From: Singulisphaera sp. GP187
GTDB lineage: Bacteria; Planctomycetota; Phycisphaerae; Phycisphaerales; SM1A02
Assembly: GCA_945869475.1 (NCBI GenBank)
Contig: CAMBOV010000005.1
Span: 62,001-126,000 of the forward strand
Direction of reading: 5' to 3'
DNA length: 64,000 nucleotides
The position numbers and the translations under genes were made by a program. The notes beneath the pieces are model-generated. The model was not told the origin of the DNA, did not search any database, and saw only the letters and a list, made by a program, of their open reading frames with translations. Shown piece after piece: positions 1 through 64,000 of this stretch (position 1 is the first letter of the stretch; each line of letters begins with the position of its first letter).

Positions 1-629
1 TGTTGAATGTCGCGCGCGCCCGTTGCTGCAGCAGTCGCAGCCGCGGTGCATGTCACGATCGTGCGGGGGAGCATCCCAATGGCTGTACCAGCGAGCAGCG
101 GCAGGGCTCGCACTCCAGCGGCGCCCATCGCAAGATTGGCGAAGGCGAACGGAGAATTCGGTGGAAGTCGCAAGAGGGTAATCAAGAAAAACGTCTTTCC
201 TTGATTCGCGTCGACGAGTGCATTGCGAATGACTGCGCCGCGGGGATTACGGTCGACGAGTGCGACGATCGCGCCCCCGCTGATGGATCGCGCGAGAAAG
301 AATCCGATCGCGGCTCCTGCGACCAATCCGCACATCGATGCGGCTGACCCGAGCGTCGCGCCGAAGACCCATCCTCCAAGAATGGCTTGTGCATAGGTTG
401 GAAGGACTCCGATGCCCGAGGTAACGGCGAAGACCAATGTGAAGATGATGAGTCCATCTTCAGGGCGCTCGCGCAGCCAATCGCCAACGGGACCGATGCG
501 CGCGATCAGCCAGAATCCCATGAGTGGGGGAACGGTGATCCAGAGCCCCCCAAGCACGAAGACTGCGCGTCGGCGCCAGAGTGCGAGGTGATGAAAGCGA
601 TCGAGAAGTTGCGTGGTGTGTTCGTTCAT
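1..629 (-). CDS. VTT-domain (TVP38/TMEM64, DedA-like) membrane protein, partial
   Basis: The gene runs off the left edge, so only the first 209 codons are seen; the ATG ends at 629. The protein starts with a short charged stretch, then a hydrophobic segment at about residues 20-44, followed by a long hydrophobic region at about 60-115. It then has the conserved VTT-type stretch LRLPPNSPFAFANLAMG, in which Arg, paired Pro and Asn match the family pattern. TVP38/TMEM64 proteins are inner-membrane proteins of the SNARE-associated/DedA group, often thought to move lipids or small molecules. It lies 29 bp downstream of the TauE/SafE gene on the same strand, so the two are probably co-transcribed. 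The C-terminus is outside the window. The family call is fairly sure; the substrate is unknown. Confidence 0.75.
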   Translation of the reverse strand, partial: MNEHTTQLLDRFHHLALWRRRAVFVLGGLWITVPPLMGFWLIARIGPVGDWLRERPEDGLIIFTLVFAVTSGIGVLPTYAQAILGGWVFGATLGSAASMCGLVAGAAIGFFLARSISGGAIVALVDRNPRGAVIRNALVDANQGKTFFLITLLRLPPNSPFAFANLAMGAAGVRALPLLAGTAIGMLPRTIVTCTAAATAAATGARDIQ

Positions 630-658
630 GAACGGCGGGGGAGTTCTTGTGCGCGACT

Positions 659-1516
659 CTATCGTCCGATGCCGAGCATGCGCAGCGAGAGTGCGACGCA
701 GAGCAGTGCGAACGTAACAGCGAGTTGTCGCGCGGGAAGTTTGTGTACGAAGGATGCTCCCACCATCGCGCCGAAAAATGCGCCTGGGGCGAGGCCGCTT
801 GCAATCCAGAGCGCGGCCGTGATCGTGAGCGGATCGCCCGCGGGTGATCGCACGTGCGAGAGTGTCGAGAATTTCAACAGCATGCCGACGATCACCGTGG
901 GAAGAATCATGAATGCGCTTGTTGCAATGGTCGTGCGCAGCGAGAAGCCGTTGACAGTTCGCATGAGTGGAACAGCGATGACGCCTCCGCCGATGCCGAG
1001 CAGTCCTGCGAGCGCCCCCATGAGCGTTCCGACGATGGTCGCGGGGCCCCATCCGGTGCGGGGCATGGGTTCAGGCACGAGCGCGGTCGGTCGCGCCGTT
1101 GATGGCACAGTTGATGGCGCAGTTGAATGCGCAGTTGAACGCGTCGCGACCTGCCGCCACACTTCAGCGCCGGCGACGTAGAGCAGAAACGCTGCGAAGA
1201 TTCGCTCGAGGAGGACGGGGTCTGTGATCGAGTTCGAAATCCACACGCCACCCGCAACAGCGATGATCGAGATCGGAATCGTGCGCCATGCGAATCCCCA
1301 CTCGATCGCGCGCGCGCGAATGTGGCGTGGAATGCTGCCGAGGCTCACCAAGATCGCCGCGACAAGACTCGCCGCTTGGTAGAGATGTGGATCGCTGCCC
1401 TGCACGAGCGTGAGCAGCGGAATGATCACGATTCCACCGCCGATGCCAAAGAGCCCGCCGAACACTCCGCCGATTGTGCCGATGACGAGCGTCAGAATAA
1501 GGGTGGTGGGATCCAA
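659..1516 (-). CDS. TauE/SafE (TSUP) family membrane transporter
   Basis: This is a predicted polytopic anion exporter or permease of the sulfite/sulfonate TSUP family. It has the internal duplication typical of the family, with glycine-rich first helices GGVFGGLFGIGGG near the N-terminus and GALAGLLGIGGG in the second half. I chose a TTG start at 1516 because the product then begins just before the first helix and leaves a 76-bp divergent spacer to the ComM gene. An in-frame GTG at 1579 would add 21 residues and almost abut the neighbour. The central cytoplasmic loop contains a Ser-Thr-Ala-rich insertion encoded by four 12-bp tandem repeats (1098-1145). The substrate cannot be told from the sequence. 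Confidence 0.82.
   Translation of the reverse strand: MDPTTLILTLVIGTIGGVFGGLFGIGGGIVIIPLLTLVQGSDPHLYQAASLVAAILVSLGSIPRHIRARAIEWGFAWRTIPISIIAVAGGVWISNSITDPVLLERIFAAFLLYVAGAEVWRQVATRSTAHSTAPSTVPSTARPTALVPEPMPRTGWGPATIVGTLMGALAGLLGIGGGVIAVPLMRTVNGFSLRTTIATSAFMILPTVIVGMLLKFSTLSHVRSPAGDPLTITAALWIASGLAPGAFFGAMVGASFVHKLPARQLAVTFALLCVALSLRMLGIGR
1098..1145. repeat. Four 12-bp in-frame tandem repeats inside the TauE/SafE gene
   Basis: The units begin at 1098, 1110, 1122 and 1134, with consensus GTTGATGGCGCA and one to four changes per copy. On the coding strand they give a run of Ser-Thr-Ala/Pro tetrapeptides between the two halves of the transporter. The unit length is a multiple of three, so copy-number change would not break the frame. 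Confidence 0.85.
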
Positions 1517-1580
1517 TAGTGGCTCGCGAGTGACGATAGAGAAAAAGGGGCAGAATTGTCGAGGCGCGCGCGCGACCACG

Positions 1581-1586
1581 TAGGTT
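1581..1586 (+). promoter_or_regulatory. Candidate -10 element (TAGGTT) of the comM-like gene, leaderless layout
   Basis: TAGGTT ends six bases before the GTG start at 1593. A transcription start seven bases after the hexamer would fall on the first base of the start codon. There is no Shine-Dalgarno sequence. No good -35 element is seen at normal spacing. Confidence 0.4.
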
Positions 1587-1592
1587 CGCGGT

Positions 1593-3155
1593 GTGCATGC
1601 GCTCGTTCACGCCTTCATGCTTCGCGGAATCGACGCACTTTCGTGCGAGGTCGAAGTGCACATTTCGCCCCATGGATTGCCGCAAATCTGCGTGGTAGGG
1701 CTTCCCGACGCGGCGATCCGAGAGTCGGTCGAGCGCGTGCGCCGTGCGATCGAGGCGTCGGGATACGAGGTGCCGCGCCACCACGTGGTTGTGAATCTCG
1801 CGCCTGCTGGGACGCGCAAAGAGGGATCGGTGTATGACCTTCCCATCGCGATGGGAGTGCTCTTCGCCGCGGGCACTGCCGAGCCCAAGCGAGCCGAGGC
1901 ACCCAATGCGAGTGGATGGTTGATCGCAGGCGAACTGGCACTTGATGGACGGCTGCGCCCGATTCGCGGTGCTGTCAGCGCGGCACTCTTGGCGCGAGCA
2001 AATGGTCGCGGCATCATCGTGCCAGTTGAGAACGCACTCGAAGCATCGCTGGTTCCAGATGTGCGCGTCGTCGGCGCGCGCAATTTGAGTGAAGTCGTCG
2101 CGTTCTTTCGCGGTGAAGGATCGCCAGAGGTCAGTCCGTGGTGCGAGACGCGCGATGGCGAGACGCGCGATGGCGAGACGCGCGATGGCGCTCAGACCCC
2201 GACGCTTACGTCAGTCGACTTTCGCGACATCAAAGGACAAGCCGTCGCGAAGCGTGCGATGTTGATCGCGGCGGCGGGGGGACACAACGCGCTCTTGCTC
2301 GGGCCAGCGGGATGTGGCAAGACGATGTTGGTGCGCGCACTCGCGGGCATCTTGCCACCACTTCACGCCGAAGAGGCGCTTGAAGTCATGCGCATCGGAT
2401 CGTGCGCCGGACTCGATTGCACCACGAGCATGCGCCGAGGAAAGCTCAACATTCCTCGTCCAATTCGCGCTCCGCATCATGGCGCGAGCGCGACGGCGAT
2501 CGTCGGTGGAGGACCCAGCGGCCGTCCAGGCGAGATCACACTCGCACACCACGGCGTGCTCTTTCTCGATGAGCTTCCAGAGTTTCGCCGGGATGTGCTC
2601 GAGGCACTGCGCGAACCACTCGAGGGCGGAGTTGTTTCGATCGCCCGAGCGAGTGGATCGATCCGCTGGCCCGCGATGACGATGCTCGTCGCCGCGATGA
2701 ATCCCACGGCACGCGGAGACCGTGTCGCGGGCGCGGGCGGCGCTCGTGCAATGAACGACTATCTCGGACGAATCTCAGGACCGATCCTCGACCGGATCGA
2801 TCTGCACGTCGAAGTGCGCCGAGTGAGTGCACGCGATCTCGCGCGATTGAAGCCGAGCAGTGAGAGCGCCTCAATGCGCGATCAGGTCAGTCGTGCTCGC
2901 TCGCTCGCGTTCGCGCGACAGGGCACAACGCCCAATGCGCGACTCAGCGCGCAGGTGCTCGACCGCCACTGCGCACTCGAGGGGCGGGCGGCAGACCTTC
3001 TCACGAGTGGACTCGATGAACTCGGCCTCAGTGCGCGTGCGCATGACAAGATTCGCCGCGTCGCGCGCACGATTGCAGATCTCGCTGGAGAAAGCGAGAT
3101 CAGCGCAGTCTGTGTTGCCGAAGCGATTCAGTATCGAACGCTCGGAGGGCGGTAG
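1593..3155 (+). CDS. comM: YifB/ComM-type Mg-chelatase-like AAA+ ATPase
   Basis: This is a 520-residue member of the YifB/ComM family, AAA+ helicase-like proteins that help integrate DNA during natural transformation. The N-terminal part (about residues 20-170) is the Lon-protease-like ChlI domain, with EVHISPHGLPQICVVGLPD. A Walker A motif, GPAGCGKT, lies near residue 237, Walker B is in VLFLDELPEF, and the C-terminal Mg-chelatase domain includes ISGPILDRIDLHVEV. The linker between the two halves holds three perfect 15-bp repeats coding ETRDG. The GTG at 1593 is preceded by TAGGTT at six bases and no Shine-Dalgarno sequence. The gene converges with putA, leaving only a 6-bp gap. Confidence 0.9.
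   Translation: MHALVHAFMLRGIDALSCEVEVHISPHGLPQICVVGLPDAAIRESVERVRRAIEASGYEVPRHHVVVNLAPAGTRKEGSVYDLPIAMGVLFAAGTAEPKRAEAPNASGWLIAGELALDGRLRPIRGAVSAALLARANGRGIIVPVENALEASLVPDVRVVGARNLSEVVAFFRGEGSPEVSPWCETRDGETRDGETRDGAQTPTLTSVDFRDIKGQAVAKRAMLIAAAGGHNALLLGPAGCGKTMLVRALAGILPPLHAEEALEVMRIGSCAGLDCTTSMRRGKLNIPRPIRAPHHGASATAIVGGGPSGRPGEITLAHHGVLFLDELPEFRRDVLEALREPLEGGVVSIARASGSIRWPAMTMLVAAMNPTARGDRVAGAGGARAMNDYLGRISGPILDRIDLHVEVRRVSARDLARLKPSSESASMRDQVSRARSLAFARQGTTPNARLSAQVLDRHCALEGRAADLLTSGLDELGLSARAHDKIRRVARTIADLAGESEISAVCVAEAIQYRTLGGR
2145..2189 (+). repeat. Three perfect 15-bp in-frame repeats in the comM-like gene
   Basis: Three identical 15-bp copies of GAGACGCGCGATGGC lie head to tail and encode ETRDG three times. 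They fall in the linker between the Lon-like and AAA+ domains. Perfect identity suggests recent expansion by slippage. Confidence 0.93.
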
Positions 3156-3161
3156 GGGCGA

Positions 3162-6100
3162 TCACTCGAGACCCGGGGCAAATCCGCGGCGCATGGTGTT
3201 CTCGCAGACCGTACGAGGCTCGACAAACTGCAAGAGATAGTGCGCACCGCCGGCTTTGTTTCCGACGCCGCTCATGCCAAATCCGCCGAAGGGTTGCCGT
3301 CCAACGAGCGCGCCGGTGATGGCACGGTTGAGATAGAGATTGCCGACCCGAAACTCACGTCGCGCTTTGGCGAGATGCGACGGGCGCCGACTGAAGACGC
3401 CGCCAGTCAACTTGTATTGGGTTGCGTTGGCGACGCGCAGTGCCTCATCGAAGTCTTTCACGTGGATGACTGCGAGAACCGGTCCAAAGATTTCATCGTT
3501 CGCGAGGCGATGGTCGGGCCCAATCGCCGAGATGATCGTTGGACCAACAAACGGCTTGCCCACGCGCGTCTCGAGACCATCGGGCACGGGCAGCTCGATT
3601 TCGAGTTTTCCTTCGCGCGCGCCGATGGCGATGTACTGGCGAATCTTCTCGGCCGCATCGCGGTCGATGACGGGTCCGATGTCTGTGCCGGGCAATCGTG
3701 GATCGCCCACCGTGAGCGTGCGCGTTGCCTCGACGAGTCGGTGAAGAAATTCATCGTGCGCACTTCCAACGACGATCACGCGACTGCAGGCAGAGCATTT
3801 CTGTCCGGCAAACCCGAACGCGCTCTGCCGAACCGCGACGACGGCCTCATCAAGATCGGCGCTCTCATCGACGATGATCGCGTTCTTGCCGCCCATTTCG
3901 CAGACGACCTTCTTGACGAACTCTTGATTCGGTTGCACTCGGCCCGAGGCTTCGACGATGTCGAGCCCGACGCCCTTCGAGCCGGTGAATGCGATGAGTG
4001 CGATGCGTGCGTCACGCACGAGCGCCGCGCCGACGGTTTCGCCGAGTCCTGGGCAGAACGCGAGTGCATCCTTTGGAGCGCCTGCCGCCCACAGAATCTC
4101 GCACATCACCCGCGCGATTGCAGGTGTTTGTTCGGCGGGTTTGACGATCACAGTGTTGCCTGTGACGAGTGCCGCGGCGGTCATCCCGCAGCAAATTGCG
4201 AGCGGAAAATTCCATGGACTGATCACCGCCGCAACGCCGCGGGGTTGAAACCACTCTTCGTTCAGTTCGCCGGTAAAGATTCCGAGTCGTTTGGGGTCGA
4301 AGAGTTGTGCCGCGTCGCGGGCGTAGTACTCACAGAAATCGATCGCTTCGCAGACGTCGCCGTCAGCTTCTCGCCAGGTCTTGCCTGCCTCGCGAATGAT
4401 GATGCCACAGAGTTCATCGCGACGCGCACGCATCGTCGCAGCCGCGCGCACGAGCACGGCGGCGCGCTCAAGAAATGGAGTGTCGCGCCACGCTGGGAAT
4501 GCACGGTGCAATCGCGCGACACTCTGCAGTGCGGCGTCGACGGTTGTGTCGTTGGCAACCACCGGCAGACTCGCCTTGGCGACTGCGGCTGCGAAGTTCT
4601 CACGTTGCGTGCGGTTCGAGAAGTCTCGAAGCGACTCGGTGAAAAAGGGGCGCCCATCCGCAATATCTGGATGGCAACGGCTCAGTTGGTGGCGCTCAGG
4701 CCCCTGCAAGATTCGCTTGAGTCCATCGTCGCTGCCTGATCCAACGCCCGACGCGCGGTGTGGACTCGCAACGAGCACCGACGCATCGGCGCCATCTGAA
4801 AATCCGCTGCGTAACCAACTCTCGTTGCTGGTGTTTTCGAGCAGTCGTCGCACGAGGTAGGCCATTCCCGGGATCATTTCGCCCACCGGCAGATACTCGC
4901 GAAGTCGCAACCCGCGCGCGATTACTGCTGACTTCAGTGCGTCGGCCATCCCGTGAAGCATTTGAAGTTCGATCGCAGCGGTTGGAAGCCCTGCGTGCTC
5001 GACCAGCGCAAGTGCCGCGCCGATTGAACGAGCGTTGTGCGTTCCAAGTGCGAGTTTGACTCCACCGATGCCAGTCCGCTGCGGCGTTGACGCGATGAAT
5101 CGAGCTGCCATCCGCTCGAAGCATGCATCGGTATCGCGCTTGCCACCCCAGACGGGCACGGGCCATCCATTCTGTTCTGCGTGGATGGTTTCGGAATCCC
5201 AGTACGCACCCTTGACGAGTCGCACGGTCACGACGCGGCCGGTGCGCTTCGACCAGTCGATGATGCGCTGTGCATCTGCCTCGCCGCTTCGCAGGTATGC
5301 CTGCATCGCGAGACCCGCGGCGAATGGCACCTTCTCGCAGCACTGCATGAAGAGTTCGAGCGTCAAGTCCTTGAACGCATGATGTTCCATGTCGAAATTG
5401 ACAAAGACGCCGTGGGTGTGCGCACTCTGCAGAATCGGAGTGAGCGCTTCCACAAGTCCGTTGAGCGATCCAGAAAAATCAATTGGATCGGTTCGCGCGA
5501 AAAGCGACGAGATCTTGATCGAGACATTCGTTCGTGGGATCGCGCCGAGATGATCGCTCTCGAGTCGCGCGTTTGGTGTCCAGAGCGCGACCTCGCGCGG
5601 AAGATTGCCGACGAGGTCCATGTACTTCGCCCGGTACATCTGCGCCTCTTCGTCGCTCAAACATGCCTCGCCGAGCAAGTCGACACTGAATGCCATTCCG
5701 TCGGACCAGAGTTTCTTCAGCGTTGGAACTGCGCTCTTGGCATCGCGTCCGGCGATGAACTTGCTCGCCATCGATTCAATCTGTCCCGCCATCGTCTTGG
5801 CGACGAGTCCCTTCGCGAGCCCGCCAGCGCGCAATCCAATGTCGAGCCCTGGCGGAACGTTGAGTCCGGGCTTCGACATGAAGTCGACGAGATGGTCGTA
5901 CACCGCATCGGATGATTTCAGCGCTGGAAAGCAGTCAACGAAATGAAAAAGCTGCACTTTGAAGTCAGGGTCTTTCATCGACCACGCCATCAGCTTGTCT
6001 GACCAGAAGGCCGCGCTCATCACTCCTGCCCGGTCGTTGCGAGCACTGTTGAGAATTGCAGTGGCGTGCGATTGCGCCGCGGATTCGAGCTGTGAATCGG

Positions 6101-6209
6101 CGCAGAGCGGCGTCGGTGGAATCTCACTCTGCGCGATCGACGCAGCAGCGGTGAGCGGGGAGTGCGAGGCCTTTGTCGCGGACGGCTTGCGGCGAGTGAA
6201 CAAACCCAT
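3162..6209 (-). CDS. putA: Bifunctional proline dehydrogenase / 1-pyrroline-5-carboxylate dehydrogenase
   Basis: PutA oxidises proline to glutamate through P5C, reducing FAD in the first active site and NAD+ in the second. The product is 1,015 residues. The FAD-dependent barrel occupies roughly residues 90-470 and ends with [24 protein letters not shown]. The aldehyde dehydrogenase domain runs from about 540 to the end, with FTGSKGVGL and the catalytic Cys near residue 805 in FAGQKCSAC. There is no N-terminal ribbon-helix-helix domain, so it is not the self-repressing enterobacterial type. I chose the ATG at 6209 (MGLFT), eleven bases after a TATACT hexamer, over an in-frame TTG at 6221. It pairs functionally with the glutamate dehydrogenase at 47301. 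Confidence 0.95.
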
Positions 6210-6220
6210 AGAGGATGGCA

Positions 6221-6249
6221 AGTATAGGAACGCCGCGCGCGCGAGTCAG
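6221..6249 (-). promoter_or_regulatory. Candidate putA promoter (CTGACT-17-TATACT)
   Basis: On the minus strand CTGACT and TATACT are separated by 17 bases, and TATACT ends eleven bases before the putA ATG. The predicted 5' leader is only about four or five bases. The -35 part overlaps the end of the upstream glycosyltransferase gene. Confidence 0.45.
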
Positions 6250-7814
6250 TGCGCCGAAACCGAACGGCGAGGAGCCTCAGTGTGCAAAACCGACAGCGCC
6301 TTGCGGTAGCTGTCGAGGCAGCGCTTTGCGGCGCCATCCCATGTGATGCCGCGAACTTCAAAGAGTCCTCGGTCGCGCAACTCGGCACGAAGCGGCGGGT
6401 GGCGCAAGACCGCGACGATCTTGTTGGCGATCTCGTCGACATCCCAAAAATTCACCTTGAGCGCGTGCGTAAGCACCTCTGAGACGCCCGAATTTCGACT
6501 GATGATCACTGGCACGCGGTGTCCCATCGCCTCGAGCGGGGCGATCCCAAATGGTTCGGAGACGCTCGGCATCACATAGAGGTCAGCGAGCGAGAAGACG
6601 CGTTGAATGTCTTTGCCGCGCAAGAATCCCGTGAAGGTCATCCGACCACCGATGCCGAGTTCTGCAGCCATTTCGATCATCTTGGTCGCCTGATCGCCCG
6701 ATCCAGCGACGACGAAACGCACATTGTCTTCGACGTCGAGTACGCGCTTGGCAGCCTTCACGAAATATTCAGGCCCCTTTTGCATCGTGATGCGACCGAA
6801 GTAGAGCACGATTCGTTCAGCGCGCTCGATGCGCTTGATGCCGTAGGCGGAGGGCTCGAGGTCGACGCCGTTATAGACGACATCAATCTTCGTTGGCGAG
6901 ATGCCATAGCGATTGACGAGCAAGTTGCGCGTGAGCATGCTCACCGCGAGCACGCGAACCGCTGCGTGCATCCCTCGCCGTTCGATGTTGTAGACGGCTT
7001 GATTCACGTGATCGCCTGAGCGATCGAACTCAGTCGCATGCACGTGAACGACGAGTGGGCGGCCGGTCAATCGAGCGAGCGCGATGCCTGCGGGATAGGT
7101 CAGCCAGTCGTGAGCGTGAATGATGTCGAAGGGAATCTTCTGCGCGGCACGCACGCAGAAGTGGGCGTATCGCTCAGCCTCGAGAATCAAATCGCCGTCG
7201 TATCCGCCGGTGGGGGCGTGCGAACCGTGCGCATGTGAGTGCGGTGAACTGATCGCCTCTGGAAGGGCACGGCGAATCGCCAGATCGATAGGCGATCTTT
7301 CAAGGTGTTCGCTTGATTGAACACTCGCAAAGTAGGCGTTGAACTCCTCATTCGAGAGTGCATCGAGGTGTTCAGAAAAGACTGGATCGCCCGCCGCGAT
7401 CGTGTCGATGAGTCGCCCGCGCGCACTGCCTGAACAGTAGGCACTTTGCATCATCGCTGGCAGATCGAGAATTCGAATTCGCTCGGGAGTGCCTTGACGC
7501 AGCAACTCGAGCCGCCTTGTGGCCGTGCGGTGCTCGGTTGCCATCTCATCTTCTTGCGCGAGGGAAACAGACTCGAGCACGTCACCCTCGGGTGGTGCCG
7601 TCCATGCTGCGGGCTCGGCAACTTCAGTTGCAGGCGAGAGCAGACGAACGTGCGAGGAGTGTGATCGATCGATCGACCTCGGCAGCGCGAAGGTGATGTC
7701 GCACCCGGCCTTCGTGAGACCTCGAGTGAGTCCGTAACAGGCGGTGCCGAGTCCACCTGTGATGAACGGAGGAAACTCCCACCCGAGCATGAGCACCCGC
7801 GGCACCGAAGTCAA
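6246..7814 (-). CDS. GT-B glycosyltransferase (GT4/GT5-like, glycogen-synthase-type fold)
   Basis: This is a 522-residue nucleotide-sugar glycosyltransferase. The N-terminal lobe starts with LMLGWEFPPFITGGLGTACYG, the glycine loop found in GT5/GT4 enzymes. The C-terminal lobe has VLYFGRITMQKGPEYFVKAA and the nucleotide-sugar site EPFGIAPLEAMG, with its two spaced Glu residues. A long insertion rich in Ser, His and Glu (about residues 60-220) separates the first strand from the donor-binding half. I chose the TTG at 7814, which overlaps the TGA of the upstream gene as TTGA; a GTG at 7805 is an alternative. It may make a storage glucan or a cell-surface glycan; acceptor and donor are unknown. 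Confidence 0.85.
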   Translation of the reverse strand: MTSVPRVLMLGWEFPPFITGGLGTACYGLTRGLTKAGCDITFALPRSIDRSHSSHVRLLSPATEVAEPAAWTAPPEGDVLESVSLAQEDEMATEHRTATRRLELLRQGTPERIRILDLPAMMQSAYCSGSARGRLIDTIAAGDPVFSEHLDALSNEEFNAYFASVQSSEHLERSPIDLAIRRALPEAISSPHSHAHGSHAPTGGYDGDLILEAERYAHFCVRAAQKIPFDIIHAHDWLTYPAGIALARLTGRPLVVHVHATEFDRSGDHVNQAVYNIERRGMHAAVRVLAVSMLTRNLLVNRYGISPTKIDVVYNGVDLEPSAYGIKRIERAERIVLYFGRITMQKGPEYFVKAAKRVLDVEDNVRFVVAGSGDQATKMIEMAAELGIGGRMTFTGFLRGKDIQRVFSLADLYVMPSVSEPFGIAPLEAMGHRVPVIISRNSGVSEVLTHALKVNFWDVDEIANKIVAVLRHPPLRAELRDRGLFEVRGITWDGAAKRCLDSYRKALSVLHTEAPRRSVSAH

Positions 7815-8272
7815 TGGGAATCCGCTCCAGACATGTCGCCGAGTTGGCGAAAGGTCGACTCGAATGCAAGAAAGTACGTGCGCACGAGTGCGAGTGATGA
7901 GGCGGTCTCGTCCGCGGCGGCGAGCGTGCATTCAAAGACGTACTGTTTCTCTTCGTCGCGAAAGTGACGCACCTTTGGAGCGGCGCCAGTGCAGTCCAAA
8001 TCTTTGAGTTCTTCTTCGAAAAGATCTTCAAGCGAATCGCGCGACTCGACGAGTTGCGACTCGATCGACTCGCTGAGCCATCGGTCACCGGTTGAAAGTG
8101 CGATTCGCCATCCTGTTGCAAGTGCTTCAAGCGTGTACTGCGCTGGAGCCGCGGCGTCTTTCGCCGTGCACGTCAATCGCGCACCATCGCGTCTGATTTG
8201 CGCAAAGCGTTCGGCGCATTGTGCGTCGGTGCGGATCGATTCGATGAACGGTTGTGCGTCGTGTGGAGTCAT
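7811..8272 (-). CDS. Hypothetical protein upstream of and coupled to the glycosyltransferase
   Basis: I do not recognise this 153-residue soluble protein. It has no signal peptide or membrane segment. Its C-terminal half is acidic (SLEDLFEEELKDLD) and is followed by mixed hydrophobic stretches. Its TGA overlaps the glycosyltransferase start in a TTGA arrangement, which supports translation and co-expression of the pair. It begins 48 bp from the divergent prmC start. A partner or regulatory role for the glycosyltransferase is possible, but only context supports it. Confidence 0.65.
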   Translation of the reverse strand: MTPHDAQPFIESIRTDAQCAERFAQIRRDGARLTCTAKDAAAPAQYTLEALATGWRIALSTGDRWLSESIESQLVESRDSLEDLFEEELKDLDCTGAAPKVRHFRDEEKQYVFECTLAAADETASSLALVRTYFLAFESTFRQLGDMSGADSH

Positions 8273-8286
8273 GGGAGACCGGATTG

Positions 8287-8314
8287 TTGAGGCTACCGCA
8301 GAACGCGTTAGGAT
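8287..8314 (+). promoter_or_regulatory. Candidate prmC promoter (TTGAGG-16-TAGGAT), leaderless layout
   Basis: TTGAGG at 8287 and TAGGAT at 8309 are 16 bases apart. TAGGAT ends six bases before the ATG at 8321, placing the expected transcription start on the A of the start codon. No ribosome-binding sequence is present. Confidence 0.5.
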
Positions 8315-8320
8315 TGCGTC

Positions 8321-9292
8321 ATGGCAGAAACATGGACAGTTCGCCGGCTTCGCCAGTGGATCAAGGAGTTTCTGACCTCACGCGGGGTTGAGTCCCCGAC
8401 GGTCTGCGCAGACCTGCTCATCGGGCATGTGCTCACGTGCGACCGGATGCGCCTCTACATGGATGTCGAGCGGGTGGCACTCCCGAGCGAGCTCGAACAA
8501 TTGCGCGCGCTCGTGAAACGTGCGGGTCAGCACGAGCCTGTGCAATATCTCGTTGGCTCGTGGAGTTTCTTCGGGTGTGAACTCGAAGTGGGACCAACGA
8601 CGTTGATTCCGCGATCAGCAACGGAGTCGCTTGTCACCGCAGCGATCGAGCGACTGCGAGCCGTCGATGTGAGCGTTGAGGGAGCGCGCAGAGTGCGAAT
8701 TGCCGATCTCTGCACAGGCAGTGGATGCATCGCGATCGCCATCGCGCGAACGCTGCTCGCATCGCGCACGGGACGACGTCAACTCGCGTGGAAACTGGGG
8801 GACGAAGTGAGCGCATCCGAGGAACCTCCGCCGAGCGAGATCGAGGTCTACGCGACGGAACTTGTCGCCGCAGCCGCGGCGCTCGCGCAGCGCAACGTCG
8901 ACTCGCACACATTGGGTGGAGTCATCCACGTTGAAGTGGGCGATCTCGATGGCTCGTTTGAGCAGAGGGGATTCGAACACTCGTTCGACCTCATCGCTTC
9001 GAATCCGCCCTACATCAGCGACGCAGAGTGGGCTGATGTTCCAAAGAATGTGCGCGACTTTGAGCCCGCGAGTGCCCTTCGCGGAGGAGTGGATGGACTC
9101 GACTTCGTTCGCCGAATCATCACGAGTGCACCCCGTTGGCTCAAACCTTGCGCATCGCTTCTCGTCGAGATCAGCTCAAGTCAAGGCGATGCTGCGATGG
9201 CGCTCGCACGAGCGGCGGGGTTCGATGATGTCGAAATCATCCACGATCTCGAGGGGCATCCGCGCGTTCTCGCTGCGCGGGCTCGGGGGTAA
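8321..9292 (+). CDS. prmC: Peptide chain release factor N5-glutamine methyltransferase
   Basis: PrmC methylates the glutamine of the GGQ motif in release factors 1 and 2, using S-adenosylmethionine. The 323-residue product has an N-terminal helical substrate-binding region (about 1-95). The SAM-binding motif ADLCTGSGCIAIAIA lies at about residue 128, and the catalytic NPPYIS is near residue 228. A roughly 20-residue Glu-rich insertion after the first SAM helix (around 158-175) makes it longer than the usual 280 residues. The gene is monocistronic, converges without a gap on the regulator gene ending at 9293, and probably has a leaderless mRNA. Confidence 0.93.
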   Translation: MAETWTVRRLRQWIKEFLTSRGVESPTVCADLLIGHVLTCDRMRLYMDVERVALPSELEQLRALVKRAGQHEPVQYLVGSWSFFGCELEVGPTTLIPRSATESLVTAAIERLRAVDVSVEGARRVRIADLCTGSGCIAIAIARTLLASRTGRRQLAWKLGDEVSASEEPPPSEIEVYATELVAAAAALAQRNVDSHTLGGVIHVEVGDLDGSFEQRGFEHSFDLIASNPPYISDAEWADVPKNVRDFEPASALRGGVDGLDFVRRIITSAPRWLKPCASLLVEISSSQGDAAMALARAAGFDDVEIIHDLEGHPRVLAARARG

Positions 9293-10753
9293 TCAGGCCG
9301 GCGCTCCGAGCGCCTTGCGAACCTCTTCGAGCAGTACTTGCGCCTGAAATGGCTTGAAAAGAAAGTGACCCAACCCATCTTGCGTCGACCGAACGATCGA
9401 GTGGTTGGGGTCATATCCAAATCCAGTCATCATCACAAAGGCCGTGCGAGGAGAGGATTCGCGGGTGCCGCGAAAGACCTCATATCCGTTGCGGTCGGGC
9501 ATGCGCACATCCGAAATCACAAGATCAAATGGACGGCCTTCATCGGCGCTGCGTTGAATGAGTTCGAGCGCGGCGCCTCCGTCGGAACGGTTTTCGACGA
9601 ACCCGCCCACTTCTTGCAGCAACCACTGAATCGTCTCGCGCACGTTTGCGTCGTCATCCGCAACGAGGATTCGTTTTTCTGCGATGAATGGATCGCGACT
9701 TCGATCGCGCGGAAGTCGATCGATGCCGAGGACGGATTGTGGACCGGCCGTCGCTCCTCGAATACGCGCCGAGAGCATTTCGAGAGCTCGTTCAAGCGAC
9801 TCGTACGCGCCGAGCTTTCCAGACGCGAGTTCATGTGTCGCGTCGCGCAGTCGTTGCTGTGGCACCGTCAATTCATCGCGCAATGTGTCTGAGACGCGAC
9901 CACTCGTGGTCGATCGCTCAACGATCAGCATGTCAAGAATGTTGAGCGCCATCGCTTGGTAGCGGCCGTACGTTTCAAGGGCCATTCGGTCCTCATCTGA
10001 AAACGCATCGGCCTTCAGAGACTCGACATTCACCATGCCGATGACACGGTCACGCAGAAGCAGCGGCACCGTCAAACTCGAACGCGCCCCTGGCAGTCCA
10101 GGCAGGTAGTGAAGATCCGAATCGAGATTGCGACCGATGTAACTCTCCCCACTCGAGGCGACCAATCCCGAAATGCCGTTGCCCAGGGCGCGCGCATAGA
10201 TCGATTCGCCAATCCGCAGCGGTTCGATGCCATGGCCCATGACAAGTTCAAGCTGTTCGCTTTTTCGATTGCGCAATCGAACTTCGAACGGGTGATCGCC
10301 GAACAGCAGGCGCATCGTGGTTGAAATCTTTCCTTCGAGCAGCGCGAGCCGTTCGGCAACATTGAGCGGGTTCACGATTTGTGCGTCGAGATCGAGAAGA
10401 TCTGCTCCAGCGGCATCAACTGCGTCGAGGCGTTCGCTGAGTTTCGTTCGTGCTGTGACATCAAAGAGAATGCCAGTCGCCCGCTGCCCAGGCGCCATCG
10501 AAATCATCAGATCGAAGTGCAGTTCGTTCGCAGAGAAGCGTTTGCGAACGTGCGCTGTTGGCTCTCGTGCGAAGAGCGTCGCGGCGTCGGCACAGAGTTC
10601 AGTGAATTGTCGAAGGGTCTCGGGCGCATGTTCCGACATGCGAGCGTTCATCCAGATGACCTCGCCTGAGCGATCGACGACGCCAGCGCCGACGCCGACG
10701 TGTGCGAAGAAGTCGTTGGTCTCTGACCGAGCCGTTTGTGCAGAATCAACCAT
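9293..10753 (-). CDS. PAS-GAF-receiver signalling protein
   Basis: This is a 486-residue cytoplasmic signalling protein. A PAS-like domain at about residues 15-110 includes VVDRSGEVIWMNARM. A GAF domain follows at about 170-320 with GISGLVASSGESYIG and VPLLLRDRVIGMVNVES. A CheY-like receiver occupies the last 125 residues with ILVADDDANVRE, the phospho-acceptor Asp in FDLVISDVRMPDRNG, and the conserved Lys in FLFKPF. There is no histidine-kinase, DNA-binding or GGDEF output domain, so the output must be through partners. I chose the ATG at 10753 because the ABC ATPase starts divergently at 10797. A TACACT hexamer lies ten bases upstream. The signal is unknown; control of the adjacent ABC system is only a guess. 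Confidence 0.85.
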   Translation of the reverse strand: MVDSAQTARSETNDFFAHVGVGAGVVDRSGEVIWMNARMSEHAPETLRQFTELCADAATLFAREPTAHVRKRFSANELHFDLMISMAPGQRATGILFDVTARTKLSERLDAVDAAGADLLDLDAQIVNPLNVAERLALLEGKISTTMRLLFGDHPFEVRLRNRKSEQLELVMGHGIEPLRIGESIYARALGNGISGLVASSGESYIGRNLDSDLHYLPGLPGARSSLTVPLLLRDRVIGMVNVESLKADAFSDEDRMALETYGRYQAMALNILDMLIVERSTTSGRVSDTLRDELTVPQQRLRDATHELASGKLGAYESLERALEMLSARIRGATAGPQSVLGIDRLPRDRSRDPFIAEKRILVADDDANVRETIQWLLQEVGGFVENRSDGGAALELIQRSADEGRPFDLVISDVRMPDRNGYEVFRGTRESSPRTAFVMMTGFGYDPNHSIVRSTQDGLGHFLFKPFQAQVLLEEVRKALGAPA

Positions 10754-10796
10754 CGATCGGCTGAGTGTACGGTCGCTTACACTCGGCACTCTTCCC

Positions 10797-11744
10797 ATGA
10801 TCGTTGTCGAAAGAGTGCATAAGAAGTTTGGATCATTCACGGCGGTTTCGGATCTTTCATTCACAGTCGCCGCGGGGTCGGTCTGTGGGTTTCTCGGTCC
10901 CAATGGTGCGGGCAAGACGACAACGATTCGAATGCTCGCGTGTGCGATCGCACCAACGCGCGGTTCGCTCTCGATCGCCGGCATCGACACGGCGGCGAAT
11001 TCACGGGCGGCGCGGCGCAATCTGGGCTATTTACCCGAGTCCAACCCGCTGCCGAGTGAACTCACGGTGAGCGAGTACCTGCATTTTCGCTGTGCGCTCT
11101 GGGGGGTCGACCGCGCCCGTCGTCGCAGTGCAATTGACCGGGTGATCGAGCGATGTGGGCTCACCGAGGTGCGGCGAAAACTTCTCAGTGCACTCAGTCG
11201 TGGCTTTCGCCAGCGAGCCGGGCTCGCAGCTGCGCTTGTCGCGTCGCCATCGGTCGTCATTCTCGACGAGCCAGGCACGGGGCTCGATCCGACCACCGCA
11301 CTTGCGTTTCGCGAACTCATTCGTTCGTTGCGCGGCGAACACACTGTGCTTTTTTCGAGCCACAATTTGGCCGAGGTCGAAGCGACCTGCGACCATCTTG
11401 TGTTGATCGGTGGAGGAAAATTGATTGCAACTGGAAGCGCCCTTGAGTTGCGCCAGCAGGGAGCGGTTGGCGTGCGTTTCGAGATTGAAGCGACGCGTTT
11501 TGATGCTGCAGTGATTGGCGCAGTGGTTGGAGTCGTCGCAGTGCAGACGCGATCCCTCGCAGATGGATGGACCCGCATCGATGTCGAGTTCGACGCGACG
11601 GCGGGGAGCGGAGTGGCGACAGCGATTGGGCAGGGAATCGCTGCACTCGGTGGATCGGTGCGTCGCTTTGAACAGGTGAATCCGCCGCTCGAACAAATCT
11701 TTGCGCGCCTCGTTGAAACGACGCGCGACGAGGGGAGCCGATGA
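10797..11744 (+). CDS. ABC transporter ATPase (GldA/CcmA-like)
   Basis: This is a 315-residue ATPase subunit of an ABC-2 exporter. Walker A is GPNGAGKTTT at residues 34-43. The signature appears as LSRGFRQRAGLAAAL, the variant form usual in the GldA group, and Walker B is VVILDEPGTGLDP. A C-terminal extension of about 90 residues is typical of this subfamily. It is the first gene of a three-gene operon, and its TGA overlaps the next ATG (ATGA at 11741). A TACACT hexamer ends 13 bases before the ATG. The exported substrate is unknown. Confidence 0.9.
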   Translation: MIVVERVHKKFGSFTAVSDLSFTVAAGSVCGFLGPNGAGKTTTIRMLACAIAPTRGSLSIAGIDTAANSRAARRNLGYLPESNPLPSELTVSEYLHFRCALWGVDRARRRSAIDRVIERCGLTEVRRKLLSALSRGFRQRAGLAAALVASPSVVILDEPGTGLDPTTALAFRELIRSLRGEHTVLFSSHNLAEVEATCDHLVLIGGGKLIATGSALELRQQGAVGVRFEIEATRFDAAVIGAVVGVVAVQTRSLADGWTRIDVEFDATAGSGVATAIGQGIAALGGSVRRFEQVNPPLEQIFARLVETTRDEGSR

Positions 11745-14503
11745 GAGGCATGACAAGCGACATGATCGCGGTCGCGCGGCGCGAGTGCAGTGCGCTCTTC
11801 TTAACTCCGACGATGTGGGGAGTGCTCGCGATCTTTGCGTGTGTAACGGGAGTCATCACTGGCATCGCGGTCATCGTTCCGGGAGCGCCCGCAGAATTGC
11901 GCACCGTTGCGGCTGCTGCAGGATGGGCGATGTTGTTGACGGCGCCAGCGCTGTCACTGCGTCCAACCACCGAAGATCGGCGCAGTGGATTCTGGGAAGT
12001 GCTCGCGACAAGCCCAGCCTCGGTCGGTGCACTCGTGGCAGGTCGTTATCTCGCTGGAATGTTCGCGCTGATTGTGATCGTGCTCGTCGCGCTTGGGGGT
12101 CCACTTGCTGTGCTCGAGACGCTTGCGCGACCCGATCTGGGCCAGGCGCTCTGCGCGGCGGCAGGAGTCTTGCTCGCGGGATCGATGTACCTGGCCTCTG
12201 GAATCTTTTTCGGATCGCTTGTGCAGAGCGCGGCGGTCGCCTACATGGCGACCTTCTTCTCGTGGCTCGTGGTGCTCGTGTCGATTCGTTCGATCGCGCC
12301 GCTGCTCGCGAGTGAGCAGGCGGATCTTCTTTTCGCAGCCGATCCTATTCGCCGACTCGAAGGCTTCTTGGGAGGCTCTCTCGACTCATCCAACGTCGTC
12401 TACTTCGCAGCGGTCACCGGTGCTTTTCTTCTCAGTGCGTGCGCCGTGCAAGCAACCGAAGCTGAGCGGGGGAGTCGGCGCGCAGCCGTGGGCGTTCGAC
12501 TTCGAGTTGCACTCTGCGTGGTTGGCGCCTTCGCATGTGCGAGTGCTGTCGCAGCGGTCGCGCACGCGCCGATCGCACGCAACGCAATCGATGCAACGAA
12601 GTCGCGGCTCTGGGTGGTGAGCGCGCAAACCTCTGACATTGTGCGTGATCTTCCCGCCGGTTGGTCGATGACGTGGATCGCCCCCGCCGGCGCCCTCGAC
12701 CGCGCGATGACAGCGCAGATCGACGAAGTTGTGCAAGCGATCGCTGGAACGAGAAGCGATTTCGTGCAGCGGATCGATCCGACGTCTTCGACTGGAGTCG
12801 TGCAGTACGCGCAGTGGCTCGCGCGAACGGTTGAGCAGCGACGGGGTGACCCTGCTGCAACGGCCGAGGCGCTTGACGACGGTGTGCGCGAACTCACGCA
12901 TCTCTGCGCGTTCGCCGCGAGTGCCGCACAGCGACTCGCGGTCGTTGCCGAACAACTGCCGGCTCAATCGCCCGACCGAGCACCGATCGAACAAGCGCTT
13001 GGAGCGTTCAAGGCTCTCGCGAGTGGAGGTCCACTGCTCGAAGCCTCGATCGCGGCGATGCGCTCAGAACGAACCGATCGTGCCTTGCCTTCAGAGAGTG
13101 AGGCCGCTGCAATCCTCGCACAGAATCACCGCGACTGGGCGATGCAGTTTGGATCGCTCACAAACTGGCTCGCGAGTCGTGCAGTCGATGAACGCGCCCC
13201 TGACGCGGTGCGTGAGTGTGCGGTGGGGATTCGTGCCGAGCTGAGTGCACGCGCACGTGCGCTCTTGCGAAGTGCCGATGCGCTCGACGCGCTTCCCCCA
13301 GACGCCCTCGCACAACTCTCGATTGCACTGGCGCAAGGCGGAGCGATCGTCGTCGAGTCTCCCGAAGGAATCGCTGTGATTTCGGATCAGGAGATGACCG
13401 TCGGCAGCGGCGATCAGCACGAGACGGTGCGATTTGATCGGCGATTTCGCATCGAACAACTCGCGAGCGCGGCGATTCGCAGCATTATGGACTCGAAGCG
13501 CCCGCAGGTGATCCTCGTGCACGCAGAAGATCGATCGGTGCTCGATGCCTCAGCCGACGGCGGCGACGCACGAGCACTTTCAGATGCGCTGCGTGCAGCG
13601 CGCATCGAAGTGCGTGAGTGGCGAGTGACAGCAGATCCAAAGCCGCTCGCTCAAAAGGATGCCGTCTGGATGCTCCTTCCGCCGCGCACGATCGCCATCG
13701 AATCGGATGCACGCGAGCGCGCGCTTCTCGAAGCGGTGGGGGGACTCGTCAAGAGTGAGAGCGCACTCTTTTTCTCGGTCGGACCGAGCGTGCGCCCTCT
13801 CGCGGGTCGCAGTGATCCCTGGGCAGAGATCGCTGCGTCGCTGGGCGCGCGGGCGACGACGGATGCAGTCATCGTCGAGGATATGCCAGTAGCCGAGGGT
13901 CGCACCGAACGACGAACGCGCATCGAACTTGTCGCGAGTGAGAGTGAGGCGCGCGTTGCGAAGGCGCTCGCAGGTCAGCGAATCGGATTTCCAGTTGCGG
14001 TGCCCGTCGCTGGATTGGCTGCGGCGAATTCGAGTGCGTCGAGTGAAAGTCTGCTCGTCGCCCATCCGCATGCGGGGAGGTCGATCGAGCGCGATTGGCG
14101 TCGGCGCGATCCCGATCGACGTTCGGCGCTCTCGATGCCCGATGATGTGAGCGTTGCAGTGGCCACGACCCGTCGATCGATCGACGGAGAGACGGTTCGT
14201 GCCATCGTTGTTGGATCTTCGACGTGGATGCTCAGCGCGACCGTCGATGCACTGCGCCCGCAAGGCGGCATTGGCGATGTGCTGCTCAATCCAGGCAACC
14301 GCGAATTCGCAGTAAATGGCGTGCTCTGGCTCGCTTCGCTCGATCATCGCATCGGTGACCTTGGAAGTGGACGCGAAACTCCGCGCATCGGCGCCGTCAC
14401 GGTCGCGAAGAGATTGCAGATCACTGGGGGGCTCGCAGTTGGCATCCCACTGCTCTCGCTTTTGATCGCAGTCGCAATCAGCTGGTGGAGGGGACGCGCA
14501 TGA
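11741..14503 (+). CDS. ABC-2 permease fused to a GldG-like auxiliary domain
   Basis: This 920-residue protein joins two parts that are usually separate genes. Residues 1 to about 265 form an ABC-2 permease with six hydrophobic segments, beginning MIAVARRECSALFLTPTMWG as in GldF-like permeases. A further hydrophobic segment near residue 270 leads into a large extracytoplasmic region (about 290-880), comparable to the GldG/IFT52-like domain of gliding-associated ABC systems. The last hydrophobic helix is near the C-terminus (GGLAVGIPLLSLLIAVAIS), ending in WWRGRA. It is linked by ATGA overlaps to the ATPase before it and the DUF4340 gene after it. A surface glycan, lipid or motility role cannot be decided here. 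Confidence 0.82.
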   Translation: MRGMTSDMIAVARRECSALFLTPTMWGVLAIFACVTGVITGIAVIVPGAPAELRTVAAAAGWAMLLTAPALSLRPTTEDRRSGFWEVLATSPASVGALVAGRYLAGMFALIVIVLVALGGPLAVLETLARPDLGQALCAAAGVLLAGSMYLASGIFFGSLVQSAAVAYMATFFSWLVVLVSIRSIAPLLASEQADLLFAADPIRRLEGFLGGSLDSSNVVYFAAVTGAFLLSACAVQATEAERGSRRAAVGVRLRVALCVVGAFACASAVAAVAHAPIARNAIDATKSRLWVVSAQTSDIVRDLPAGWSMTWIAPAGALDRAMTAQIDEVVQAIAGTRSDFVQRIDPTSSTGVVQYAQWLARTVEQRRGDPAATAEALDDGVRELTHLCAFAASAAQRLAVVAEQLPAQSPDRAPIEQALGAFKALASGGPLLEASIAAMRSERTDRALPSESEAAAILAQNHRDWAMQFGSLTNWLASRAVDERAPDAVRECAVGIRAELSARARALLRSADALDALPPDALAQLSIALAQGGAIVVESPEGIAVISDQEMTVGSGDQHETVRFDRRFRIEQLASAAIRSIMDSKRPQVILVHAEDRSVLDASADGGDARALSDALRAARIEVREWRVTADPKPLAQKDAVWMLLPPRTIAIESDARERALLEAVGGLVKSESALFFSVGPSVRPLAGRSDPWAEIAASLGARATTDAVIVEDMPVAEGRTERRTRIELVASESEARVAKALAGQRIGFPVAVPVAGLAAANSSASSESLLVAHPHAGRSIERDWRRRDPDRRSALSMPDDVSVAVATTRRSIDGETVRAIVVGSSTWMLSATVDALRPQGGIGDVLLNPGNREFAVNGVLWLASLDHRIGDLGSGRETPRIGAVTVAKRLQITGGLAVGIPLLSLLIAVAISWWRGRA

Positions 14504-15894
14504 AGTGGCGATCGACGCTCATTCTGTGGATCGTCGCACTCGCACTCTGGTCGTGTGCGTGGTCGCTCTGGCGCGTTGCCGATGATGCTCGCGTCAATCG
14601 ACTGACCGAAGGATTCACGCCACTCTTCGCCGTTGATTCAGTGCCGTGGAACGACGTCGACGGGATCACAATCACGGGCAGTGATCGCGCAGCACTCGTC
14701 TTCACCCGCACTGGTGCGCTCTGGTCGCAAGTTGAGCCTTTCGAGTTTCCAATCGATGCGAGTGGACCGCTGCAACTCATCACGGACGCGAGCACCTTGA
14801 GCGCACAGCCGATGCCGATGCAGTTTGAGGCACACAGCGCCTCGACGGGGCTCGATGGCGACGCCGCGACGGTCGAATTCTCGTGGAAGGGGGGTGAGAC
14901 GCGCATCCGACTCGGTCGACGACTTCCCGCTGGAAAGGCGTGGATTGAACTCGTCGGCGCAACTGCGAGCGCGCATCTCGCTCCCGCAACGTTGCACGAC
15001 GCTGTGCTCGGCAGAGACCTCACGCAGTGGCGGCAGACTGCGCTCTTCTCGCGCGCAGACATCGACTGCGATCGAATCATCTGCGAGAGTCTCGACCGCG
15101 ACGGCAAGACCCAGCGACTCGAAGTTGCACGCGATGGCACACTGTGGATGGTCGTCGCTCCCGTTTCAACGCGCGCCGACCGAGGCGCCGTCGAGCGCTG
15201 GCTCGAAGCACTCGCGCGCGCACACGCCAACGGATTCGTTGCCGATCTTCCAACCGACCTCGCTGTCTTTGGTCTCGCCTCTCCAGCGGCGACTCTCGAG
15301 ATTCACGCGTCCGCGCGGCGAACGGCGAGTGATGGCGTCGTCGTCGTTGAGCCACTCGTCGAACGACTCGAGATCGGATCGCCCGTTCGAAGTGGGGCGC
15401 AGGAACATTTCGCTCGGCTCACGGCCCATCCAGAAGCGATCATGGAGATTGACGGGACAGCCGTCGCGGCGGCGATCCCGCCATCGCTGCTGATGATCGA
15501 TCCCACGGCCAGTGGATTGCGCCCCGCCGATGTTCGCGCGATTCGCATCGAACCCCCGTCAGGAGAGAGGTTGCGAATCGAACGAGCGGCGGGAGGGTGG
15601 ACGCTCACGACGACCGACGGCACCTTCGCCGCAACTCCCGCGAGAGTGGCTGCGCTGCTCGAGAAACTGTGTGAGCGACGCGCGACTGAGATCATGCTCG
15701 GCTCGGCTCCGGCAGAATTGATCCTTGGCACGATCGTGTTGGAGTCATTCGACGGTCGAGATCTCGCGGTGCTCACAGTTTCGCGCGAACGCGACGGCGG
15801 ACGATTCGGCATCGATGATCGATCGGGAGTGCTGCGAATCTTTCCACCCTCGACCGATGTGCCCTTCGACGCGACCGGTTATCTGAGTGAGTGA
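14500..15894 (+). CDS. DUF4340 domain protein of the GldG-type ABC system
   Basis: This is a 464-residue membrane-anchored protein. A single N-terminal helix (STLILWIVALALWSCAWSLW) is followed by a long extracytoplasmic region with repeated beta-rich segments of the DUF4340 type, for example FAVDSVPWNDVDGITITG and later RLEVARDGTLWMVV. DUF4340 proteins are the usual third member of operons with GldA-like ATPases and GldG-like proteins, which fits this context. The ATG at 14500 overlaps the preceding TGA. The 3' end overlaps the convergent gene at 15879 by 16 bp. The molecular function of the family is unknown. Confidence 0.82.
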   Translation: MKWRSTLILWIVALALWSCAWSLWRVADDARVNRLTEGFTPLFAVDSVPWNDVDGITITGSDRAALVFTRTGALWSQVEPFEFPIDASGPLQLITDASTLSAQPMPMQFEAHSASTGLDGDAATVEFSWKGGETRIRLGRRLPAGKAWIELVGATASAHLAPATLHDAVLGRDLTQWRQTALFSRADIDCDRIICESLDRDGKTQRLEVARDGTLWMVVAPVSTRADRGAVERWLEALARAHANGFVADLPTDLAVFGLASPAATLEIHASARRTASDGVVVVEPLVERLEIGSPVRSGAQEHFARLTAHPEAIMEIDGTAVAAAIPPSLLMIDPTASGLRPADVRAIRIEPPSGERLRIERAAGGWTLTTTDGTFAATPARVAALLEKLCERRATEIMLGSAPAELILGTIVLESFDGRDLAVLTVSRERDGGRFGIDDRSGVLRIFPPSTDVPFDATGYLSE

Positions 15895-17819
15895 CGCCAC
15901 GGAGCGAGATCAATCGGTTGCGGCCCCGACATGTTCCACGCTCGTATGTGTGGTCCCGCTGACTGAAGTATGAAATCTTGCTGCTCGCCTGGCTGTGGAT
16001 CGACTCGCTCGTACTGGAGTTCAACTCCGCTGTAGGGATCGCGCGGAAGTTCTGGCAAGTACTCAGGAACCAGTTCATCAAGCGTCGCTGGATACGCGCC
16101 GCGCGCGATCCAATATCGCTCGAGCGCGATGACAGTTGCGAGCGCCCGCTGCCAGACGAGTCGCCGGTCGATGGGATTCCCAAACGCAAGTTCATAGACT
16201 CCAGGAAGAAACCAGCGCGCCATCTCAGAGTGCATAATCTCAGCGTGCATATCTGGTTTGACCTCGACTCGTTCATACGCCTCGGTTGCGAGATCAGGTG
16301 TCACCCTCGCGACGTACTGGCGAATTTCAGCGCTCACGCTCTCGAACGAACCGGCCCAGAGATCTGTGAAGGACACATCGTTCCCGGTGGCGCGCCCAAG
16401 GCCTTGGCTGCCCAAGAGTCCAAACCTCACATTGTCGGGCAACGCGAACAACGCCGCGAGGTAGTGAAGCGCGTTGATCTCTTCTCCTTCAAGCGAAAAA
16501 CTGTCGGGCATCGTCTCGGCTTGGCGGCCGGCGGCTCGCTCGATCGCGTCGATCCAATCACTTTCGGGGCGCATGCGAACGGCGATGATCCCCAGAGCAA
16601 GAGTCTTGCGCAGCGTGTTGGTACCAATCATGTTCGTGAGCCCGGTTGGAAGACTGCGCAAAAGCCGGGCGAGCGCAAGGTTGCTCTCGAACGCGCGCAA
16701 GAACTCTGGATGGTCGTTGGTCGCCAACGCGGTGTGCATTCGGATCAGGTTGATGTCACCGAGGCGCCCCCATTTCTGCGCGACCCAGGAACGAGTGAGC
16801 GCAATCGGATCGCACTCGATTCCCTTGCAGTTCGTCAGTGCGTCGAGGTGTGTGAAGAATCCGGCGTTGCGAAATCGATCGACCATGACGACGATTCCGC
16901 GGCTCTGGCTTGGTTCGTGCAATCGCAACGAGGCAGGTTCTGCGAACCGCCCCTCTTCGAGAAATCTGCCCTGGTAGTGCTCGCACTCCTGCCACTCGTT
17001 CCAGTGTGCAGAGTTCTCTTGCTCGGGCAAGGCTCCCACCTTTGCCCGTCCGTAGATTTCGAGCGCGCGAGTGAGCAGCGGTGCCGCATCTTCGCTTGGC
17101 AGAAGCGTGACCCCACCACGCATCCCGCGTGCGAGTGTTGTGAATTGTAGGGCGATGTCGATCGTGCTCTGTTGCGCCTTCTCCGCTTGCCAGTGAAGAA
17201 AGAGTTCGAACGAGGTCGCCAGCAGCGCAACCAAGACGACGAGCACGATCGCACTCCGTCGAACGGCCTGCCACCGCCTGATCGCCCGCTCGCGACGCCG
17301 TTGCATTCTCGCGGGGTTGGGCATGTATCTCTCAAGACCATCCGTTCCGATCACGATTTCGCCGCCTGACTGCGTGACGTCATTCTCAAGGCCGCACTCA
17401 GGGCAGACAATCGCAGACTCGATCACGCGCAGTCCAACCAGCGAGTAGTTACAACTGAGGCACGCCGCGAATCGGCGCAAGAGCAAATACACCTTGAAAC
17501 GTAGGAGACAATCTCCAACGATGAGAAAGGTCAACCCGAACGCCCCGAGCATCCCGACCAGGAAGATCAATACGGAGACGTAGGTGCGCCAGAGCCAGAT
17601 GTACTCGAGTGAATTGCCCCACGACAACAAAGTCGACATCAAGAGCAGTGTGTACGTGAGCAATCCCATGCCCGTCGCGATGACCACTTGAATGACAATC
17701 TGCAGGACTCGCGCAACGATGCCCCCTCGCGCCGCGGGCACGATGAGAGAACATTGCGCGTCTGAAAAGTGATCGAGGGCTGGGAAGGCGCGGTGAATCT
17801 TGCGGGTCATCAATCGCAT
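15879..17819 (-). CDS. Membrane protein with zinc ribbon, unknown function
   Basis: This 646-residue protein is not one I can name. Two hydrophobic regions lie at about residues 33-60 and 75-105. A four-cysteine ribbon follows (CLSCNYSL and CPECG, about residues 120-145), then a third membrane helix near 190-210 (AIVLVVLVALLATSFELFLH). The rest is a large, presumably extracytoplasmic domain. Near the C-terminus, YPATLDELVPEYLPELPRDP resembles the end of type II secretion pseudopilins, where a similar motif precedes a calcium site. The first in-frame ATG (17819) is used; MTRKI at 17810 is an alternative. It converges with the ABC operon and lies 21 bp downstream of ribD on the same strand. Confidence 0.75.
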   Translation of the reverse strand: MRLMTRKIHRAFPALDHFSDAQCSLIVPAARGGIVARVLQIVIQVVIATGMGLLTYTLLLMSTLLSWGNSLEYIWLWRTYVSVLIFLVGMLGAFGLTFLIVGDCLLRFKVYLLLRRFAACLSCNYSLVGLRVIESAIVCPECGLENDVTQSGGEIVIGTDGLERYMPNPARMQRRRERAIRRWQAVRRSAIVLVVLVALLATSFELFLHWQAEKAQQSTIDIALQFTTLARGMRGGVTLLPSEDAAPLLTRALEIYGRAKVGALPEQENSAHWNEWQECEHYQGRFLEEGRFAEPASLRLHEPSQSRGIVVMVDRFRNAGFFTHLDALTNCKGIECDPIALTRSWVAQKWGRLGDINLIRMHTALATNDHPEFLRAFESNLALARLLRSLPTGLTNMIGTNTLRKTLALGIIAVRMRPESDWIDAIERAAGRQAETMPDSFSLEGEEINALHYLAALFALPDNVRFGLLGSQGLGRATGNDVSFTDLWAGSFESVSAEIRQYVARVTPDLATEAYERVEVKPDMHAEIMHSEMARWFLPGVYELAFGNPIDRRLVWQRALATVIALERYWIARGAYPATLDELVPEYLPELPRDPYSGVELQYERVDPQPGEQQDFILQSAGPHIRAWNMSGPQPIDLAPWRHSLR

Positions 17820-17840
17820 AGGCGCCCAGGTGCGAAGAGG

Positions 17841-18995
17841 CTAGCGAATTCGTCGCCAGAGAGTCATCGAGTCATTGCCTCGACGGCGCGAGTCGAGCAA
17901 CTCAAATTTGTGCGCGTCGATCATGAGTCCACAGCCTGGTCCCGTTGCGATCGGCGCTCCTGAACCATCAGCGATCACGAGTGGCGCGGTAAAACACCAC
18001 GCATCGTCGATGAGATCTTCGTGAAAGAGTGCGCCCAAGAGTCCAGCGCCTCCTTCGACGAGCACCGTCGAGACTCCGCGTGCGAAGAGCAGGCGCATGC
18101 TCGCGTCGAGTGCACCGGTGGGGAGTCCACGGAACGATCGATGGGCTTCGCTCGCCTCGCCATCAATAAGCGGTTCAAGCGTGACACCCGCCGCACCGAA
18201 TGCCTTCGCCCGCTCGTGATGCAGCCGTTCGATTGCAGTGGGAAGAGCGAGAATCATCACCGGTCCCTCACCACTCGTGCGGACGACTCGTGCGTCCGTT
18301 GGAGTTGCGAGTCGTGGGTCAACGATCACGCGCAGGGGAATGCGTCGCGTGCCAGCGGTGTGGCTCACGCGCGGCAAGAGATGCGCGTCATCCGCAAGCA
18401 CGGTTCCGATGCCGACCATAACGGCGTCAACGCGCGCCCGCTGTCGGTGCACCATCGCGCGACTCACCGGTCCACTGATCCATCGACTGTCTCCTGCTCG
18501 AGTTGCCGTGCGACCATCGATGGTCTGCGCCCACTTGCCGATGATCCACGGCCGCTGCGCTGTGATGCGCCTCACAAACGGCGCGCTCACTCGTGCACAT
18601 CCTCGGTGATCGATGCACTGCACGACAACGCCCGCTGCTCGCAGCACGCACGCACCTCCTGCGGCACGAAGATGTGGATCGACAACGCTGTAGACCACGC
18701 GTGCAACCCCGGCGTCGATCAACGCATTGGCGCAGGGGGGAGTCTTTCCATGATGTGCGCAGGGTTCGAGCGAGACATACGCAGTCGCGCCTCGTGCGCG
18801 CGCGCCCGCTCGTGCAAGTGCGGCAACTTCAGCGTGCGCCTGTCCGCACCGCGAGTGAAATCCCCATCCAACAAGTGAGTCACCGGGTGCCACGATCGCG
18901 CAACCCACCATCGGGTTTGGTTCTGCTCCACCATGACCTCGCAGTGCGAGCCTCGCTGCAACACCCAACCAGTGGATGTCGTGCGAGGCGCTCAT
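17841..18995 (-). CDS. ribD: Bifunctional riboflavin biosynthesis deaminase/reductase
   Basis: RibD deaminates and then reduces the pyrimidine intermediate of riboflavin synthesis. The 384-residue product has the N-terminal cytidine-deaminase-like domain with zinc ligands in HAEVAAL and PCAHHGKTPPC. The C-terminal NADPH-dependent reductase domain begins around residue 145 (RPWIIGKWAQTIDGRTAT). It starts 22 bp after the fusA stop, on the same strand, so it may be read from the fusA promoter. The other lumazine/riboflavin synthase genes are not in the window. A separate ribF lies at 50304. Confidence 0.93.
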   Translation of the reverse strand: MSASHDIHWLGVAARLALRGHGGAEPNPMVGCAIVAPGDSLVGWGFHSRCGQAHAEVAALARAGARARGATAYVSLEPCAHHGKTPPCANALIDAGVARVVYSVVDPHLRAAGGACVLRAAGVVVQCIDHRGCARVSAPFVRRITAQRPWIIGKWAQTIDGRTATRAGDSRWISGPVSRAMVHRQRARVDAVMVGIGTVLADDAHLLPRVSHTAGTRRIPLRVIVDPRLATPTDARVVRTSGEGPVMILALPTAIERLHHERAKAFGAAGVTLEPLIDGEASEAHRSFRGLPTGALDASMRLLFARGVSTVLVEGGAGLLGALFHEDLIDDAWCFTAPLVIADGSGAPIATGPGCGLMIDAHKFELLDSRRRGNDSMTLWRRIR

Positions 18996-19017
18996 GCGGT
19001 TCGTTCAGGTGTCGCGA

Positions 19018-21132
19018 TCACTGTTTGGCGAGTACTTCGTCCTTGAGGCGTTCTGGCATGATGCGGTACGTCAGAGGTTCCATCGAACTTGATGCGCGTC
19101 CCTGACTCATCGAGCGAAGACTCGTTGTGTATCCGAAGAGTTCAGAGAGTGGCACTTCTGCAGTAACCATTCGCAAGACTCCGCGCACTTCGCTGTCGGT
19201 GATTTGACCACGGCGGCTCGCGATGTCTCCCGAAACGCTTCCGAAGAATTCGTCTGGGGTTGTGACAACGAGCTTCATGATCGGCTCGAGAAGCGCCAAG
19301 CCTGCTTCGGTGCATGCCTCGCGGAACGCAAGCGCTCCAGCTTGTTCGAAGGCGATCTGGCTCGAGTCGACGTCGTGGTAGGAACCGTAGACGAGCTCGA
19401 TCTTCACATCGATCACGGGATAGCCGCCGAGAATTCCGCTTGCGGCGGCCTGACGGGCTCCGTACTCGATGCTCGGGATGAATTCGCGTGGGATGACTCC
19501 ACCGCTGACCTGATCCTCGAAGACGACTCCGTTCTTCATGACAAACTCTTGCGCAACGGCTTCTTCCTTGGTCATTGGGCGCACGTTCACAACGGCATCG
19601 CCGTATTGACCGCGTCCACCCGACTGCTTCTTGAAGAGTCCGCGCACCTTCAAGGCGACGCCGGTGATTGTTTCGCGGTATGCCACGCGTGGCTTGCCGA
19701 CGCTGACGCCGATTTTCATATCGCGTACGAGTTTGTTCTTGATGATTTCAAGATGCAACTCACCCATGCCTGAGATGATCGTCTCGCCCGTCTCGTCGTT
19801 GTAGTTCGAGCGGAACGAAGGATCTTCGCGACGAATGGTCGTGAGTGCTTCGCCGAGCTTCTTCTTGTCATCGGCCGTGTTTGGCTCGATCGACATCGAG
19901 ATGACGGGTTCTGGAAAGACCATGCGCTCGAGCACGATGGGATGATCTGGATCGCACAGCGTGTCACCCGTGAAGGAATCCTTCAAGCCGACGACGGCGA
20001 CGATCTGACCTGGTCCAGTCTCGTCGAGAGCGTTGCGATGCTGTGAATGCATCTCGTAGAGGCGCGAGACATTTTCTTTGCGATCGTTGCCTGGATTGAG
20101 GACGCGCGATCCCTTGGTCAACTTTCCTGAGTAGATGCGCAGGTAGGTCAGCGTTCCAGCAACGTCTGAGACGACCTTGAAGACGAGCGCAGAAAACGGC
20201 GCTGTTTCAGAGTGGGGACGAGTGAGCTTGATCGACGGATCGCGCACGTCGGTTCCTTCGACGTCTGGGCATTCCGTCGGGCAGGGCAGGTAGTCGATTG
20301 CAGCGTCGAGCACCTTCTGCACGCCGACATACTTCAGCGCCGAACCGCAGAGCACTGGGAATGCACGAAGGGTGATCGTCGCTTGACGCAACGCAGCCTT
20401 CAATTCAGCCGTCGTGATCGTGCTTGGATCGGTGAGATACTTTTCGGTGAGCGCGTCATCGAGTTCAGAGACCTTCTCGACCAGTTTGTGGCGCCACTCG
20501 GTCGCTCTTTCCATCCACTCTTCTGGGATGTCTGTTTCGTTGATCTCTTGACCGTCATCGGCTTGCGACCAGTACATCGCGCGCATCGTCATGAGGTCGA
20601 TGATTCCCTTGAAATCATTTCCCCATCCGATTGGATACTGAATCGCGATGCCATTCGCCCCCAAGCGAGTGAGAATCGACGCGAACGAGAAATCGAAATC
20701 TGCGCCGAGCTTGTCCATCTTGTTGATGAGACACAATCGTGGCACGCCGTACCGGTCGGCCTGACGCCAGACTGTTTCGCTCTGCGCTTCGACGCCTTCT
20801 TTGCCGTCAAACACGGCGACTGCGCCGTCGAGCACGCGAAGCGAGCGCTCAACTTCGATCGTGAAGTCGACGTGGCCCGGCGTGTCGATCAGATTGATCT
20901 TGTATTCAACGCCGTTGTGCTCCCAGGGGCAGGTCGTTGCGGCCGATTGAATCGTGATTCCGCGCTCTTGCTCTTCGACGAGCGAGTCCATGGTTGCCGT
21001 GCCCTCATGCACTTCACCCATGCGGTGAATCTTGCCTGTGTAAAACAGAATGCGCTCGGTGACGGTGGTCTTTCCAGCGTCAATATGTGCACAGACTCCG
21101 ATGTTTCGAACGCGGTTGAGATCAGTTGCCAT
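19018..21132 (-). CDS. fusA: Translation elongation factor G
   Basis: EF-G drives GTP-dependent translocation on the ribosome. The 704-residue length and domain order are standard. The G domain has P-loop AHIDAGKTT, switch I/II motifs including RGITIQSAA and DTPGHVDFT, and NKMD. Domains II-V follow, with [13 protein letters not shown] near the C-terminus. It is not next to rpsL, rpsG or tuf, so it may be a second paralogue or a relocated copy. The start has a clear ribosome-binding GGAG and a good promoter at 21165-21192, unlike many neighbours. Confidence 0.96.
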
Positions 21133-21164
21133 TGTTCAATTGCTCCAGTAGTAAAGAGTCCCGA

Positions 21165-21192
21165 AGTCTAGCAAGGGATCGCGTTGGGTCAA
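21165..21192 (-). promoter_or_regulatory. fusA promoter (TTGACC-16-TAGACT, extended -10)
   Basis: On the minus strand TTGACC and TAGACT are spaced by 16 bases, and TGC directly precedes TAGACT to give an extended -10. The expected start near 21158 leaves a leader of about 26 bases with GGAG nine or so bases before the ATG. This is the best sigma-70-like promoter in the window. Confidence 0.6.
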
Positions 21193-21240
21193 TACGTTGG
21201 ATGGCGTGTTTTTGCCTTGGCTCGCGGGGGGGCGCTTCGT

Positions 21241-22248
21241 TCAGATCGCGCGAATGAGTCGCGTTTCGGCGAGCCCCTGCGCGGCAAGGGTGGGTCGCAC
21301 GACCTGCAGAAAGCGACGGCCATCTTTGACGTATCCGGCGGTGGGTACAAGCGAGTGCACGTGCTGCGAAAACCAGCGGTTCAGGCGGGCCATCCAGAGC
21401 TCTCTCGTGTACTTCGCGGTCATCGACGCGAGCGCAATTGGAAGGTGACCGCATTCGCCCTCGACGGTGAACGAGATCACCAAGGGTGCGCTCGCTGGTG
21501 CCCCCGCGCGATCAAGACGGTAGATGCTCTCGAGCGGATCTTCATGCAGGATCGCCAGCCGATCATCAGGAAAGGCGCGCATCAGGTCGTCGAGGTAGCG
21601 CATCCGTCCGCTCTGCCGGTCGGCGGCAACACGAACTGCAGTCGTTGGCCACTGCGCACTCAGCGCCTGCACGATCTGAATCAGGAGCGCCCACGGGATG
21701 CTCGTCTTCACCATGCCGCGCTGCGCAGCTGCGTTGATCGACTCTGCATCGACCGCCTTGCATGCAAGGGTGTGACTCGCGACTGCGCCCGATTTCGCCG
21801 CACTGCGCAGCATCGACTCGGCGATCTGCAGTCGAGGCCGATCGCATGCCCACGGAAGTGCGATCGATCCTGCGTACCACGCTGCGTGCAGTGCTGGATC
21901 ATCGACACCAAGGTGAGCGAAGAGTTCGGTGTCCGTCGCGAGAATCGCGGGTGGAGTTGGATGCAGAGTCAAACTCGCCAAGACTCCGCGCTCGATCGCC
22001 CGCATCGGATGCTCACCCGCCACACCTGTCCCCTTCAACTTCTTGCTGTCATTGATGGCGATTCGACCTCGACGATCTTTCGCACTGCGGCAGACCGCGC
22101 GCTGCAAAAGTTTCCAGAGATCGGGCGGAGCGAGAGGATCGCTCGCGTCGCGGATGCACCACTGCGACGTGGCGACACAGAGCGGTCCCATCAATGGACC
22201 GTAACCCGCTTCGTCGATTCCTGCGTAGACCAACATCGTGCGGCGCAT
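21241..22248 (-). CDS. Divergent ribonuclease HII-like protein
   Basis: The product is about 335 residues, longer than the usual 200-260 of RNase HII. It opens with [14 protein letters not shown], which aligns with the catalytic DEAGRGPLAGP motif of RNase HII. DSKKL follows, and near the C-terminus [10 protein letters not shown] matches the conserved SIIAK-TRD segment. The Arg of the GRG motif, which contacts the ribonucleotide in canonical enzymes, is Tyr here. An insertion of roughly 100 residues lies in the middle. Substrate use may therefore differ from normal RNase HII. The start is uncertain: ATG at 22248 is used, with ATG at 22236 and TTG at 22269 as alternatives. Confidence 0.72.
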
Positions 22249-22278
22249 TGTGACCAGTGCGAAGGGCAAATGCGAGCG

Positions 22279-22287
22279 TGGTATCCT
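22279..22287 (+). promoter_or_regulatory. Candidate extended -10 (TGGTATCCT) of the aldolase gene
   Basis: TGG directly precedes TATCCT, which ends nine bases before the ATG at 22297. The leader would be only about two or three bases long, and no Shine-Dalgarno sequence is visible. Confidence 0.42.
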
Positions 22288-22296
22288 GAAATTTCA

Positions 22297-23394
22297 ATGA
22301 CCTCAACACCAACTCGACCTGCCTGCGCCGCGACTCCATCGATTGATGAACTGCTCGGAAAAGAGGCTGATTCACTGCTGAATCACAAGGCCAAGGTTGC
22401 CAAAGAGTTGTTGCATCTTCCCGGGCCAGACTTCATCGACCGCACGTGGATTCAAAGCGACCGCAATCCGCAGGTCTTGCGCAATCTGCATGCGATGTTC
22501 AACCATGGACGCCTCGCAGGCACCGGCTATTGCAGCATCCTGCCAGTCGATCAGGGCATCGAACACGCGGCAGGTGCGAGTTTCGCGAAGAACCCCATCT
22601 ACTTCGATGGCGAGAACATCATCAAGCTCGCCATTGAGGGCGGATGCAATGCAGTCGCAACGACGTTTGGAGTCTTTGGATCGGTTGCGCGAAAGTACGC
22701 GCACAAGATTCCCTTTCTCGTCAAGATCAATCACAACGAGTTGCTGACTTTTCCAAATCAATCCAAGCAGATTATGTTTGGATCGGTCGAAGAGGCATGG
22801 AATCTCGGCGCAGCGTCGGTCGGCGCGACGATCTACTTCGGCTCTGAAGATTCGGATCGACAGATCATCGAAGTCTCCGAAGCCTTTCAGCACGCGCATG
22901 AACTCGGAATGGCGACGGTGCTCTGGTGCTATCTGCGCAACAACGCCTTCAAGAAAGATGGCAAGGACTATCACACCAGCGCTGACCTCACCGGTCAGGC
23001 GAATCATCTGGGCGTCACGATTCAGGCCGACATCATCAAGCAGAAGCAACCTGAATTGAATGGTGGATACCAAGCGCTCAATATGGGATCGTCGAGCTAC
23101 GGCAAGTTCGATCCACGCATCTACACCGATCTCTGCACCGACCATCCCATCGACATGACGCGCTACCAAGTGCTCAATTGTTTCTGCGGCCGTTCTGGAT
23201 TGATCAACTCTGGCGGAGCGAGCGGCGCGAATGATCTCGCCGATGCGGTGCGGACTGCGGTCATCAACAAGCGCGCGGGTGGAACGGGATTGATCTCGGG
23301 GCGTAAGTCCTTCCAGCGGCCGATGGCTGAAGGAATTCAACTGCTCAATGCGATCCAAGATGTCTATCTGAGCCCCAAGGTCACGATCGCGTAA
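22297..23394 (+). CDS. fbaB: Class I fructose-bisphosphate aldolase (FbaB/DhnA type)
   Basis: This 365-residue glycolytic/gluconeogenic enzyme cleaves fructose 1,6-bisphosphate through a Schiff-base lysine. [19 protein letters not shown] and [20 protein letters not shown] mark the FbaB-type barrel. The segment [12 protein letters not shown] contains the likely Schiff-base Lys, equivalent to ADIVK in DhnA-type aldolases. [17 protein letters not shown] near the end contributes to the phosphate site. The first 45 residues are an extra N-terminal helix region found in longer bacterial members. It diverges from the RNase HII-like gene with 48 bp between starts and probably has a near-leaderless mRNA. 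Confidence 0.93.
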
Positions 23395-23403
23395 GCGAGA
23401 GAG

Positions 23404-24615
23404 TTAGTTCGGTTTTTTGTGGGATTCAGGTGTGGGTTCGTCTGCGACGAGCACGATGACGGTCGGCTCACTCATGGCGGTGGCGTGCGCATCGAGCGGA
23501 ACCAGTTCGGCAGCGGGGTTCACCGTGGACCGCACTTCGAGGCGGGTGCCTGCGCAGAGCGCGACGGGGGGATCGAAGAACCAAGGCTCTGCAAACTGCT
23601 CGTTCCAACGAGGAATCTCGAGCAGGCGCACGGTGGATCCACGGAGATCGATTGCGACGACTTCGATCGATTGCACGCGAGGTCCCGCGCGCACAGAAAT
23701 TGCAACTGCCTCGCTTGCATCGGCGAGCGTGGCGCAAAGCGCTCGATGCATCGAGAGCGGTCGCAGGACTCGCGCGTTCGGTGGTGCCGGCAGAAACCGG
23801 ATCGTCGCTGCGGGAGATTCGACCTTGCCGCGTCCTTGCGCGTGCGCCTCGACGATGAGCGCCGCGCGCATGGGAATTTCGATCGCATATTCGCGCGGCA
23901 GCGTCACGCGTGGAGCGAGCCGAGAGATCGCGCCAGCCGATCCTGAGGCGTTGAGTCCGATGTCTCCCACAGCGTCGTAACCTGGGGCACTCTCAGAATT
24001 GTCGAGGCGAATGCCGTAGCCCAGTTGATCCCAGAGAAATGAGACGCCGTGCAAGACTCCCGGAGCATCCGCGACGAGTTCGAATCCGCCCACGAGTGTC
24101 GCCTGGTCAATCTCAGGAGTGAGCGCGAATGAGCGAACCGCGAGGCCAGGATCCGCGGGCACTCTCCATCCCTCTGCGAGGCGCACGGTCAGGACGGCGG
24201 GCGAATCTTGTGACACAGCGGATGGCACACTCGCAACAGTCTGCGCCGCGCCACTCTCGAGCCACTGCATCAGCGCCGCACGGTCGCTCGCAGTGAGTGC
24301 ACGCGCATCTCGCAAGGATGCGCCATGTGAATTCGGTAGCCACGGAGGCATCGTGCCGTCACGAACGACCTTCGCCGCTGTGAGCGCACGTCGCTGCAAG
24401 ACTCCTGGTGCAGTGAGGTCGAGTCCAGATCCTCCCGAGGCGGTGTGGCAATCAAGGCACGCGCGGATGAAGACGCGCTCGCCGTCGTGGGCGTGCGCTC
24501 TCGCGGACTGCGCTGCGGGGCAGGGGAGCGCCGTCGAACAGGTGGCCGCCCACGCGCACAGCACCCTCCACCACACCACACCTCTTCGAGTGCGTGGGTG
24601 GTGATGTGCGTGCAT
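23404..24615 (-). CDS. Secreted c-type cytochrome with C-terminal monooxygenase-like region
   Basis: This is a 403-residue exported protein. Residues 1-42 form a signal peptide with RTRR followed by a hydrophobic Trp/Ala-rich stretch. A single haem-c site, CLDCH, is at residues 53-57, and a probable axial Met lies in DGTMPPW (about residue 89). The cytochrome domain ends around residue 130. The remaining 270 residues are beta-rich and resemble the C-terminal half of copper type II ascorbate-dependent monooxygenase-like proteins that often follow cytochrome domains in Planctomycetota, but the copper ligands are not clear to me. It starts 8 bp after the metal-ATPase stop, so the two are probably one operon. 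Confidence 0.75.
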   Translation of the reverse strand: MHAHHHPRTRRGVVWWRVLCAWAATCSTALPCPAAQSARAHAHDGERVFIRACLDCHTASGGSGLDLTAPGVLQRRALTAAKVVRDGTMPPWLPNSHGASLRDARALTASDRAALMQWLESGAAQTVASVPSAVSQDSPAVLTVRLAEGWRVPADPGLAVRSFALTPEIDQATLVGGFELVADAPGVLHGVSFLWDQLGYGIRLDNSESAPGYDAVGDIGLNASGSAGAISRLAPRVTLPREYAIEIPMRAALIVEAHAQGRGKVESPAATIRFLPAPPNARVLRPLSMHRALCATLADASEAVAISVRAGPRVQSIEVVAIDLRGSTVRLLEIPRWNEQFAEPWFFDPPVALCAGTRLEVRSTVNPAAELVPLDAHATAMSEPTVIVLVADEPTPESHKKPN

Positions 24616-24623
24616 TGAAAAGG

Positions 24624-26663
24624 CTAGGAGGTGGCGGAGAGTCGGTGGGCGTCGCGAAGTGGTTTCTGCGTGCGCCGCGCTTCAGTCATGCGCCGCACCT
24701 CTTCGGTGTCGGCATATTCCTCGCCGAATCGCACGAGACGAAGACTGTTGGCGATGACGAAGACATACGCAGCGGCTTGATAGAAGGGGGTGACCCAAAT
24801 CTGAATCTGCCCGGTGGCTGCGAGCGCAAGTCCCACCAGTGCAAGCGCAAGACTCGCCGCGATGTTGACTGCGATCACTCCGCGTGCCTTGCCCGCGAGT
24901 TCGAGCAGAAAAGGAATGTGGCGTAGGTCATCGTTCATGAGTGCAACACCAGCGCTGTTGGTGGCGATGTCCGATCCAGAGAGTCCCATCGCAACACCGA
25001 CGTCGGCGCTCGCAAGAATCGGACCGTCGTTGATTCCATCTCCCACAACGAGCACCTTGTGCCCGCGCTGCAAGAGGTACTTCAATTCTTCATGCTTCTC
25101 TTCAGGAAGGCACTCCGCCTCGATGGTGTCGACGCCCACGGCTTCGCCAACGCGTTGAGCAACTGCGAGGCGATCCCCAGTGAAAATGCACACGCGCCGC
25201 ACACCGAGATTGCGAAGTTGTGTGACGGTTTCAGCAGCGTGTTGGCGCAGTTTGTCTTCGAGCCCAACGGCGCCGAGGTAGCGGTTGTCTTGCATGACGT
25301 GCACGCTCGACATTCCCTCGATGCGCTCCTCAACTTTCGCAACTTCGCTCGCGATACTTGGATTCAACTCACAGAGCCAGCGCGAGCGACCCGCGTGAAG
25401 TGTCGACCCAGATGCCGTGCGCGCAACGACTCCGCGACCGTGAATTTCTTCGTACGAGGTCAAGGTCGCAGGTTGAATGCGTGCACGCTGTGCCGTTTCG
25501 AGAATGCTCTTGGCCAGCGGATGGTTGGACGATTGCTCGCAATCGGCGGCGCCCTGAAGCAACGCCGCTCCTTCGCATCCATCGGCAGGAGCGAGTCGAC
25601 TCACGCTGAACTTGCCGGTGGTGAGCGTGCCAGTCTTATCCATCACGACCGTGTCGATGCGACCAGCCGCTTCGAGAGTGCGTGTCTGTTTGATCATGAT
25701 GCCGAGTCGCGCCGCAGCGGCGAACGCAGCGACCATCGCGGTTGGATAGGCAATCAAGAGTGCTCCGGGACAGGTCACCACAAGCACCGTGATCGCACGA
25801 ACGGCGGCTTGATCGCGCACGCTTGCGATGGCACTCTTGCTCGTGAAGAACCAGACGAGTCCAGCGACCATCAACACGACCGGCACGTAGTACGAGGCCA
25901 ACCGTTCGATGAGTTCTTGTCGGTCACTTCTCGAATTCTCGGCCTCGCGGATGAGCGACTCGACCTTGCCGATCGTCGTGTCGCCTGCGACCGCAGTGAC
26001 TTGGATGTCGATTTGCCCAGTGAGGTTCGTCGTGCCCGCATACACATCAAGACCTGGCTGCGCATCGACGGGCACTGCTTCACCCGTGAGTGATGCTTGA
26101 TTGATATTGCTCGTGCCACGAAGAATGCGGCCATCGGCGGGCAGGTTCTCGCCGGGGCGAACGCGCACGATGTCTCCCACGCGCACAACTTTTCGGCTGA
26201 CCTCGCGCTCGGTGCCCGCGTCATCAACGATGCGCGCCATGTCCGGAGTCAACTCGAGCAATTCACGGATCGCGCGTTGCGCTCCCCAGGCCGTTCGCGA
26301 GAGGATGAGCTCGGAAAGCCAGAGAAAAAATGCAAGAAAACCCGCAGCCAAATAGAGGTGGTTCGCGATCGCGGCCAAGATCGCAACGGTTGCAAGTGAG
26401 TCGCTCGACGGACGTCCCACGCGCAGTTCTTTGACCGCACCCGTCGCCATCGGCACGGTCAGAATCAGCGCGCCGATCACCGCGGGAATCTGCGCGACCG
26501 AATGTTCGATACCGAGCAATGCTTCGCCAAGCCACGCAACGAGCAACAGCGTGCCGCCGCAGAGCGCAACGAAGAGTCGTCGTTCAAGTCGGGCTCCACC
26601 CTGAGCGGCTTCGCGCTCGCGGTCGAACTGCATCGTTGAGGTGGCGCCATCCATCGTTGTCAT
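24624..26663 (-). CDS. P1B-type heavy-metal-translocating ATPase (CPG variant)
   Basis: This 679-residue inner-membrane pump has the P-type core: actuator-domain TGEAVPV, phosphorylated Asp342 in DKTGTL, the P1B-type histidine-proline pair in SNHPLAKS, and GDGIND in the hinge. The helix motif that normally reads CPC in copper and zinc/cadmium pumps reads Cys298-Pro299-Gly300 here. There is no N-terminal HMA domain; residues 1-35 are short and polar. The start at 26663 follows an extended -10 (TGCTACCCT) by six bases. A downstream cytochrome is probably co-transcribed. It is clearly a P1B relative, but the metal cannot be assigned. Confidence 0.88.
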   Translation of the reverse strand: MTTMDGATSTMQFDREREAAQGGARLERRLFVALCGGTLLLVAWLGEALLGIEHSVAQIPAVIGALILTVPMATGAVKELRVGRPSSDSLATVAILAAIANHLYLAAGFLAFFLWLSELILSRTAWGAQRAIRELLELTPDMARIVDDAGTEREVSRKVVRVGDIVRVRPGENLPADGRILRGTSNINQASLTGEAVPVDAQPGLDVYAGTTNLTGQIDIQVTAVAGDTTIGKVESLIREAENSRSDRQELIERLASYYVPVVLMVAGLVWFFTSKSAIASVRDQAAVRAITVLVVTCPGALLIAYPTAMVAAFAAAARLGIMIKQTRTLEAAGRIDTVVMDKTGTLTTGKFSVSRLAPADGCEGAALLQGAADCEQSSNHPLAKSILETAQRARIQPATLTSYEEIHGRGVVARTASGSTLHAGRSRWLCELNPSIASEVAKVEERIEGMSSVHVMQDNRYLGAVGLEDKLRQHAAETVTQLRNLGVRRVCIFTGDRLAVAQRVGEAVGVDTIEAECLPEEKHEELKYLLQRGHKVLVVGDGINDGPILASADVGVAMGLSGSDIATNSAGVALMNDDLRHIPFLLELAGKARGVIAVNIAASLALALVGLALAATGQIQIWVTPFYQAAAYVFVIANSLRLVRFGEEYADTEEVRRMTEARRTQKPLRDAHRLSATS

Positions 26664-26669
26664 GATGTG

Positions 26670-26678
26670 AGGGTAGCA
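26670..26678 (-). promoter_or_regulatory. Extended -10 (TGCTACCCT) of the metal-ATPase gene, leaderless layout
   Basis: On the minus strand TGC precedes TACCCT, which ends six bases before the ATG at 26663. Transcription would start at the start codon. The divergent gpsA promoter lies about 21 bp away with the same arrangement. Confidence 0.5.
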
Positions 26679-26698
26679 CCGCTCACTGCTCAGCGCCG

Positions 26699-26707
26699 TG
26701 GTAGGGT
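26699..26707 (+). promoter_or_regulatory. Extended -10 (TGGTAGGGT) of gpsA, leaderless layout
   Basis: TGG precedes TAGGGT, which ends six bases before the gpsA ATG at 26714. No Shine-Dalgarno sequence is present, and the predicted start of transcription is the start codon itself. Confidence 0.5.
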
Positions 26708-26713
26708 GCGTCG

Positions 26714-27706
26714 ATGCCAGAGCGCATCGCCGTGATTGGATGTGGGCAATTTGGAACAGTCCTCGCGTGCCACGCGGCACGTGGCGGCCACGCAGTTGTG
26801 CTCTGGGGGAGAACCGATGACGAGGTCGATCCACTGCAACGCGACCGCACCAGTCCTCGCATCGAGGGGCTCACATTGCCGCAAACGCTCGAGGTCACGC
26901 GTGATGCGCGCCGAGCGATGGATGGTGCTGATCTCGTCTTGACGGCCATTCCCGCCCAATACGCACGCTCGGTCTGGAAGGTTCTTGTCGCCGACTGTCC
27001 GCCGACGGCAATCGTGGTGAGTGTCGCCAAGGGTTTCGAGATGGGATCGATGCTGCGACCAACTGAAGTGCTCGCTGAAATCGGCGTCGGTGGCGAACGG
27101 GTTGCGCTCTCGGGTCCGACGATTGCCACCGAGGTTGCGCGTGGACTTCCAACTGCGCTCATCGCCGCTGGCAGGCCGGCGGCGGCACAGCGCGTCCAGC
27201 GCGCGCTCACGAGCGACGCGTGGCGCATCTACTGCAGCACCGATCAAGTCGGGGTCGAGGCGGCAGGGGCGATCAAGAATGTCATCGCACTCGCAGCTGG
27301 CATGATCGATGGGATGGATCTGGGCATGAATGCCAAGGCGACGCTGCTCGCGCGCGGGCTCGCAGAGATTTCACGGCTCGGGATCGCGATGGGTGGATCT
27401 CGCGACACGTTCTTCGGTATTGCGGGGATGGGTGATCTCGCGACGACGTGCTTCAGCGCGGATGGTCGCAACCGGACCTTCGGAGAGAAGATTGGACGGG
27501 GTGAGTCGTGCGAATCGGCGCTGCGATCGATGGTCTCAGTCGTCGAAGGTGTCGACACGTGCAAGGTTGTCGCGCAACTCGCCGCGCGCTACCAGGTCGA
27601 GATGCCCATCGCGCAGGCGGTGCACTCCGTGCTCTTCGATGCCGTCGATCCTCGCCTCGCGCTGCAAGTGCTGATGCGACGCACGAGCGGTGAAGAGCGA
27701 ATCTGA
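26714..27706 (+). CDS. gpsA: NAD(P)-dependent glycerol-3-phosphate dehydrogenase
   Basis: GpsA reduces dihydroxyacetone phosphate to glycerol 3-phosphate for phospholipid synthesis. The 330-residue product has an N-terminal Rossmann fold (IAVIGCGQFGTVLACHAARG). AGAIKNVIALAAGMIDGMDLG follows, with the catalytic Lys of the family. GMGDLATTCFSADGRNRTFGEKIGRGE is also typical. The ORF stands alone, diverging from the metal ATPase by 50 bp and converging on the pseudouridine synthase over an 85-bp gap that has no recognisable terminator. Confidence 0.95.
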   Translation: MPERIAVIGCGQFGTVLACHAARGGHAVVLWGRTDDEVDPLQRDRTSPRIEGLTLPQTLEVTRDARRAMDGADLVLTAIPAQYARSVWKVLVADCPPTAIVVSVAKGFEMGSMLRPTEVLAEIGVGGERVALSGPTIATEVARGLPTALIAAGRPAAAQRVQRALTSDAWRIYCSTDQVGVEAAGAIKNVIALAAGMIDGMDLGMNAKATLLARGLAEISRLGIAMGGSRDTFFGIAGMGDLATTCFSADGRNRTFGEKIGRGESCESALRSMVSVVEGVDTCKVVAQLAARYQVEMPIAQAVHSVLFDAVDPRLALQVLMRRTSGEERI

Positions 27707-27791
27707 CGGGAAACGCTGACCCCGCGCCGCGGTTCACGTTGCCCGCGCCGCGCAAGGACACGTCGTGTGAGGGTGCGTGTTCGTTCGCGAG

Positions 27792-28970
27792 TCAACGGCC
27801 GGTGACGCGTGGCTCGCGCGTATCAGGCACGCCCACGATCGTGCCGCCACTCTCGATCTTTCGTTGAAAGCGGTGGGTGCGCAGCAGATCGACGGTGCGC
27901 TGCATATCAGCCCAGAGTGGCGCCTGAAAAGTCATCGGTTCATTTGAAATTGGATGGCGCACTCCCAAGAACGCAGCGTGCAGCGCCTGCCGAGTCATAA
28001 GTGGAGCATCGTTGTCGCCACCAATCTCGCGTTCAGTAATGTGGCTTCCTCCGTACATGTCGTCGCCCATGAGTGGATAGCCAATGTGCGCGAGATGCAC
28101 GCGAATCTGATGGGTTCGCCCCGTGCGCAGTTCGAGTTCGACGAGCGAGTAGCCCAGATAGTTTTCGAGCACTCTGTAAAAAGTCTGCGATGGCTTGCCC
28201 GTCTCATCATGTCGCACCGCGTACTTCTCGCGGATGGTCGGATGCTTTCCAAGAGGAAGGTCGATCAAGTCGACGAGGGGCTCTGGATGACCTTGCACAA
28301 TCGCGAGGTAGCGCTTCTGCGTCTGGCGCATTTCGAACTGCTTGCCAAGTCGCCAGTGCGCCGTATCGGTCTTGGCAGCAACCATCACTCCGCTTGTGTG
28401 CTTGTCGAGTCGATGAACAACTCCCGGTCTCGCGAATTCCTTGCCAACCCCCGAAAGCTGCCCACTCGTGCGATTCTGAAAGTGCCAGGCGAGTCCATTG
28501 ATGAGCGTTCCAGACTTGTGGCTTCGCGCTGGATGCACGATGAGTCCAGGGCGTTTGTTGATCACGATCATCTCGCCATCCTCGAAGAGCACATCGAGGT
28601 GCATCTCTTCGGGTGGGATCTCACTACTTGGGGGCGGCGGCAACGTCGCAACCACGACATCTCCGAGTCGCAACTTTGTGCTCGCCTTCGCGACCCGTCC
28701 ATTGACGAGCACTGCCTCTTCGTCGATGAGTCGCTGAAGTGATGTGCGGCTCAGAAATGGAACGCGGTCGACGAGGTAGCGATCAAGTCGCTTGTTGAGA
28801 TCGTGGCTGAGCGTGAAGGTCACCGAAACGGGACGGTCTTCATCGCTCGCCGCAGACTCTTCGTAGAGCGCGAAGAGTGCGTCGCGGTCGACGGTGCCCG
28901 CGTCCGAGAGCAGTGGATTCTCAATTCTTTGAGCCTCGCCCGGCGGATCGCTCGGAAGATCGGGGGTCAT
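27792..28970 (-). CDS. RluD-family 23S rRNA pseudouridine synthase
   Basis: The 392-residue product has an S4 RNA-binding domain at about residues 55-110 (RLDRYLVDRVPFLSRTSLQ). It is followed by the RluA/RluD catalytic domain with the catalytic Asp in PGVVHRLDKHTSG and LRTGRTHQIRVHLAHIGYPL. An acidic N-terminal extension of about 45 residues is unusual, and a short Arg-rich tail follows. The rRNA target is inferred from family similarity, closest in layout to RluD (positions 1911/1915/1917 of 23S rRNA). It lies 32 bp downstream of the YfgM-like gene on the same strand. Confidence 0.9.
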   Translation of the reverse strand: MTPDLPSDPPGEAQRIENPLLSDAGTVDRDALFALYEESAASDEDRPVSVTFTLSHDLNKRLDRYLVDRVPFLSRTSLQRLIDEEAVLVNGRVAKASTKLRLGDVVVATLPPPPSSEIPPEEMHLDVLFEDGEMIVINKRPGLIVHPARSHKSGTLINGLAWHFQNRTSGQLSGVGKEFARPGVVHRLDKHTSGVMVAAKTDTAHWRLGKQFEMRQTQKRYLAIVQGHPEPLVDLIDLPLGKHPTIREKYAVRHDETGKPSQTFYRVLENYLGYSLVELELRTGRTHQIRVHLAHIGYPLMGDDMYGGSHITEREIGGDNDAPLMTRQALHAAFLGVRHPISNEPMTFQAPLWADMQRTVDLLRTHRFQRKIESGGTIVGVPDTREPRVTGR

Positions 28971-29002
28971 GTGCGACGTGAGTCATCAAGTCGGCAGCCG
29001 CA

Positions 29003-29848
29003 TCACGGTGTCGGCGCAGGCGCAGGCGCAGCATCTGGCGCAGGCGCAGGCACTGGTGCTGGCGGCTGAATCATCGGCGCTGTGCTGGTCTTCGAGAGAT
29101 CTCCAAGCAGCAACTTGAGCGCGTCCGTGTCAGGAGGGAGTGCGGTCGGTGCGAGTCCCGTCGCGGGATCAATCATTGGAGGGAGCGCTGCGACGGGCGC
29201 AGCCGGAATGGGATAGGGCGATGCGATGACTCCAAGAGTTTCGAGGCGCGCAGTCGCATTCTTGACAAGCCACGGATAGTCGTTGCCTGCGACCGCTTGC
29301 ACCGCTTCAAGATTCGTCTTGGCGGCCGCGACATCGCCGCGCGACTCTGCAACGGCGGCGCGTCCAAAGAGTGCGCCGATTTCGAAACCGCGCGATCCAT
29401 TGCTCTTGTCGTCCTTGGCAGCGGTGATCACATCAACGTAGAGCGCATCGGCTTCGGTGAGCCACTCAGTCTTCAGTTCGGGAGTCATTGATGCATCGGT
29501 CGCGGTCGCCTCTCGGTCGAATCGTTGTCCCGAGAGCACGCTCTGCAAATAGCGATCGCCTGCATTGAGCAGGGCGTAGGTCGCGATCGAGTCGACATCG
29601 GGGTGCTTGGCAGCGACATCCTTCAACGCAGATGGAATGTCCGCAGCTTCGAGCTCAGCCCAGGCGATGTCACGGGCTTGCGCCGCGCGACCCTTCCACC
29701 AATTCCATCCCATCACGACGCATGCGACAACCAGAACGGCGAGAAGCCAGTTCGGTCCGCTCGTCTTGAGCCAGAACAGAAAGTCATCGTTGATTCGACC
29801 CTCGGTGAGGTCGGATTGTTGCACGTTACCGAGTCGTTTGCGATCCAT
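29003..29848 (-). CDS. Membrane-anchored YfgM-like TPR protein
   Basis: This is a 281-residue protein with a cytoplasmic N-terminus, one membrane helix at about residues 33-52 (NWLLAVLVVACVVMGWNWW), and an extracytoplasmic helical-repeat region to about residue 210. The layout matches YfgM-like proteins, which associate with the SecYEG translocon. The last 70 residues are Pro/Ala-rich and end in a low-complexity Pro-Ala run encoded by short GC-rich repeats (29009-29070). An extended -10, TGCTACACT, lies ten bases before the ATG. The function call rests on topology and helical repeats, so it is moderate. It is probably in an operon with the pseudouridine synthase. Confidence 0.6.
   Translation of the reverse strand: MDRKRLGNVQQSDLTEGRINDDFLFWLKTSGPNWLLAVLVVACVVMGWNWWKGRAAQARDIAWAELEAADIPSALKDVAAKHPDVDSIATYALLNAGDRYLQSVLSGQRFDREATATDASMTPELKTEWLTEADALYVDVITAAKDDKSNGSRGFEIGALFGRAAVAESRGDVAAAKTNLEAVQAVAGNDYPWLVKNATARLETLGVIASPYPIPAAPVAALPPMIDPATGLAPTALPPDTDALKLLLGDLSKTSTAPMIQPPAPVPAPAPDAAPAPAPTP
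29009..29070 (-). repeat. Low-complexity Pro-Ala-coding repeat at the end of the YfgM-like gene
   Basis: Short GGCGCA-type units alternate with slightly changed copies and encode PAPAP-type sequence at the C-terminus. The repeat is in frame and ends at the stop codon. Confidence 0.75.
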
Positions 29849-29882
29849 AAGGGGGCGAAGTGTAGCATCGCACCGCGATCCA

Positions 29883-30758
29883 ATGCGATGTCAAATCCTT
29901 GTGACTGATCTGGATGGCACACTGCTCAATCGACGGGGCGAAGTATCGCCGAGGAATCTCCAAGCGATCGACCGGGCGCGTCAGGCTGGAATTGAGGTTG
30001 TCTTCGCAACTGGGCGCTCATGGATCGAGTGCCGCTCGGTCGCGAAGTCGGCGCTTGGCTCGGGGATGACCATCACCGCTGGAGGGGCGGCGCTGCATGA
30101 GGTCGCGACTGGAACGTGTCAGGATCGCATCGTGATCCCACATGATTTGGTGGCGCATTGCACGCAGAGCCTCGTGCACCAGGGACACCTCGCGCATCTG
30201 CTCAAAGATGCAACGCGCGCTGGGTACGACTACCTGCTCGTGGGCGATGCGCAACTCGACGAGGCGAGCCGGTGGTGGTTCAGCGTGCATCCATTGCAGA
30301 CTCGTGCGGTCGCCGCACTTGCACACGATGCTGCGCTGCGCAGTGAGCAACTCGATGATGTGCTGCGGGTCGGAACGGTCGCGGTCGCGAGTGAACTCGC
30401 GCGGGTCGCTGCAACGATTCGCGCCGACGTGCCAGAGCGTCTGACGGTGAAGCACTGGCCCGCATTGGTCGCACTCGGACAGGCTGGCGTCGACACGCAC
30501 CTGCTCGAGATTTTCGACGCCGATGTCGACAAGTGGAAGATGATCGAGCGACTCTGTGCCTCGCGCGACGTCGATCCGCGCGAGGTCGTCACGATCGGAG
30601 ATGGACTCAACGACATCGGCATGTTGCAGGGATGTGAACGGTCGTATGCCGTCGCAAATGCGCAGGATGATGTGGCGCACTTCGCCAAGCGGCGGGCTCC
30701 TGACCATGACAACGATGCCTTCGCATTCGTCGTCGAGGACATTCTCAATGGACAGTAG
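29883..30758 (+). CDS. Cof-type HAD-IIB phosphatase
   Basis: This is a 291-residue haloacid-dehalogenase-family hydrolase, probably acting on a sugar phosphate. Motif I is LVTDLDGTLL with the nucleophile and acid/base Asp, motif II is FATGR, and the motif III/IV region is VVTIGDGLNDIGML. A C2B cap domain occupies about residues 80-190. The start is the first ATG after the divergent YfgM-like gene (34 bp away). Its last 11 bases overlap the start of the large IOR-like gene, indicating translational coupling. The physiological substrate is not apparent. Confidence 0.88.
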   Translation: MRCQILVTDLDGTLLNRRGEVSPRNLQAIDRARQAGIEVVFATGRSWIECRSVAKSALGSGMTITAGGAALHEVATGTCQDRIVIPHDLVAHCTQSLVHQGHLAHLLKDATRAGYDYLLVGDAQLDEASRWWFSVHPLQTRAVAALAHDAALRSEQLDDVLRVGTVAVASELARVAATIRADVPERLTVKHWPALVALGQAGVDTHLLEIFDADVDKWKMIERLCASRDVDPREVVTIGDGLNDIGMLQGCERSYAVANAQDDVAHFAKRRAPDHDNDAFAFVVEDILNGQ

Positions 30759-33700
30759 TGCGACGGCACAGGCGAACTGGACGATCCCGCTTGGGCGAGC
30801 CGATGGTCACGCGCTCTGCACAGCGTCCGAAGCGCTGCTCAAGGGTTTTCTTGAGAGTGAATTCGATGTGCATCTCATCGTGGGTGTTCGACGCGCGCCA
30901 TTTGAAGGAGTCTTCGAGGCAGCCGAAAGTGAAGCGCCACAACTCATCCTCTCGCGAAATGGACTGCGCGTGGTCGCGGCGTTCGACGCGGTTCGAGCGA
31001 TCGAACTTGCGGCGCAGGAAGCATCGCGCGGTCGCCGCGCGGTGGTGCTTCTGGCTAATGATGAACTGGATCAGGTCGTGATTGCACTCGCCGACCTCGC
31101 GCAGTCGCCCCTGGGTGACGGTGCGGGAATCTGCATCGTGCTCGAGGACAATCCCTTCGCTGTCCAGACGACCTGTCCCCGTCGCGTCTGTCGGCGCAGT
31201 GGAATCACCGCCATCGAACCGTGTGATTTACTTGGACTGCGCGATGGTTGCGACGCGGCCTTTCGCCTCTCGCGAGCGACGAGACGGCCCGCGGCATTGA
31301 TTGCGCACATCTCACTGCTGCGATCTGGCGCGACGCTAGCGATGGCTCCGAATCGTCAAGTCGCGCGGGTTGACCACGATGCGTGGCTGAGGCGCAGGCA
31401 CACGACACGCGTCGGCGACTCAGCCGATCCACTGCAGATTGTGCGTCGCCTTGAGCTCAATCGACTCGAGCATCTGCCGAGTCCTGGCGAGCGCGAGCAG
31501 TATGGATTCATCGCGCTCGGCGCGTGCGCAGTGGCCGTCCGACACATGCTTGATGAGCTCAGCATGACGGGTCGTGTTCCGTTGTTGCGCCTCACGGTAA
31601 CTGAACCACTCGACGACGCGGCAGTCGCGCGACTTCTTGAGCGGTGCCATCACGTGATCGTTGTCGAGGCGCGTCCAGGATCCGTGGCGCCGCGAATCGT
31701 TGCAATCGCTGAGTCTCTTCGGGTGAGCGAGGGCGTGCCCGCGCACGTGTGGTGGGATTCAATGCCGCCCGGCGCTGGCGATGTCGAACCGCTAGGCATC
31801 AACGACGGACTGCGCACGAGCCTTCTCACGCGGCGGGTGATTCGGCTGCTGCATGAAGTGCGTCCTGGATTGCAACTCACCGAGCGCCTCGCGCGCATTC
31901 CTCCAGGAGTGGCGACCATCGAACTTCCGCGACGAGGACTCGGCATCGGCCTCGCCGCCGGCTTTGACCTCATCGCAGCCGAGATTCGTTTAGCCGCTGA
32001 GATCATTGCGGAGCGCGCATTTGCAGATGGGATGACGCGTGCGATCGTTGGAGAGCGCGCGCGAGCGAGCACGGCCGACATCGTCTGCACGGTCGAGATG
32101 TGGGACGCCCGTCGATTTGCACGCGAAGGAACTGCACTCGTGCGGCAGGCCGCCTCAGAGCGCACTCCTCGCGTGGTTGTGGTGTGCAGTTTTTCTTCGG
32201 AATCGTCCATCGATGTCGAGCGGTTTGCACGCGCGTCGGTCGGGGTTCACGGAGAGTCGAAGTTGGCGTTTGCGCGGATCGATGTGAACGACCGCGAGGC
32301 AATGCGCGAGGCCTTTCTCACGGGCGCTGGTTCAACCGCACTCACGATCATTATTGCGCAGGATGGTCCGCCGCCACGGTTCGATGTTGCGGCACTCGAA
32401 CGTACCGCGCGGGAGATCGACCTCGACGGCTTCCTGCGATTTCAGCGGTTCATTCTTCCCGCTGACAACGCATGCGAGCTGCGCGATCCCGGTCTCGCGA
32501 CCCAGATCGCCCGTGGACTTCTGCGTGGATCGGACCCACTTCGACCTGAGCCGCTCATCGAGCGTTCGATCGTGCCAGGTGCACGTGGTCTCTTCGTTCG
32601 TCTCGAGTCACTGCTCGAGCAGGTCGAGATCATTCGAACGCGACCTCCTGCCGGCATCGACGCGCTTCGCACCTCAGTGCGCGTGACACCTCCGCGACCG
32701 GCACATGCAGACCAGGGAATCTGGCGGGTGCACATTGCGGGATTTCGCGGAGATGCTCCGGGCGCCGCAGGACAGTTGCTCGCCGAGGCCGGGCGCTCAA
32801 TGGGATTTCAAGTTGAGTGGACACACCTCGGAGTGCCGGTGGGTCCGGGTCGACGGGCCTGGTCGCAACTGCTCTTCACGCGCATGGATGAGTCGATCAC
32901 CTCCGAGAGTGCGAGTTGCACAATCCAGATTCCCTACGGAGAGGCGGATCTCGTGATTGGCATCGACCCCGTTGAAACGATTCGCGCGATCGCGACCGAT
33001 GCGCAGTTGCGCGTCGCAGATCCTGCACGCACTGCGCTCGTTGCGAACACTTCACCGCTCGAGGATCAAATCGACGAACCCACTGTTCAGTGCGCGAGTC
33101 GCCTCGCCGCGATCGCGCAGGCGACGACGCTCGCCTCTCGATGTGTGCTCATCGACATTGTTTCAGAGTCGCGGTCGATCTTTCTCAGCGATCGACAGAG
33201 TGATCTCATCGCTGTTGGGATCGCATTTCAAAGAGGATTCATCCCACTCTCGATCGACGCGCTCGAAGATTCGGCACGGCGGATGGAGGTGCGCGGATAT
33301 GCCCGCAGTTTCGAGGCGATTCAACTCGGCCGACTACTCGCGGTGCGCACGGGCGCCGGCGCGATTGAGACAGCGGGGGTCACGGCCGCAGAGCCGACCA
33401 CCGACGAGACACTGCGCCTCGCGCGACGGGTCAGCGCCGATCGCCAACTCGGTGGACGGCGCGAGCGAAGCCGAGGTCAGCGACTGCGAAAGGCCGTCGT
33501 CGCGACACTTGGGCAGTTGAGTCCGCTTGCGAGCACGCGCCACGGACGCGAGGCGATGCGCGATCTCGCAACGGCGATGCGACGATGCGAAATGTGGGGG
33601 GGATTCGACTACGCGACTCAATACGCGCAATGCATCACGGCGCTTCGCGCCGACTCGCGCACCGACGAGGGATGCGAACTCGCGCGACTCCTCACCCTAC

Positions 33701-34149
33701 CACTCGCCGAGTGTTTTCTGATTCGCGACATCTGGTATGTCGGCGCGCTCACGACGAGCCTCGACCAAAGTCACCGCATCCGCGACACGCTTGGCGTGCG
33801 TCTCGCGCGTGGCGATGAGATTCGCAGGCGCTATCTGCATCGACTCGAGGTGCGCCTTGCATCGCGCAAGTGGGTGGTCGAGTTCCGCTCGAGTGATTGG
33901 CCCGACCGCATCTTGCGGGCGACGATGCAGTTTGTTCCGCGGGGAATGCGAGGCACGATTCAGTCACGTGGTGCTCGCGAGCGGATGATCGCGTTGCTTC
34001 ACGACGCAGCGCGTGATCACGCAGGGGCTCACGCGTGGCTCGAGTTCGCTCGCCGGATGCACGACGCAGCCGTCGATGGAAGCATTCGGTCGATGACAGG
34101 CGATGAGATCGAAGAGATCGCAGTGCGCGTTGGCGCGATCCACCAGTAG
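30748..34149 (+). CDS. Degenerate fused indolepyruvate:ferredoxin oxidoreductase-like protein
   Basis: This 1,133-residue product follows the domain order of fused bacterial indolepyruvate ferredoxin oxidoreductases. An alpha-like pyrimidine-binding region (1 to about 215) includes GICIVLEDNPFAVQ. A domain-II-like segment has GFIALGACAVAVRHML and HVIVVEARPGSVAPRI. A TPP-domain-like segment contains ARIDVNDREAMREAF and ends in ALTIIIAQDGPPP. A gamma-like region starts near residue 651 (IAGFRGDAPGAAGQLLAEAG), and a C-terminal helical domain follows. No [4Fe-4S] CxxC cluster motif or CSGCPHN-type motif is present, and the usual TPP GDG motif and activating Glu are not recognisable. It may be a non-catalytic or repurposed relative. 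It overlaps the HAD gene by 11 bp. Confidence 0.7.
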   Translation: MDSSATAQANWTIPLGRADGHALCTASEALLKGFLESEFDVHLIVGVRRAPFEGVFEAAESEAPQLILSRNGLRVVAAFDAVRAIELAAQEASRGRRAVVLLANDELDQVVIALADLAQSPLGDGAGICIVLEDNPFAVQTTCPRRVCRRSGITAIEPCDLLGLRDGCDAAFRLSRATRRPAALIAHISLLRSGATLAMAPNRQVARVDHDAWLRRRHTTRVGDSADPLQIVRRLELNRLEHLPSPGEREQYGFIALGACAVAVRHMLDELSMTGRVPLLRLTVTEPLDDAAVARLLERCHHVIVVEARPGSVAPRIVAIAESLRVSEGVPAHVWWDSMPPGAGDVEPLGINDGLRTSLLTRRVIRLLHEVRPGLQLTERLARIPPGVATIELPRRGLGIGLAAGFDLIAAEIRLAAEIIAERAFADGMTRAIVGERARASTADIVCTVEMWDARRFAREGTALVRQAASERTPRVVVVCSFSSESSIDVERFARASVGVHGESKLAFARIDVNDREAMREAFLTGAGSTALTIIIAQDGPPPRFDVAALERTAREIDLDGFLRFQRFILPADNACELRDPGLATQIARGLLRGSDPLRPEPLIERSIVPGARGLFVRLESLLEQVEIIRTRPPAGIDALRTSVRVTPPRPAHADQGIWRVHIAGFRGDAPGAAGQLLAEAGRSMGFQVEWTHLGVPVGPGRRAWSQLLFTRMDESITSESASCTIQIPYGEADLVIGIDPVETIRAIATDAQLRVADPARTALVANTSPLEDQIDEPTVQCASRLAAIAQATTLASRCVLIDIVSESRSIFLSDRQSDLIAVGIAFQRGFIPLSIDALEDSARRMEVRGYARSFEAIQLGRLLAVRTGAGAIETAGVTAAEPTTDETLRLARRVSADRQLGGRRERSRGQRLRKAVVATLGQLSPLASTRHGREAMRDLATAMRRCEMWGGFDYATQYAQCITALRADSRTDEGCELARLLTLPLAECFLIRDIWYVGALTTSLDQSHRIRDTLGVRLARGDEIRRRYLHRLEVRLASRKWVVEFRSSDWPDRILRATMQFVPRGMRGTIQSRGARERMIALLHDAARDHAGAHAWLEFARRMHDAAVDGSIRSMTGDEIEEIAVRVGAIHQ

Positions 34150-34158
34150 TGCCCGTGT

Positions 34159-34197
34159 AGGTGAAAAACCTTCCCGTTTTGGGCAGTTTTTTCACCT
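34159..34197. terminator. Inverted repeat between convergent genes, possible bidirectional terminator
   Basis: AGGTGAAAAAC (34159-34169) pairs with GTTTTTTCACCT (34186-34197) with one bulged base. An inner CCC/GGG pair brackets GTTTT, and an A-run on one side and a T-run on the other would serve both strands. The right arm covers the rlmN stop codon at 34192. It separates the IOR-like gene from rlmN. Confidence 0.5.
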
Positions 34198-35454
34198 CGC
34201 CGATGGTTTCGGCGCAGACTCAGCGTCCTGCGAGCCCTGCGCCTGTTCGTGGCGCAGTTGTCCGCACGCCGCAGCGATGTCTCGCCCACGACTTGCACGA
34301 ATGTGCACGTTCACTTCACGTCCACGCAGAATGTTTTGAAATCGCAAGACATCCTCGGTCGCGGGACGTTGGTAGGGCATCCCCTTCACTTCGTTGTATC
34401 GAATGAGATTGACGTTTGCGTGAATGCGCAACGCGTGGGTCGCGAGTTCTTCGGCGTGTTCAGGACGATCGTTCACACCGCCCAGCAGGATGTACTCGAG
34501 GGTGATCTCGCGACCGGCGCGTCGAAACCACTCATCGCACGCGTCGAGTAACTCGTCGATGGTGCTGAACTCTGCCCATGGAATGATTTCGCGCCGCAGG
34601 GCATCATTGGGAGCGTGCAAGCTGAGCGCGAGAGTGACAGGAATCTCGAAGTCGCAGAACTTGCGAATCGCTGCAGGCAATCCAACGGTTGAGAGTGTGA
34701 TGCGCCGCGCGCTCACACCGAATCCCCACGGAGCATTGATCGTTCGAATCGCCGTGGTCACCGCGTCGTAGTTGGCGAGCGGTTCGCCCATCCCCATGAA
34801 AACGACGTGCGAGATCCGCTCAACTTTGGGAAGGCAGGTGAGGTGATAGACCTGCTCGATGATCTGTGCGGCGGTGAGATTGCCTTCGAACCCGCCGATT
34901 CCCGACGCACAAAATGTGCAGCGCACCGGACAGCCGAGCTGGCTCGAGATGCAGGCGGTGCGCCGATCGTCCGTGGGAATCATGACGCACTCAGTCTCCT
35001 GTCCGCGTGCGACGGCCGTGTGGCCGCTGCTGCTCGGCGCGAGCCCAAGCGCGATCTTTCGCGATGGTCGCCCCGCGTCACCACCCGCGTCACCCGTTGC
35101 ATCCCCACCCGCGTCGCCAGTTGCACCGCCCGTTGCACCGCCAACTGACTGCGCCGTCGCATCGCACGCGGCGTCGGCCTGCGCCGGTGCATCGGGCTGC
35201 TGTGCCCACGAGAGCAACATCTTGTTGGTGCCATCCGATGCCGCTTGGTGAGCGACCGTGCGCGCAGTCGTGAAGAGCATCTGCTCACTCAACTGCGCCC
35301 GAACGCCGCGTGAGAGGTTCGTCATCTGCGCCGGATCGGCAACCTTCTTGCGGTAGACCCAGTCGAAAAGTTGGTCGGTGGTGTGGCGCGGCATGCTGCG
35401 CGCGGCGATCCATGCGGACAGTGTCTCGTGATTGAGTGAGAAAAAGGAGTCCAT
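34192..35454 (-). CDS. rlmN: 23S rRNA (adenine-2503-C2)-methyltransferase
   Basis: RlmN is a radical-SAM enzyme that methylates A2503 of 23S rRNA and A37 of some tRNAs. The cluster ligands are in GCPVRCTFCASG. The two mechanistic cysteines are in RRTACISSQ and in IAAACGQLR near the C-terminus. The product is 420 residues, about 40-60 longer than usual, because residues 84-150 are a Gly-Asp-Ala-Thr-rich insertion between the N-terminal domain and the radical-SAM core, encoded by imperfect tandem repeats (35075-35152). It starts 28 bp after ispH on the same strand and is probably co-transcribed with it. Confidence 0.93.
   Translation of the reverse strand: MDSFFSLNHETLSAWIAARSMPRHTTDQLFDWVYRKKVADPAQMTNLSRGVRAQLSEQMLFTTARTVAHQAASDGTNKMLLSWAQQPDAPAQADAACDATAQSVGGATGGATGDAGGDATGDAGGDAGRPSRKIALGLAPSSSGHTAVARGQETECVMIPTDDRRTACISSQLGCPVRCTFCASGIGGFEGNLTAAQIIEQVYHLTCLPKVERISHVVFMGMGEPLANYDAVTTAIRTINAPWGFGVSARRITLSTVGLPAAIRKFCDFEIPVTLALSLHAPNDALRREIIPWAEFSTIDELLDACDEWFRRAGREITLEYILLGGVNDRPEHAEELATHALRIHANVNLIRYNEVKGMPYQRPATEDVLRFQNILRGREVNVHIRASRGRDIAAACGQLRHEQAQGSQDAESAPKPSAR
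35075..35152 (-). repeat. In-frame Gly-Asp-Ala-Thr-coding tandem repeats in rlmN
   Basis: Imperfect 12- and 15-bp units encode variants of GGATGDAGGDAT. They form the centre of an insertion absent from typical RlmN. Unit lengths are multiples of three. Confidence 0.8.
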
Positions 35455-35482
35455 GGTGAGTTCGAATCGAGAGAGGATGCGG

Positions 35483-36553
35483 TCAGTTCTTTGGGGTCAC
35501 GCCCGCAACGGTCAGGTCGACGATTCGAAATGGGATCTCATGTTTGGCGAACCATTCGCGCAATTGTTCACCTTCATCGCCGCGCACGATGCGACGATCC
35601 GATGGATCGATGTTGCGGCTGCGCATCATCGTCTTCAGAGTGCCAGGCAGGCCGAACTCGACCTCTTCGTGGCAGACGTCGTGTTGTTCGACCTCGGCGC
35701 CGAAGTCTCGAACGAGTTGCTCGATGAGATCGTGAACCAGATCTTCGGGAGCGCTCGCGCCCGCGGTGACGAGCAACGTCTCAACGCCGACAAACCACGC
35801 GGGATCCATCTCGCTGCAATCATCGATCAGCCGCGCTGGAGTTCCGCAGTTTATCGAGATCTCAGTGAGGCGAACCGAATTGGATGAGTTGGCGCTTCCG
35901 ACGACGAGCACAAGATCGCACTGCGGGGCGATCGCGCGAACGGCGAGTTGGCGATTGGTGGTCGCGTAACAGATGTCGCTGACGGGTGGCTCTTTGATCG
36001 CTGGGAATGCCGCCTTGAGCGCCTTGATCACGATCGTCGCATCGTCGAGTGAGAGAGTCGTCTGCGTGAGATACACCAGTTTCTCAGCGTCGTGAATCAC
36101 CAGGTTGGGGATGTCGGCGGGGCTTTCGACAACTTGCATCGCAGCGGGAGCCTCGCCGAGTGTTCCAACAACTTCTTGGTGGTGTCGATGTCCCACGAGC
36201 AGAATCTGAAAACCCTTGCGCGCGTATCGAATCGCCTCAGCGTGCACCTTGGTCACGAGCGGGCAGGTTGCGTCGATCGCAGCGAGGTTCTTTGCCTTCG
36301 CTTCGAGGCGGATCGCGGGGCTCACTCCATGGGCGCTGAACACGACGATCGCTCCATTGGGCACTTCGTCGATTGACTCAACAAAGACAACGCCCCGTTG
36401 CTGAAAGCGTTGCACCACATGTCGGTTGTGCACAATCTCGTGAAAGACGTAGATCTTTTCGTTGGGGCAGATCTCGAGCAGCTGATCGACGACGTCGATC
36501 GCCATATAGACGCCGGCACAAAAACCTCTGGGATTCGCGAGCAAGATCTTCAT
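35483..36553 (-). CDS. ispH: 4-hydroxy-3-methylbut-2-enyl diphosphate reductase
   Basis: IspH performs the last step of the MEP pathway, making IPP and DMAPP at a [4Fe-4S] centre. The 356-residue product begins MKILLANPRGFCAGV with the first cluster cysteine. The others are in DATCPLVTK and DICYATTNRQ. The catalytic Glu lies in EVVGTLGEAP, and VGSANSSNSVRL binds the diphosphate. I chose the ATG at 36553, which starts at the family N-terminus; a TATGAT hexamer lies 12 bases upstream. A 40-residue extension beyond the usual end contains HDVCHEEVEFGLPGTL. Divergence from hpnC fits a shared isoprenoid role. Confidence 0.95.
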   Translation of the reverse strand: MKILLANPRGFCAGVYMAIDVVDQLLEICPNEKIYVFHEIVHNRHVVQRFQQRGVVFVESIDEVPNGAIVVFSAHGVSPAIRLEAKAKNLAAIDATCPLVTKVHAEAIRYARKGFQILLVGHRHHQEVVGTLGEAPAAMQVVESPADIPNLVIHDAEKLVYLTQTTLSLDDATIVIKALKAAFPAIKEPPVSDICYATTNRQLAVRAIAPQCDLVLVVGSANSSNSVRLTEISINCGTPARLIDDCSEMDPAWFVGVETLLVTAGASAPEDLVHDLIEQLVRDFGAEVEQHDVCHEEVEFGLPGTLKTMMRSRNIDPSDRRIVRGDEGEQLREWFAKHEIPFRIVDLTVAGVTPKN

Positions 36554-36596
36554 GGGTGATTCGCGATCATAGCCATCGACGGTGCGTTCGTCGGTG

Positions 36597-36602
36597 TACG
36601 CT
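36597..36602 (+). promoter_or_regulatory. Candidate -10 (TACGCT) of the hpnCDE operon
   Basis: TACGCT ends nine bases before the hpnC ATG at 36612. The same hexamer at the same distance precedes the isomerase gene at 44501. No Shine-Dalgarno sequence is present. Confidence 0.35.
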
Positions 36603-36611
36603 TCTTGATCA

Positions 36612-37583
36612 ATGAGTGTGACGCGCAGTGAGCGATCGGTTGGGTTGGCTGAGTATGGACCCGCGAGTGCGCGCGTCGCCTCGGTCAGCGAAGCGCGCGC
36701 TTGGTGTCGCGCTCTCACCCGTCGTCATGGAGAGAATTTCTCGGTGCTCAGCGCACTTGTTCCAGCCGATCGCGTCGACGATTTCGCGGCGGTCTACGCC
36801 TTCTGCCGAGTCTCAGATGATCTGGGCGATGAGATGGGTTCGACTGCGCGCGCGACCGAACTCTTGGCCTGGTGGCGCAGTTCTCTCGAGCAGTGCATGC
36901 AGGGGGAGGCGAGCCATCCTGTCTTCGTCGCACTTCGCGAGTGCATCGTGCGGCACGAACTTCCCGCACAACCATTTCACGACCTCATCACTGCATTCGA
37001 AAGTGACCAGCTCAAGAATCGATACGCTTCGTGGCAGGAGGTGCTCGACTATTGCACACTCAGCGCCGATCCCGTTGGACGGCTGGTCTTGATGGTGCTC
37101 GGCGAGCGACGCGATGGCGAGGCATTCGCAGCGGGCGACGCACTCTGCACTGCATTGCAACTGACGAATCATTGGCAGGATGTTCGCCGCGACTACCTCG
37201 AGCGCAACCGCATCTATCTGCCGGCAGATTGCTGGACCGGCGAACGATTTGAAGAGCGCCTCGCCGCGACATGCACGCATGGATACGCCCCCGATCGCAC
37301 CTTTCTGGGCGAGTGGCGCGAGGCACTTCGCGCGCAAGTCGCCAAGACGTGGACGCTCTATGAGACGGGGTCAACGTTGCTCTCGATGATTCAACCTGCA
37401 CACCGTCCCGTGATCTGGCTCTTTCTTGCCGGCGGAACTGGAACGCTGCGCCAGATCGAGTCGTGGAATTACGAGACGTGCATCAACCGTCCGAAACTCT
37501 CAATGGTTGCGAAACTGCAGCTCGTGGGTCGTGCGCGGTGGTGGGGAAGGCGTGCGATCGAGTCGAACGAATCGGCGTCATGA
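36612..37583 (+). CDS. hpnC: Hydroxysqualene synthase
   Basis: HpnC converts presqualene diphosphate to hydroxysqualene in the bacterial three-step squalene route. The 323-residue product has the two Asp-rich metal-binding motifs of the squalene/phytoene synthase fold, CRVSDDLGDE and NHWQDVRRDYLERNRIYLP. It is first in a tight operon; its TGA overlaps the ATG of hpnD (ATGA at 37580). Assignment as HpnC rather than HpnD rests on gene order (C-D-E) and on the NHWQDV motif, where HpnD has NIVRDV. The operon diverges from ispH. Confidence 0.9.
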   Translation: MSVTRSERSVGLAEYGPASARVASVSEARAWCRALTRRHGENFSVLSALVPADRVDDFAAVYAFCRVSDDLGDEMGSTARATELLAWWRSSLEQCMQGEASHPVFVALRECIVRHELPAQPFHDLITAFESDQLKNRYASWQEVLDYCTLSADPVGRLVLMVLGERRDGEAFAAGDALCTALQLTNHWQDVRRDYLERNRIYLPADCWTGERFEERLAATCTHGYAPDRTFLGEWREALRAQVAKTWTLYETGSTLLSMIQPAHRPVIWLFLAGGTGTLRQIESWNYETCINRPKLSMVAKLQLVGRARWWGRRAIESNESAS

Positions 37584-38467
37584 GTCGCAGTGCGCTGACG
37601 AGTGATCCGCAGATACGAAGAGCAGTCGCTGACTGCCGCGAGATCACCCGCACACGTGCTGGAAATTTCTACTGGGGACTGCGGCTGACTCCTGAGCCGC
37701 AGCGCTCTGCGATGTATTCAATCTATGCGTGGATGCGTGAAGCAGATGACATCGCCGACGAACTCGACGCAGATCCATCAGCCCGCGCGACGCGCATCGC
37801 CGCCTTTCGCGCGGCAACCGATCAAGCCCTCGCGGGAGCGACACCTCATGGGGCGTCAATCTGGAAGGCGCTCGCGGTCGTCTCTCGCGAATATTCGCTC
37901 GATGCGCGCGACTTTCATTCGATGCTCGATGGTCAGATCGCCGACCTTCAGCCGCGCCGCATTCACGAATGGGATGAGTTGCGCACCTACTGCACCCAGG
38001 TCGCCAGCACGGTTGGGTGCGTATGCGTGCGCATTTGGGGGTATGACGATCCCGCAGCGATTGGCCTTGCCATCGATCGAGGGATCGCATTTCAACTCAC
38101 CAACATCGTGCGCGACGTCGTCGAGGACATTGGACGAGGGCGCGTCTATCTGCCTGCGTGCGATTTCGCCCGCGTTGGCATCACCCCTGAAGAACTTTCT
38201 CGCTGGTCGAACCCACGTGCGTGCGCCGATCTCATGGGACAGATGATCGGCCGTGCCCGCGACCACTTCGAACGCAGCGCGCCGCTTGAGGCGATGATCA
38301 CTCCAGCATGTCGACCGACTCTGCGCGCGATGACTGAGATTTACCGACAGTTGCTCGAGCAGATCGCGCGTGATCCATCGCGCGTCACGCGTGAGCGAGT
38401 CGCCCTCTCAACCGTGCGAAAGATCCTGATTGGACTGCGCGCCACGTCGATAGGTGGTCGGTCGTGA
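37580..38467 (+). CDS. hpnD: Presqualene diphosphate synthase
   Basis: HpnD condenses two farnesyl diphosphates to presqualene diphosphate. The 295-residue protein has the first Asp-rich motif in MREADDIADEL and the second in LTNIVRDVVEDIGRGRVYLP, both close to phytoene-synthase-like forms. The start overlaps the hpnC stop as ATGA, and the stop overlaps the hpnE GTG as GTGA. This gives equimolar, coupled expression of the three squalene genes. Confidence 0.92.
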   Translation: MSRSALTSDPQIRRAVADCREITRTRAGNFYWGLRLTPEPQRSAMYSIYAWMREADDIADELDADPSARATRIAAFRAATDQALAGATPHGASIWKALAVVSREYSLDARDFHSMLDGQIADLQPRRIHEWDELRTYCTQVASTVGCVCVRIWGYDDPAAIGLAIDRGIAFQLTNIVRDVVEDIGRGRVYLPACDFARVGITPEELSRWSNPRACADLMGQMIGRARDHFERSAPLEAMITPACRPTLRAMTEIYRQLLEQIARDPSRVTRERVALSTVRKILIGLRATSIGGRS

Positions 38468-39852
38468 TGCCACCAGTTGTCGTGGTCGGAGGTGGGCTTG
38501 CGGGCATCGCCGCGGCGATGCGGCTCATCGATGGCGGAAAAAACGTGGTGCTGCTTGAGTCACGCAAGAAGCTCGGCGGTCGTGCGACGAGTTTCGTCGA
38601 TCCGCGCACCGGAGATGTGCTCGACAATTGTCAGCATGTGCTGATGGGAAGTTGCACGAACCTGCTCGACCTCTACGAACGACTCGGCGTGCTTGCAAAC
38701 ATCGAGTGGCATCCCCGTATCTGGTGGGCGAATCCGCCCCATGAGCCTGACATGATGATGCCCGGGCGACTGCCAGCGCCCGCACATTTCACGGTAAGTT
38801 TTCTTCGCATGCGGTTTCTCGATCGCAGTGACAAGCGCGGTGTCGCTCGAGCGATGTGGCGACTCATTCGCATGGGTCGCGACGGTCGAGAACTCTGGCG
38901 GGGGCGGTCGTTTGGCGCATTTCTTGACGAGATGCAGCAGACGCAACGTGCACGTGAATTGTTTTGGGAACCCATCGTGACAAGTGCGTGCAACGCGACT
39001 TGCGCGCGCACCGACGCCTTTCACGCGATGTATGTTTTTCAAGGCGGATTCCTGCAAGATGCTTGGAGCCCGGTGATGGGACTCTCGAGCGTGCCGCTCT
39101 GGTCGCTCTACGACCCGGCGCAGACGATGCTCGCCGATGCAGGTGGATCGCTTCGCACCGGGATCAGCGCACTCGCGTTGGCATTTGATGGACGGCGCAT
39201 CACGGGGGTCGTCACCGACGAGGGAGTCATCGAAGCGTCGGCGGTCATCGCTGCGGTGCCTCCCGATCGACTCTCGAAACTCTGCTCGCAGGTCGTGCGC
39301 CGCGCCGACTGCCGACTCGCGCACCTCGATGAGTTTGAATTCAGTCCGATTCTTGGGGCGCACTTGTTCTTCTCGCAACCCGTCCTCTCAACTCCTCACC
39401 TCGTGCTGCCCGGGCGCGCGACCCACTGGCTCTTCGACAAGGGGCGCGATGCGCACGGGCGCTTTCATGTGCACGCAGTCGTCAGCGCAGCGGATGAGTG
39501 GATGGAACTTGATGAGGGCGAAATCATCGATCGTCTCATGCGCGACATTCACTGGGCGCTTCCGAAAACGGTCGGGATGCATCCTGAGATGACGCGCACA
39601 GTGAAAGAAAAGCGCGCGACATTCTTGTGTCGCCCAGGCATTGACGCGATCCGTCCCACCGCCTGTGCCGATGGAGTGCGCGGAGGCATCAACAATCTCT
39701 TTCTCGCGGGGGATTGGTGCGCGACCGAGTGGCCTGCGACGATGGAAGGCGCGGTGCGCAGCGGGTACCTCGCAGCGCAGGGAGTGGTCGCCGGCCGGGG
39801 CGTCGTCGCGGACGTTCCACCGGCGCGACTTGCGCGCATCTTGGGGCTCTGA
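38464..39852 (+). CDS. hpnE: Hydroxysqualene dehydroxylase
   Basis: HpnE is an FAD-dependent oxidoreductase that reduces hydroxysqualene to squalene, completing the HpnCDE pathway. The 462-residue protein starts with the dinucleotide-binding fold VVVVGGGLAGIAAAMRL and LLESRKKLGGRATSF. A C-terminal FAD motif, NNLFLAGDWCATEWPATMEGAVRSG, is typical of phytoene-desaturase-like amine oxidases. The GTG at 38464 is used; an ATG follows immediately at 38467. queG begins 2 bp after its stop. Confidence 0.92.
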   Translation: MMPPVVVVGGGLAGIAAAMRLIDGGKNVVLLESRKKLGGRATSFVDPRTGDVLDNCQHVLMGSCTNLLDLYERLGVLANIEWHPRIWWANPPHEPDMMMPGRLPAPAHFTVSFLRMRFLDRSDKRGVARAMWRLIRMGRDGRELWRGRSFGAFLDEMQQTQRARELFWEPIVTSACNATCARTDAFHAMYVFQGGFLQDAWSPVMGLSSVPLWSLYDPAQTMLADAGGSLRTGISALALAFDGRRITGVVTDEGVIEASAVIAAVPPDRLSKLCSQVVRRADCRLAHLDEFEFSPILGAHLFFSQPVLSTPHLVLPGRATHWLFDKGRDAHGRFHVHAVVSAADEWMELDEGEIIDRLMRDIHWALPKTVGMHPEMTRTVKEKRATFLCRPGIDAIRPTACADGVRGGINNLFLAGDWCATEWPATMEGAVRSGYLAAQGVVAGRGVVADVPPARLARILGL

Positions 39853-39853
39853 G

Positions 39854-40996
39854 ATGCACGCAGACGAGGTGCGAATCTCACTCTGCCCCTCTGACGCGAG
39901 CGACCGTGACGCACTTGCGGCGTGGGCAGTCGCGCGAGGGCACGAACTGGGGTTCGCCGCCGTTGGAATCTGCGATACATCACCGAGTCAACGAGCCGAC
40001 GAGTTTCACAGTTGGCTCGCAGCAGGCAAGCATGGATCGATGGAGTGGATGAGCCACAACGTCGCCGTTCGGCTCGACCCATCGAAGCTCGTCGAGGGTG
40101 CGCAGAGCATCGTCGTGGTCGCTGACCGATATCACGATGGACGCCCCGACGAGCGCCCAGCGCACGGCGTGAATTCACAGAGTGCACTCGAAGAGCCTGC
40201 GGGCCGAACAGCGCGATACGCACGTGGACGCGATTACCACCGACGCATTAAGAAGCGTTTGCGCCGACTGCAGCGAGAGATGGAAGAGGCGCTGCCAGGT
40301 TCCCGAGGAAAAGTTTGTTGCGACATCGAACCCGTGATGGAACGCGAGATGGCCCAGCGCGCGGGGGTTGGTCGCATCGGCAAGCACACGCTGCTCATCG
40401 CTGGTGAACTCGGTTCGTGGGTGCTTCTCGCGTGCTACATCACGACGACACGACTTCGCGTGACGAAGCCCGACCCGCTGCTGCAGGGCGATCCGTGTGG
40501 AAGTTGCACTCGCTGCATCGACGCCTGTCCCACGAGTGCGATCACTCCGTGGTCGGTGGATGGCGCAAAGTGCATCAGCGGTATCACCATCGAAGAGCGT
40601 GGGATGGCCGACTCGCGGTACGCATCGAAGGCGCAAGACTGGTTGCTCGGCTGCGACATTTGCCAAGAAGTCTGCCCGCACAATCAGCCGACTCGGCTCT
40701 CAAAGCGTCTTGGATTTCACCCCGAATATGATGGGCGAAATTCGACCTTTTCACTCAACGAAGTGTTGGGATGGGATGAGCCAACTCGTCGCGCTGCGTT
40801 TGGTCCGAGCGCACTCAATCGCGTGCGGATCACGCAACTCCGTCGCAACGCGGTCTGGTGCGCGCTTGAAGTGCTCGAGCGTTCAAGGGACGCGGCGCTC
40901 TCAACGGCACTCGCGCGGATCGCCGCCGATGCGCAGGACGATCCAATTGTTCGCACAGCTGCTGCGGATGTCATCGCGCGACTCGCCGCGAAGTGA
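39854..40996 (+). CDS. queG: Epoxyqueuosine reductase
   Basis: QueG uses cobalamin and two [4Fe-4S] clusters to reduce epoxyqueuosine to queuosine in tRNA. The 380-residue product has cluster motifs CGSCTRCIDACPTSAI and CDICQEVCPHN. The cobalamin-binding N-terminal half includes RYARGRDYHRRIKKRLRRL and VGRIGKHTLLI. A C-terminal HEAT-like helical pair closes the protein. It begins 1 bp after hpnE and is probably the last gene of that operon, though queuosine and squalene synthesis are unrelated. Confidence 0.94.
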   Translation: MHADEVRISLCPSDASDRDALAAWAVARGHELGFAAVGICDTSPSQRADEFHSWLAAGKHGSMEWMSHNVAVRLDPSKLVEGAQSIVVVADRYHDGRPDERPAHGVNSQSALEEPAGRTARYARGRDYHRRIKKRLRRLQREMEEALPGSRGKVCCDIEPVMEREMAQRAGVGRIGKHTLLIAGELGSWVLLACYITTTRLRVTKPDPLLQGDPCGSCTRCIDACPTSAITPWSVDGAKCISGITIEERGMADSRYASKAQDWLLGCDICQEVCPHNQPTRLSKRLGFHPEYDGRNSTFSLNEVLGWDEPTRRAAFGPSALNRVRITQLRRNAVWCALEVLERSRDAALSTALARIAADAQDDPIVRTAAADVIARLAAK

Positions 40997-41014
40997 CCCG
41001 CGCCGCGCGAACGC

Positions 41015-42979
41015 TCACGGACCTTCTGGGCTCGGCGCTCCGCCACCCATCTTCTGCATGAGCTCCTGCATCGCTTCGCCCAGAGCCGCCTGCACAGCAC
41101 TGCTCGAATCGAGTTCGCCGCTCTCCATCTGCGCGGTGATTGCGTTGATCGAGTCGATCAGTCCCTTGACCATCTTGCCGGCCATAGAGAGCTGCATCAT
41201 CATTGGCGCACCCATCGTGTCGGCCGTCCCATCGAGGTCAAGTTTCCAACCGCCATCGGCATTCACAGCTTGAAATGGCATCGCACCACGTGCGCCGCCG
41301 ACCGAAAGTGTTGCGCTCTCATCGGTGACATCCGATGGAGTGGCTTCAATCGATTGCTCCGCCATTGCGGCGAGCGGTCCAAGATTGTCGCTCTGAAACT
41401 TCGCCTTCATCGCAATCTGCAAGGTCGCCATTGCCTTGGGTGCCTCGAACACCATCGCTCGAAGCGTCTTGCCGCCCGCGGTCTGCGCGATCAAGCACTC
41501 GTCGATGCGCAGCGCGTTCTCTGGACTCTTCGCGATCGAGCTGATGAATGCCGCGAGCGCCTCGATTGTTGCGCAGGGCGGGCCTGATGATGCATCATCG
41601 CCCGCATCACTCGGCGCAGCCTCGTTGCGTGCCGACGGGGCTGCTGGTGCGGTAGCAACCTTACGCGACGTCGCCGCGGGAATGTCAAAGCTGGGCAACT
41701 GAATCGTTGTGACTGCCCGATCAACCGTCACTTGAAGTGCGATGGTTGCTGCGCTGCCTCCGCTTCCGTTGGCAAGCGCATCCTTCAGCAGCGAGTAGAC
41801 CTCGAGCGCCTCCTTGGTGGATGCCTGCGCCTTCGCGAGCGCTTTGTTGGCATCGTCGCTGAGTGAATCACTCGCCGATCCGATGCTCGGGCTCCCAGCG
41901 AGTGAATTCAACAAGAGCGCTGTCTGAAACTCTCCCTCGCCCCGCGCAAGCAGCGCCCGTGCGCGCGCAGACAAGACGGCGTTCACTGCGCTCGCTGCGG
42001 TGCCGCTGCGGCGCGCAGATGATTCTGCAGCGTCGAGGTCTGCGAGCGCGCGTTCATAGCAACCAGTCAATTCAGGATGAGTGAGCGAATCGCTGCCCGT
42101 CGAGAGCGACTGCACCGTTTCAGCGAGATTCGAAATGACTTCAGTCGCCTGAGCACTGCTCAAGTCGAAGTTCGACTGCATCTTCTTCAGCGAGGCCAGT
42201 GCCTGCGAGAGCGCTTCAGCCTGACGAGAGGCGCTCGCCGCGAGCCCGGCCGCCAGTCGCAACTCGACCTGGCGTGCATTCGCTTCGACGGTGCTCGCTG
42301 ACGCTTGACTCTGAATCGCGCGTGCTTCGTCGCGTTTGTCGCCAGCCTCTTGCGCGATCACCATCGCCTGTCCGCGTGGGGCAGAGAGTCCGCGCTGTCG
42401 AATCTCTTCAGCGACGATCATGAGTTCTTGAGCCTGCTCGATCGCAGCATCCCGCTCTGACTTCGACGCGTCGACCGCAGCTTCCATCGATCGATGGGCG
42501 GCGGCGAGGGCGTCGCTCTGCGCAGTCGCTTGCGAATACACCTGCGCCAAAGCGCCGGCGTTCGCATCGAGACCAGCATTCTTGTTCGCTTCGAGCCGCA
42601 GATTCACCTCATCGGCCACACGTGTCAGCGCAAGGGCGAGCGATCGGCTCGCGCGGTTGGCGCTCTCAAGTTGTGCTGCACGCGCGAGTTCGAGAAGTGC
42701 AGCTTGAGTCGTCGCCGTTGCGACGAGTCCTGCCGCAGCTTGTTGCTGCGCATCGGTTGCATTGGGCACCGAGTTGGCTCGACGTCCAGCACTCCGAAGA
42801 TCTTCTGCCGCTGCGACGCGGTCGAGGCTTGCGCGATTCGCAGCGAGTTCGATTGACTCGGCAGCTTGATCGATCTGATCCTGCGCTGCCGCGCGTTGCG
42901 CGACGGTGGGGTCTTCGCATCCTGCAAGTGCAAGGGATGCTGCGAACGTGGCAACGATGGTGAGGGCAGTTGTTTTCAT
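41015..42979 (-). CDS. Large Ala-rich coiled-coil lipoprotein, unknown function
   Basis: This is a 654-residue exported protein. The lipoprotein signal is MKTTALTIVATFAASLALAGC, cut before Cys20. Residues 25 to about 420 are almost continuous helix, rich in Ala, Glu, Gln and Ser with heptad character, and probably form long coiled coils (for example ERDAAIEQAQELMIVAEEIRQRG). A Pro/Ala linker follows around 430-465. The C-terminal 190 residues form a separate domain with two cysteines and a Met-rich stretch (MGAPMMMQLSMAGKM). I do not recognise a family. It stands alone, converging with queG. An envelope-spanning or scaffold role is possible but unproven. Confidence 0.72.
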   Translation of the reverse strand: MKTTALTIVATFAASLALAGCEDPTVAQRAAAQDQIDQAAESIELAANRASLDRVAAAEDLRSAGRRANSVPNATDAQQQAAAGLVATATTQAALLELARAAQLESANRASRSLALALTRVADEVNLRLEANKNAGLDANAGALAQVYSQATAQSDALAAAHRSMEAAVDASKSERDAAIEQAQELMIVAEEIRQRGLSAPRGQAMVIAQEAGDKRDEARAIQSQASASTVEANARQVELRLAAGLAASASRQAEALSQALASLKKMQSNFDLSSAQATEVISNLAETVQSLSTGSDSLTHPELTGCYERALADLDAAESSARRSGTAASAVNAVLSARARALLARGEGEFQTALLLNSLAGSPSIGSASDSLSDDANKALAKAQASTKEALEVYSLLKDALANGSGGSAATIALQVTVDRAVTTIQLPSFDIPAATSRKVATAPAAPSARNEAAPSDAGDDASSGPPCATIEALAAFISSIAKSPENALRIDECLIAQTAGGKTLRAMVFEAPKAMATLQIAMKAKFQSDNLGPLAAMAEQSIEATPSDVTDESATLSVGGARGAMPFQAVNADGGWKLDLDGTADTMGAPMMMQLSMAGKMVKGLIDSINAITAQMESGELDSSSAVQAALGEAMQELMQKMGGGAPSPEGP

Positions 42980-43040
42980 GGGGTATCTGTCAGGAGGCGA
43001 CGGAGTCTACGGGCAGCGGCGCAGTGCGCACGCGACCAAC

Positions 43041-44453
43041 TCAGCGTGTCGGTTCGGCAGCATCGGCTGGCGTGCCCGGAAGTGGAGGCGTGAGATCGGG
43101 CGGCACGTACTCGATCGGATAGATCGGTCGGGGTTGATACATCGAGCGAATCCATTGCAGTGTTTCTTCGAGTTTCTGCGGGTAGAGCTTCTTGCCGAAG
43201 ACAGGCTTCCAACCCTTCACTGCGGGATGGGGAGTCGTCGCCTCGCTCGCAGGAAGTGCGTACTGCACGATGACCGACTGCAGTGGATCTTCGAAGTTGA
43301 TCAGCGGTCGACCACCACTTGTTCCGCGCAGCAAGTTGAGCAGATTCGTGTAGCGAATGCGTGCTTCGGTTGTGTTGAGGCCGAAGAGAAAAAACTTGCC
43401 AGCATCTGGACCGCCATGACAGCGGCTCGTCGCACAGTTTGTGATGAGCCATCCATCATGAACTTTGCGACGGAATGCGCTGAGGCTCGCTGGTTCGCTG
43501 ACGACGCGAATCTTGTTGTAGAAGTCGCGCGCCTTCAGCTGAAATGCAAGTTTCACAATCTGCAGCGGATCGCCTTGCACGAGTGCGGTTTGCGCGATCC
43601 CATCAGTTGGGATCAACGGACTTGCGCTGTAGTCACTCAGCAGTGCGCGGGCATCGGCGTGATCGATTGAGATCTTGGGAGGTTGGTTGATGTCGATTTC
43701 ATAGACACGAATGAGATTGACTTCGTCGGGCGTCATCGTGCGCGTCGGCAACGTCACAACGGGCGGTGGTTCGTCAGGCACGTAGTCAGGATGGTCGGGC
43801 TGCCCTGACGGCGGCACATCACGATCGCGCCCCTTGTTCGTCGCGAGTTGCGCCGTGACCTGCCGGAGCAAGGCGACTGCTTCGGGCATCTTGGCATCCT
43901 CGACGAGTTGGGTCAGTTCAGCGTGAGCTTCGACGTACTTGCCCTCGCTGATGAGCCAGTCGCACATCGCAAGTCGGCGAACCGTGTCATCCTTCTGCAA
44001 CGTCGCCTTGATCGCTCGGTAGCGCTCGTCGAAGGGACGGCTCAGCGACACCCGGTAGACCTCACTTCGCGCGACCTTTCCTGGCACGACGCCGACCCGA
44101 TAGCGCACCTCGTCGTAATCGTCGGCGACAATATCTGCTGGAAAACCCGTGCCGTCGCGACGGTAGATCACGCCGGGTGTCGGCGTACGCACCTCGACGA
44201 GTGGAATGACATCGAGAATCTCGTCCTTCTTGAACTCGCTGCGCTTCCCGTCGCGCTCAATCACGATTCGATCTTCATCTTCGTAGACGACGACTCCGCC
44301 TGTTTCCTTCTTGCGATCAATGACGAGGTGAACCCGTCGCGCGGTGGTCGCGGCCACGCTCGTTGGCGGCGGATCGTCCGCAGCGACGGCAAATGGCGCG
44401 ACCATCGCAAAATAGAGAGCCAAAATCAGAATCGATGGTGTGCGCAGTTTCAT
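43041..44453 (-). CDS. Secreted protein with CX4CH putative haem site
   Basis: This is a 470-residue exported protein with a signal peptide in residues 1-25, ending near FAVAADD. Residues 38-110 are beta-rich and include VHLVIDRKKETGGVVVYEDE. Residues 115-215 look helical. Near residue 340, CATSRCH is a CX4CH motif, a rare form of c-type haem attachment, followed by GGPDAGKFFLFG as in many planctomycetal cytochrome-like proteins. The C-terminus is proline-rich. It is probably a haem protein, but with no clear axial Met. It diverges from the isomerase gene by 47 bp. Confidence 0.68.
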   Translation of the reverse strand: MKLRTPSILILALYFAMVAPFAVAADDPPPTSVAATTARRVHLVIDRKKETGGVVVYEDEDRIVIERDGKRSEFKKDEILDVIPLVEVRTPTPGVIYRRDGTGFPADIVADDYDEVRYRVGVVPGKVARSEVYRVSLSRPFDERYRAIKATLQKDDTVRRLAMCDWLISEGKYVEAHAELTQLVEDAKMPEAVALLRQVTAQLATNKGRDRDVPPSGQPDHPDYVPDEPPPVVTLPTRTMTPDEVNLIRVYEIDINQPPKISIDHADARALLSDYSASPLIPTDGIAQTALVQGDPLQIVKLAFQLKARDFYNKIRVVSEPASLSAFRRKVHDGWLITNCATSRCHGGPDAGKFFLFGLNTTEARIRYTNLLNLLRGTSGGRPLINFEDPLQSVIVQYALPASEATTPHPAVKGWKPVFGKKLYPQKLEETLQWIRSMYQPRPIYPIEYVPPDLTPPLPGTPADAAEPTR

Positions 44454-44485
44454 GGCGGCGGTGACTCAGAAACGAGTGTACGAGA

Positions 44486-44491
44486 TACGCT
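44486..44491 (+). promoter_or_regulatory. Candidate -10 (TACGCT) of the isomerase gene
   Basis: TACGCT ends nine bases before the ATG at 44501, identical in sequence and spacing to the hpnC element. TGACTC, 18 bases upstream of it, could act as a weak -35. Confidence 0.38.
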
Positions 44492-44500
44492 TGCGCCATC

Positions 44501-45493
44501 ATGAAACTTGGAGTGATGTCCGCGTTGTTTTCTGGTCGCTCGCTCGAAGAGGTCGTTCGGTTGTGTGCTGAGCAGGGGCTCGGCGCGATCGAACTTCCCG
44601 TGGGTGCCTATCCTGGAAAGCCTTTTTTTGAGCCTTCTTCTGTGCTCTCGGATCGCCGCGCGCAGGAGCGCATCAAGTCGCTCTTGAAGGATCATGGACT
44701 CGAACTCTCTGCGCTCGCCGTGCACGGAAATCCTGTCCATCCCGATCGCACCATCGCGCGCGTGCATCACAATGCCTACGTCGCTGCAGTGAAACTCGCG
44801 CCAAAGCTTGGCACCGACATTGTCATCACATTTTCTGGATGCCCCGGCGGAGCGAAGGGCGACAAGTCTCCAAACTGGGTGACCTGTCCGTGGCCTGGCG
44901 ATTTTACGCAGACGCTCGACTATCAGTGGAACGATGTGCTCGTGCCCTATTGGGCGACGCAAGCGAAGCTCTGTCGCACGCACGGTGTGCGAACGGCGTG
45001 GGAGGGGCATCCCGGATTCTGCGCCTACAACCCGCAGACGCTCATCGAACTCTCGCGCCGTGCGATGGCAGCGTCCGGAATCAAGGGCAAGCCAACGCTC
45101 GGCGCGAATCTCGATCCATCCCATTTCTTCTGGCAGGGAATTGATCCTGTGCTCGCAGCGAAAATGCTCGGCGAAGCGGGAATCCTCTTCTATGTGCACG
45201 CCAAAGACACTGAACTCGACCGACATGAAGGACCGCGCAACGGCTATCTCGACACGCGGCCCTACAGCGCGATTAACACTCGCTCATGGAACTTTCGAAC
45301 CTGCGGTGATGGTCATGGGCATGAATTCTGGAAACCATTCGTCGCGATGCTTCGCCGTCAGGGGTATGACCACGTGCTCTCGATCGAACATGAAGATGCA
45401 CTGCTCAGTGTCGACGAGGGATTCTCTCGCGCGGTGCGATTTCTCAAAGATGTGATGATCGAAGCGCCGCCCGCGACGCCGTGGTGGACGTAG
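44501..45493 (+). CDS. Xylose-isomerase-like TIM-barrel sugar isomerase/epimerase
   Basis: This is a 330-residue AP-endonuclease-2 superfamily barrel. Metal-binding residues expected for the family are seen in AWEGHPGFC (Glu), NLDPSHFFWQG (Asp, His), YVHAKDTEL (His) and LSIEHEDA (Glu). Such proteins are usually sugar or inositol isomerases or epimerases and are abundant in Planctomycetota. The segment GPRNGYLDTRPYSAINTRSW is typical of a subgroup annotated as sugar phosphate isomerase/epimerase. Substrate is unknown. The gene is monocistronic and converges with the DUF4139 gene across 4 bp. Confidence 0.85.
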   Translation: MKLGVMSALFSGRSLEEVVRLCAEQGLGAIELPVGAYPGKPFFEPSSVLSDRRAQERIKSLLKDHGLELSALAVHGNPVHPDRTIARVHHNAYVAAVKLAPKLGTDIVITFSGCPGGAKGDKSPNWVTCPWPGDFTQTLDYQWNDVLVPYWATQAKLCRTHGVRTAWEGHPGFCAYNPQTLIELSRRAMAASGIKGKPTLGANLDPSHFFWQGIDPVLAAKMLGEAGILFYVHAKDTELDRHEGPRNGYLDTRPYSAINTRSWNFRTCGDGHGHEFWKPFVAMLRRQGYDHVLSIEHEDALLSVDEGFSRAVRFLKDVMIEAPPATPWWT

Positions 45494-45497
45494 AGGA

Positions 45498-47258
45498 TTA
45501 CTCGCGAGGCAGGGGAGTGATCGAGATGTCCTTCGAGCGACTCACCGTCACAGTCCAGTTGATGAGTGATCCTTCACTTCCAGTTGGCGTTGGCACCATC
45601 GAGAGATCCCATCGCAGGATGCCCTGGGGACGTTGACTCGCGACGTACTGCGCGTCGGTTGAGAGCGGCGTCGAATTGTTGGTGAGGCGCACGTCGACCT
45701 TGTCACTGCGGCTCACAGGTTGTCGATCGAGCAGTTCAACTTGGATCGGGCGCCCCGCGCCATTTGAAATCGTGACGCGATAGTCGCTCACACTGTCGAG
45801 TCCGCCGCCGAAGAGTCCGGATTGTCGGTCTTCGCGCTTCACGAGTTCACGTCGGGCGGTGACTGCGGGATCAGCACCGAAGAAGACGTCAAGTTCTTGC
45901 TTGGGTGCAGCTCCGGCGAACGAGGACGCCGCGACGTAGTCACCTGCCACGAAGACCGATGCGCGTCCGGGCAAGAGTTGAAAGGCACTCGCGTTGGTGA
46001 CGGTGCCTCGCAGAAAGACTCCGTCTGAGACGACCGGTTGCGTTTGATAGACAAACTTCGTTGGTGCATCGAACGAGGCGATTCGCGCGCGCCGTCGCAA
46101 CTGCGCATCGCTGGGCGCATCGAATGGAAGCGCAATGGTGTAGGTCACGCTCGGCCCCGACCCACCGACGACAGCGTCCACGGCCATCTCTTGCGCCACA
46201 GACTTGCGCTTCTGCGCAACCATGCGACGATCGCGAGTGAACGACTCTGCGTCGTTCTCGACGGGGGCCGTACTCGTAGGTGGCGCTTGTGGTTCTGAAC
46301 CGACCATCGAGCGAGCCACTGCGAACCCTGAGTCTTCAGAGATCGGCTCTCGAACATCGACATACCACGGCGCGAGCGGGGTGGGGCTCGACGCGTGACT
46401 CGGTCGGGCCGTCGAGAGCGAGAGGCGCACGCCCTTCCAATCTTCGCCCGAGCTTTGCACAACGACAGCGTCGAACTCGATCGTCATCAGGTTGCGTTCT
46501 GGAAGTGCGCGCAGTGAGTAGGCGGGCTCCCAGCGCGCGTCGGTGACGAGGTAGGAGAGTCGCAGTGAAACGGGACCTTCCGCCGTCACAGCGAGCAAGA
46601 CTTCAGCACTTGGGACGGCCGTCCCCTCACCGCCGAGTGCGGCACGTCGCGTCTGCGCCGCGGTGAGATCTTTGCGCCACAGGTCGAGTTTTTCACTGAT
46701 GTCGCGCATGCCGGCAGATGCGCGCGCGCGTTGCGTGGCCATCCACGTGAGTTGGCTGTCAAGGGTTGGCAGGTCAAGTTTCGAGGTGCCGCCATCCTTG
46801 CCCGCATCTGCCGCTGCGCGCACGCCGACCGATTCAATCACCTTGAGTTCGTTCTGCAATCCAGCGAGCGAATCGACTGCGACTGCGATCGTTTGGTTCA
46901 ACTTCAAAATCTGCGCATCGAGTGCAGCGGCTTGGGGAGTCGATGCGGCATCGGCCACGGGACGAAGGGCAAAGTCAACTGAGAGAATTCGCCCACCACT
47001 GCTCTTGGCCTCGATGGTCTCGGGTTGAATTGTGAGCGGCAGTGCCTCGAACCGAAGTTTCCAGAGTCCCTCTGTGAGCGTCTGTGTCGTGACGCGGGTG
47101 ACGGCCGCGCGACCTTGGTAAAGCATCACCGCTTCGATTTTCGCATCGACCGTGCGCTCTTGAGCAACAGTCGGGTCGACCTCTGCACCCCCTTGCGCGT
47201 GGGCGTTCGAGGCCAGTGCGAAGCACGTGAGTGCGAGTGAGATGGTGAGTGAAGTCAT
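45498..47258 (-). CDS. Secreted DUF4139/DUF4140 (mucoidy-inhibitor-A-like) protein
   Basis: This is a 586-residue exported protein. The signal peptide is MTSLTISLALTCFALASNAHAQ. An N-terminal DUF4140-like region includes VDAKIEAVMLYQGRAAVTRV. A coiled-coil stretch at about 100-200 precedes a beta-rich DUF4139 domain (LSYLVTDARWEPAYSLRAL, and later RVTISNGAGRPIQVELLDRQP). The ATG at 47258 has a strong GGAGG ribosome-binding site seven bases upstream, so I prefer it to a TTG at 47282. It follows glutamate dehydrogenase by 42 bp on the same strand. The function of the family is unclear, despite the MuiA name. Confidence 0.85.
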   Translation of the reverse strand: MTSLTISLALTCFALASNAHAQGGAEVDPTVAQERTVDAKIEAVMLYQGRAAVTRVTTQTLTEGLWKLRFEALPLTIQPETIEAKSSGGRILSVDFALRPVADAASTPQAAALDAQILKLNQTIAVAVDSLAGLQNELKVIESVGVRAAADAGKDGGTSKLDLPTLDSQLTWMATQRARASAGMRDISEKLDLWRKDLTAAQTRRAALGGEGTAVPSAEVLLAVTAEGPVSLRLSYLVTDARWEPAYSLRALPERNLMTIEFDAVVVQSSGEDWKGVRLSLSTARPSHASSPTPLAPWYVDVREPISEDSGFAVARSMVGSEPQAPPTSTAPVENDAESFTRDRRMVAQKRKSVAQEMAVDAVVGGSGPSVTYTIALPFDAPSDAQLRRRARIASFDAPTKFVYQTQPVVSDGVFLRGTVTNASAFQLLPGRASVFVAGDYVAASSFAGAAPKQELDVFFGADPAVTARRELVKREDRQSGLFGGGLDSVSDYRVTISNGAGRPIQVELLDRQPVSRSDKVDVRLTNNSTPLSTDAQYVASQRPQGILRWDLSMVPTPTGSEGSLINWTVTVSRSKDISITPLPRE

Positions 47259-47274
47259 GCGAATCCTCCGGCGT

Positions 47275-47315
47275 GGTTTCAATGTCTCGGTTTCAATGTC
47301 TCAGGTTTCAATCTC
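47275..47315. repeat. Near-triplicate 12-14 bp repeat at the 3' end of the glutamate dehydrogenase gene
   Basis: Two perfect 14-bp copies of GGTTTCAATGTCTC (47275, 47289) are followed by a shortened copy, GGTTTCAATCTC (47304). The last copy codes for the C-terminal EIET of the enzyme. The others lie after the stop and just before the ribosome-binding site of the next gene. Confidence 0.88.
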
Positions 47316-50255
47316 AAGAAGTGCAGCGCGTGTGCCGGCCCGTTCAAGAAGCGCGGCGATTCGGGTTCCGTGAGGCAAGCGACCCGCCTCGACTTCGCGG
47401 ATGAGTTCGCGAGTTTCGCGCTCTTTCTGCAGATAGCGAAGGGCGATCTCAGCGACGGCAGTCGATTCCATCGACGCGAAGAAGTCGATCCCCTCGCGAT
47501 ACACGATGCGACTCGCCACTCCCTTGGCCACCACCCACTCGAGATACGGGGCAGGCAACTCAGTAAAGATTCGCTCGCCAACCGTCGCGACGAGTTCGCT
47601 CGGCATGTGTCGCAGGATCACCTCGCGAAAGAGCTCGCGGTCGTTGGTCGCCCAGTGCGCCACCGCTGGTTGAATCGCATCGGCCGCGCTGTTGATTGCA
47701 CGCGAGAGTCTCGTCGACAATTCAGGCAGCGGAATCGATGGATGGCGCCGTCCCTCGCCAAGAAGAATGACGGCTTCGAGTCGCGCAGCTTCGCGCAACT
47801 TCTCGAGAACTTGCTCTGCGAACTTCGGCTTGATCTTGAGAAACTGCTCTTCGTTGAGCAGCATGCTCTCAGCGATCTCGAAGCTCGAGCACATCACTCC
47901 GCACTTGTTCGCGCTCGAGTCTTTGATGATGAGCGTTCCAACTTTGGCGAGTTCGATGCGCGCGTCGGGAGTGAGAAAGAGATTCGCCCCTTCGACGATC
48001 AGCGCACTCGACGGCTTGCCACTTGGCAGCAAGAACTCCGACCAATTGCGGTCATTGATCGTCGAAGGGCGACCGCCACCAGGAATGAATGCATCTGCTA
48101 CGAGTCGATTGTGCAGGGTGTTGCGCAGTTGCACTCCCTCGGCCGTATCGGCCTTCACGATGCGGCCATCCGGCGAGAGTGCGGATGGTTTGAACGCTGC
48201 GATCGGAAGCCCCGCGTGAAAAAGCCGTGCGAGTTCTGCGTGGTTGAGTCCGTGTGGATCTTCTCCAACACCGCTTCCATCGGCGACTCCAACGATGCAA
48301 GCGTTCTCGCCGTAATCGCGGTGCAAGATGCACATCATGTTTCCAGCGACATCGCCGTCGGGACCGCCGGTCATCTTGATGGTGAAGCGTTGTTTCGTCG
48401 GATCGATACCCTGCGACAAGAGCGCGATCCTCAAGAAGACGTTGACCCCTTCGCTGGTGACTCCATATTCCTTGTGGTTGAGCCCACCATTGGGCTTCGA
48501 ACTCATGAAGGCGTTTGCGAGCGGGTAGTTGCGCGCTGCGGCATGCGAGACGATCCACTCGATGTGCATCGGAGTGATGTTTTCGTCGGGACCGAGAAAG
48601 ATGAATTCATCGCGGCCGAGTCGATCGACGATCTGCGATCGCGTCGCAGGATCAGGCGTGATGAGATCGAGGATGCCATCCACGAAGGCCTTCACGCAGC
48701 GGTTCGTCTCGGCAGGTGGCTCGAGCACGATGGCCGCCTTCGCGCCGCCTTCTGGAATGTCTTTGTTCTTGAGTTGCTGCGCAAATGCAAGTCCGTAGAC
48801 CTCGTCGAACAACCGCTCCGACTCGCGTTCGAAAAGCACAGCGGTCGCAGGCTTGACGACGCGCAGTCCGCCGCGTGCGATTTCTTTGAAGCGAACGTGA
48901 AAGCCGTGAAATCCACGACCGTTCACAAAGAAAACTCCGAAGGGAGTTTCGGGACGGGTCGGCCCCACGAGCAGCGTCGGATCGAGTCGAAGCGCGAATG
49001 AGAACCGCCCAGGCACATAGAAATTCGTCCGGCGCACCGCGCACACCGCCCGCAAGAACGCGCCGAAGATCTCGCGCGACTCGTCTGAGTCGACCACGGC
49101 TGCGATATCAGCGCTGAGCGCATTGCAGCGGCTCTCAAAGACCTGATCGCCCATCGGATTCGCAGGATCGAACCGCTTCAGGAAGAGTTCGAGAATCGGG
49201 CGAGTCAGGGTCACGCGACCTTCAAGCGTGGCCGTCACGCGATCGCGACTGAACGCCAGTGGATCGGTCGGGCTCAGCATGTGTCGAATGAGATCTGCGT
49301 ACGCGCCGATGAGCTCGCCCTCGACCAACGTGAACTCAGGTCGGCGTCCAAGCACTTCGAGTGCGCGAAAGTCCATCCACTTGATGCGAAGCAACTCGTT
49401 CTTGACAGTCGCCCATCGCGGATCGGTCGCGTCGATGCGCGTCTGATTCGTCCACTGCACGATAAACCCAACGAACGTGACGGTGCCATGCGGCGGGTCC
49501 TTCACGATGTCGAGATGTGCGCGAGCGATATTGACGCCATTGCGCGCCAACATGCGCGCGGCCCGTTCGAGCATCGTTCGCATGCGGGCGTTCGATGCGG
49601 CAAACGTGATTCGGCTCATGGTCGCATTGGACTCGTGTTCGAGCGAGACGACCGGCTTGTCACTGCCAGAAATCGTGCAGAAGAGTCGAAAGTGGCTGCA
49701 CATGCGCAGAGGCGTGAGTGTCAGCAGATAGCGCGCCGAGCATCCTGCGAGATAGCGGCGCAATCGATCGAGATCGATGTCGGCGTGTTCGCTCGTGGCG
49801 TAGGCGAGCGTGGCAGCAACGGCCGCCGACTGTGCTGGGTTGGCGCTATCGAACGGCTCTTGATCACCGAACTCGAACGTGTCGATGACGAGCGATCCAT
49901 CCTTCGATGAGTGAATCTTCGCTGCTCGAAGCGATGCATCAAGCGGCAAGTCTCGCACGATGTCGGCAAGAACGCCCGAGCGATTGTCCGAGCGAATGGC
50001 AGTGATCGTGCTGCCATCGGTTCCGCGAAGCATCACGTCGACGGGGCGACCAGAGGCGCGTGCTGCCAAGATGGATCGCAGATGCACACGTTGATCCTCC
50101 GCCGAGGTGTCTTGGAAGTACATCTGGGGCATGTTTTCGAGAAACCACGGTACGAGTTCGTTCGCCGTCGAGTGAAACTCTTCGGTGAGCGACTTCAAGA
50201 GTCCGTTGGCAGTCGAAGCGCGCGTGACGGCATCAGTTGATTGCGCAGAGGTCAT
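47301..50255 (-). CDS. Large NAD-type glutamate dehydrogenase
   Basis: This 984-residue enzyme deaminates glutamate to 2-oxoglutarate. It belongs to the long glutamate dehydrogenases of about 115 kDa, best known from fungi, rather than the 50-kDa bacterial type. The N-terminal 450 residues are regulatory. The catalytic part includes RFKEIARGGLRVVKP, the catalytic Lys in NKDIPEGGAKAAIVLEP, and the nucleotide-binding domain around KMTGGPDGDVAGNMM. ALIVEGANLFLTPDARIEL is also conserved. It would take over the glutamate made by PutA. A TAGTTT hexamer ends six bases before the ATG, though AGG just before the ATG could also serve translation. Confidence 0.92.
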   Translation of the reverse strand: MTSAQSTDAVTRASTANGLLKSLTEEFHSTANELVPWFLENMPQMYFQDTSAEDQRVHLRSILAARASGRPVDVMLRGTDGSTITAIRSDNRSGVLADIVRDLPLDASLRAAKIHSSKDGSLVIDTFEFGDQEPFDSANPAQSAAVAATLAYATSEHADIDLDRLRRYLAGCSARYLLTLTPLRMCSHFRLFCTISGSDKPVVSLEHESNATMSRITFAASNARMRTMLERAARMLARNGVNIARAHLDIVKDPPHGTVTFVGFIVQWTNQTRIDATDPRWATVKNELLRIKWMDFRALEVLGRRPEFTLVEGELIGAYADLIRHMLSPTDPLAFSRDRVTATLEGRVTLTRPILELFLKRFDPANPMGDQVFESRCNALSADIAAVVDSDESREIFGAFLRAVCAVRRTNFYVPGRFSFALRLDPTLLVGPTRPETPFGVFFVNGRGFHGFHVRFKEIARGGLRVVKPATAVLFERESERLFDEVYGLAFAQQLKNKDIPEGGAKAAIVLEPPAETNRCVKAFVDGILDLITPDPATRSQIVDRLGRDEFIFLGPDENITPMHIEWIVSHAAARNYPLANAFMSSKPNGGLNHKEYGVTSEGVNVFLRIALLSQGIDPTKQRFTIKMTGGPDGDVAGNMMCILHRDYGENACIVGVADGSGVGEDPHGLNHAELARLFHAGLPIAAFKPSALSPDGRIVKADTAEGVQLRNTLHNRLVADAFIPGGGRPSTINDRNWSEFLLPSGKPSSALIVEGANLFLTPDARIELAKVGTLIIKDSSANKCGVMCSSFEIAESMLLNEEQFLKIKPKFAEQVLEKLREAARLEAVILLGEGRRHPSIPLPELSTRLSRAINSAADAIQPAVAHWATNDRELFREVILRHMPSELVATVGERIFTELPAPYLEWVVAKGVASRIVYREGIDFFASMESTAVAEIALRYLQKERETRELIREVEAGRLPHGTRIAALLERAGTRAALLEIET

Positions 50256-50261
50256 CCTGTA

Positions 50262-50267
50262 AAACTA
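50262..50267 (-). promoter_or_regulatory. Candidate -10 (TAGTTT) of the glutamate dehydrogenase gene, leaderless layout
   Basis: On the minus strand TAGTTT ends six bases before the ATG at 50255. No acceptable -35 element is visible, so this is less certain than those with an extended -10. Confidence 0.33.
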
Positions 50268-50274
50268 CCCGCTG

Positions 50275-50294
50275 CGCTCACTTGAAGGTGAGCG
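50275..50294 (+). promoter_or_regulatory. Hairpin in the ribF 5' region
   Basis: CGCTCAC and GTGAGCG form a perfect seven-base-pair stem with loop TTGAAG, nine bases before the ribF ATG. The only Shine-Dalgarno-like sequence, GAAGGTGAG, lies in the loop and right arm. The hairpin could hide it or act as a protein-binding site. Confidence 0.4.
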
Positions 50295-50303
50295 AAACCA
50301 CTG

Positions 50304-51182
50304 ATGCGAACGATCATTCTTGGAAATTTCGACGGAGTCCATCTCGGGCATCAGGCACTTCTGCGCCGAGCACGCGATGTTTCAGCCGGCGATGAGGTCG
50401 TTGCTGTGACTTTCGAAACGCATCCAGTGGGGATCACCCGAGGCGAAGTTCCTGCACAGTTGACCTCCGCGCTCGAACGCGAGCGATTGCTCATCGCCGG
50501 CGGGGTGAGGCGCGTCGAGTCGTTGCAGGTGAGTGAGGATCTGCTGCGGCAGACTCCGCACGAGTTCATCGAGGCGCTCGCAGCGAGACTGCCATTCTCC
50601 AACATTGTTGAGGGCGCAGACTTTCGGTTCGGGTGCAATCGCAGCGGCAGCGTCGAGACGCTGCGCCAACTCGGTCATCAATTGGGATTTCAGACAGTGA
50701 TCGTCGATGAGGTTGACGTCACACTTCACGACGGACAGGTTGCCGCAGCGCGAAGTTCGATGGTGCGTTGGCTTCTCGCGCGGGGACGAGTCGCCGATGC
50801 GCGCGTGATGCTCGGTCGAAGCCACTACGTGAGTGGAGTGGTCGTCGAGGGAGCACGACGGGGACGGCAACTTGGATTTCCAACGGCGAACATTGCAGCG
50901 TGCGATGCGGTTCTGCCAGCGAATGGGGTTTATGAGGTCTCCGTCACGGATGTCGATGGAACGCACTGGCAGGGTGCCGCGAGCGTTGGGACGAATCCAA
51001 CATTTGGATCGTGCCCCCGTACCCTTGAAGTGCACATGCCAACACTTCCATTCGAAAGCAACCTGTACGGTCACGTGATGCGAGTCTCGTTCACGCGCTG
51101 GATTCGCGAGATGATCCGCTTCGACAGCGTCGAAACACTTGTCGCGCAAATCGCTCGAGACTGCGCCAAAGTGGTCGCGTGA
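50304..51182 (+). CDS. ribF: Bifunctional riboflavin kinase / FAD synthetase
   Basis: RibF phosphorylates riboflavin to FMN and adenylates it to FAD. The 292-residue protein has the N-terminal nucleotidyltransferase with GNFDGVHLGHQ and EGADFRFGCNRSG. The C-terminal flavokinase domain has GRQLGFPTANI and NGVYEV. Its TGA overlaps the GTG of the DHH gene. The 5' region holds a perfect hairpin, described separately. FAD is needed by PutA and HpnE in this window, but that is general demand and not a specific link. Confidence 0.94.
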   Translation: MRTIILGNFDGVHLGHQALLRRARDVSAGDEVVAVTFETHPVGITRGEVPAQLTSALERERLLIAGGVRRVESLQVSEDLLRQTPHEFIEALAARLPFSNIVEGADFRFGCNRSGSVETLRQLGHQLGFQTVIVDEVDVTLHDGQVAAARSSMVRWLLARGRVADARVMLGRSHYVSGVVVEGARRGRQLGFPTANIAACDAVLPANGVYEVSVTDVDGTHWQGAASVGTNPTFGSCPRTLEVHMPTLPFESNLYGHVMRVSFTRWIREMIRFDSVETLVAQIARDCAKVVA

Positions 51183-52213
51183 GTCGTTACGCCTCGACGA
51201 GTGATCTCGCCTCGATCGCCGCACGACTGCGCAGTGCCGCGCATGTCACGATCCTCACCCACGCGAAACCTGACGGAGATGCTGCGGGATCGGTTCTCGC
51301 CCTCGCACGCGCTCTCCGCGCGCTCGGCAAGCATGTCGACGCTTTCTTTACGGGAGCCGTCGAAGCGAATCTCATGTCGCTGGCTCTTCCGGGCGAAGTG
51401 CTTCTCGCGCCCGCAGTTGTGCCGAGTCTGACGACAGACCTTGTTGTTGTCGTTGACACAGGCGCATGGAGTCAAGTTGAACCGTTGCACGATTTCCTTC
51501 GTGCGATGGCGGGGCGCGTCATCGGGCTCGATCATCACGCACGCGGCGATGACATCGCGGGTGATCGTGTTGTCGACGTATCGCTCGCCTCTGCGACCCA
51601 ACTTGTCGTGAAACTCATCGATGAGCTCGGTGTGCCGCTGGTTGCCCCTGGAGCGACTGCGAAGTTCTCGATTGCCGAAGCCGTGTTCACAGGGCTTGCA
51701 ACTGACACAGGATGGTTTCGCTTTCAGAATGCTGACGCTGCGGTCTATGCGCTCGCCGCGCGTTTGCTCGCGCTCGGTGTCGACAAGATCGCGCTCTACC
51801 AACGCCTCGAAGAAAATTGGCGACCGACCCGTCTTGGAATGATGGCGCGCGCTCTCTCGTCACTGACATTCCATCAGGACGGCGCCGTCGCGTTGATGCG
51901 CATTTCACTTCAAGATCTCGCCGAGACAGGCGCGAGTTCTGAGGATCTCGGCGGCTTCGTCAACATGCCGCTCGCCATCGGTTCAGTGACCATGTCCATC
52001 GTGCTCACTGAGGCCGAACCGAATCTCACCAAAGCGAGTTTTCGCAGTAAGCCATCGCTCGGCGAGGTGCCGACGATCGACGTGAATGCATTCGCCGCGC
52101 GGTTCGGTGGAGGCGGTCATGTTCACGCCGCCGGAGCGAAGTTCAAACTGCCCTTCGATCAGGCGCGGCTCGAAGTTGAACGCGAATTGATGCGACTCAC
52201 GCCGGTCGTCTGA
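51179..52213 (+). CDS. DHH/DHHA1 phosphoesterase (NrnA-like)
   Basis: This 344-residue phosphoesterase resembles NrnA/PAP phosphatases that degrade nano-RNA or cyclic dinucleotide products and dephosphorylate pAp. The Asp/His metal ligands are in THAKPDGDAAGS, VVVVDTG, GLDHHARGDD and TDTGWFRF. The DHHA1 domain ends with the substrate motif FGGGGHVHAAGAKF. The GTG start overlaps the ribF stop as GTGA, so the genes are translationally coupled. A role in pAp or nano-RNA turnover is likely; cyclic di-AMP hydrolysis is possible. Confidence 0.9.
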   Translation: MSRYASTSDLASIAARLRSAAHVTILTHAKPDGDAAGSVLALARALRALGKHVDAFFTGAVEANLMSLALPGEVLLAPAVVPSLTTDLVVVVDTGAWSQVEPLHDFLRAMAGRVIGLDHHARGDDIAGDRVVDVSLASATQLVVKLIDELGVPLVAPGATAKFSIAEAVFTGLATDTGWFRFQNADAAVYALAARLLALGVDKIALYQRLEENWRPTRLGMMARALSSLTFHQDGAVALMRISLQDLAETGASSEDLGGFVNMPLAIGSVTMSIVLTEAEPNLTKASFRSKPSLGEVPTIDVNAFAARFGGGGHVHAAGAKFKLPFDQARLEVERELMRLTPVV

Positions 52214-52228
52214 CCTTGTCGCCACCAA

Positions 52229-52244
52229 CAAGATGGTGATCTTG
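52229..52244. other. Short hairpin downstream of the DHH phosphoesterase gene
   Basis: CAAGAT and ATCTTG form a perfect six-pair stem with loop GGTG, 16 bp after the stop codon. A second, five-pair stem (TCCAC/GTGGA) lies just downstream. There is no T-run, so an intrinsic terminator is doubtful. Confidence 0.3.
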
Positions 52245-52301
52245 ACCCAAGTCAGGTCCACTTTCAGGTGGAGTGGGATTCACGGTAGGGACCAAGCAGA
52301 C

Positions 52302-52310
52302 TGCTAGAGT
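52302..52310 (+). promoter_or_regulatory. Extended -10 (TGCTAGAGT) of the HMA lipoprotein gene, leaderless layout
   Basis: TGC precedes TAGAGT, which ends six bases before the ATG at 52317. There is no Shine-Dalgarno sequence. Confidence 0.5.
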
Positions 52311-52316
52311 TGAATC

Positions 52317-52652
52317 ATGACGCGCCGTTCATCATTCGTCCCAACACTCTGCATTGCGCTCGCGATCGCGCTCGTTGCGTGCGATTCACCGACCGTGCAG
52401 CCTGCGCAGCCTGTTGTGCCCGTCAAGAGCACCACACTCGTCTTCGACGTGCAGGGAATGCATTGCAATGGATGCGTCGAGGCGATCACCGCCGACGTCC
52501 GTGCGATCGCAGGCGTCAGGGGCGCGCAGGTCTCGCTCGAAAATCACACGGCTCGAGTCGAGGTCGCAGATCCGGCACTCGAGAGCACGGTGGAGGGAGC
52601 GATCCGTTCGCTCGGCTACACGGTCAAGGCAGTTCCAGCGCCGAAGTCGTAG
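52317..52652 (+). CDS. HMA-domain (CopZ/MerP-like) lipoprotein
   Basis: This is a 111-residue protein with a lipoprotein signal (lipobox LVAC, mature Cys22) and a single heavy-metal-associated domain. The metal site is GMHCNGC at about residues 47-53, followed by a domain fold ending AIRSLGYTVKAV. HMA domains carry Cu(I), Hg(II) or similar metals. As a lipoprotein it would act outside the cytoplasm, unlike CopZ. The gene ends inside the convergent RND gene (29-bp overlap). The metal ATPase at 24624 lacks its own HMA domain, but the two loci are far apart and any link is speculative. Confidence 0.87.
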   Translation: MTRRSSFVPTLCIALAIALVACDSPTVQPAQPVVPVKSTTLVFDVQGMHCNGCVEAITADVRAIAGVRGAQVSLENHTARVEVADPALESTVEGAIRSLGYTVKAVPAPKS

Positions 52653-55371
52653 TCGTAAGTCCGAGCAGTCGCGGGAATCTTCGCAGCACAGCAGGGAGCA
52701 CGACCACTGCGCACGCGAAGCATGCCGCGCTTCCGATGCACATCACCCATCCCAAGCTCTGCAGTCCTTTGTGTGCTGCGAGCAACAACGTGCCGAAACC
52801 AACGGCGGTCGTGAGGGCGCTCAGCACCACGGCGCGCATCGTCCAGCCCAGCGATCGTGCGCCGCCTCCTTCTCGCGCTCGGTGGATGACGTGCACGCAA
52901 CTGTCGATGCCGAATCCAAGCAGCATCGGAACGCTAAAAAAATTAGCGAGGTTGAGCGAGACTCCAAGCAGGGTGAGCGCGCCGAAAGTCCAGCTCATTC
53001 CAAGCAACAGGCACGCGAGACAGGTCACCGTGGCGACTGTTGATCGCAGATCGATCCAGACCAAGAGTGCGATGACAACCAATGACCAGGTCGACATTGC
53101 GATGAATGCGCTGCGCATATCGACGACTGATTCGTACACAGTCATCGGCACGCCCGTCGCCTCTGGATCGATCGCGCGAAGTGCCGCGACGAATTCTTGC
53201 AGCGGCACGAACTCCCAGATGTCATTGCGTGGAAAGAGCGAGACCAGCAGTCCGCCTTCTGGCGAGACCAATCGGTCGCGCACGGCCGCCGGCAGGCTCT
53301 CGCGCAACTCCGCGCGTGCTCCGCGCCCGAGTTCGCTGAGTGCGTGGGCGGTGGTTGCAGTCGACGACTCAGCGCGCGCTTGAGCGTCTGCTCGCTCGGC
53401 AGGATTGTCGAGTTGAGCCTTGAGCGTCGCGAGTGCCTGCTCAGTTGCGCGCAACTCAGCGAGTTCTGTGGATGCCGCGCTCAGCGATGCGAGAGCGATC
53501 AATCCGCGGAGTCGTTCGTGCACGCCAGCAACCGCGCCGCTGGTCAGCGGGTCGCGCGGGGGCATCGCTCGCTCTGCGGTCGCAGCTGATGCTGGCCCAG
53601 TCGCGGGAGTCTCGCTCGCGCTCCGCTGAGGAATCGCACTGCCAAGAGCCTCGCGCAACTTCACCCGCTCGGGCGTGTCAGTCTCGACGACGTCAAGCAC
53701 ACTTCGAGCTTGGGCAATGAGGGGATCACCCTGCGCGCGCTCGACAACCGCCGCGACCTCTTCTTGCGAGCGGCAGATGACCGCGCCAAACCACGAGGCA
53801 CTCACCGAGTCATTGAGGATTCGATGCTCCCACTGAATCGACTCGAGTCCATCAGCCTGCAAGCGAAGCAAGTTGGTCTCGAACCGCAGAAATGGGATCG
53901 CACCACAGAGTGCCACGGTGATCGCAGCGCATGCGATGAGCATCTTTCGATCGCGTCGCGTGCCTCCCTCAACGACTCCCGCCTGCGTCGGCGTGCTCGA
54001 TGCCTCACTCAACCCCACGTGTCGACTCGTGCGTCGTTCGCGCCACCGGTCGACGATCACAATCAACGCAGGCAGCGCGATCGTCAAGATCACCGCGCAG
54101 ACAATCAACCCAGATCCAGCGATGATTCCAAGTTCGCGCAGTCCTCCAAACTCAGTGCCCAGCGCGAGAAAGAACACCGCTGCACTGGTCAGCGCACCGA
54201 CCCATGTTGGGATCGTGTTCGCAATGATCGCGGCGCGCATCGCCTCGATCGTGCCGAGTCGAAGTCGAAACTCGGTGTAGCGAGCGACGGTGTGAATGCC
54301 GTAGTCCACTCCGGCGCTGACGAGCACCAACATGAAGACGAGACTCAAGAGGTTGAGTCGACCCACAAGCACCGCGGCGACTCCGTAGGTGCACGCGAAG
54401 GTCAGTGCGAGCATTCCCATCACGAGCAGAGGACGAACGAAACTGCCGAGCGTCCACATCGTCAGCACTGCGACGAGCAACGCCGCGACAATCGTGCCGC
54501 GCGTCATATCGCTGTTGGTGGTTGCAAGCTCATCCGCCTGCAGCACGGGCTTTCCAGTGAGCCCAATATCGACCGACGGAAATCGCACGTGCACGCTTTC
54601 GATCGCCCGCCGAACGGCGGCGAGGACGGGTTCGATCGTCGCGAGCCCGCCGAAATCCTTGTGCGGCATGAGCTCGACGAAAAAGAGCGCGCCACTCGAT
54701 GAGACGAGATACTCGTTCGGCCGCGGTTGAGCGAAATCGAAACCATCGCCAGCATGCGCCGTCACTGTCTTCAACAGAAAAAGTGCCGATGCGCCGAGAC
54801 TCTCGCGTTCGTCTGCGCTCATTGCGAGCCCTTGCGATTGCAGTCGCTCGAGTCGTTGGCCGGCCTCAGTGATCACCGCAGTCGCGCCGCCACCGTTCGC
54901 ACTGCTCTGCACCAGCGTCGCGAATCCACTCGATGCGCGTACGAGCCCGCTGAGTTCGTGCGTCGCCATCGCGCGCGGGGCGATCCGCCACTGCTCGCTG
55001 CCATCGATGCGTGCATGCACCGCGGGAAGCGCCTCAATCGACCGGAGTTCAATCACGAGCGCGTCGACTGCAGCCTTCGCGGCCTCGGGAGAACCACGCG
55101 AATCGACCGCGATGTAGAGATACTCGAGGTCGCCGAATTCACGCATGAACTCGCGATAGGTGCGCATGAAGGCGCGGTCGGGAGAGATGAGCGAGTCGGT
55201 GTTCGCATCAAGCGTGAGATGACGCGACGCATACAGAGCGCTGAACGCAGAGATCACAATCGTCGCCACGACGATCGACCCAGGCCATCCCGTGACGAGG
55301 TGTGCGAGGCGACTTAAAAGGGTTGCACGCCACGCACCTGTGGCTGCGCGCTCTGGATGGCTTTTTTTCAT
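52624..55371 (-). CDS. RND/MMPL-family exporter, HpnN-like
   Basis: This 915-residue inner-membrane transporter has the two-fold RND/MMPL layout: helix 1 (SIVVATIVISAFSALYA), a large periplasmic loop to about residue 265, five helices, then the same again. Motifs include DANTDSLISPDRAFM after helix 1, and SAGVDYGIHTVARY and GFGIDSCVHVIHRA in the transmembrane cores. These are shared with hopanoid-transport HpnN and other lipid exporters. Squalene genes elsewhere in the window make a lipid substrate plausible. It is the third gene of a pyrC operon; its ATG overlaps the preceding TGA. Assignment to HpnN itself is tentative. Confidence 0.83.
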   Translation of the reverse strand: MKKSHPERAATGAWRATLLSRLAHLVTGWPGSIVVATIVISAFSALYASRHLTLDANTDSLISPDRAFMRTYREFMREFGDLEYLYIAVDSRGSPEAAKAAVDALVIELRSIEALPAVHARIDGSEQWRIAPRAMATHELSGLVRASSGFATLVQSSANGGGATAVITEAGQRLERLQSQGLAMSADERESLGASALFLLKTVTAHAGDGFDFAQPRPNEYLVSSSGALFFVELMPHKDFGGLATIEPVLAAVRRAIESVHVRFPSVDIGLTGKPVLQADELATTNSDMTRGTIVAALLVAVLTMWTLGSFVRPLLVMGMLALTFACTYGVAAVLVGRLNLLSLVFMLVLVSAGVDYGIHTVARYTEFRLRLGTIEAMRAAIIANTIPTWVGALTSAAVFFLALGTEFGGLRELGIIAGSGLIVCAVILTIALPALIVIVDRWRERRTSRHVGLSEASSTPTQAGVVEGGTRRDRKMLIACAAITVALCGAIPFLRFETNLLRLQADGLESIQWEHRILNDSVSASWFGAVICRSQEEVAAVVERAQGDPLIAQARSVLDVVETDTPERVKLREALGSAIPQRSASETPATGPASAATAERAMPPRDPLTSGAVAGVHERLRGLIALASLSAASTELAELRATEQALATLKAQLDNPAERADAQARAESSTATTAHALSELGRGARAELRESLPAAVRDRLVSPEGGLLVSLFPRNDIWEFVPLQEFVAALRAIDPEATGVPMTVYESVVDMRSAFIAMSTWSLVVIALLVWIDLRSTVATVTCLACLLLGMSWTFGALTLLGVSLNLANFFSVPMLLGFGIDSCVHVIHRAREGGGARSLGWTMRAVVLSALTTAVGFGTLLLAAHKGLQSLGWVMCIGSAACFACAVVVLPAVLRRFPRLLGLTTTTSALELP

Positions 55372-55613
55372 GGCGAATCGGTGGTTCGCGTGCGGACTGC
55401 GTTCACCGCAATTCGGCTCAGGATGTCGACACTCGGCCGTCCAACCGTGTGAAGCGATTCCATCACACGCTCAAACGCACGAAGAAAGTGCGAGGTGTCT
55501 TCGAAGCCGATCAGTTTGAGTGCCTTCGCCCATTTGGGATTGACATTCGCACGATGCGGCGCACTCGCTTCGCCCCGATGTGCTGCGATCAGACTCGCAA
55601 GATCAAAGGGCAT
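55368..55613 (-). CDS. Small protein between pyrC and the RND exporter, unknown
   Basis: This is an 81-residue soluble, basic protein with no signal peptide. Its ATG (55613) lies 11 bp inside the 3' end of pyrC, and its TGA overlaps the ATG of the exporter (ATGA at 55368). That double coupling argues it is a real gene. The stretch NVNPKWAKALKLIGFEDTS faintly resembles the segment preceding the PLP fold in some class III aminotransferases, but the rest does not match. I give it no function. Confidence 0.6.
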   Translation of the reverse strand: MPFDLASLIAAHRGEASAPHRANVNPKWAKALKLIGFEDTSHFLRAFERVMESLHTVGRPSVDILSRIAVNAVRTRTTDSP

Positions 55614-56961
55614 CGAGTCGCACACTTTGACTTGGGACTCGCGCCGCAGAGGCGACGCCATCGCCAATCAAGAGGCATCGTCCCGCCACAAAAACGTTGC
55701 TCGCGCGTCCTTTGACCTTCCATCCATTGAACGGGCAATTGCGGCTCTTCGACTTGAACTCGTCGGCATCGATGGTCCATTCAACCGTTGGATCGATCAC
55801 CGTCACATCACCCGAAAGTCCAGGCTCGAGTCGACCATGGCCGCGCGCGTCGATCCCAAGAAGTCGCGCCGGTTCGATCGTCAGAAGGGCGATCAACCGA
55901 GCCCATGAGATCGCTCCGCTTTCGACGAGCGCCTTGATGTAGAGCGCAAGCGAACACTCCATTCCGATCATTCCAAAGGGTGCGGTCGAGAAATCGCGTG
56001 CTTTTTCAGCCGAGGTATGTGGTGCGTGGTCCGTCGCAAGAATCGTGATCGTTCCATCAACGATTCCCTCGATGATCGCGTGAATGTCGCGGTCGCTTCG
56101 CAGCGGCGGATTCACCTTCGCTTGCGTGTTGTATCCACCGCACATCTCCTCGGTCAGCAAGAGATGATGGGGCGACGCCTCGGCCGTGATTGGTTGCTTC
56201 TGCGCGCGAGCCTCGCGAACGATCTCGACGCTTCCTGCGCTCGAGAGATGCTGAACGTGGTACCTCGCTTGATGAATTCGGTTCAAACGAACGTCTCGTT
56301 CGATGATGACCTCTTCGGCAACGGCAGGCCATCCGCCAAGGCCGAGTCGAGCGCTCACCACGCCCGCGTTCATCACGCCGCCTGCGGTCAGCGTCGGATC
56401 TTGGCAGTGCTGCATGAACACCTTGTCGAGCGAGGCGCAGACTGCGAGCACTTTTCCCATCATTCCAGCACTCGCGACACAATCTCCATCGTCGGTGAAT
56501 GCCACAGCGCCGACCTGCGCCATCGCGCCCATCGGCGCGAGTTGCTCGCCGGCGCGGCCCACAGTTGCGGCACCTGCGACAAAGACACGCGCCCGTTGGC
56601 TCGCTTGTGCTCGCATTTGCACGAATTCGACAGTGCTTGGAAGATCAATGGCCGGGGTGGTGTTGGGCATGCAGCAGACACTTGTGAATCCGCCCGCAAC
56701 TGCTGCCGCCGCACCTGATGCGATCGTCTCTTTGTCATCCGCTCCAGGTTCACGCAGATGCACGTGTGGATCGATCAACCCAGGCACCACGAGTCTGCCC
56801 TCGCACTCGATCACGCGGGCGCCAGCGGGTGGGGTCAATTCTCCGCGCTTCGTCGAGATCGCGACCACGAGTCCATCGGCGATCAACACGTCGGCGGTCT
56901 CATCGCGACCACTTGCTGGATCGATGGCTCTTCCGCCGCGAAGAAGAAACGGAGTACTCAT
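55603..56961 (-). CDS. pyrC: Dihydroorotase
   Basis: PyrC cyclises carbamoyl aspartate to dihydroorotate in pyrimidine synthesis. The 452-residue protein is a class I-type dihydroorotase with metal site DPHVHLREPG, CCMPNTTPAID, AEASPHHLLLTEEM and the catalytic ATDHAPHT. No aspartate carbamoyltransferase gene is adjacent. Instead, a small unknown gene and an RND exporter follow in overlap. A TACTAT hexamer ends nine bases before the ATG. A terminator for the divergently placed lipoprotein gene lies just upstream. Confidence 0.94.
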   Translation of the reverse strand: MSTPFLLRGGRAIDPASGRDETADVLIADGLVVAISTKRGELTPPAGARVIECEGRLVVPGLIDPHVHLREPGADDKETIASGAAAAVAGGFTSVCCMPNTTPAIDLPSTVEFVQMRAQASQRARVFVAGAATVGRAGEQLAPMGAMAQVGAVAFTDDGDCVASAGMMGKVLAVCASLDKVFMQHCQDPTLTAGGVMNAGVVSARLGLGGWPAVAEEVIIERDVRLNRIHQARYHVQHLSSAGSVEIVREARAQKQPITAEASPHHLLLTEEMCGGYNTQAKVNPPLRSDRDIHAIIEGIVDGTITILATDHAPHTSAEKARDFSTAPFGMIGMECSLALYIKALVESGAISWARLIALLTIEPARLLGIDARGHGRLEPGLSGDVTVIDPTVEWTIDADEFKSKSRNCPFNGWKVKGRASNVFVAGRCLLIGDGVASAARVPSQSVRLDAL

Positions 56962-56970
56962 GGCGGTTCA

Positions 56971-56976
56971 ATAGTA
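56971..56976 (-). promoter_or_regulatory. Candidate -10 (TACTAT) of the pyrC operon
   Basis: On the minus strand TACTAT ends nine bases before the ATG at 56961, which would give a leader of two or three bases. No Shine-Dalgarno or clear -35 element is present. Confidence 0.4.
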
Positions 56977-56989
56977 GCGAGCGAGTGCG

Positions 56990-57028
56990 AAAAAAAGCCG
57001 CACGCCCAATTGCTCGGAGGTGCGGCTT
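56990..57028 (-). terminator. Rho-independent terminator of the Cys-rich lipoprotein gene
   Basis: On the minus strand the stem AGCCGCAC/GTGCGGCT encloses a 16-base loop and is followed by a run of seven T. It lies about 32 bp after the lipoprotein stop. It is the only textbook intrinsic terminator I find in the window. Confidence 0.85.
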
Positions 57029-57060
57029 CGATCCTTGAGATCGTTGATTGCGCGGACGAA

Positions 57061-57402
57061 TTATCCGTTGGTCTTGCCCGACATTGGGCACGATGAGTTG
57101 CCCGACTTGCTGCAACCTGGCTTGGCGCTGCTGTCGCAACCCGACTTGACATCGCTCACTGCGCCGGGGGCTGGAGCTGCAGCCTTGTCCTTGCAGCAGC
57201 CGGTCTTTGCTGCGCCAACTGCGCCTGGAGCTGGAGTTGCTGCTACGCCTGCAGCCATTGGGCATTCCGTTGCAACATTTGCTGTCGCGCAGCAGGCTGA
57301 CTTGTTGCCGCTGACTGCGCCTGGAGCTGCGGTCTTCTGGTCGTTGTTGCATGCGGCGAGGGCGAGAAGTGCGGTGCCGGCGATGAGTGCGAATCGTTTC
57401 AT
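57061..57402 (-). CDS. Cys-rich three-repeat lipoprotein, unknown
   Basis: This is a 113-residue exported protein. The lipoprotein signal ends LALAAC, giving mature Cys18. The mature part has three degenerate modules of the form APGAV-x3-K(S/T)-x-C-C (or C), separated by Ala-rich spacers, then a Ser/Gly-rich Cys tail with CSKSGNSSCP. Nine or so cysteines in such a small surface lipoprotein suggest metal or thiol chemistry. It has its own promoter (57448-57475), a good AGGAG site eight bases before the ATG, and a strong terminator, so it is probably well expressed. I know no named family. Confidence 0.8.
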   Translation of the reverse strand: MKRFALIAGTALLALAACNNDQKTAAPGAVSGNKSACCATANVATECPMAAGVAATPAPGAVGAAKTGCCKDKAAAPAPGAVSDVKSGCDSSAKPGCSKSGNSSCPMSGKTNG

Positions 57403-57447
57403 GTGTGAGACTCCTAAAAAGGTTGTGGTGACTTGAACTTCGAGAAC

Positions 57448-57475
57448 AGTATAGGGAGCGAACGCCCCACGGCAA
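57448..57475 (-). promoter_or_regulatory. Promoter of the Cys-rich lipoprotein gene (TTGCCG-16-TATACT)
   Basis: On the minus strand TTGCCG and TATACT are spaced by 16 bases. The predicted start near 57440 gives a leader of about 38 bases that contains AGGAG before the ATG. The promoter sits back to back with the uvrC start. Confidence 0.5.
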
Positions 57476-57476
57476 C

Positions 57477-57482
57477 TAGGAT
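57477..57482 (+). promoter_or_regulatory. Candidate -10 (TAGGAT) of uvrC
   Basis: TAGGAT ends eight bases before the ATG at 57491 and is the same hexamer seen at prmC. The AGGA inside it could instead act as a weak ribosome-binding site, so the assignment is open. Confidence 0.35.
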
Positions 57483-57490
57483 TGCTCAAA

Positions 57491-58837
57491 ATGCCCCAGC
57501 CACTTCTTGACCAATTGCTGACTCGGGCTCGGCAATTGCCGGCGGTGCCTGGAGTCTATTTGATGAAAGATGCGCTTGGATGCGTGCTCTACGTCGGGAA
57601 AGCCCTCGAGTTGCCCGACCGAGTGAGTTCGTACTTCATCCCAAGCGCCGATCTCGGGTCGCGCAAGCAACCGATGATCGCATTGATCCACGACTTCGAT
57701 GTGATCCCATGCGAAGGGGAGTGGGAGGCGCTCTTGATGGAGGCTCGGCTTGTCAAAGACCTTCAGCCTCGGTTCAACGAACGACTGCTCGACGACAAGA
57801 GTTTTCCATACCTCGTCGTTACCACGCGCGACGAGTTTCCTGCGGTCTTCGTCACGCATAATCCACAGGATGAGAAGTTTCGAGGAGGGCGAACGCTCGG
57901 TCCATTCGTGAGCGGGAGTTCTCTTCGCCACGCGATTCAACTCTTGCAGCGCGTCTTCAAGTACCGAACGTGCGACCTCGATATTCGTTCGGACAATCCA
58001 AGCAATGGCTCGTTTCGCCCTTGCCTGCTTCACGCGATCGGACAGTGCACGGCACCCTGCGCGAATCGTATTTCGCCCGAGGCGTATCGCCAGGATATCG
58101 ATCAGTTTCTTCGGTTTCTCTCGAGCAAACGCAGCGCAATGCTTCGAGAATTGAGAGATGAAATGGACGTCGCCTCGCGCGAACAGAACTTCGAACGCGC
58201 CGCCGTGTTGCGGGATCAGCTTCGTGCCATCGAGCGACTCGACGAACGCGAGCGTCGGGGACAGGAGGGCGAGTTTGATTGGCAGCCAGAGGTGACGTCG
58301 CTGATTCAAGATCCGCTGAAAGGTCTCGCGTCACTGCAACGATCGCTCGAGAGCGAGAGACCCATTCGGTGTGTTGAGGCGATCGACATCGCGCATCTTT
58401 CTGGTGATGAAACCGTTGGAAGCAAGGTGTGTTTCATCGACGGCCGTCCCTTCAAGGATGGCTACCGTCGGTATCGCATTCGATCGGTTGCGAACGATGA
58501 CTACAAGGCGATTCAAGAAGTTGTCTCACGTCGCTATCGAGAAGCAGCGGAGGGTCATGAGCTCTATCCCGACTTGATTCTCATCGACGGAGGAGCTGGA
58601 CAACTCACCGCGGCCCTTGCTGCGTTTGCAACTCTCGGTGGGCAGCCTCCGATGGTGATCGGCCTCGCCAAGAAAGAAGAACTCATCTACCGCGAAGGCA
58701 GAACCGAGCCTCTGCGACTCGGCCGCGAGAATGCGGGTCTGAAGTTCTGTCAGGCGATCCGGGATGAAGCGCACCGATTCGCGCAGCATTACCACCACAT
58801 CCTGCGCTCAAAGCGCATGCTTGATGACTCGCGGTGA
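57491..58837 (+). CDS. uvrC: Excinuclease ABC subunit C, lacking the C-terminal HhH region
   Basis: UvrC makes both incisions in nucleotide excision repair. The 448-residue product has the GIY-YIG nuclease domain (GVYLMKDALGCVLYVGKAL), a Cys-rich segment (CLLHAIGQCTAPC), and a UVR domain (SREQNFERAAVLRDQLRAIE). It also has the RNase H-like 5' nuclease, with IDIAHLSGDETVGSKVCFIDG and LILIDGGAGQL. It stops at RDEAHRFAQHYHHILRSKRM, just before the place where the tandem helix-hairpin-helix domain normally begins, so it is about 150 residues short. The ATG at 57491 is chosen over a TTG at 57482. Confidence 0.9.
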   Translation: MPQPLLDQLLTRARQLPAVPGVYLMKDALGCVLYVGKALELPDRVSSYFIPSADLGSRKQPMIALIHDFDVIPCEGEWEALLMEARLVKDLQPRFNERLLDDKSFPYLVVTTRDEFPAVFVTHNPQDEKFRGGRTLGPFVSGSSLRHAIQLLQRVFKYRTCDLDIRSDNPSNGSFRPCLLHAIGQCTAPCANRISPEAYRQDIDQFLRFLSSKRSAMLRELRDEMDVASREQNFERAAVLRDQLRAIERLDERERRGQEGEFDWQPEVTSLIQDPLKGLASLQRSLESERPIRCVEAIDIAHLSGDETVGSKVCFIDGRPFKDGYRRYRIRSVANDDYKAIQEVVSRRYREAAEGHELYPDLILIDGGAGQLTAALAAFATLGGQPPMVIGLAKKEELIYREGRTEPLRLGRENAGLKFCQAIRDEAHRFAQHYHHILRSKRMLDDSR

Positions 58838-58858
58838 GCGCGACAGGGGTTGCCTCGG

Positions 58859-60967
58859 TCAAGCCGGATTCGCCAGCGCATCTGGCGGAAGTTCTTCAGT
58901 CGGCTCTTGCTTGGGTGGAGTACTCGTGAGAGGCGACTTTGGAATCTCTCGCGCCAGCAACTCAGCAACCGAGGGGCGTTCGAAGATTTCTCCGCGCATG
59001 ATGCGGTCGACTTCTTCTTTCGAGAGCGTCTCAGCAGTCAAGAGTGCTTCGGCGACGGCGAGAATCTTCGACCAGTGCTCGTCGATCATCTTGGTTGCAT
59101 CCCGATAGGCGGCATCGATCAGCGTCCGAACTTCCTCATCGATGACGCGAGCAGTTTCGGGGGAGTAATCCTTCTCTGGGATGAACGACTCTTTGTCGTC
59201 TGCGCTCGCGTAGTTCACGAATCCCAATCGATCGGACATTCCCCATTGCAACACCATCGTGCGCGCGTAGGAGGTCACCATCCGAATGTCCATCGCGGCA
59301 CCGCTCGAAATGTCGTTGGTCTTGCGCTCTTCGGCGATCCGTCCGCCACAGAGCACGCGCATCGTCGCGAGAAGGTGTCGCCGTGAGTAGCCGTAGCGAT
59401 CCTTTTCTGGAAGCGAAAAAGTCGCGCCCATTGCTTGGCCGCGAGGGATGATCGTCACCTTGTGCAGTGGATCAGCATCGTCGAGCAAGACTTGCAAGAC
59501 GGCGTGTCCGGCCTCGTGATAAGCCGTCGCGATGCGTTCTTCTTGCTCAATCTTGCGACTCTTGTTGGCGCGGCCCCATCGAACCTTGTCGCGTGCCTCT
59601 TCCATGTCGGAGAGTTCAACGAAATCCTTGTCGGCCATCGTGGCGATGATCGCCGCTTCATTGACCAACGCGGCGAGATCTGCTCCTGAGAACATCGGAG
59701 TTCCCCGCGCGACGCGCTCGAGATCGAGGTCTGGGCTCGTCTTCACCTTGCGTGCATGCACCGCCAGAATTTGCTTGCGACCCCGCAGGTCTGGCAGGGG
59801 CACCGCGACCTGTCGATCAAAGCGACCTGGACGGGTGAGCGCAGGATCGAGCACATCCGGACGGTTCGTCGCTGCGATCACGATCACCTGATCACTCACC
59901 TCGAATCCATCCATTTCAACCAAGATCGCGTTCAGCGTCTGTTCACGCTCATCGTGACCGCCCGACGAGAAACCACCACCTCGGCGACGACCAACCGCAT
60001 CGATCTCATCGAGAAAGATGATGCAGGGAGAGTTGTCTTTCGCTTGTTTGAAGAGATCGCGCACGCGACTTGCGCCAACTCCGACGAACATTTCGACGAA
60101 GTCTGACCCTGAAATCGAGAAGAAGGGCACGTCGGCTTCGCCAGCGATCGCCTTGGCAAGGAGTGTCTTGCCGCATCCCGGCTGGCCGGAAAGCAAAATC
60201 CCACGCGGAATCCGACCGCCGAGTTTGCTGAAGCGCTTTGGAGTCTTCAAGAACTCAACAATTTCCTGAACCTCCTCTTTCGCCTCGTCAACGCCGGCAA
60301 CATCCCCAAAGGTGACCTTGACGTTTTCTTTGTTCGTGACCCGGTGGCGACTCTTTCCAAACGATCCAAGCATCCCGCCTGGACCGCCGCCGCCTGCACT
60401 TCGCATGCTGCGTGCGATCAAGAACCAGAGCACGACGAGAATCAAGAGCGGCGCGGCGAGCGTCAAGAGCAACTGCATGAACATGCTCTGGCCGACTTGT
60501 TCTTGCCACTTGACTCCAGCGGTCGTCAGTTGCTCTCGCACCCAGTCGTAATTGCCTGGGATGATGCGCACCCACACCTGGCCGCCCTTTTGACCCGTGC
60601 GCTCCGTCGCACCAGGCAGCGCCTTGGCGAGCGTTGCCATGAGTTTGTCATCCTGAATGACGACGGAGGCAGGTTCGAAGTACCCCTCTTTGGCCAGGAC
60701 GAAGAATTCCTGCGGCGTCTGAACCGTCTCTCCGCGCTGCGAACTATTGGTGAGCACCGTCCAGATGACCGCGATCAGCGCGAGCACGAGAATCCACGTC
60801 ATGAACTGTCGACGCATTTTCGGAGGCGTCTGCGTTGGTTTTCCGTCAGGACCGGGCTTCCCACCTGCGTTGCGCTCTGGGCGAGAATCATCGCCCTCGC
60901 TGGCAATCCGGATCGATTCACTCTGGGTCATCGGTGTCATCTCAGTCATTTCGGTTTCACGAGTCAT
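58859..60967 (-). CDS. ftsH: ATP-dependent zinc metalloprotease FtsH
   Basis: FtsH is the membrane-bound AAA protease that degrades membrane and regulatory proteins. The 702-residue chain has an unusual polar N-terminal extension of about 50 residues. Two helices (about 55-72 and 165-187) flank a periplasmic domain. A Gly-rich linker leads to the AAA module ([24 protein letters not shown]). The zinc protease domain has HEAGH and a distal [15 protein letters not shown]. The C-terminus is Pro-rich. It follows the lptE-like gene by 25 bp on the same strand, suggesting an envelope operon, and has GGAACTGGA before the ATG. Confidence 0.96.
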
Positions 60968-60992
60968 TCCAGTTCCTTGTCACGTTCTGTGC

Positions 60993-61535
60993 TTACCACT
61001 CACCCTGAAGATTTGCGACTATATCCCGCGCCATCTGCTGCGCCACGGCAAATCTTCCCAAGTCGATCGGTTGATTGTTTGGCAAACTCGCAACAAACAC
61101 CGCGCTGGACTGAAATCCAGTGCGCGAGATGATCGGCTTGCCAGTTCGCATGTCGATCCACTCGAAGTCAACGGTCACTTTGAATGCCATTTCCTCCGTG
61201 AGTCCCGTCGCGAGACTCTGGGAGAGGTTCTGCAGGTCGACCCGAGTAATGGTCCCCCGGAGCACCGTGTCGGCTCGACCTTCCGACGTCACCTTGTAGG
61301 GAGTCATCGACTCGACCTCCTTCACGAGGGCGTCCGCAAGCTGAAAGGGCACCGCGCGATCCTGGCTCGAGTTCTTGAAGATCGGGAGTGCGACGGTGCG
61401 GTACTTCCTTGAGTAGAGCCCTCCCGAGGTGTAGTCACTCGTCGAGCAGCCACTCTGAATAACCGCGAGCAAGAGCGCGCCCGCGAGGAGCAGGGGATTC
61501 GAGAAGAGCGAGAGAGGCGTTCGCGCTGAGTTCAT
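60993..61535 (-). CDS. LptE-like LPS-assembly lipoprotein
   Basis: This is a 180-residue exported protein. A hydrophobic signal (LLLAGALLLAVIQSGC) ends in a lipobox-like QSGC. The mature part includes YRTVALPIFKNSSQDRAVPFQLADALVKEV and TPYKVTSEGRADTVLRGTITRV, typical of the LptE family, which plugs the LptD translocon in the outer membrane. LptD is not in the window. Its ATG overlaps the TGA of the BamD-like gene (ATGA at 61532). This pairing supports a Gram-negative-type outer membrane in this organism. Confidence 0.85.
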   Translation of the reverse strand: MNSARTPLSLFSNPLLLAGALLLAVIQSGCSTSDYTSGGLYSRKYRTVALPIFKNSSQDRAVPFQLADALVKEVESMTPYKVTSEGRADTVLRGTITRVDLQNLSQSLATGLTEEMAFKVTVDFEWIDMRTGKPIISRTGFQSSAVFVASLPNNQPIDLGRFAVAQQMARDIVANLQGEW

Positions 61536-62617
61536 GGTGTTGGTGGCGTCAGTTGCATCGGTGGTGCTGGCTCGACGGTGATTCCGAGCAGTTCTTTGCG
61601 AAGCAGGGTGTAGTCAGGGCACATGGCGCGAACCTCAGGGGGCAACTGAGCGACAATGGTTGGAATCTCCCGCAGAGCGATGAGGGTTGCGATTGACTTT
61701 GGGTACTTGGCCACGAGTCGTCGAATGTAGAGCTCGCACGAGATCGGATCATTCATGTGCTCATACCAGCCAGCCTCGGAGAGCAGTTTGGCCGCCTCTG
61801 ATTCGTAGATTCGGATGAGCAACGCATCGGCGCCGACCCGCTGCGCGGTGATCGGATCGAGCGCTTGCAACTCGCGCAATCGCGCGCTCGCTTCGAACAG
61901 ACCGCGCGCGTCGTAGAGGGGTCCCCTGTATGAGGCGCAGAGCGAGTAAATCAGCCGTAAACGAGCCTTTTCAACCTGCCGCGACTTCGGATAGTTCTGC
62001 ACAAACAGGTCGTACGCATCGGCGGCGAGTTGCAGGTCGCGCTTGCGAAAATAGAAGTCGGCGAGCTCCATCCCTGCCCGCTCTGCGAGCTCGCTCCCAG
62101 GCAATCGCTCTTGGATGCGGATCAGAAGTTCTTGCGCCTCCTCGTCGGCATTCAGCCAACGAAAGGTGCCAAAGAACTTGCGTCGAAGTCCATTGGCATA
62201 CGCCACCGCGATCTGATACTCACGTTGAAGCGCCGTCACAAAGACATCGCTGCCAGGGTAGAGCCGTACGAGCTCTTCGTAGTCGTAGAGGGCCTTGTAC
62301 TCGTCGCCCTGCGCGAGCAGTGAATCACCCTTCAGCAGCAACGCGTGAGCGCGCAGAGGATCGGCGGGATACCGGTCGAGCCATCCCGTGGCAAGGTTGT
62401 ACGCGCGAGCCACATCTCCACGAGCGAGCGCGAGTTGTGCTTGTCGAAGTTGACTCGCAGGGCTCTCTGGATCGCTGTCGGCTGGCGGCATCCATCGATC
62501 GTCTGCTGAGAGCTTCAGAGTCTCCTGGCAGTGCGCATGATTCGTGCAGGTCGCGACGACAATGAATGCCAGCATGACCATGGGAATGAACCGAAGGAGC
62601 GTGACTTTGGGGGACAC
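61532..62617 (-). CDS. BamD-like exported TPR protein
   Basis: This is a 361-residue exported protein with tetratricopeptide-like repeats resembling outer-membrane assembly factor BamD, including AHALLLKGDSLLAQGDEYKALYDYEELVRLYPGS and ADAYDLFVQNYPKSRQVEKARLRL. I chose the GTG at 62617: it gives a signal peptide with a basic N-terminus (SPKVTLLRF) before the hydrophobic core, and a TAAGAT hexamer lies eight bases upstream. An ATG at 62581 is the alternative and would lack the basic part. The lipobox is poor (VATC). It leads an operon with lptE and ftsH. Confidence 0.75.
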   Translation of the reverse strand: MSPKVTLLRFIPMVMLAFIVVATCTNHAHCQETLKLSADDRWMPPADSDPESPASQLRQAQLALARGDVARAYNLATGWLDRYPADPLRAHALLLKGDSLLAQGDEYKALYDYEELVRLYPGSDVFVTALQREYQIAVAYANGLRRKFFGTFRWLNADEEAQELLIRIQERLPGSELAERAGMELADFYFRKRDLQLAADAYDLFVQNYPKSRQVEKARLRLIYSLCASYRGPLYDARGLFEASARLRELQALDPITAQRVGADALLIRIYESEAAKLLSEAGWYEHMNDPISCELYIRRLVAKYPKSIATLIALREIPTIVAQLPPEVRAMCPDYTLLRKELLGITVEPAPPMQLTPPTP

Positions 62618-62625
62618 TCCAAAAG

Positions 62626-62631
62626 ATCTTA
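62626..62631 (-). promoter_or_regulatory. Candidate -10 (TAAGAT) of the BamD-like/lptE/ftsH operon
   Basis: On the minus strand TAAGAT ends eight bases before the GTG at 62617, which also supports that start. No Shine-Dalgarno sequence lies at a usable distance. Confidence 0.4.
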
Positions 62632-62807
62632 CGCAATCGAGCGGAGGTCGGAGTCGGGTTATCACTTCGACCAGCCCCCCATAGATCTTGTGGTCAATGT
62701 CGAGACTCTCCACGATGAGTCGTGGCAGCGACTGCGTCGCGCGTGTCGTCGTACGAAATTCGGACTCGGCTGGGCAGAGGTGCGCGAAAAGAAAAACGAA
62801 AGTCGGG

Positions 62808-62837
62808 TTGCGTCATTCTGAAATCGTGTTGTATAGT
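62808..62837 (+). promoter_or_regulatory. Promoter of the sigma-factor gene (TTGCGT-18-TATAGT)
   Basis: TTGCGT and TATAGT are 18 bases apart. A start near 62844 would give a leader of about 62 bases with GGAGAG before the ATG. This is a conventional, leadered arrangement. Confidence 0.5.
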
Positions 62838-62905
62838 GCGCGCAGACGTTGCGACAAGGATCGTTGCAATGGTGATTCAGTTCGAACAGGTCAAGGAGAG
62901 ACCAG

Positions 62906-63829
62906 ATGCCCAAAGTCACAATCAAGTCGAAAAAGTCACGCGCAGTGCGGGAATTCGTGCTTCCTGCATTGCTGAAGAACACCTCGCGTGGTGCAGTCTC
63001 GATGACTGTTGCCCCAACCGGTGCCGCAGTTGTCGCCGCGAAGGTGACGGCGGATGCACTCTGGAAGCGCTACTGCAAACTGCGCGACGAACCTGATGGG
63101 AAGAAGGAGCGTGAGTTGATTCGCAATCAACTCATCGGCACCTACTACCACCTCGTGCGATACACCGCTGAGCGAATGCGCACTCGCCTTCCGGCCGAAG
63201 TCGAGGTTGATGACCTCATTTCAGCCGGTCTCTTTGGACTGATGGACGCGATCAATTCCTACGACCCAGGTCGTGGCATCAAGTTCGAAACCTACTGCCC
63301 CCAGCGCGTGCGCGGGGCAATCTTCGATGAATTGCGCCTGATGGACTGGGTTCCACGCCTTGTGCGATCACGCACCTCAAAGATGGACCGCGTGCGCAAG
63401 CAGATCGAGATGGAAAAGGGTCGCGTCGCGACGGACGAAGAATTGCGCGCGCAGCTCGCTGTCAGCGCCGAGGAGTTTGAGAAGATCTCACGCGACTCGC
63501 GACCCGTCGGCATCGTGAGCCTCAACAAGAAGTGGAGCGATCCAGATTCATCAGGTGAAGCGCGCGAGATCGACGTACCCAAAGAGGGTGGCGATGCCGA
63601 TGCATTTCAGACACTCCAACGACAAGACTTGCAGATGCTGTTGACACGCGGCCTCACCCGATCTGAACGACTCATCGTGATTCTCTACTACTACGAAGAG
63701 CTCACCATGAAAGAAATCGGGATGACGCTCGACCTCTCCGAGAGTCGCGTCAGCCAGATGCACTCGTCGATTCTCGCCAGACTCAAGTCGCAGATGAAGC
63801 ATCGACTCAAAGAAGTTAGCGAGAAGTAG
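62906..63829 (+). CDS. FliA/WhiG-family RNA polymerase sigma factor
   Basis: This is a 307-residue sigma-70-family factor. Region 2 spans about residues 70-155, with EVDDLISAGLFGLMDAINSYDPGRG and KFETYCPQRVRGAIFDELR. Region 3 follows (VATDEELRAQLAVSAEEFEK), and region 4 is at the C-terminus (LTMKEIGMTLDLSESRVSQMHSSI). A basic N-terminal extension of about 65 residues is unusual and includes PKVTIKSKKSRAVREF. The ribosome-binding GGAG lies eight bases before the ATG. In Planctomycetota such factors occur outside flagellar loci; here no motility gene is adjacent, so its regulon may be general. Confidence 0.92.
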   Translation: MPKVTIKSKKSRAVREFVLPALLKNTSRGAVSMTVAPTGAAVVAAKVTADALWKRYCKLRDEPDGKKERELIRNQLIGTYYHLVRYTAERMRTRLPAEVEVDDLISAGLFGLMDAINSYDPGRGIKFETYCPQRVRGAIFDELRLMDWVPRLVRSRTSKMDRVRKQIEMEKGRVATDEELRAQLAVSAEEFEKISRDSRPVGIVSLNKKWSDPDSSGEAREIDVPKEGGDADAFQTLQRQDLQMLLTRGLTRSERLIVILYYYEELTMKEIGMTLDLSESRVSQMHSSILARLKSQMKHRLKEVSEK

Positions 63830-63834
63830 TCGGT

Positions 63835-64000
63835 TCACTTGTTTGTCGGGATGCTTGTCGAAACGGCAGCAGCGATCGGCCGCACGAAGATGTTCATGCA
63901 TTCAAGTGCCGATCCGTGGCTCTGGATGCCGAGGGGTCCTTGCGAAGCGACTCCAGGCAAGAGTGCATCTGGAATGACGAGTGTGTCGTTCAGGGTGACT
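63835..64000 (-). CDS. 3-keto-disaccharide hydrolase (DUF1080) domain protein, partial
   Basis: Only the last 54 codons are inside the window; the gene continues beyond the right edge. The visible C-terminal sequence, LNDTLVIPDALLPG followed by GPLGIQSHGSALECMNIFVRPI, matches the end of the DUF1080 concanavalin-like domain, where G-P-I-x-LQ-x-HG and RNI-x-IRP are conserved. These secreted enzymes are abundant in Planctomycetota and cleave 3-keto-disaccharides. It converges with the sigma-factor gene across 5 bp. Confidence 0.75.
   Translation of the reverse strand, partial: VTLNDTLVIPDALLPGVASQGPLGIQSHGSALECMNIFVRPIAAAVSTSIPTNK

Follow-up and report, generated by a model that had tools for sequence, protein, structure and literature searches.

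The gene studied here lies in a 64,000-nucleotide stretch of DNA from Singulisphaera sp. GP187 (the window, taken at its full length) and encodes a full-length relative of the fused indolepyruvate:ferredoxin oxidoreductases (IORs). Its thiamine pyrophosphate (TPP) sites and all but one of its cluster cysteines have been erased. Profiles, structure, orthologues, and selection together support the prediction that this protein does not carry out IOR chemistry, and it probably does some other job. We give an even chance to its being a conserved pseudoenzyme, descended from a fused IOR and retained for a binding or scaffolding role. The gene, its domains, and its neighbors are listed in Table 1; the borders of the PYR-like domain are approximate and were set by the analyst.

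Table 1. Features of the window discussed in the text.
Feature	Position	Strand	Basis or remark
Motif-less fused-IOR homologue (putative pseudoenzyme), 1133 aa	30748..34149	+	frame, profile alignment, AlphaFold model
PYR-like (alpha N-terminal) domain, residues 12-205	30781..31362	+	activating-Glu site lost; poorly conserved in family
Transketolase-C-like domain, residues 206-345	31363..31782	+	best conserved part, new Arg-rich constraint
TPP diphosphate-binding (PP) domain remnant, residues 346-560	31783..32427	+	
Former Fe-S cluster segment, residues 561-640	32428..32667	+	single cysteine C576 remains
Gamma (POR-like) domain, residues 641-800	32668..33147	+	
C-terminal helical domain (DUF6537-like), residues 801-1125	33148..34122	+	
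Cof-type HAD-IIB phosphatase, DLDGTL motif	29883..30758	+	11-bp overlap with pseudoenzyme gene; start chosen by eye
RlmN-like gene, convergent neighbor	34192..35454	-	syntenic marker in family; name read by eye

The frame runs uninterrupted from an ATG at 30748 to a stop codon that ends at 34149, with zero internal stops, just as an initial sequence-only reading of this DNA had described (an intact frame of 3.4 kb). It is open further upstream, to a GTG at 30556 within the HAD gene, and the opposite strand of the same interval, read in the same register, contains many stops.

Homology to the fused IOR family (PRK13030/PRK13029; Pfam TPP_enzyme_C, POR, and DUF6537) is collinear and full-length, in the order alpha-PP-gamma-DUF6537, by hhalign and by the AlphaFold model and its PDB matches. 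In hhalign, profile alignment with intact IORs extended over 1074 columns (100% probability, 24% identity); an intact IOR relative from the same order is 24% identical to the window protein. A Pfam scan of the window protein returned 0 families at E values up to 10, and an NCBIfam scan returned 6 weak families, the best being PRK13030 (fused IOR, E 1.9e-14), with IOR_alpha matched at E 7.5e-6. The curated PRK13030 cut-off of 816 bits is not reached by the window protein (52.4 bits), nor by the intact relative (454 bits). Searches of the PDB gave 5 chance-level matches with the single sequence (E 0.24-0.92), two weak TPP-domain matches with the window family profile (E 0.03), and one match with the profile of intact IORs (1yd7, E 1.8e-7). 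The window protein thus resembles the fused IORs in whole-length homology, domain order, and possession of a C-terminal helical domain, in the region equivalent to which an intact homologue matches PF20169, but it differs from them in lacking the TPP motifs, in keeping just one cluster cysteine, and in its altered gamma loops.

The AlphaFold model (pLDDT 85.9) finds its best matches among pyruvate:ferredoxin oxidoreductases (PFORs; 6cio, 7plm, and 9bt4), with the common fold best recovered for the PYR and transketolase-C domains. Foldseek matched the model to 6cio at E 3.8e-12, and VIA matched it to 9bt4_A (Z 28.3, 310 residues, 3.5 Å) and 7plm_A (Z 27.0, 484 residues, 3.8 Å). The likeness has limits, however: identity to the PFORs is about 10-13%, whole-chain superposition is poor (TM about 0.32-0.34, rmsd 17-19 Å), and the cofactor sites are lost from the window protein according to the intact-IOR alignment. 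Because the VIA matches mostly cover residues 18-379, the gamma and C-terminal parts lean more on sequence. The C-terminal domain alone gave no Foldseek match at E <= 0.001, and its best VIA match, to a designed helical repeat (Z 11.2), is within the range for unrelated helical models, a result that bears neither on function nor on novelty of the fold. The relationship to IOR proposed in the sequence-only reading was therefore recovered by profile comparison (hhalign, weakly NCBIfam, and not Pfam), as was its alpha/beta/gamma order with a C-terminal helical domain, which structure prediction supports too; that prediction returned a PFOR/TPP-enzyme fold and not an unrelated one, most strongly for residues 18-379.

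Column-by-column alignment shows the activating glutamate, CPGCPH, the HGDTGC loop, MGDG, and GVGGMGIG each to be replaced or deleted in the window protein. Within the PP-domain remnant, CPGCPH is replaced, the HGDTGC loop is deleted (96-100% of 48 family sequences have gaps at its columns), and MGDG is replaced, with the MGDGTF columns reading WDARRF. The gamma loops have changed from GVGGMGIG to GFRGDAPG and, before SQ, to GPGRRAWSQ. All of the Fe-S cysteines of the pattern CxxCxxC...C...CxxDxxC...C have been lost in the window family except C576, a position at which 88% of 48 family sequences have Cys. None of the motifs, those of the TPP site included, stands at its homologous columns in any of the 27 aligned family sequences, the set covered by this check as distinct from the remaining loci, and the strings CxxCPH/CxxCPY, GCPH, and GDTGC or GDIGC occur in 0 of the 66 named loci. 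Loss of MGDG alone is not decisive, the search pattern having matched just 8 of 20 class relatives that are intact in other respects. GDG and CxxC strings do appear in some family sequences and were rejected as motifs, none of them falling in homologous columns of the 27 aligned sequences. Absence of a CSGCPHN-like segment and of the activating glutamate had been claimed at the outset and holds at every column. The claim of no TPP GDG motif is right for the TPP site but wrong for the string, as a GDG lies near residue 123, far from that site; the CxxC cluster motif is indeed gone, with the refinement that a lone cysteine is kept. Among the catalytic sites checked, alignment recovered no TPP or cluster residue other than C576.

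The gene is under strong purifying selection, at a level like that of its neighbors. Of 30 orthologue pairs, 29 gave a dN/dS of 0.018-0.113, and the remaining one, a close pair (dS 0.09), gave 0.28. Over ten pairs the gene gave 0.039-0.093, compared with 0.015-0.103 for rlmN and 0.029-0.157 for ispH, and rluD gave 0.035-0.071 over nine pairs. The window protein is an enzyme homologue that lacks catalytic motifs and is under selection, as would be expected of a pseudoenzyme; the broken frame or relaxed selection of a pseudogene was not found, and the earlier judgment that this is not an obvious pseudogene now has profile, structure, orthologue, and selection evidence behind it.

Constraint has shifted away from the TPP and Fe-S parts and now falls on the transketolase-C, gamma, and C-terminal domains, all three of which have new Arg-rich invariants compared with intact IORs. 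Mean identity in the host family is higher for transketolase-C (0.44) and gamma (0.42) than for PYR (0.33) and PP (0.31); a set of 22 mostly intact proteins shows the reverse order, with PYR at 0.60 and PP at 0.58 above gamma (0.55) and transketolase-C (0.49). Conserved versus released positions number 6 to 90 in PYR, 27 to 27 in transketolase-C, 12 to 124 in PP, 6 to 44 in the Fe-S segment, 30 to 36 in gamma, and 40 to 88 in the C-terminal domain, where conserved means at least 90% in the family (same, new, or newly constrained residue) and released includes some positions just under 90%. Residues H653, H662, R667, E732, D734, R809, R816, D819, R1028, and R1047 are at least 90% conserved across 48 family sequences, whose identity to the window protein spans 28-82%.

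For a retained binding or scaffold protein, the following course can be envisaged. The protein would descend from a fused IOR of the kind still intact elsewhere in class Phycisphaerae; it has lost both TPP half-sites, all Fe-S cysteines but one, and the Gly-rich gamma loop while keeping its length and fold. Together, its transketolase-C, gamma, and helical domains may now serve as a binding body in which Arg-containing loops, in place of the Gly-rich gamma loops, could accommodate an anionic ligand resembling CoA, a nucleotide, or a phosphate, and a protein partner could dock on the surfaces of the transketolase-C and helical domains. The protein would thus act as a regulatory or assembly scaffold.

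A new active site could be made equally well from the invariant Arg, Asp, Glu, and His residues. An enzyme with new chemistry, its putative active site built from conserved His, Arg, Glu, and Asp of the gamma and C-terminal domains, is nonetheless unlikely: the candidate residues (H653 to R1047) are strongly conserved and several of them are novel when compared with intact IORs, but Pfam gave no match, no known catalytic motif was recognized by eye, and the conserved positions are spread across several domains. The sequence-only reading had offered a structural or regulatory pseudoenzyme and new chemistry side by side; as a pair these are supported, and between them the evidence tilts toward the former.

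With the HAD gene ending at 30758, the 11-bp overlap reported earlier is correct. A HAD gene adjoins the family gene in 61 of 66 named loci, inverted in 13 of these 61; among the other five, L071 and L101 begin inside the gene and L070, L080, and L092 have HAD-free upstream DNA. The HAD is also not beside the gene in G057 and G545 (the latter probably the same record as L070), and G545 and G546 keep the gene although their best HAD matches, at E about 1e-5, are not clear orthologues. An adjacent HAD is therefore frequent, not obligatory, and the tie to it suggested at first is weaker than the overlap implies. Adjacency alone says little, because conservation extends to the whole block (rluD, TPR-like, HAD, gene, rlmN, ispH). 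We consider it distinctly improbable that the window protein forms a two-protein unit with the HAD, which it would regulate or scaffold; the overlap and the persistence of adjacency even in inverted loci favor such a unit, but the genomes that keep the gene without an adjacent HAD, or with no clear orthologue at all, argue against it.

A homologue of the window protein is present in 170 of the 181 genomes of the host GTDB family, which comprises water-dwelling planctomycete bacteria, in 102 of the 104 good genomes, and in 44 of 45 genera. Seven of the 11 genomes with no match were looked at further. G556, G587, G612, G616, and G625 are also without clear HAD and syntenic rlmN orthologues, and G566 without the syntenic rlmN; this joint absence of gene and markers suggests missing contigs. 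For the seventh, G543, the two other tested genomes of its genus (G545 and G546) are without both neighbors, HAD and rlmN. One genome, G129, has two places with equal score for the motif-less form, possibly an assembly duplicate.

No intact IOR copy was seen in the host-family genomes searched. With an intact IOR as query, matches were just weak in 25 of 25 genomes checked and in all 67 matching genomes (best E 7e-65), judged by each genome's best E value among the matches listed; most intact full-length relatives score E 1e-250 to 0 with the same query. Oxidoreductases of the IOR superfamily are often multi-subunit, which would allow a partner to supply the TPP and Fe-S sites and restore a live enzyme, but this is very improbable, as the window chain has itself lost the cluster segment along with both TPP half-sites, and PF01558 (POR) has no match anywhere in 24 of 25 host-family genomes. 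No more credible is a decaying relic, or an artefact of assembly or annotation: divergence is fast in the PYR and PP parts, L095 is a broken copy (780-codon frame), a few family matches have internal stops (G603, G608, and G188), and the one close pair has raised dN/dS, but stop-to-stop frames reach at least 1072 codons in 63 of 66 named loci, the gene is retained even in genomes of about 1.8-2 Mb, and selection is at the level of neighboring housekeeping genes, all of which strongly disfavors this reading for the family as a whole.

Other Phycisphaerales keep intact IORs, and motif-less forms recur in family f4 and in genus g45 of family f6. In an unrooted tree, the host family (f1), f4, g45, and the intact set each fall on one side of a branch. 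When rooted on class relatives, the tree joins the three motif-less groups (SH-aLRT 97) next to an f6 sequence that is partly altered. Of the four outgroup rows, however, one is misplaced across the root, and long-branch attraction probably plays a part, so the motif-less forms may have one origin or several. The g45 copy is followed by an E1-lipoyl-KASIII fusion gene. Among the matches listed from 61 genomes, one-frame matches of this type occur just in G050, G029, and G045, all f6, and those in f1 are partial or stop-broken; the fusion was accordingly rejected as a partner for f1. The f4 neighbors, rho and genes that look by eye like mcsA/mcsB, give no hint of function. Tentatively, a TPP/Fe-S oxidoreductase of 1,100 residues could have had its sites erased wholesale and become a family-wide core protein with a new and perhaps essential role, either as a ligand-gated scaffold or through a new active site spanning the gamma and helical domains. 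Such erasure may have taken place independently as many as three times within the order, in f1, f4, and g45 of f6.

Pseudoenzymes are often paralogues that sit beside a live enzyme. The prozyme of trypanosome S-adenosylmethionine decarboxylase, as described in the cited passages (PMC10211241, PMC5201418), is a dead homologue kept by the cell. The window protein is likewise a retained, putatively dead homologue; however, the prozyme works by activating a live paralogue that shares its cell, and no live copy was seen in the host-family genomes searched. Within the IOR family, the cited passages of PMC7793797 name EdcC of Novosphingobium tardaugens, from estrogen degradation, the deletion of which leads to poor growth on estradiol and accumulation of the preceding-step product. 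EdcC is treated there as catalytic, unlike the window protein, to which it is likened by description and not by sequence. In PubMed Central, nothing was found joining indolepyruvate ferredoxin oxidoreductase with pseudoenzyme; 2-oxoacid ferredoxin oxidoreductase was absent among the matches listed for pseudoenzyme or catalytically inactive, as was DUF6537 among those listed for indolepyruvate or DUF6537. Pseudoenzyme and thiamine pyrophosphate came together only in a vitamin B6 context, and Phycisphaerae with pseudoenzyme terms gave nothing on a dead IOR by title. The terms indolepyruvate and ferredoxin oxidoreductase are absent from the main texts of PMC6461901 and PMC11266412.

Overall, a putatively dead form of a large redox enzyme is kept at housekeeping-level constraint across nearly all genera of the host family, with no live copy seen, which makes it a clear case for asking what a giant oxidoreductase body does without its cofactors. 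The occurrence of intact, partly altered, and putatively dead forms within one order makes the transition testable. Reading the window protein as an oxidoreductase would misstate the metabolism of these bacteria.

The gene for the motif-less homologue of fused indolepyruvate:ferredoxin oxidoreductase (IOR) has the intact frame that the sequence-only reading described, open from its ATG and starting at 30748, with the HAD phosphatase gene ending at 30758 to give the 11-bp overlap claimed there. The encoded protein has no Pfam match even at E 10, and its NCBIfam matches are weak ones only, to fused or split IOR and one related oxidoreductase subunit. Profile-profile alignment of nine sequences from the window genome's own family, SM1A02, with six intact IORs shows homology over 1074 columns (probability 100%, 24% identity).

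The absence of catalytic motifs, also proposed from the sequence, held when judged column by column in alignment with intact IORs. At the activating-Glu site, NEA (ASNEAL in the intact reference locus L033) is replaced by DAV (AFDAVR). The TPP strings CPGCPHRDS and MGDGTFFH correspond to GLAAGFDLI and WDARRFAR, and the HGDTGC columns are deleted. The first and second cysteine segments read CELRDPGLATQIARGL and IVPGARGLFVRLE, and GVGGMGIG of the gamma domain reads GFRGDAPG. None of the catalytic motifs is present in the homologous columns of any of 27 SM1A02 sequences, and the alignment indicates that the cofactor sites are gone. No CPGCPH-like or GDTGC-like string was found across 66 named loci, most of them recorded under the title of a planctomycete or "uncultured bacterium" MAG; the peptide patterns used restrict this set to relatives similar enough to carry those patterns. 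Frames span at least 1072 codons in 63 of the loci, with two truncated by contig ends and one broken.

In a search of 41 genomes (the window genome and 40 relatives), homologues occur in all 25 SM1A02 genomes, at 33–82% identity excluding the window's own copy; 24 are near full length, and that of G009 is truncated by a contig end. The same order has remoter homologues in its families f4, f5, and f6. Those read from f5 and most from f6 carry CPGCPH, HGDTGC, and the cysteine clusters, most of them with MGDG and some with a variant. All 20 sequences picked from the class's other families, each a full-length match, have CxGCPH, HGDxGC, and CxxCxxC, and 17 have GVGGxGxG; MGD(G/A) matched in just 8, so the third TPP string alone is not decisive. 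Eight of eight additional class sequences have CPGCPH and GDTGC.

Within SM1A02, the window protein has a match in 170 of 181 genomes, 102 of 104 good genomes, and 44 of 45 genera; in six of seven examined among the 11 nonmatching genomes, the gene looks to be on missing contigs. An intact-IOR query found no intact copy in the 25 genomes or, among the matches listed, in 67 SM1A02 genomes (best E 7e-65), one of which, G057, is a single contig. The POR domain (PF01558) had no match in 24 of the 25 genomes (G022 has one) or in four f2 genomes, and one or more in each of 12 f3–f6 genomes. According to passages of PMC11266412, SM1A02 inhabits mainly oxic fresh and marine waters, with genomes of about 2.8 Mb. 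Four loci with the family's gene and synteny (L056, L089, L038, and L039) have titles naming Kuenenia, Limnohabitans, or Singulisphaera and are probably mislabelled MAGs.

An AlphaFold model from a 48-sequence alignment (pLDDT 85.9, pTM 0.82) indicates that the fold is kept: its top PDB matches are pyruvate:ferredoxin oxidoreductases, and the unrelated fold that would have spoken against IOR ancestry was not seen. Foldseek matched 6cio at E 3.8e-12, with a whole-chain TM of just 0.32 at 18 Å. VIA matched 9bt4_A (Z 28.3, 310 residues, 3.5 Å) and 7plm_A (Z 27.0, 484 residues, 3.8 Å); these comparisons test mostly residues 18–379, so that the case for the later domains is made by sequence alignment together with a few matches spanning the full chain. 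For the C-terminal domain by itself, no structural match was informative.

The recurrent SM1A02 gene order is rluD, TPR-like, HAD, IOR homologue, rlmN, ispH, and squalene-type genes, with all names except HAD assigned by eye. The suggested coupling to HAD stands as frequent adjacency (61 of 66 named loci, 13 of them inverted). Upstream DNA is present without HAD in L070, L080, L092, and G057, as in G545, probably the L070 record; HAD is thus a frequent neighbor, not an obligatory partner. The RlmN-like protein has a Gly/Ala/Asp-rich repetitive stretch before its radical-SAM part, where orthologue matches split.

Coordinates of the IOR homologue and of genes near it or its relatives
Feature	Location	Strand	Remarks
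Motif-less IOR homologue	30748-34149	+	ATG start, open frame, 1133 residues
RlmN-like gene	34192-35454	-	name by eye
E1-lipoyl-KASIII fusion	L133:7764-11225	+	relatives in L132, L134, L135 (g45), L168 (G029), L169 (G045)
FabF-like ketosynthase	L031:2060-3274	-	divergent to intact IOR
FabF-like ketosynthase	L134:2148-3569	-	divergent to motif-less IOR

Motif-less forms also make up all six f4 sequences (the G039 copy is split into two frames) and all four from g45, a genus of f6; trees allow loss across SM1A02, f4, and g45 to have happened once or several times. Three fused IORs of f6, L136, L137, and L138, retain cluster cysteines with altered TPP strings (CAGCPQ/QGDVGC, CPGCAH/HADDGC, and CAGCPQ/HGDAGC, respectively) and are possibly partly eroded. 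Downstream of the motif-less IOR in all four g45 loci lies a fusion of about 1150–1200 residues comprising, by a domain scan of L133 alone, dehydrogenase E1 alpha and beta, a lipoyl domain, and beta-ketoacyl-ACP synthase III; it is possibly a one-chain acyl-primer synthase. The gap is 49–141 bp in three loci and about 1.2 kb in L135, where the fusion runs past the locus end. The FabF-like ketosynthases beside IORs hint at a possible role of f6 IORs in making lipid or polyketide primers.

The proposal that the gene is not a pseudogene is borne out by dN/dS (NG86) on the 30 most similar of 55 eligible orthologue pairs, with species shared between pairs and dS above 1 in some: values are 0.018–0.113 in 29 pairs, with one outlier of 0.28 at a dS of 0.09. 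In ten pairs the value is 0.039–0.093, within the range of rlmN, ispH, and rluD. The most conserved parts are PYR, PP, and Fe-S in 22 mostly intact sequences (five partly altered) and transketolase-C and gamma in SM1A02. Of the positions where 32 intact sequences show at least 90% conservation, 48 SM1A02 sequences have released 410 (some barely below 90%), retained 58, and fixed a different residue at 18; 45 further positions newly reach 90%. These 63 newly fixed or switched positions include 19 Arg and 6 Glu, and 50 fall in three parts of the chain (transketolase-C, gamma, and C-terminal), a pattern indicative of a functional shift rather than simple decay.

Two readings had been offered, a pseudoenzyme or an enzyme with new chemistry. 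The gamma and C-terminal parts could host new chemistry; the evidence as a whole leans toward the pseudoenzyme. Judged from its sequence, the window protein is a real, unusual conserved pseudoenzyme, under strong selection with shifted constraint and with no intact copy seen in the SM1A02 genomes searched. As such a pseudoenzyme, it would serve as a ligand-binding scaffold made from the transketolase-C, gamma, and helical domains.
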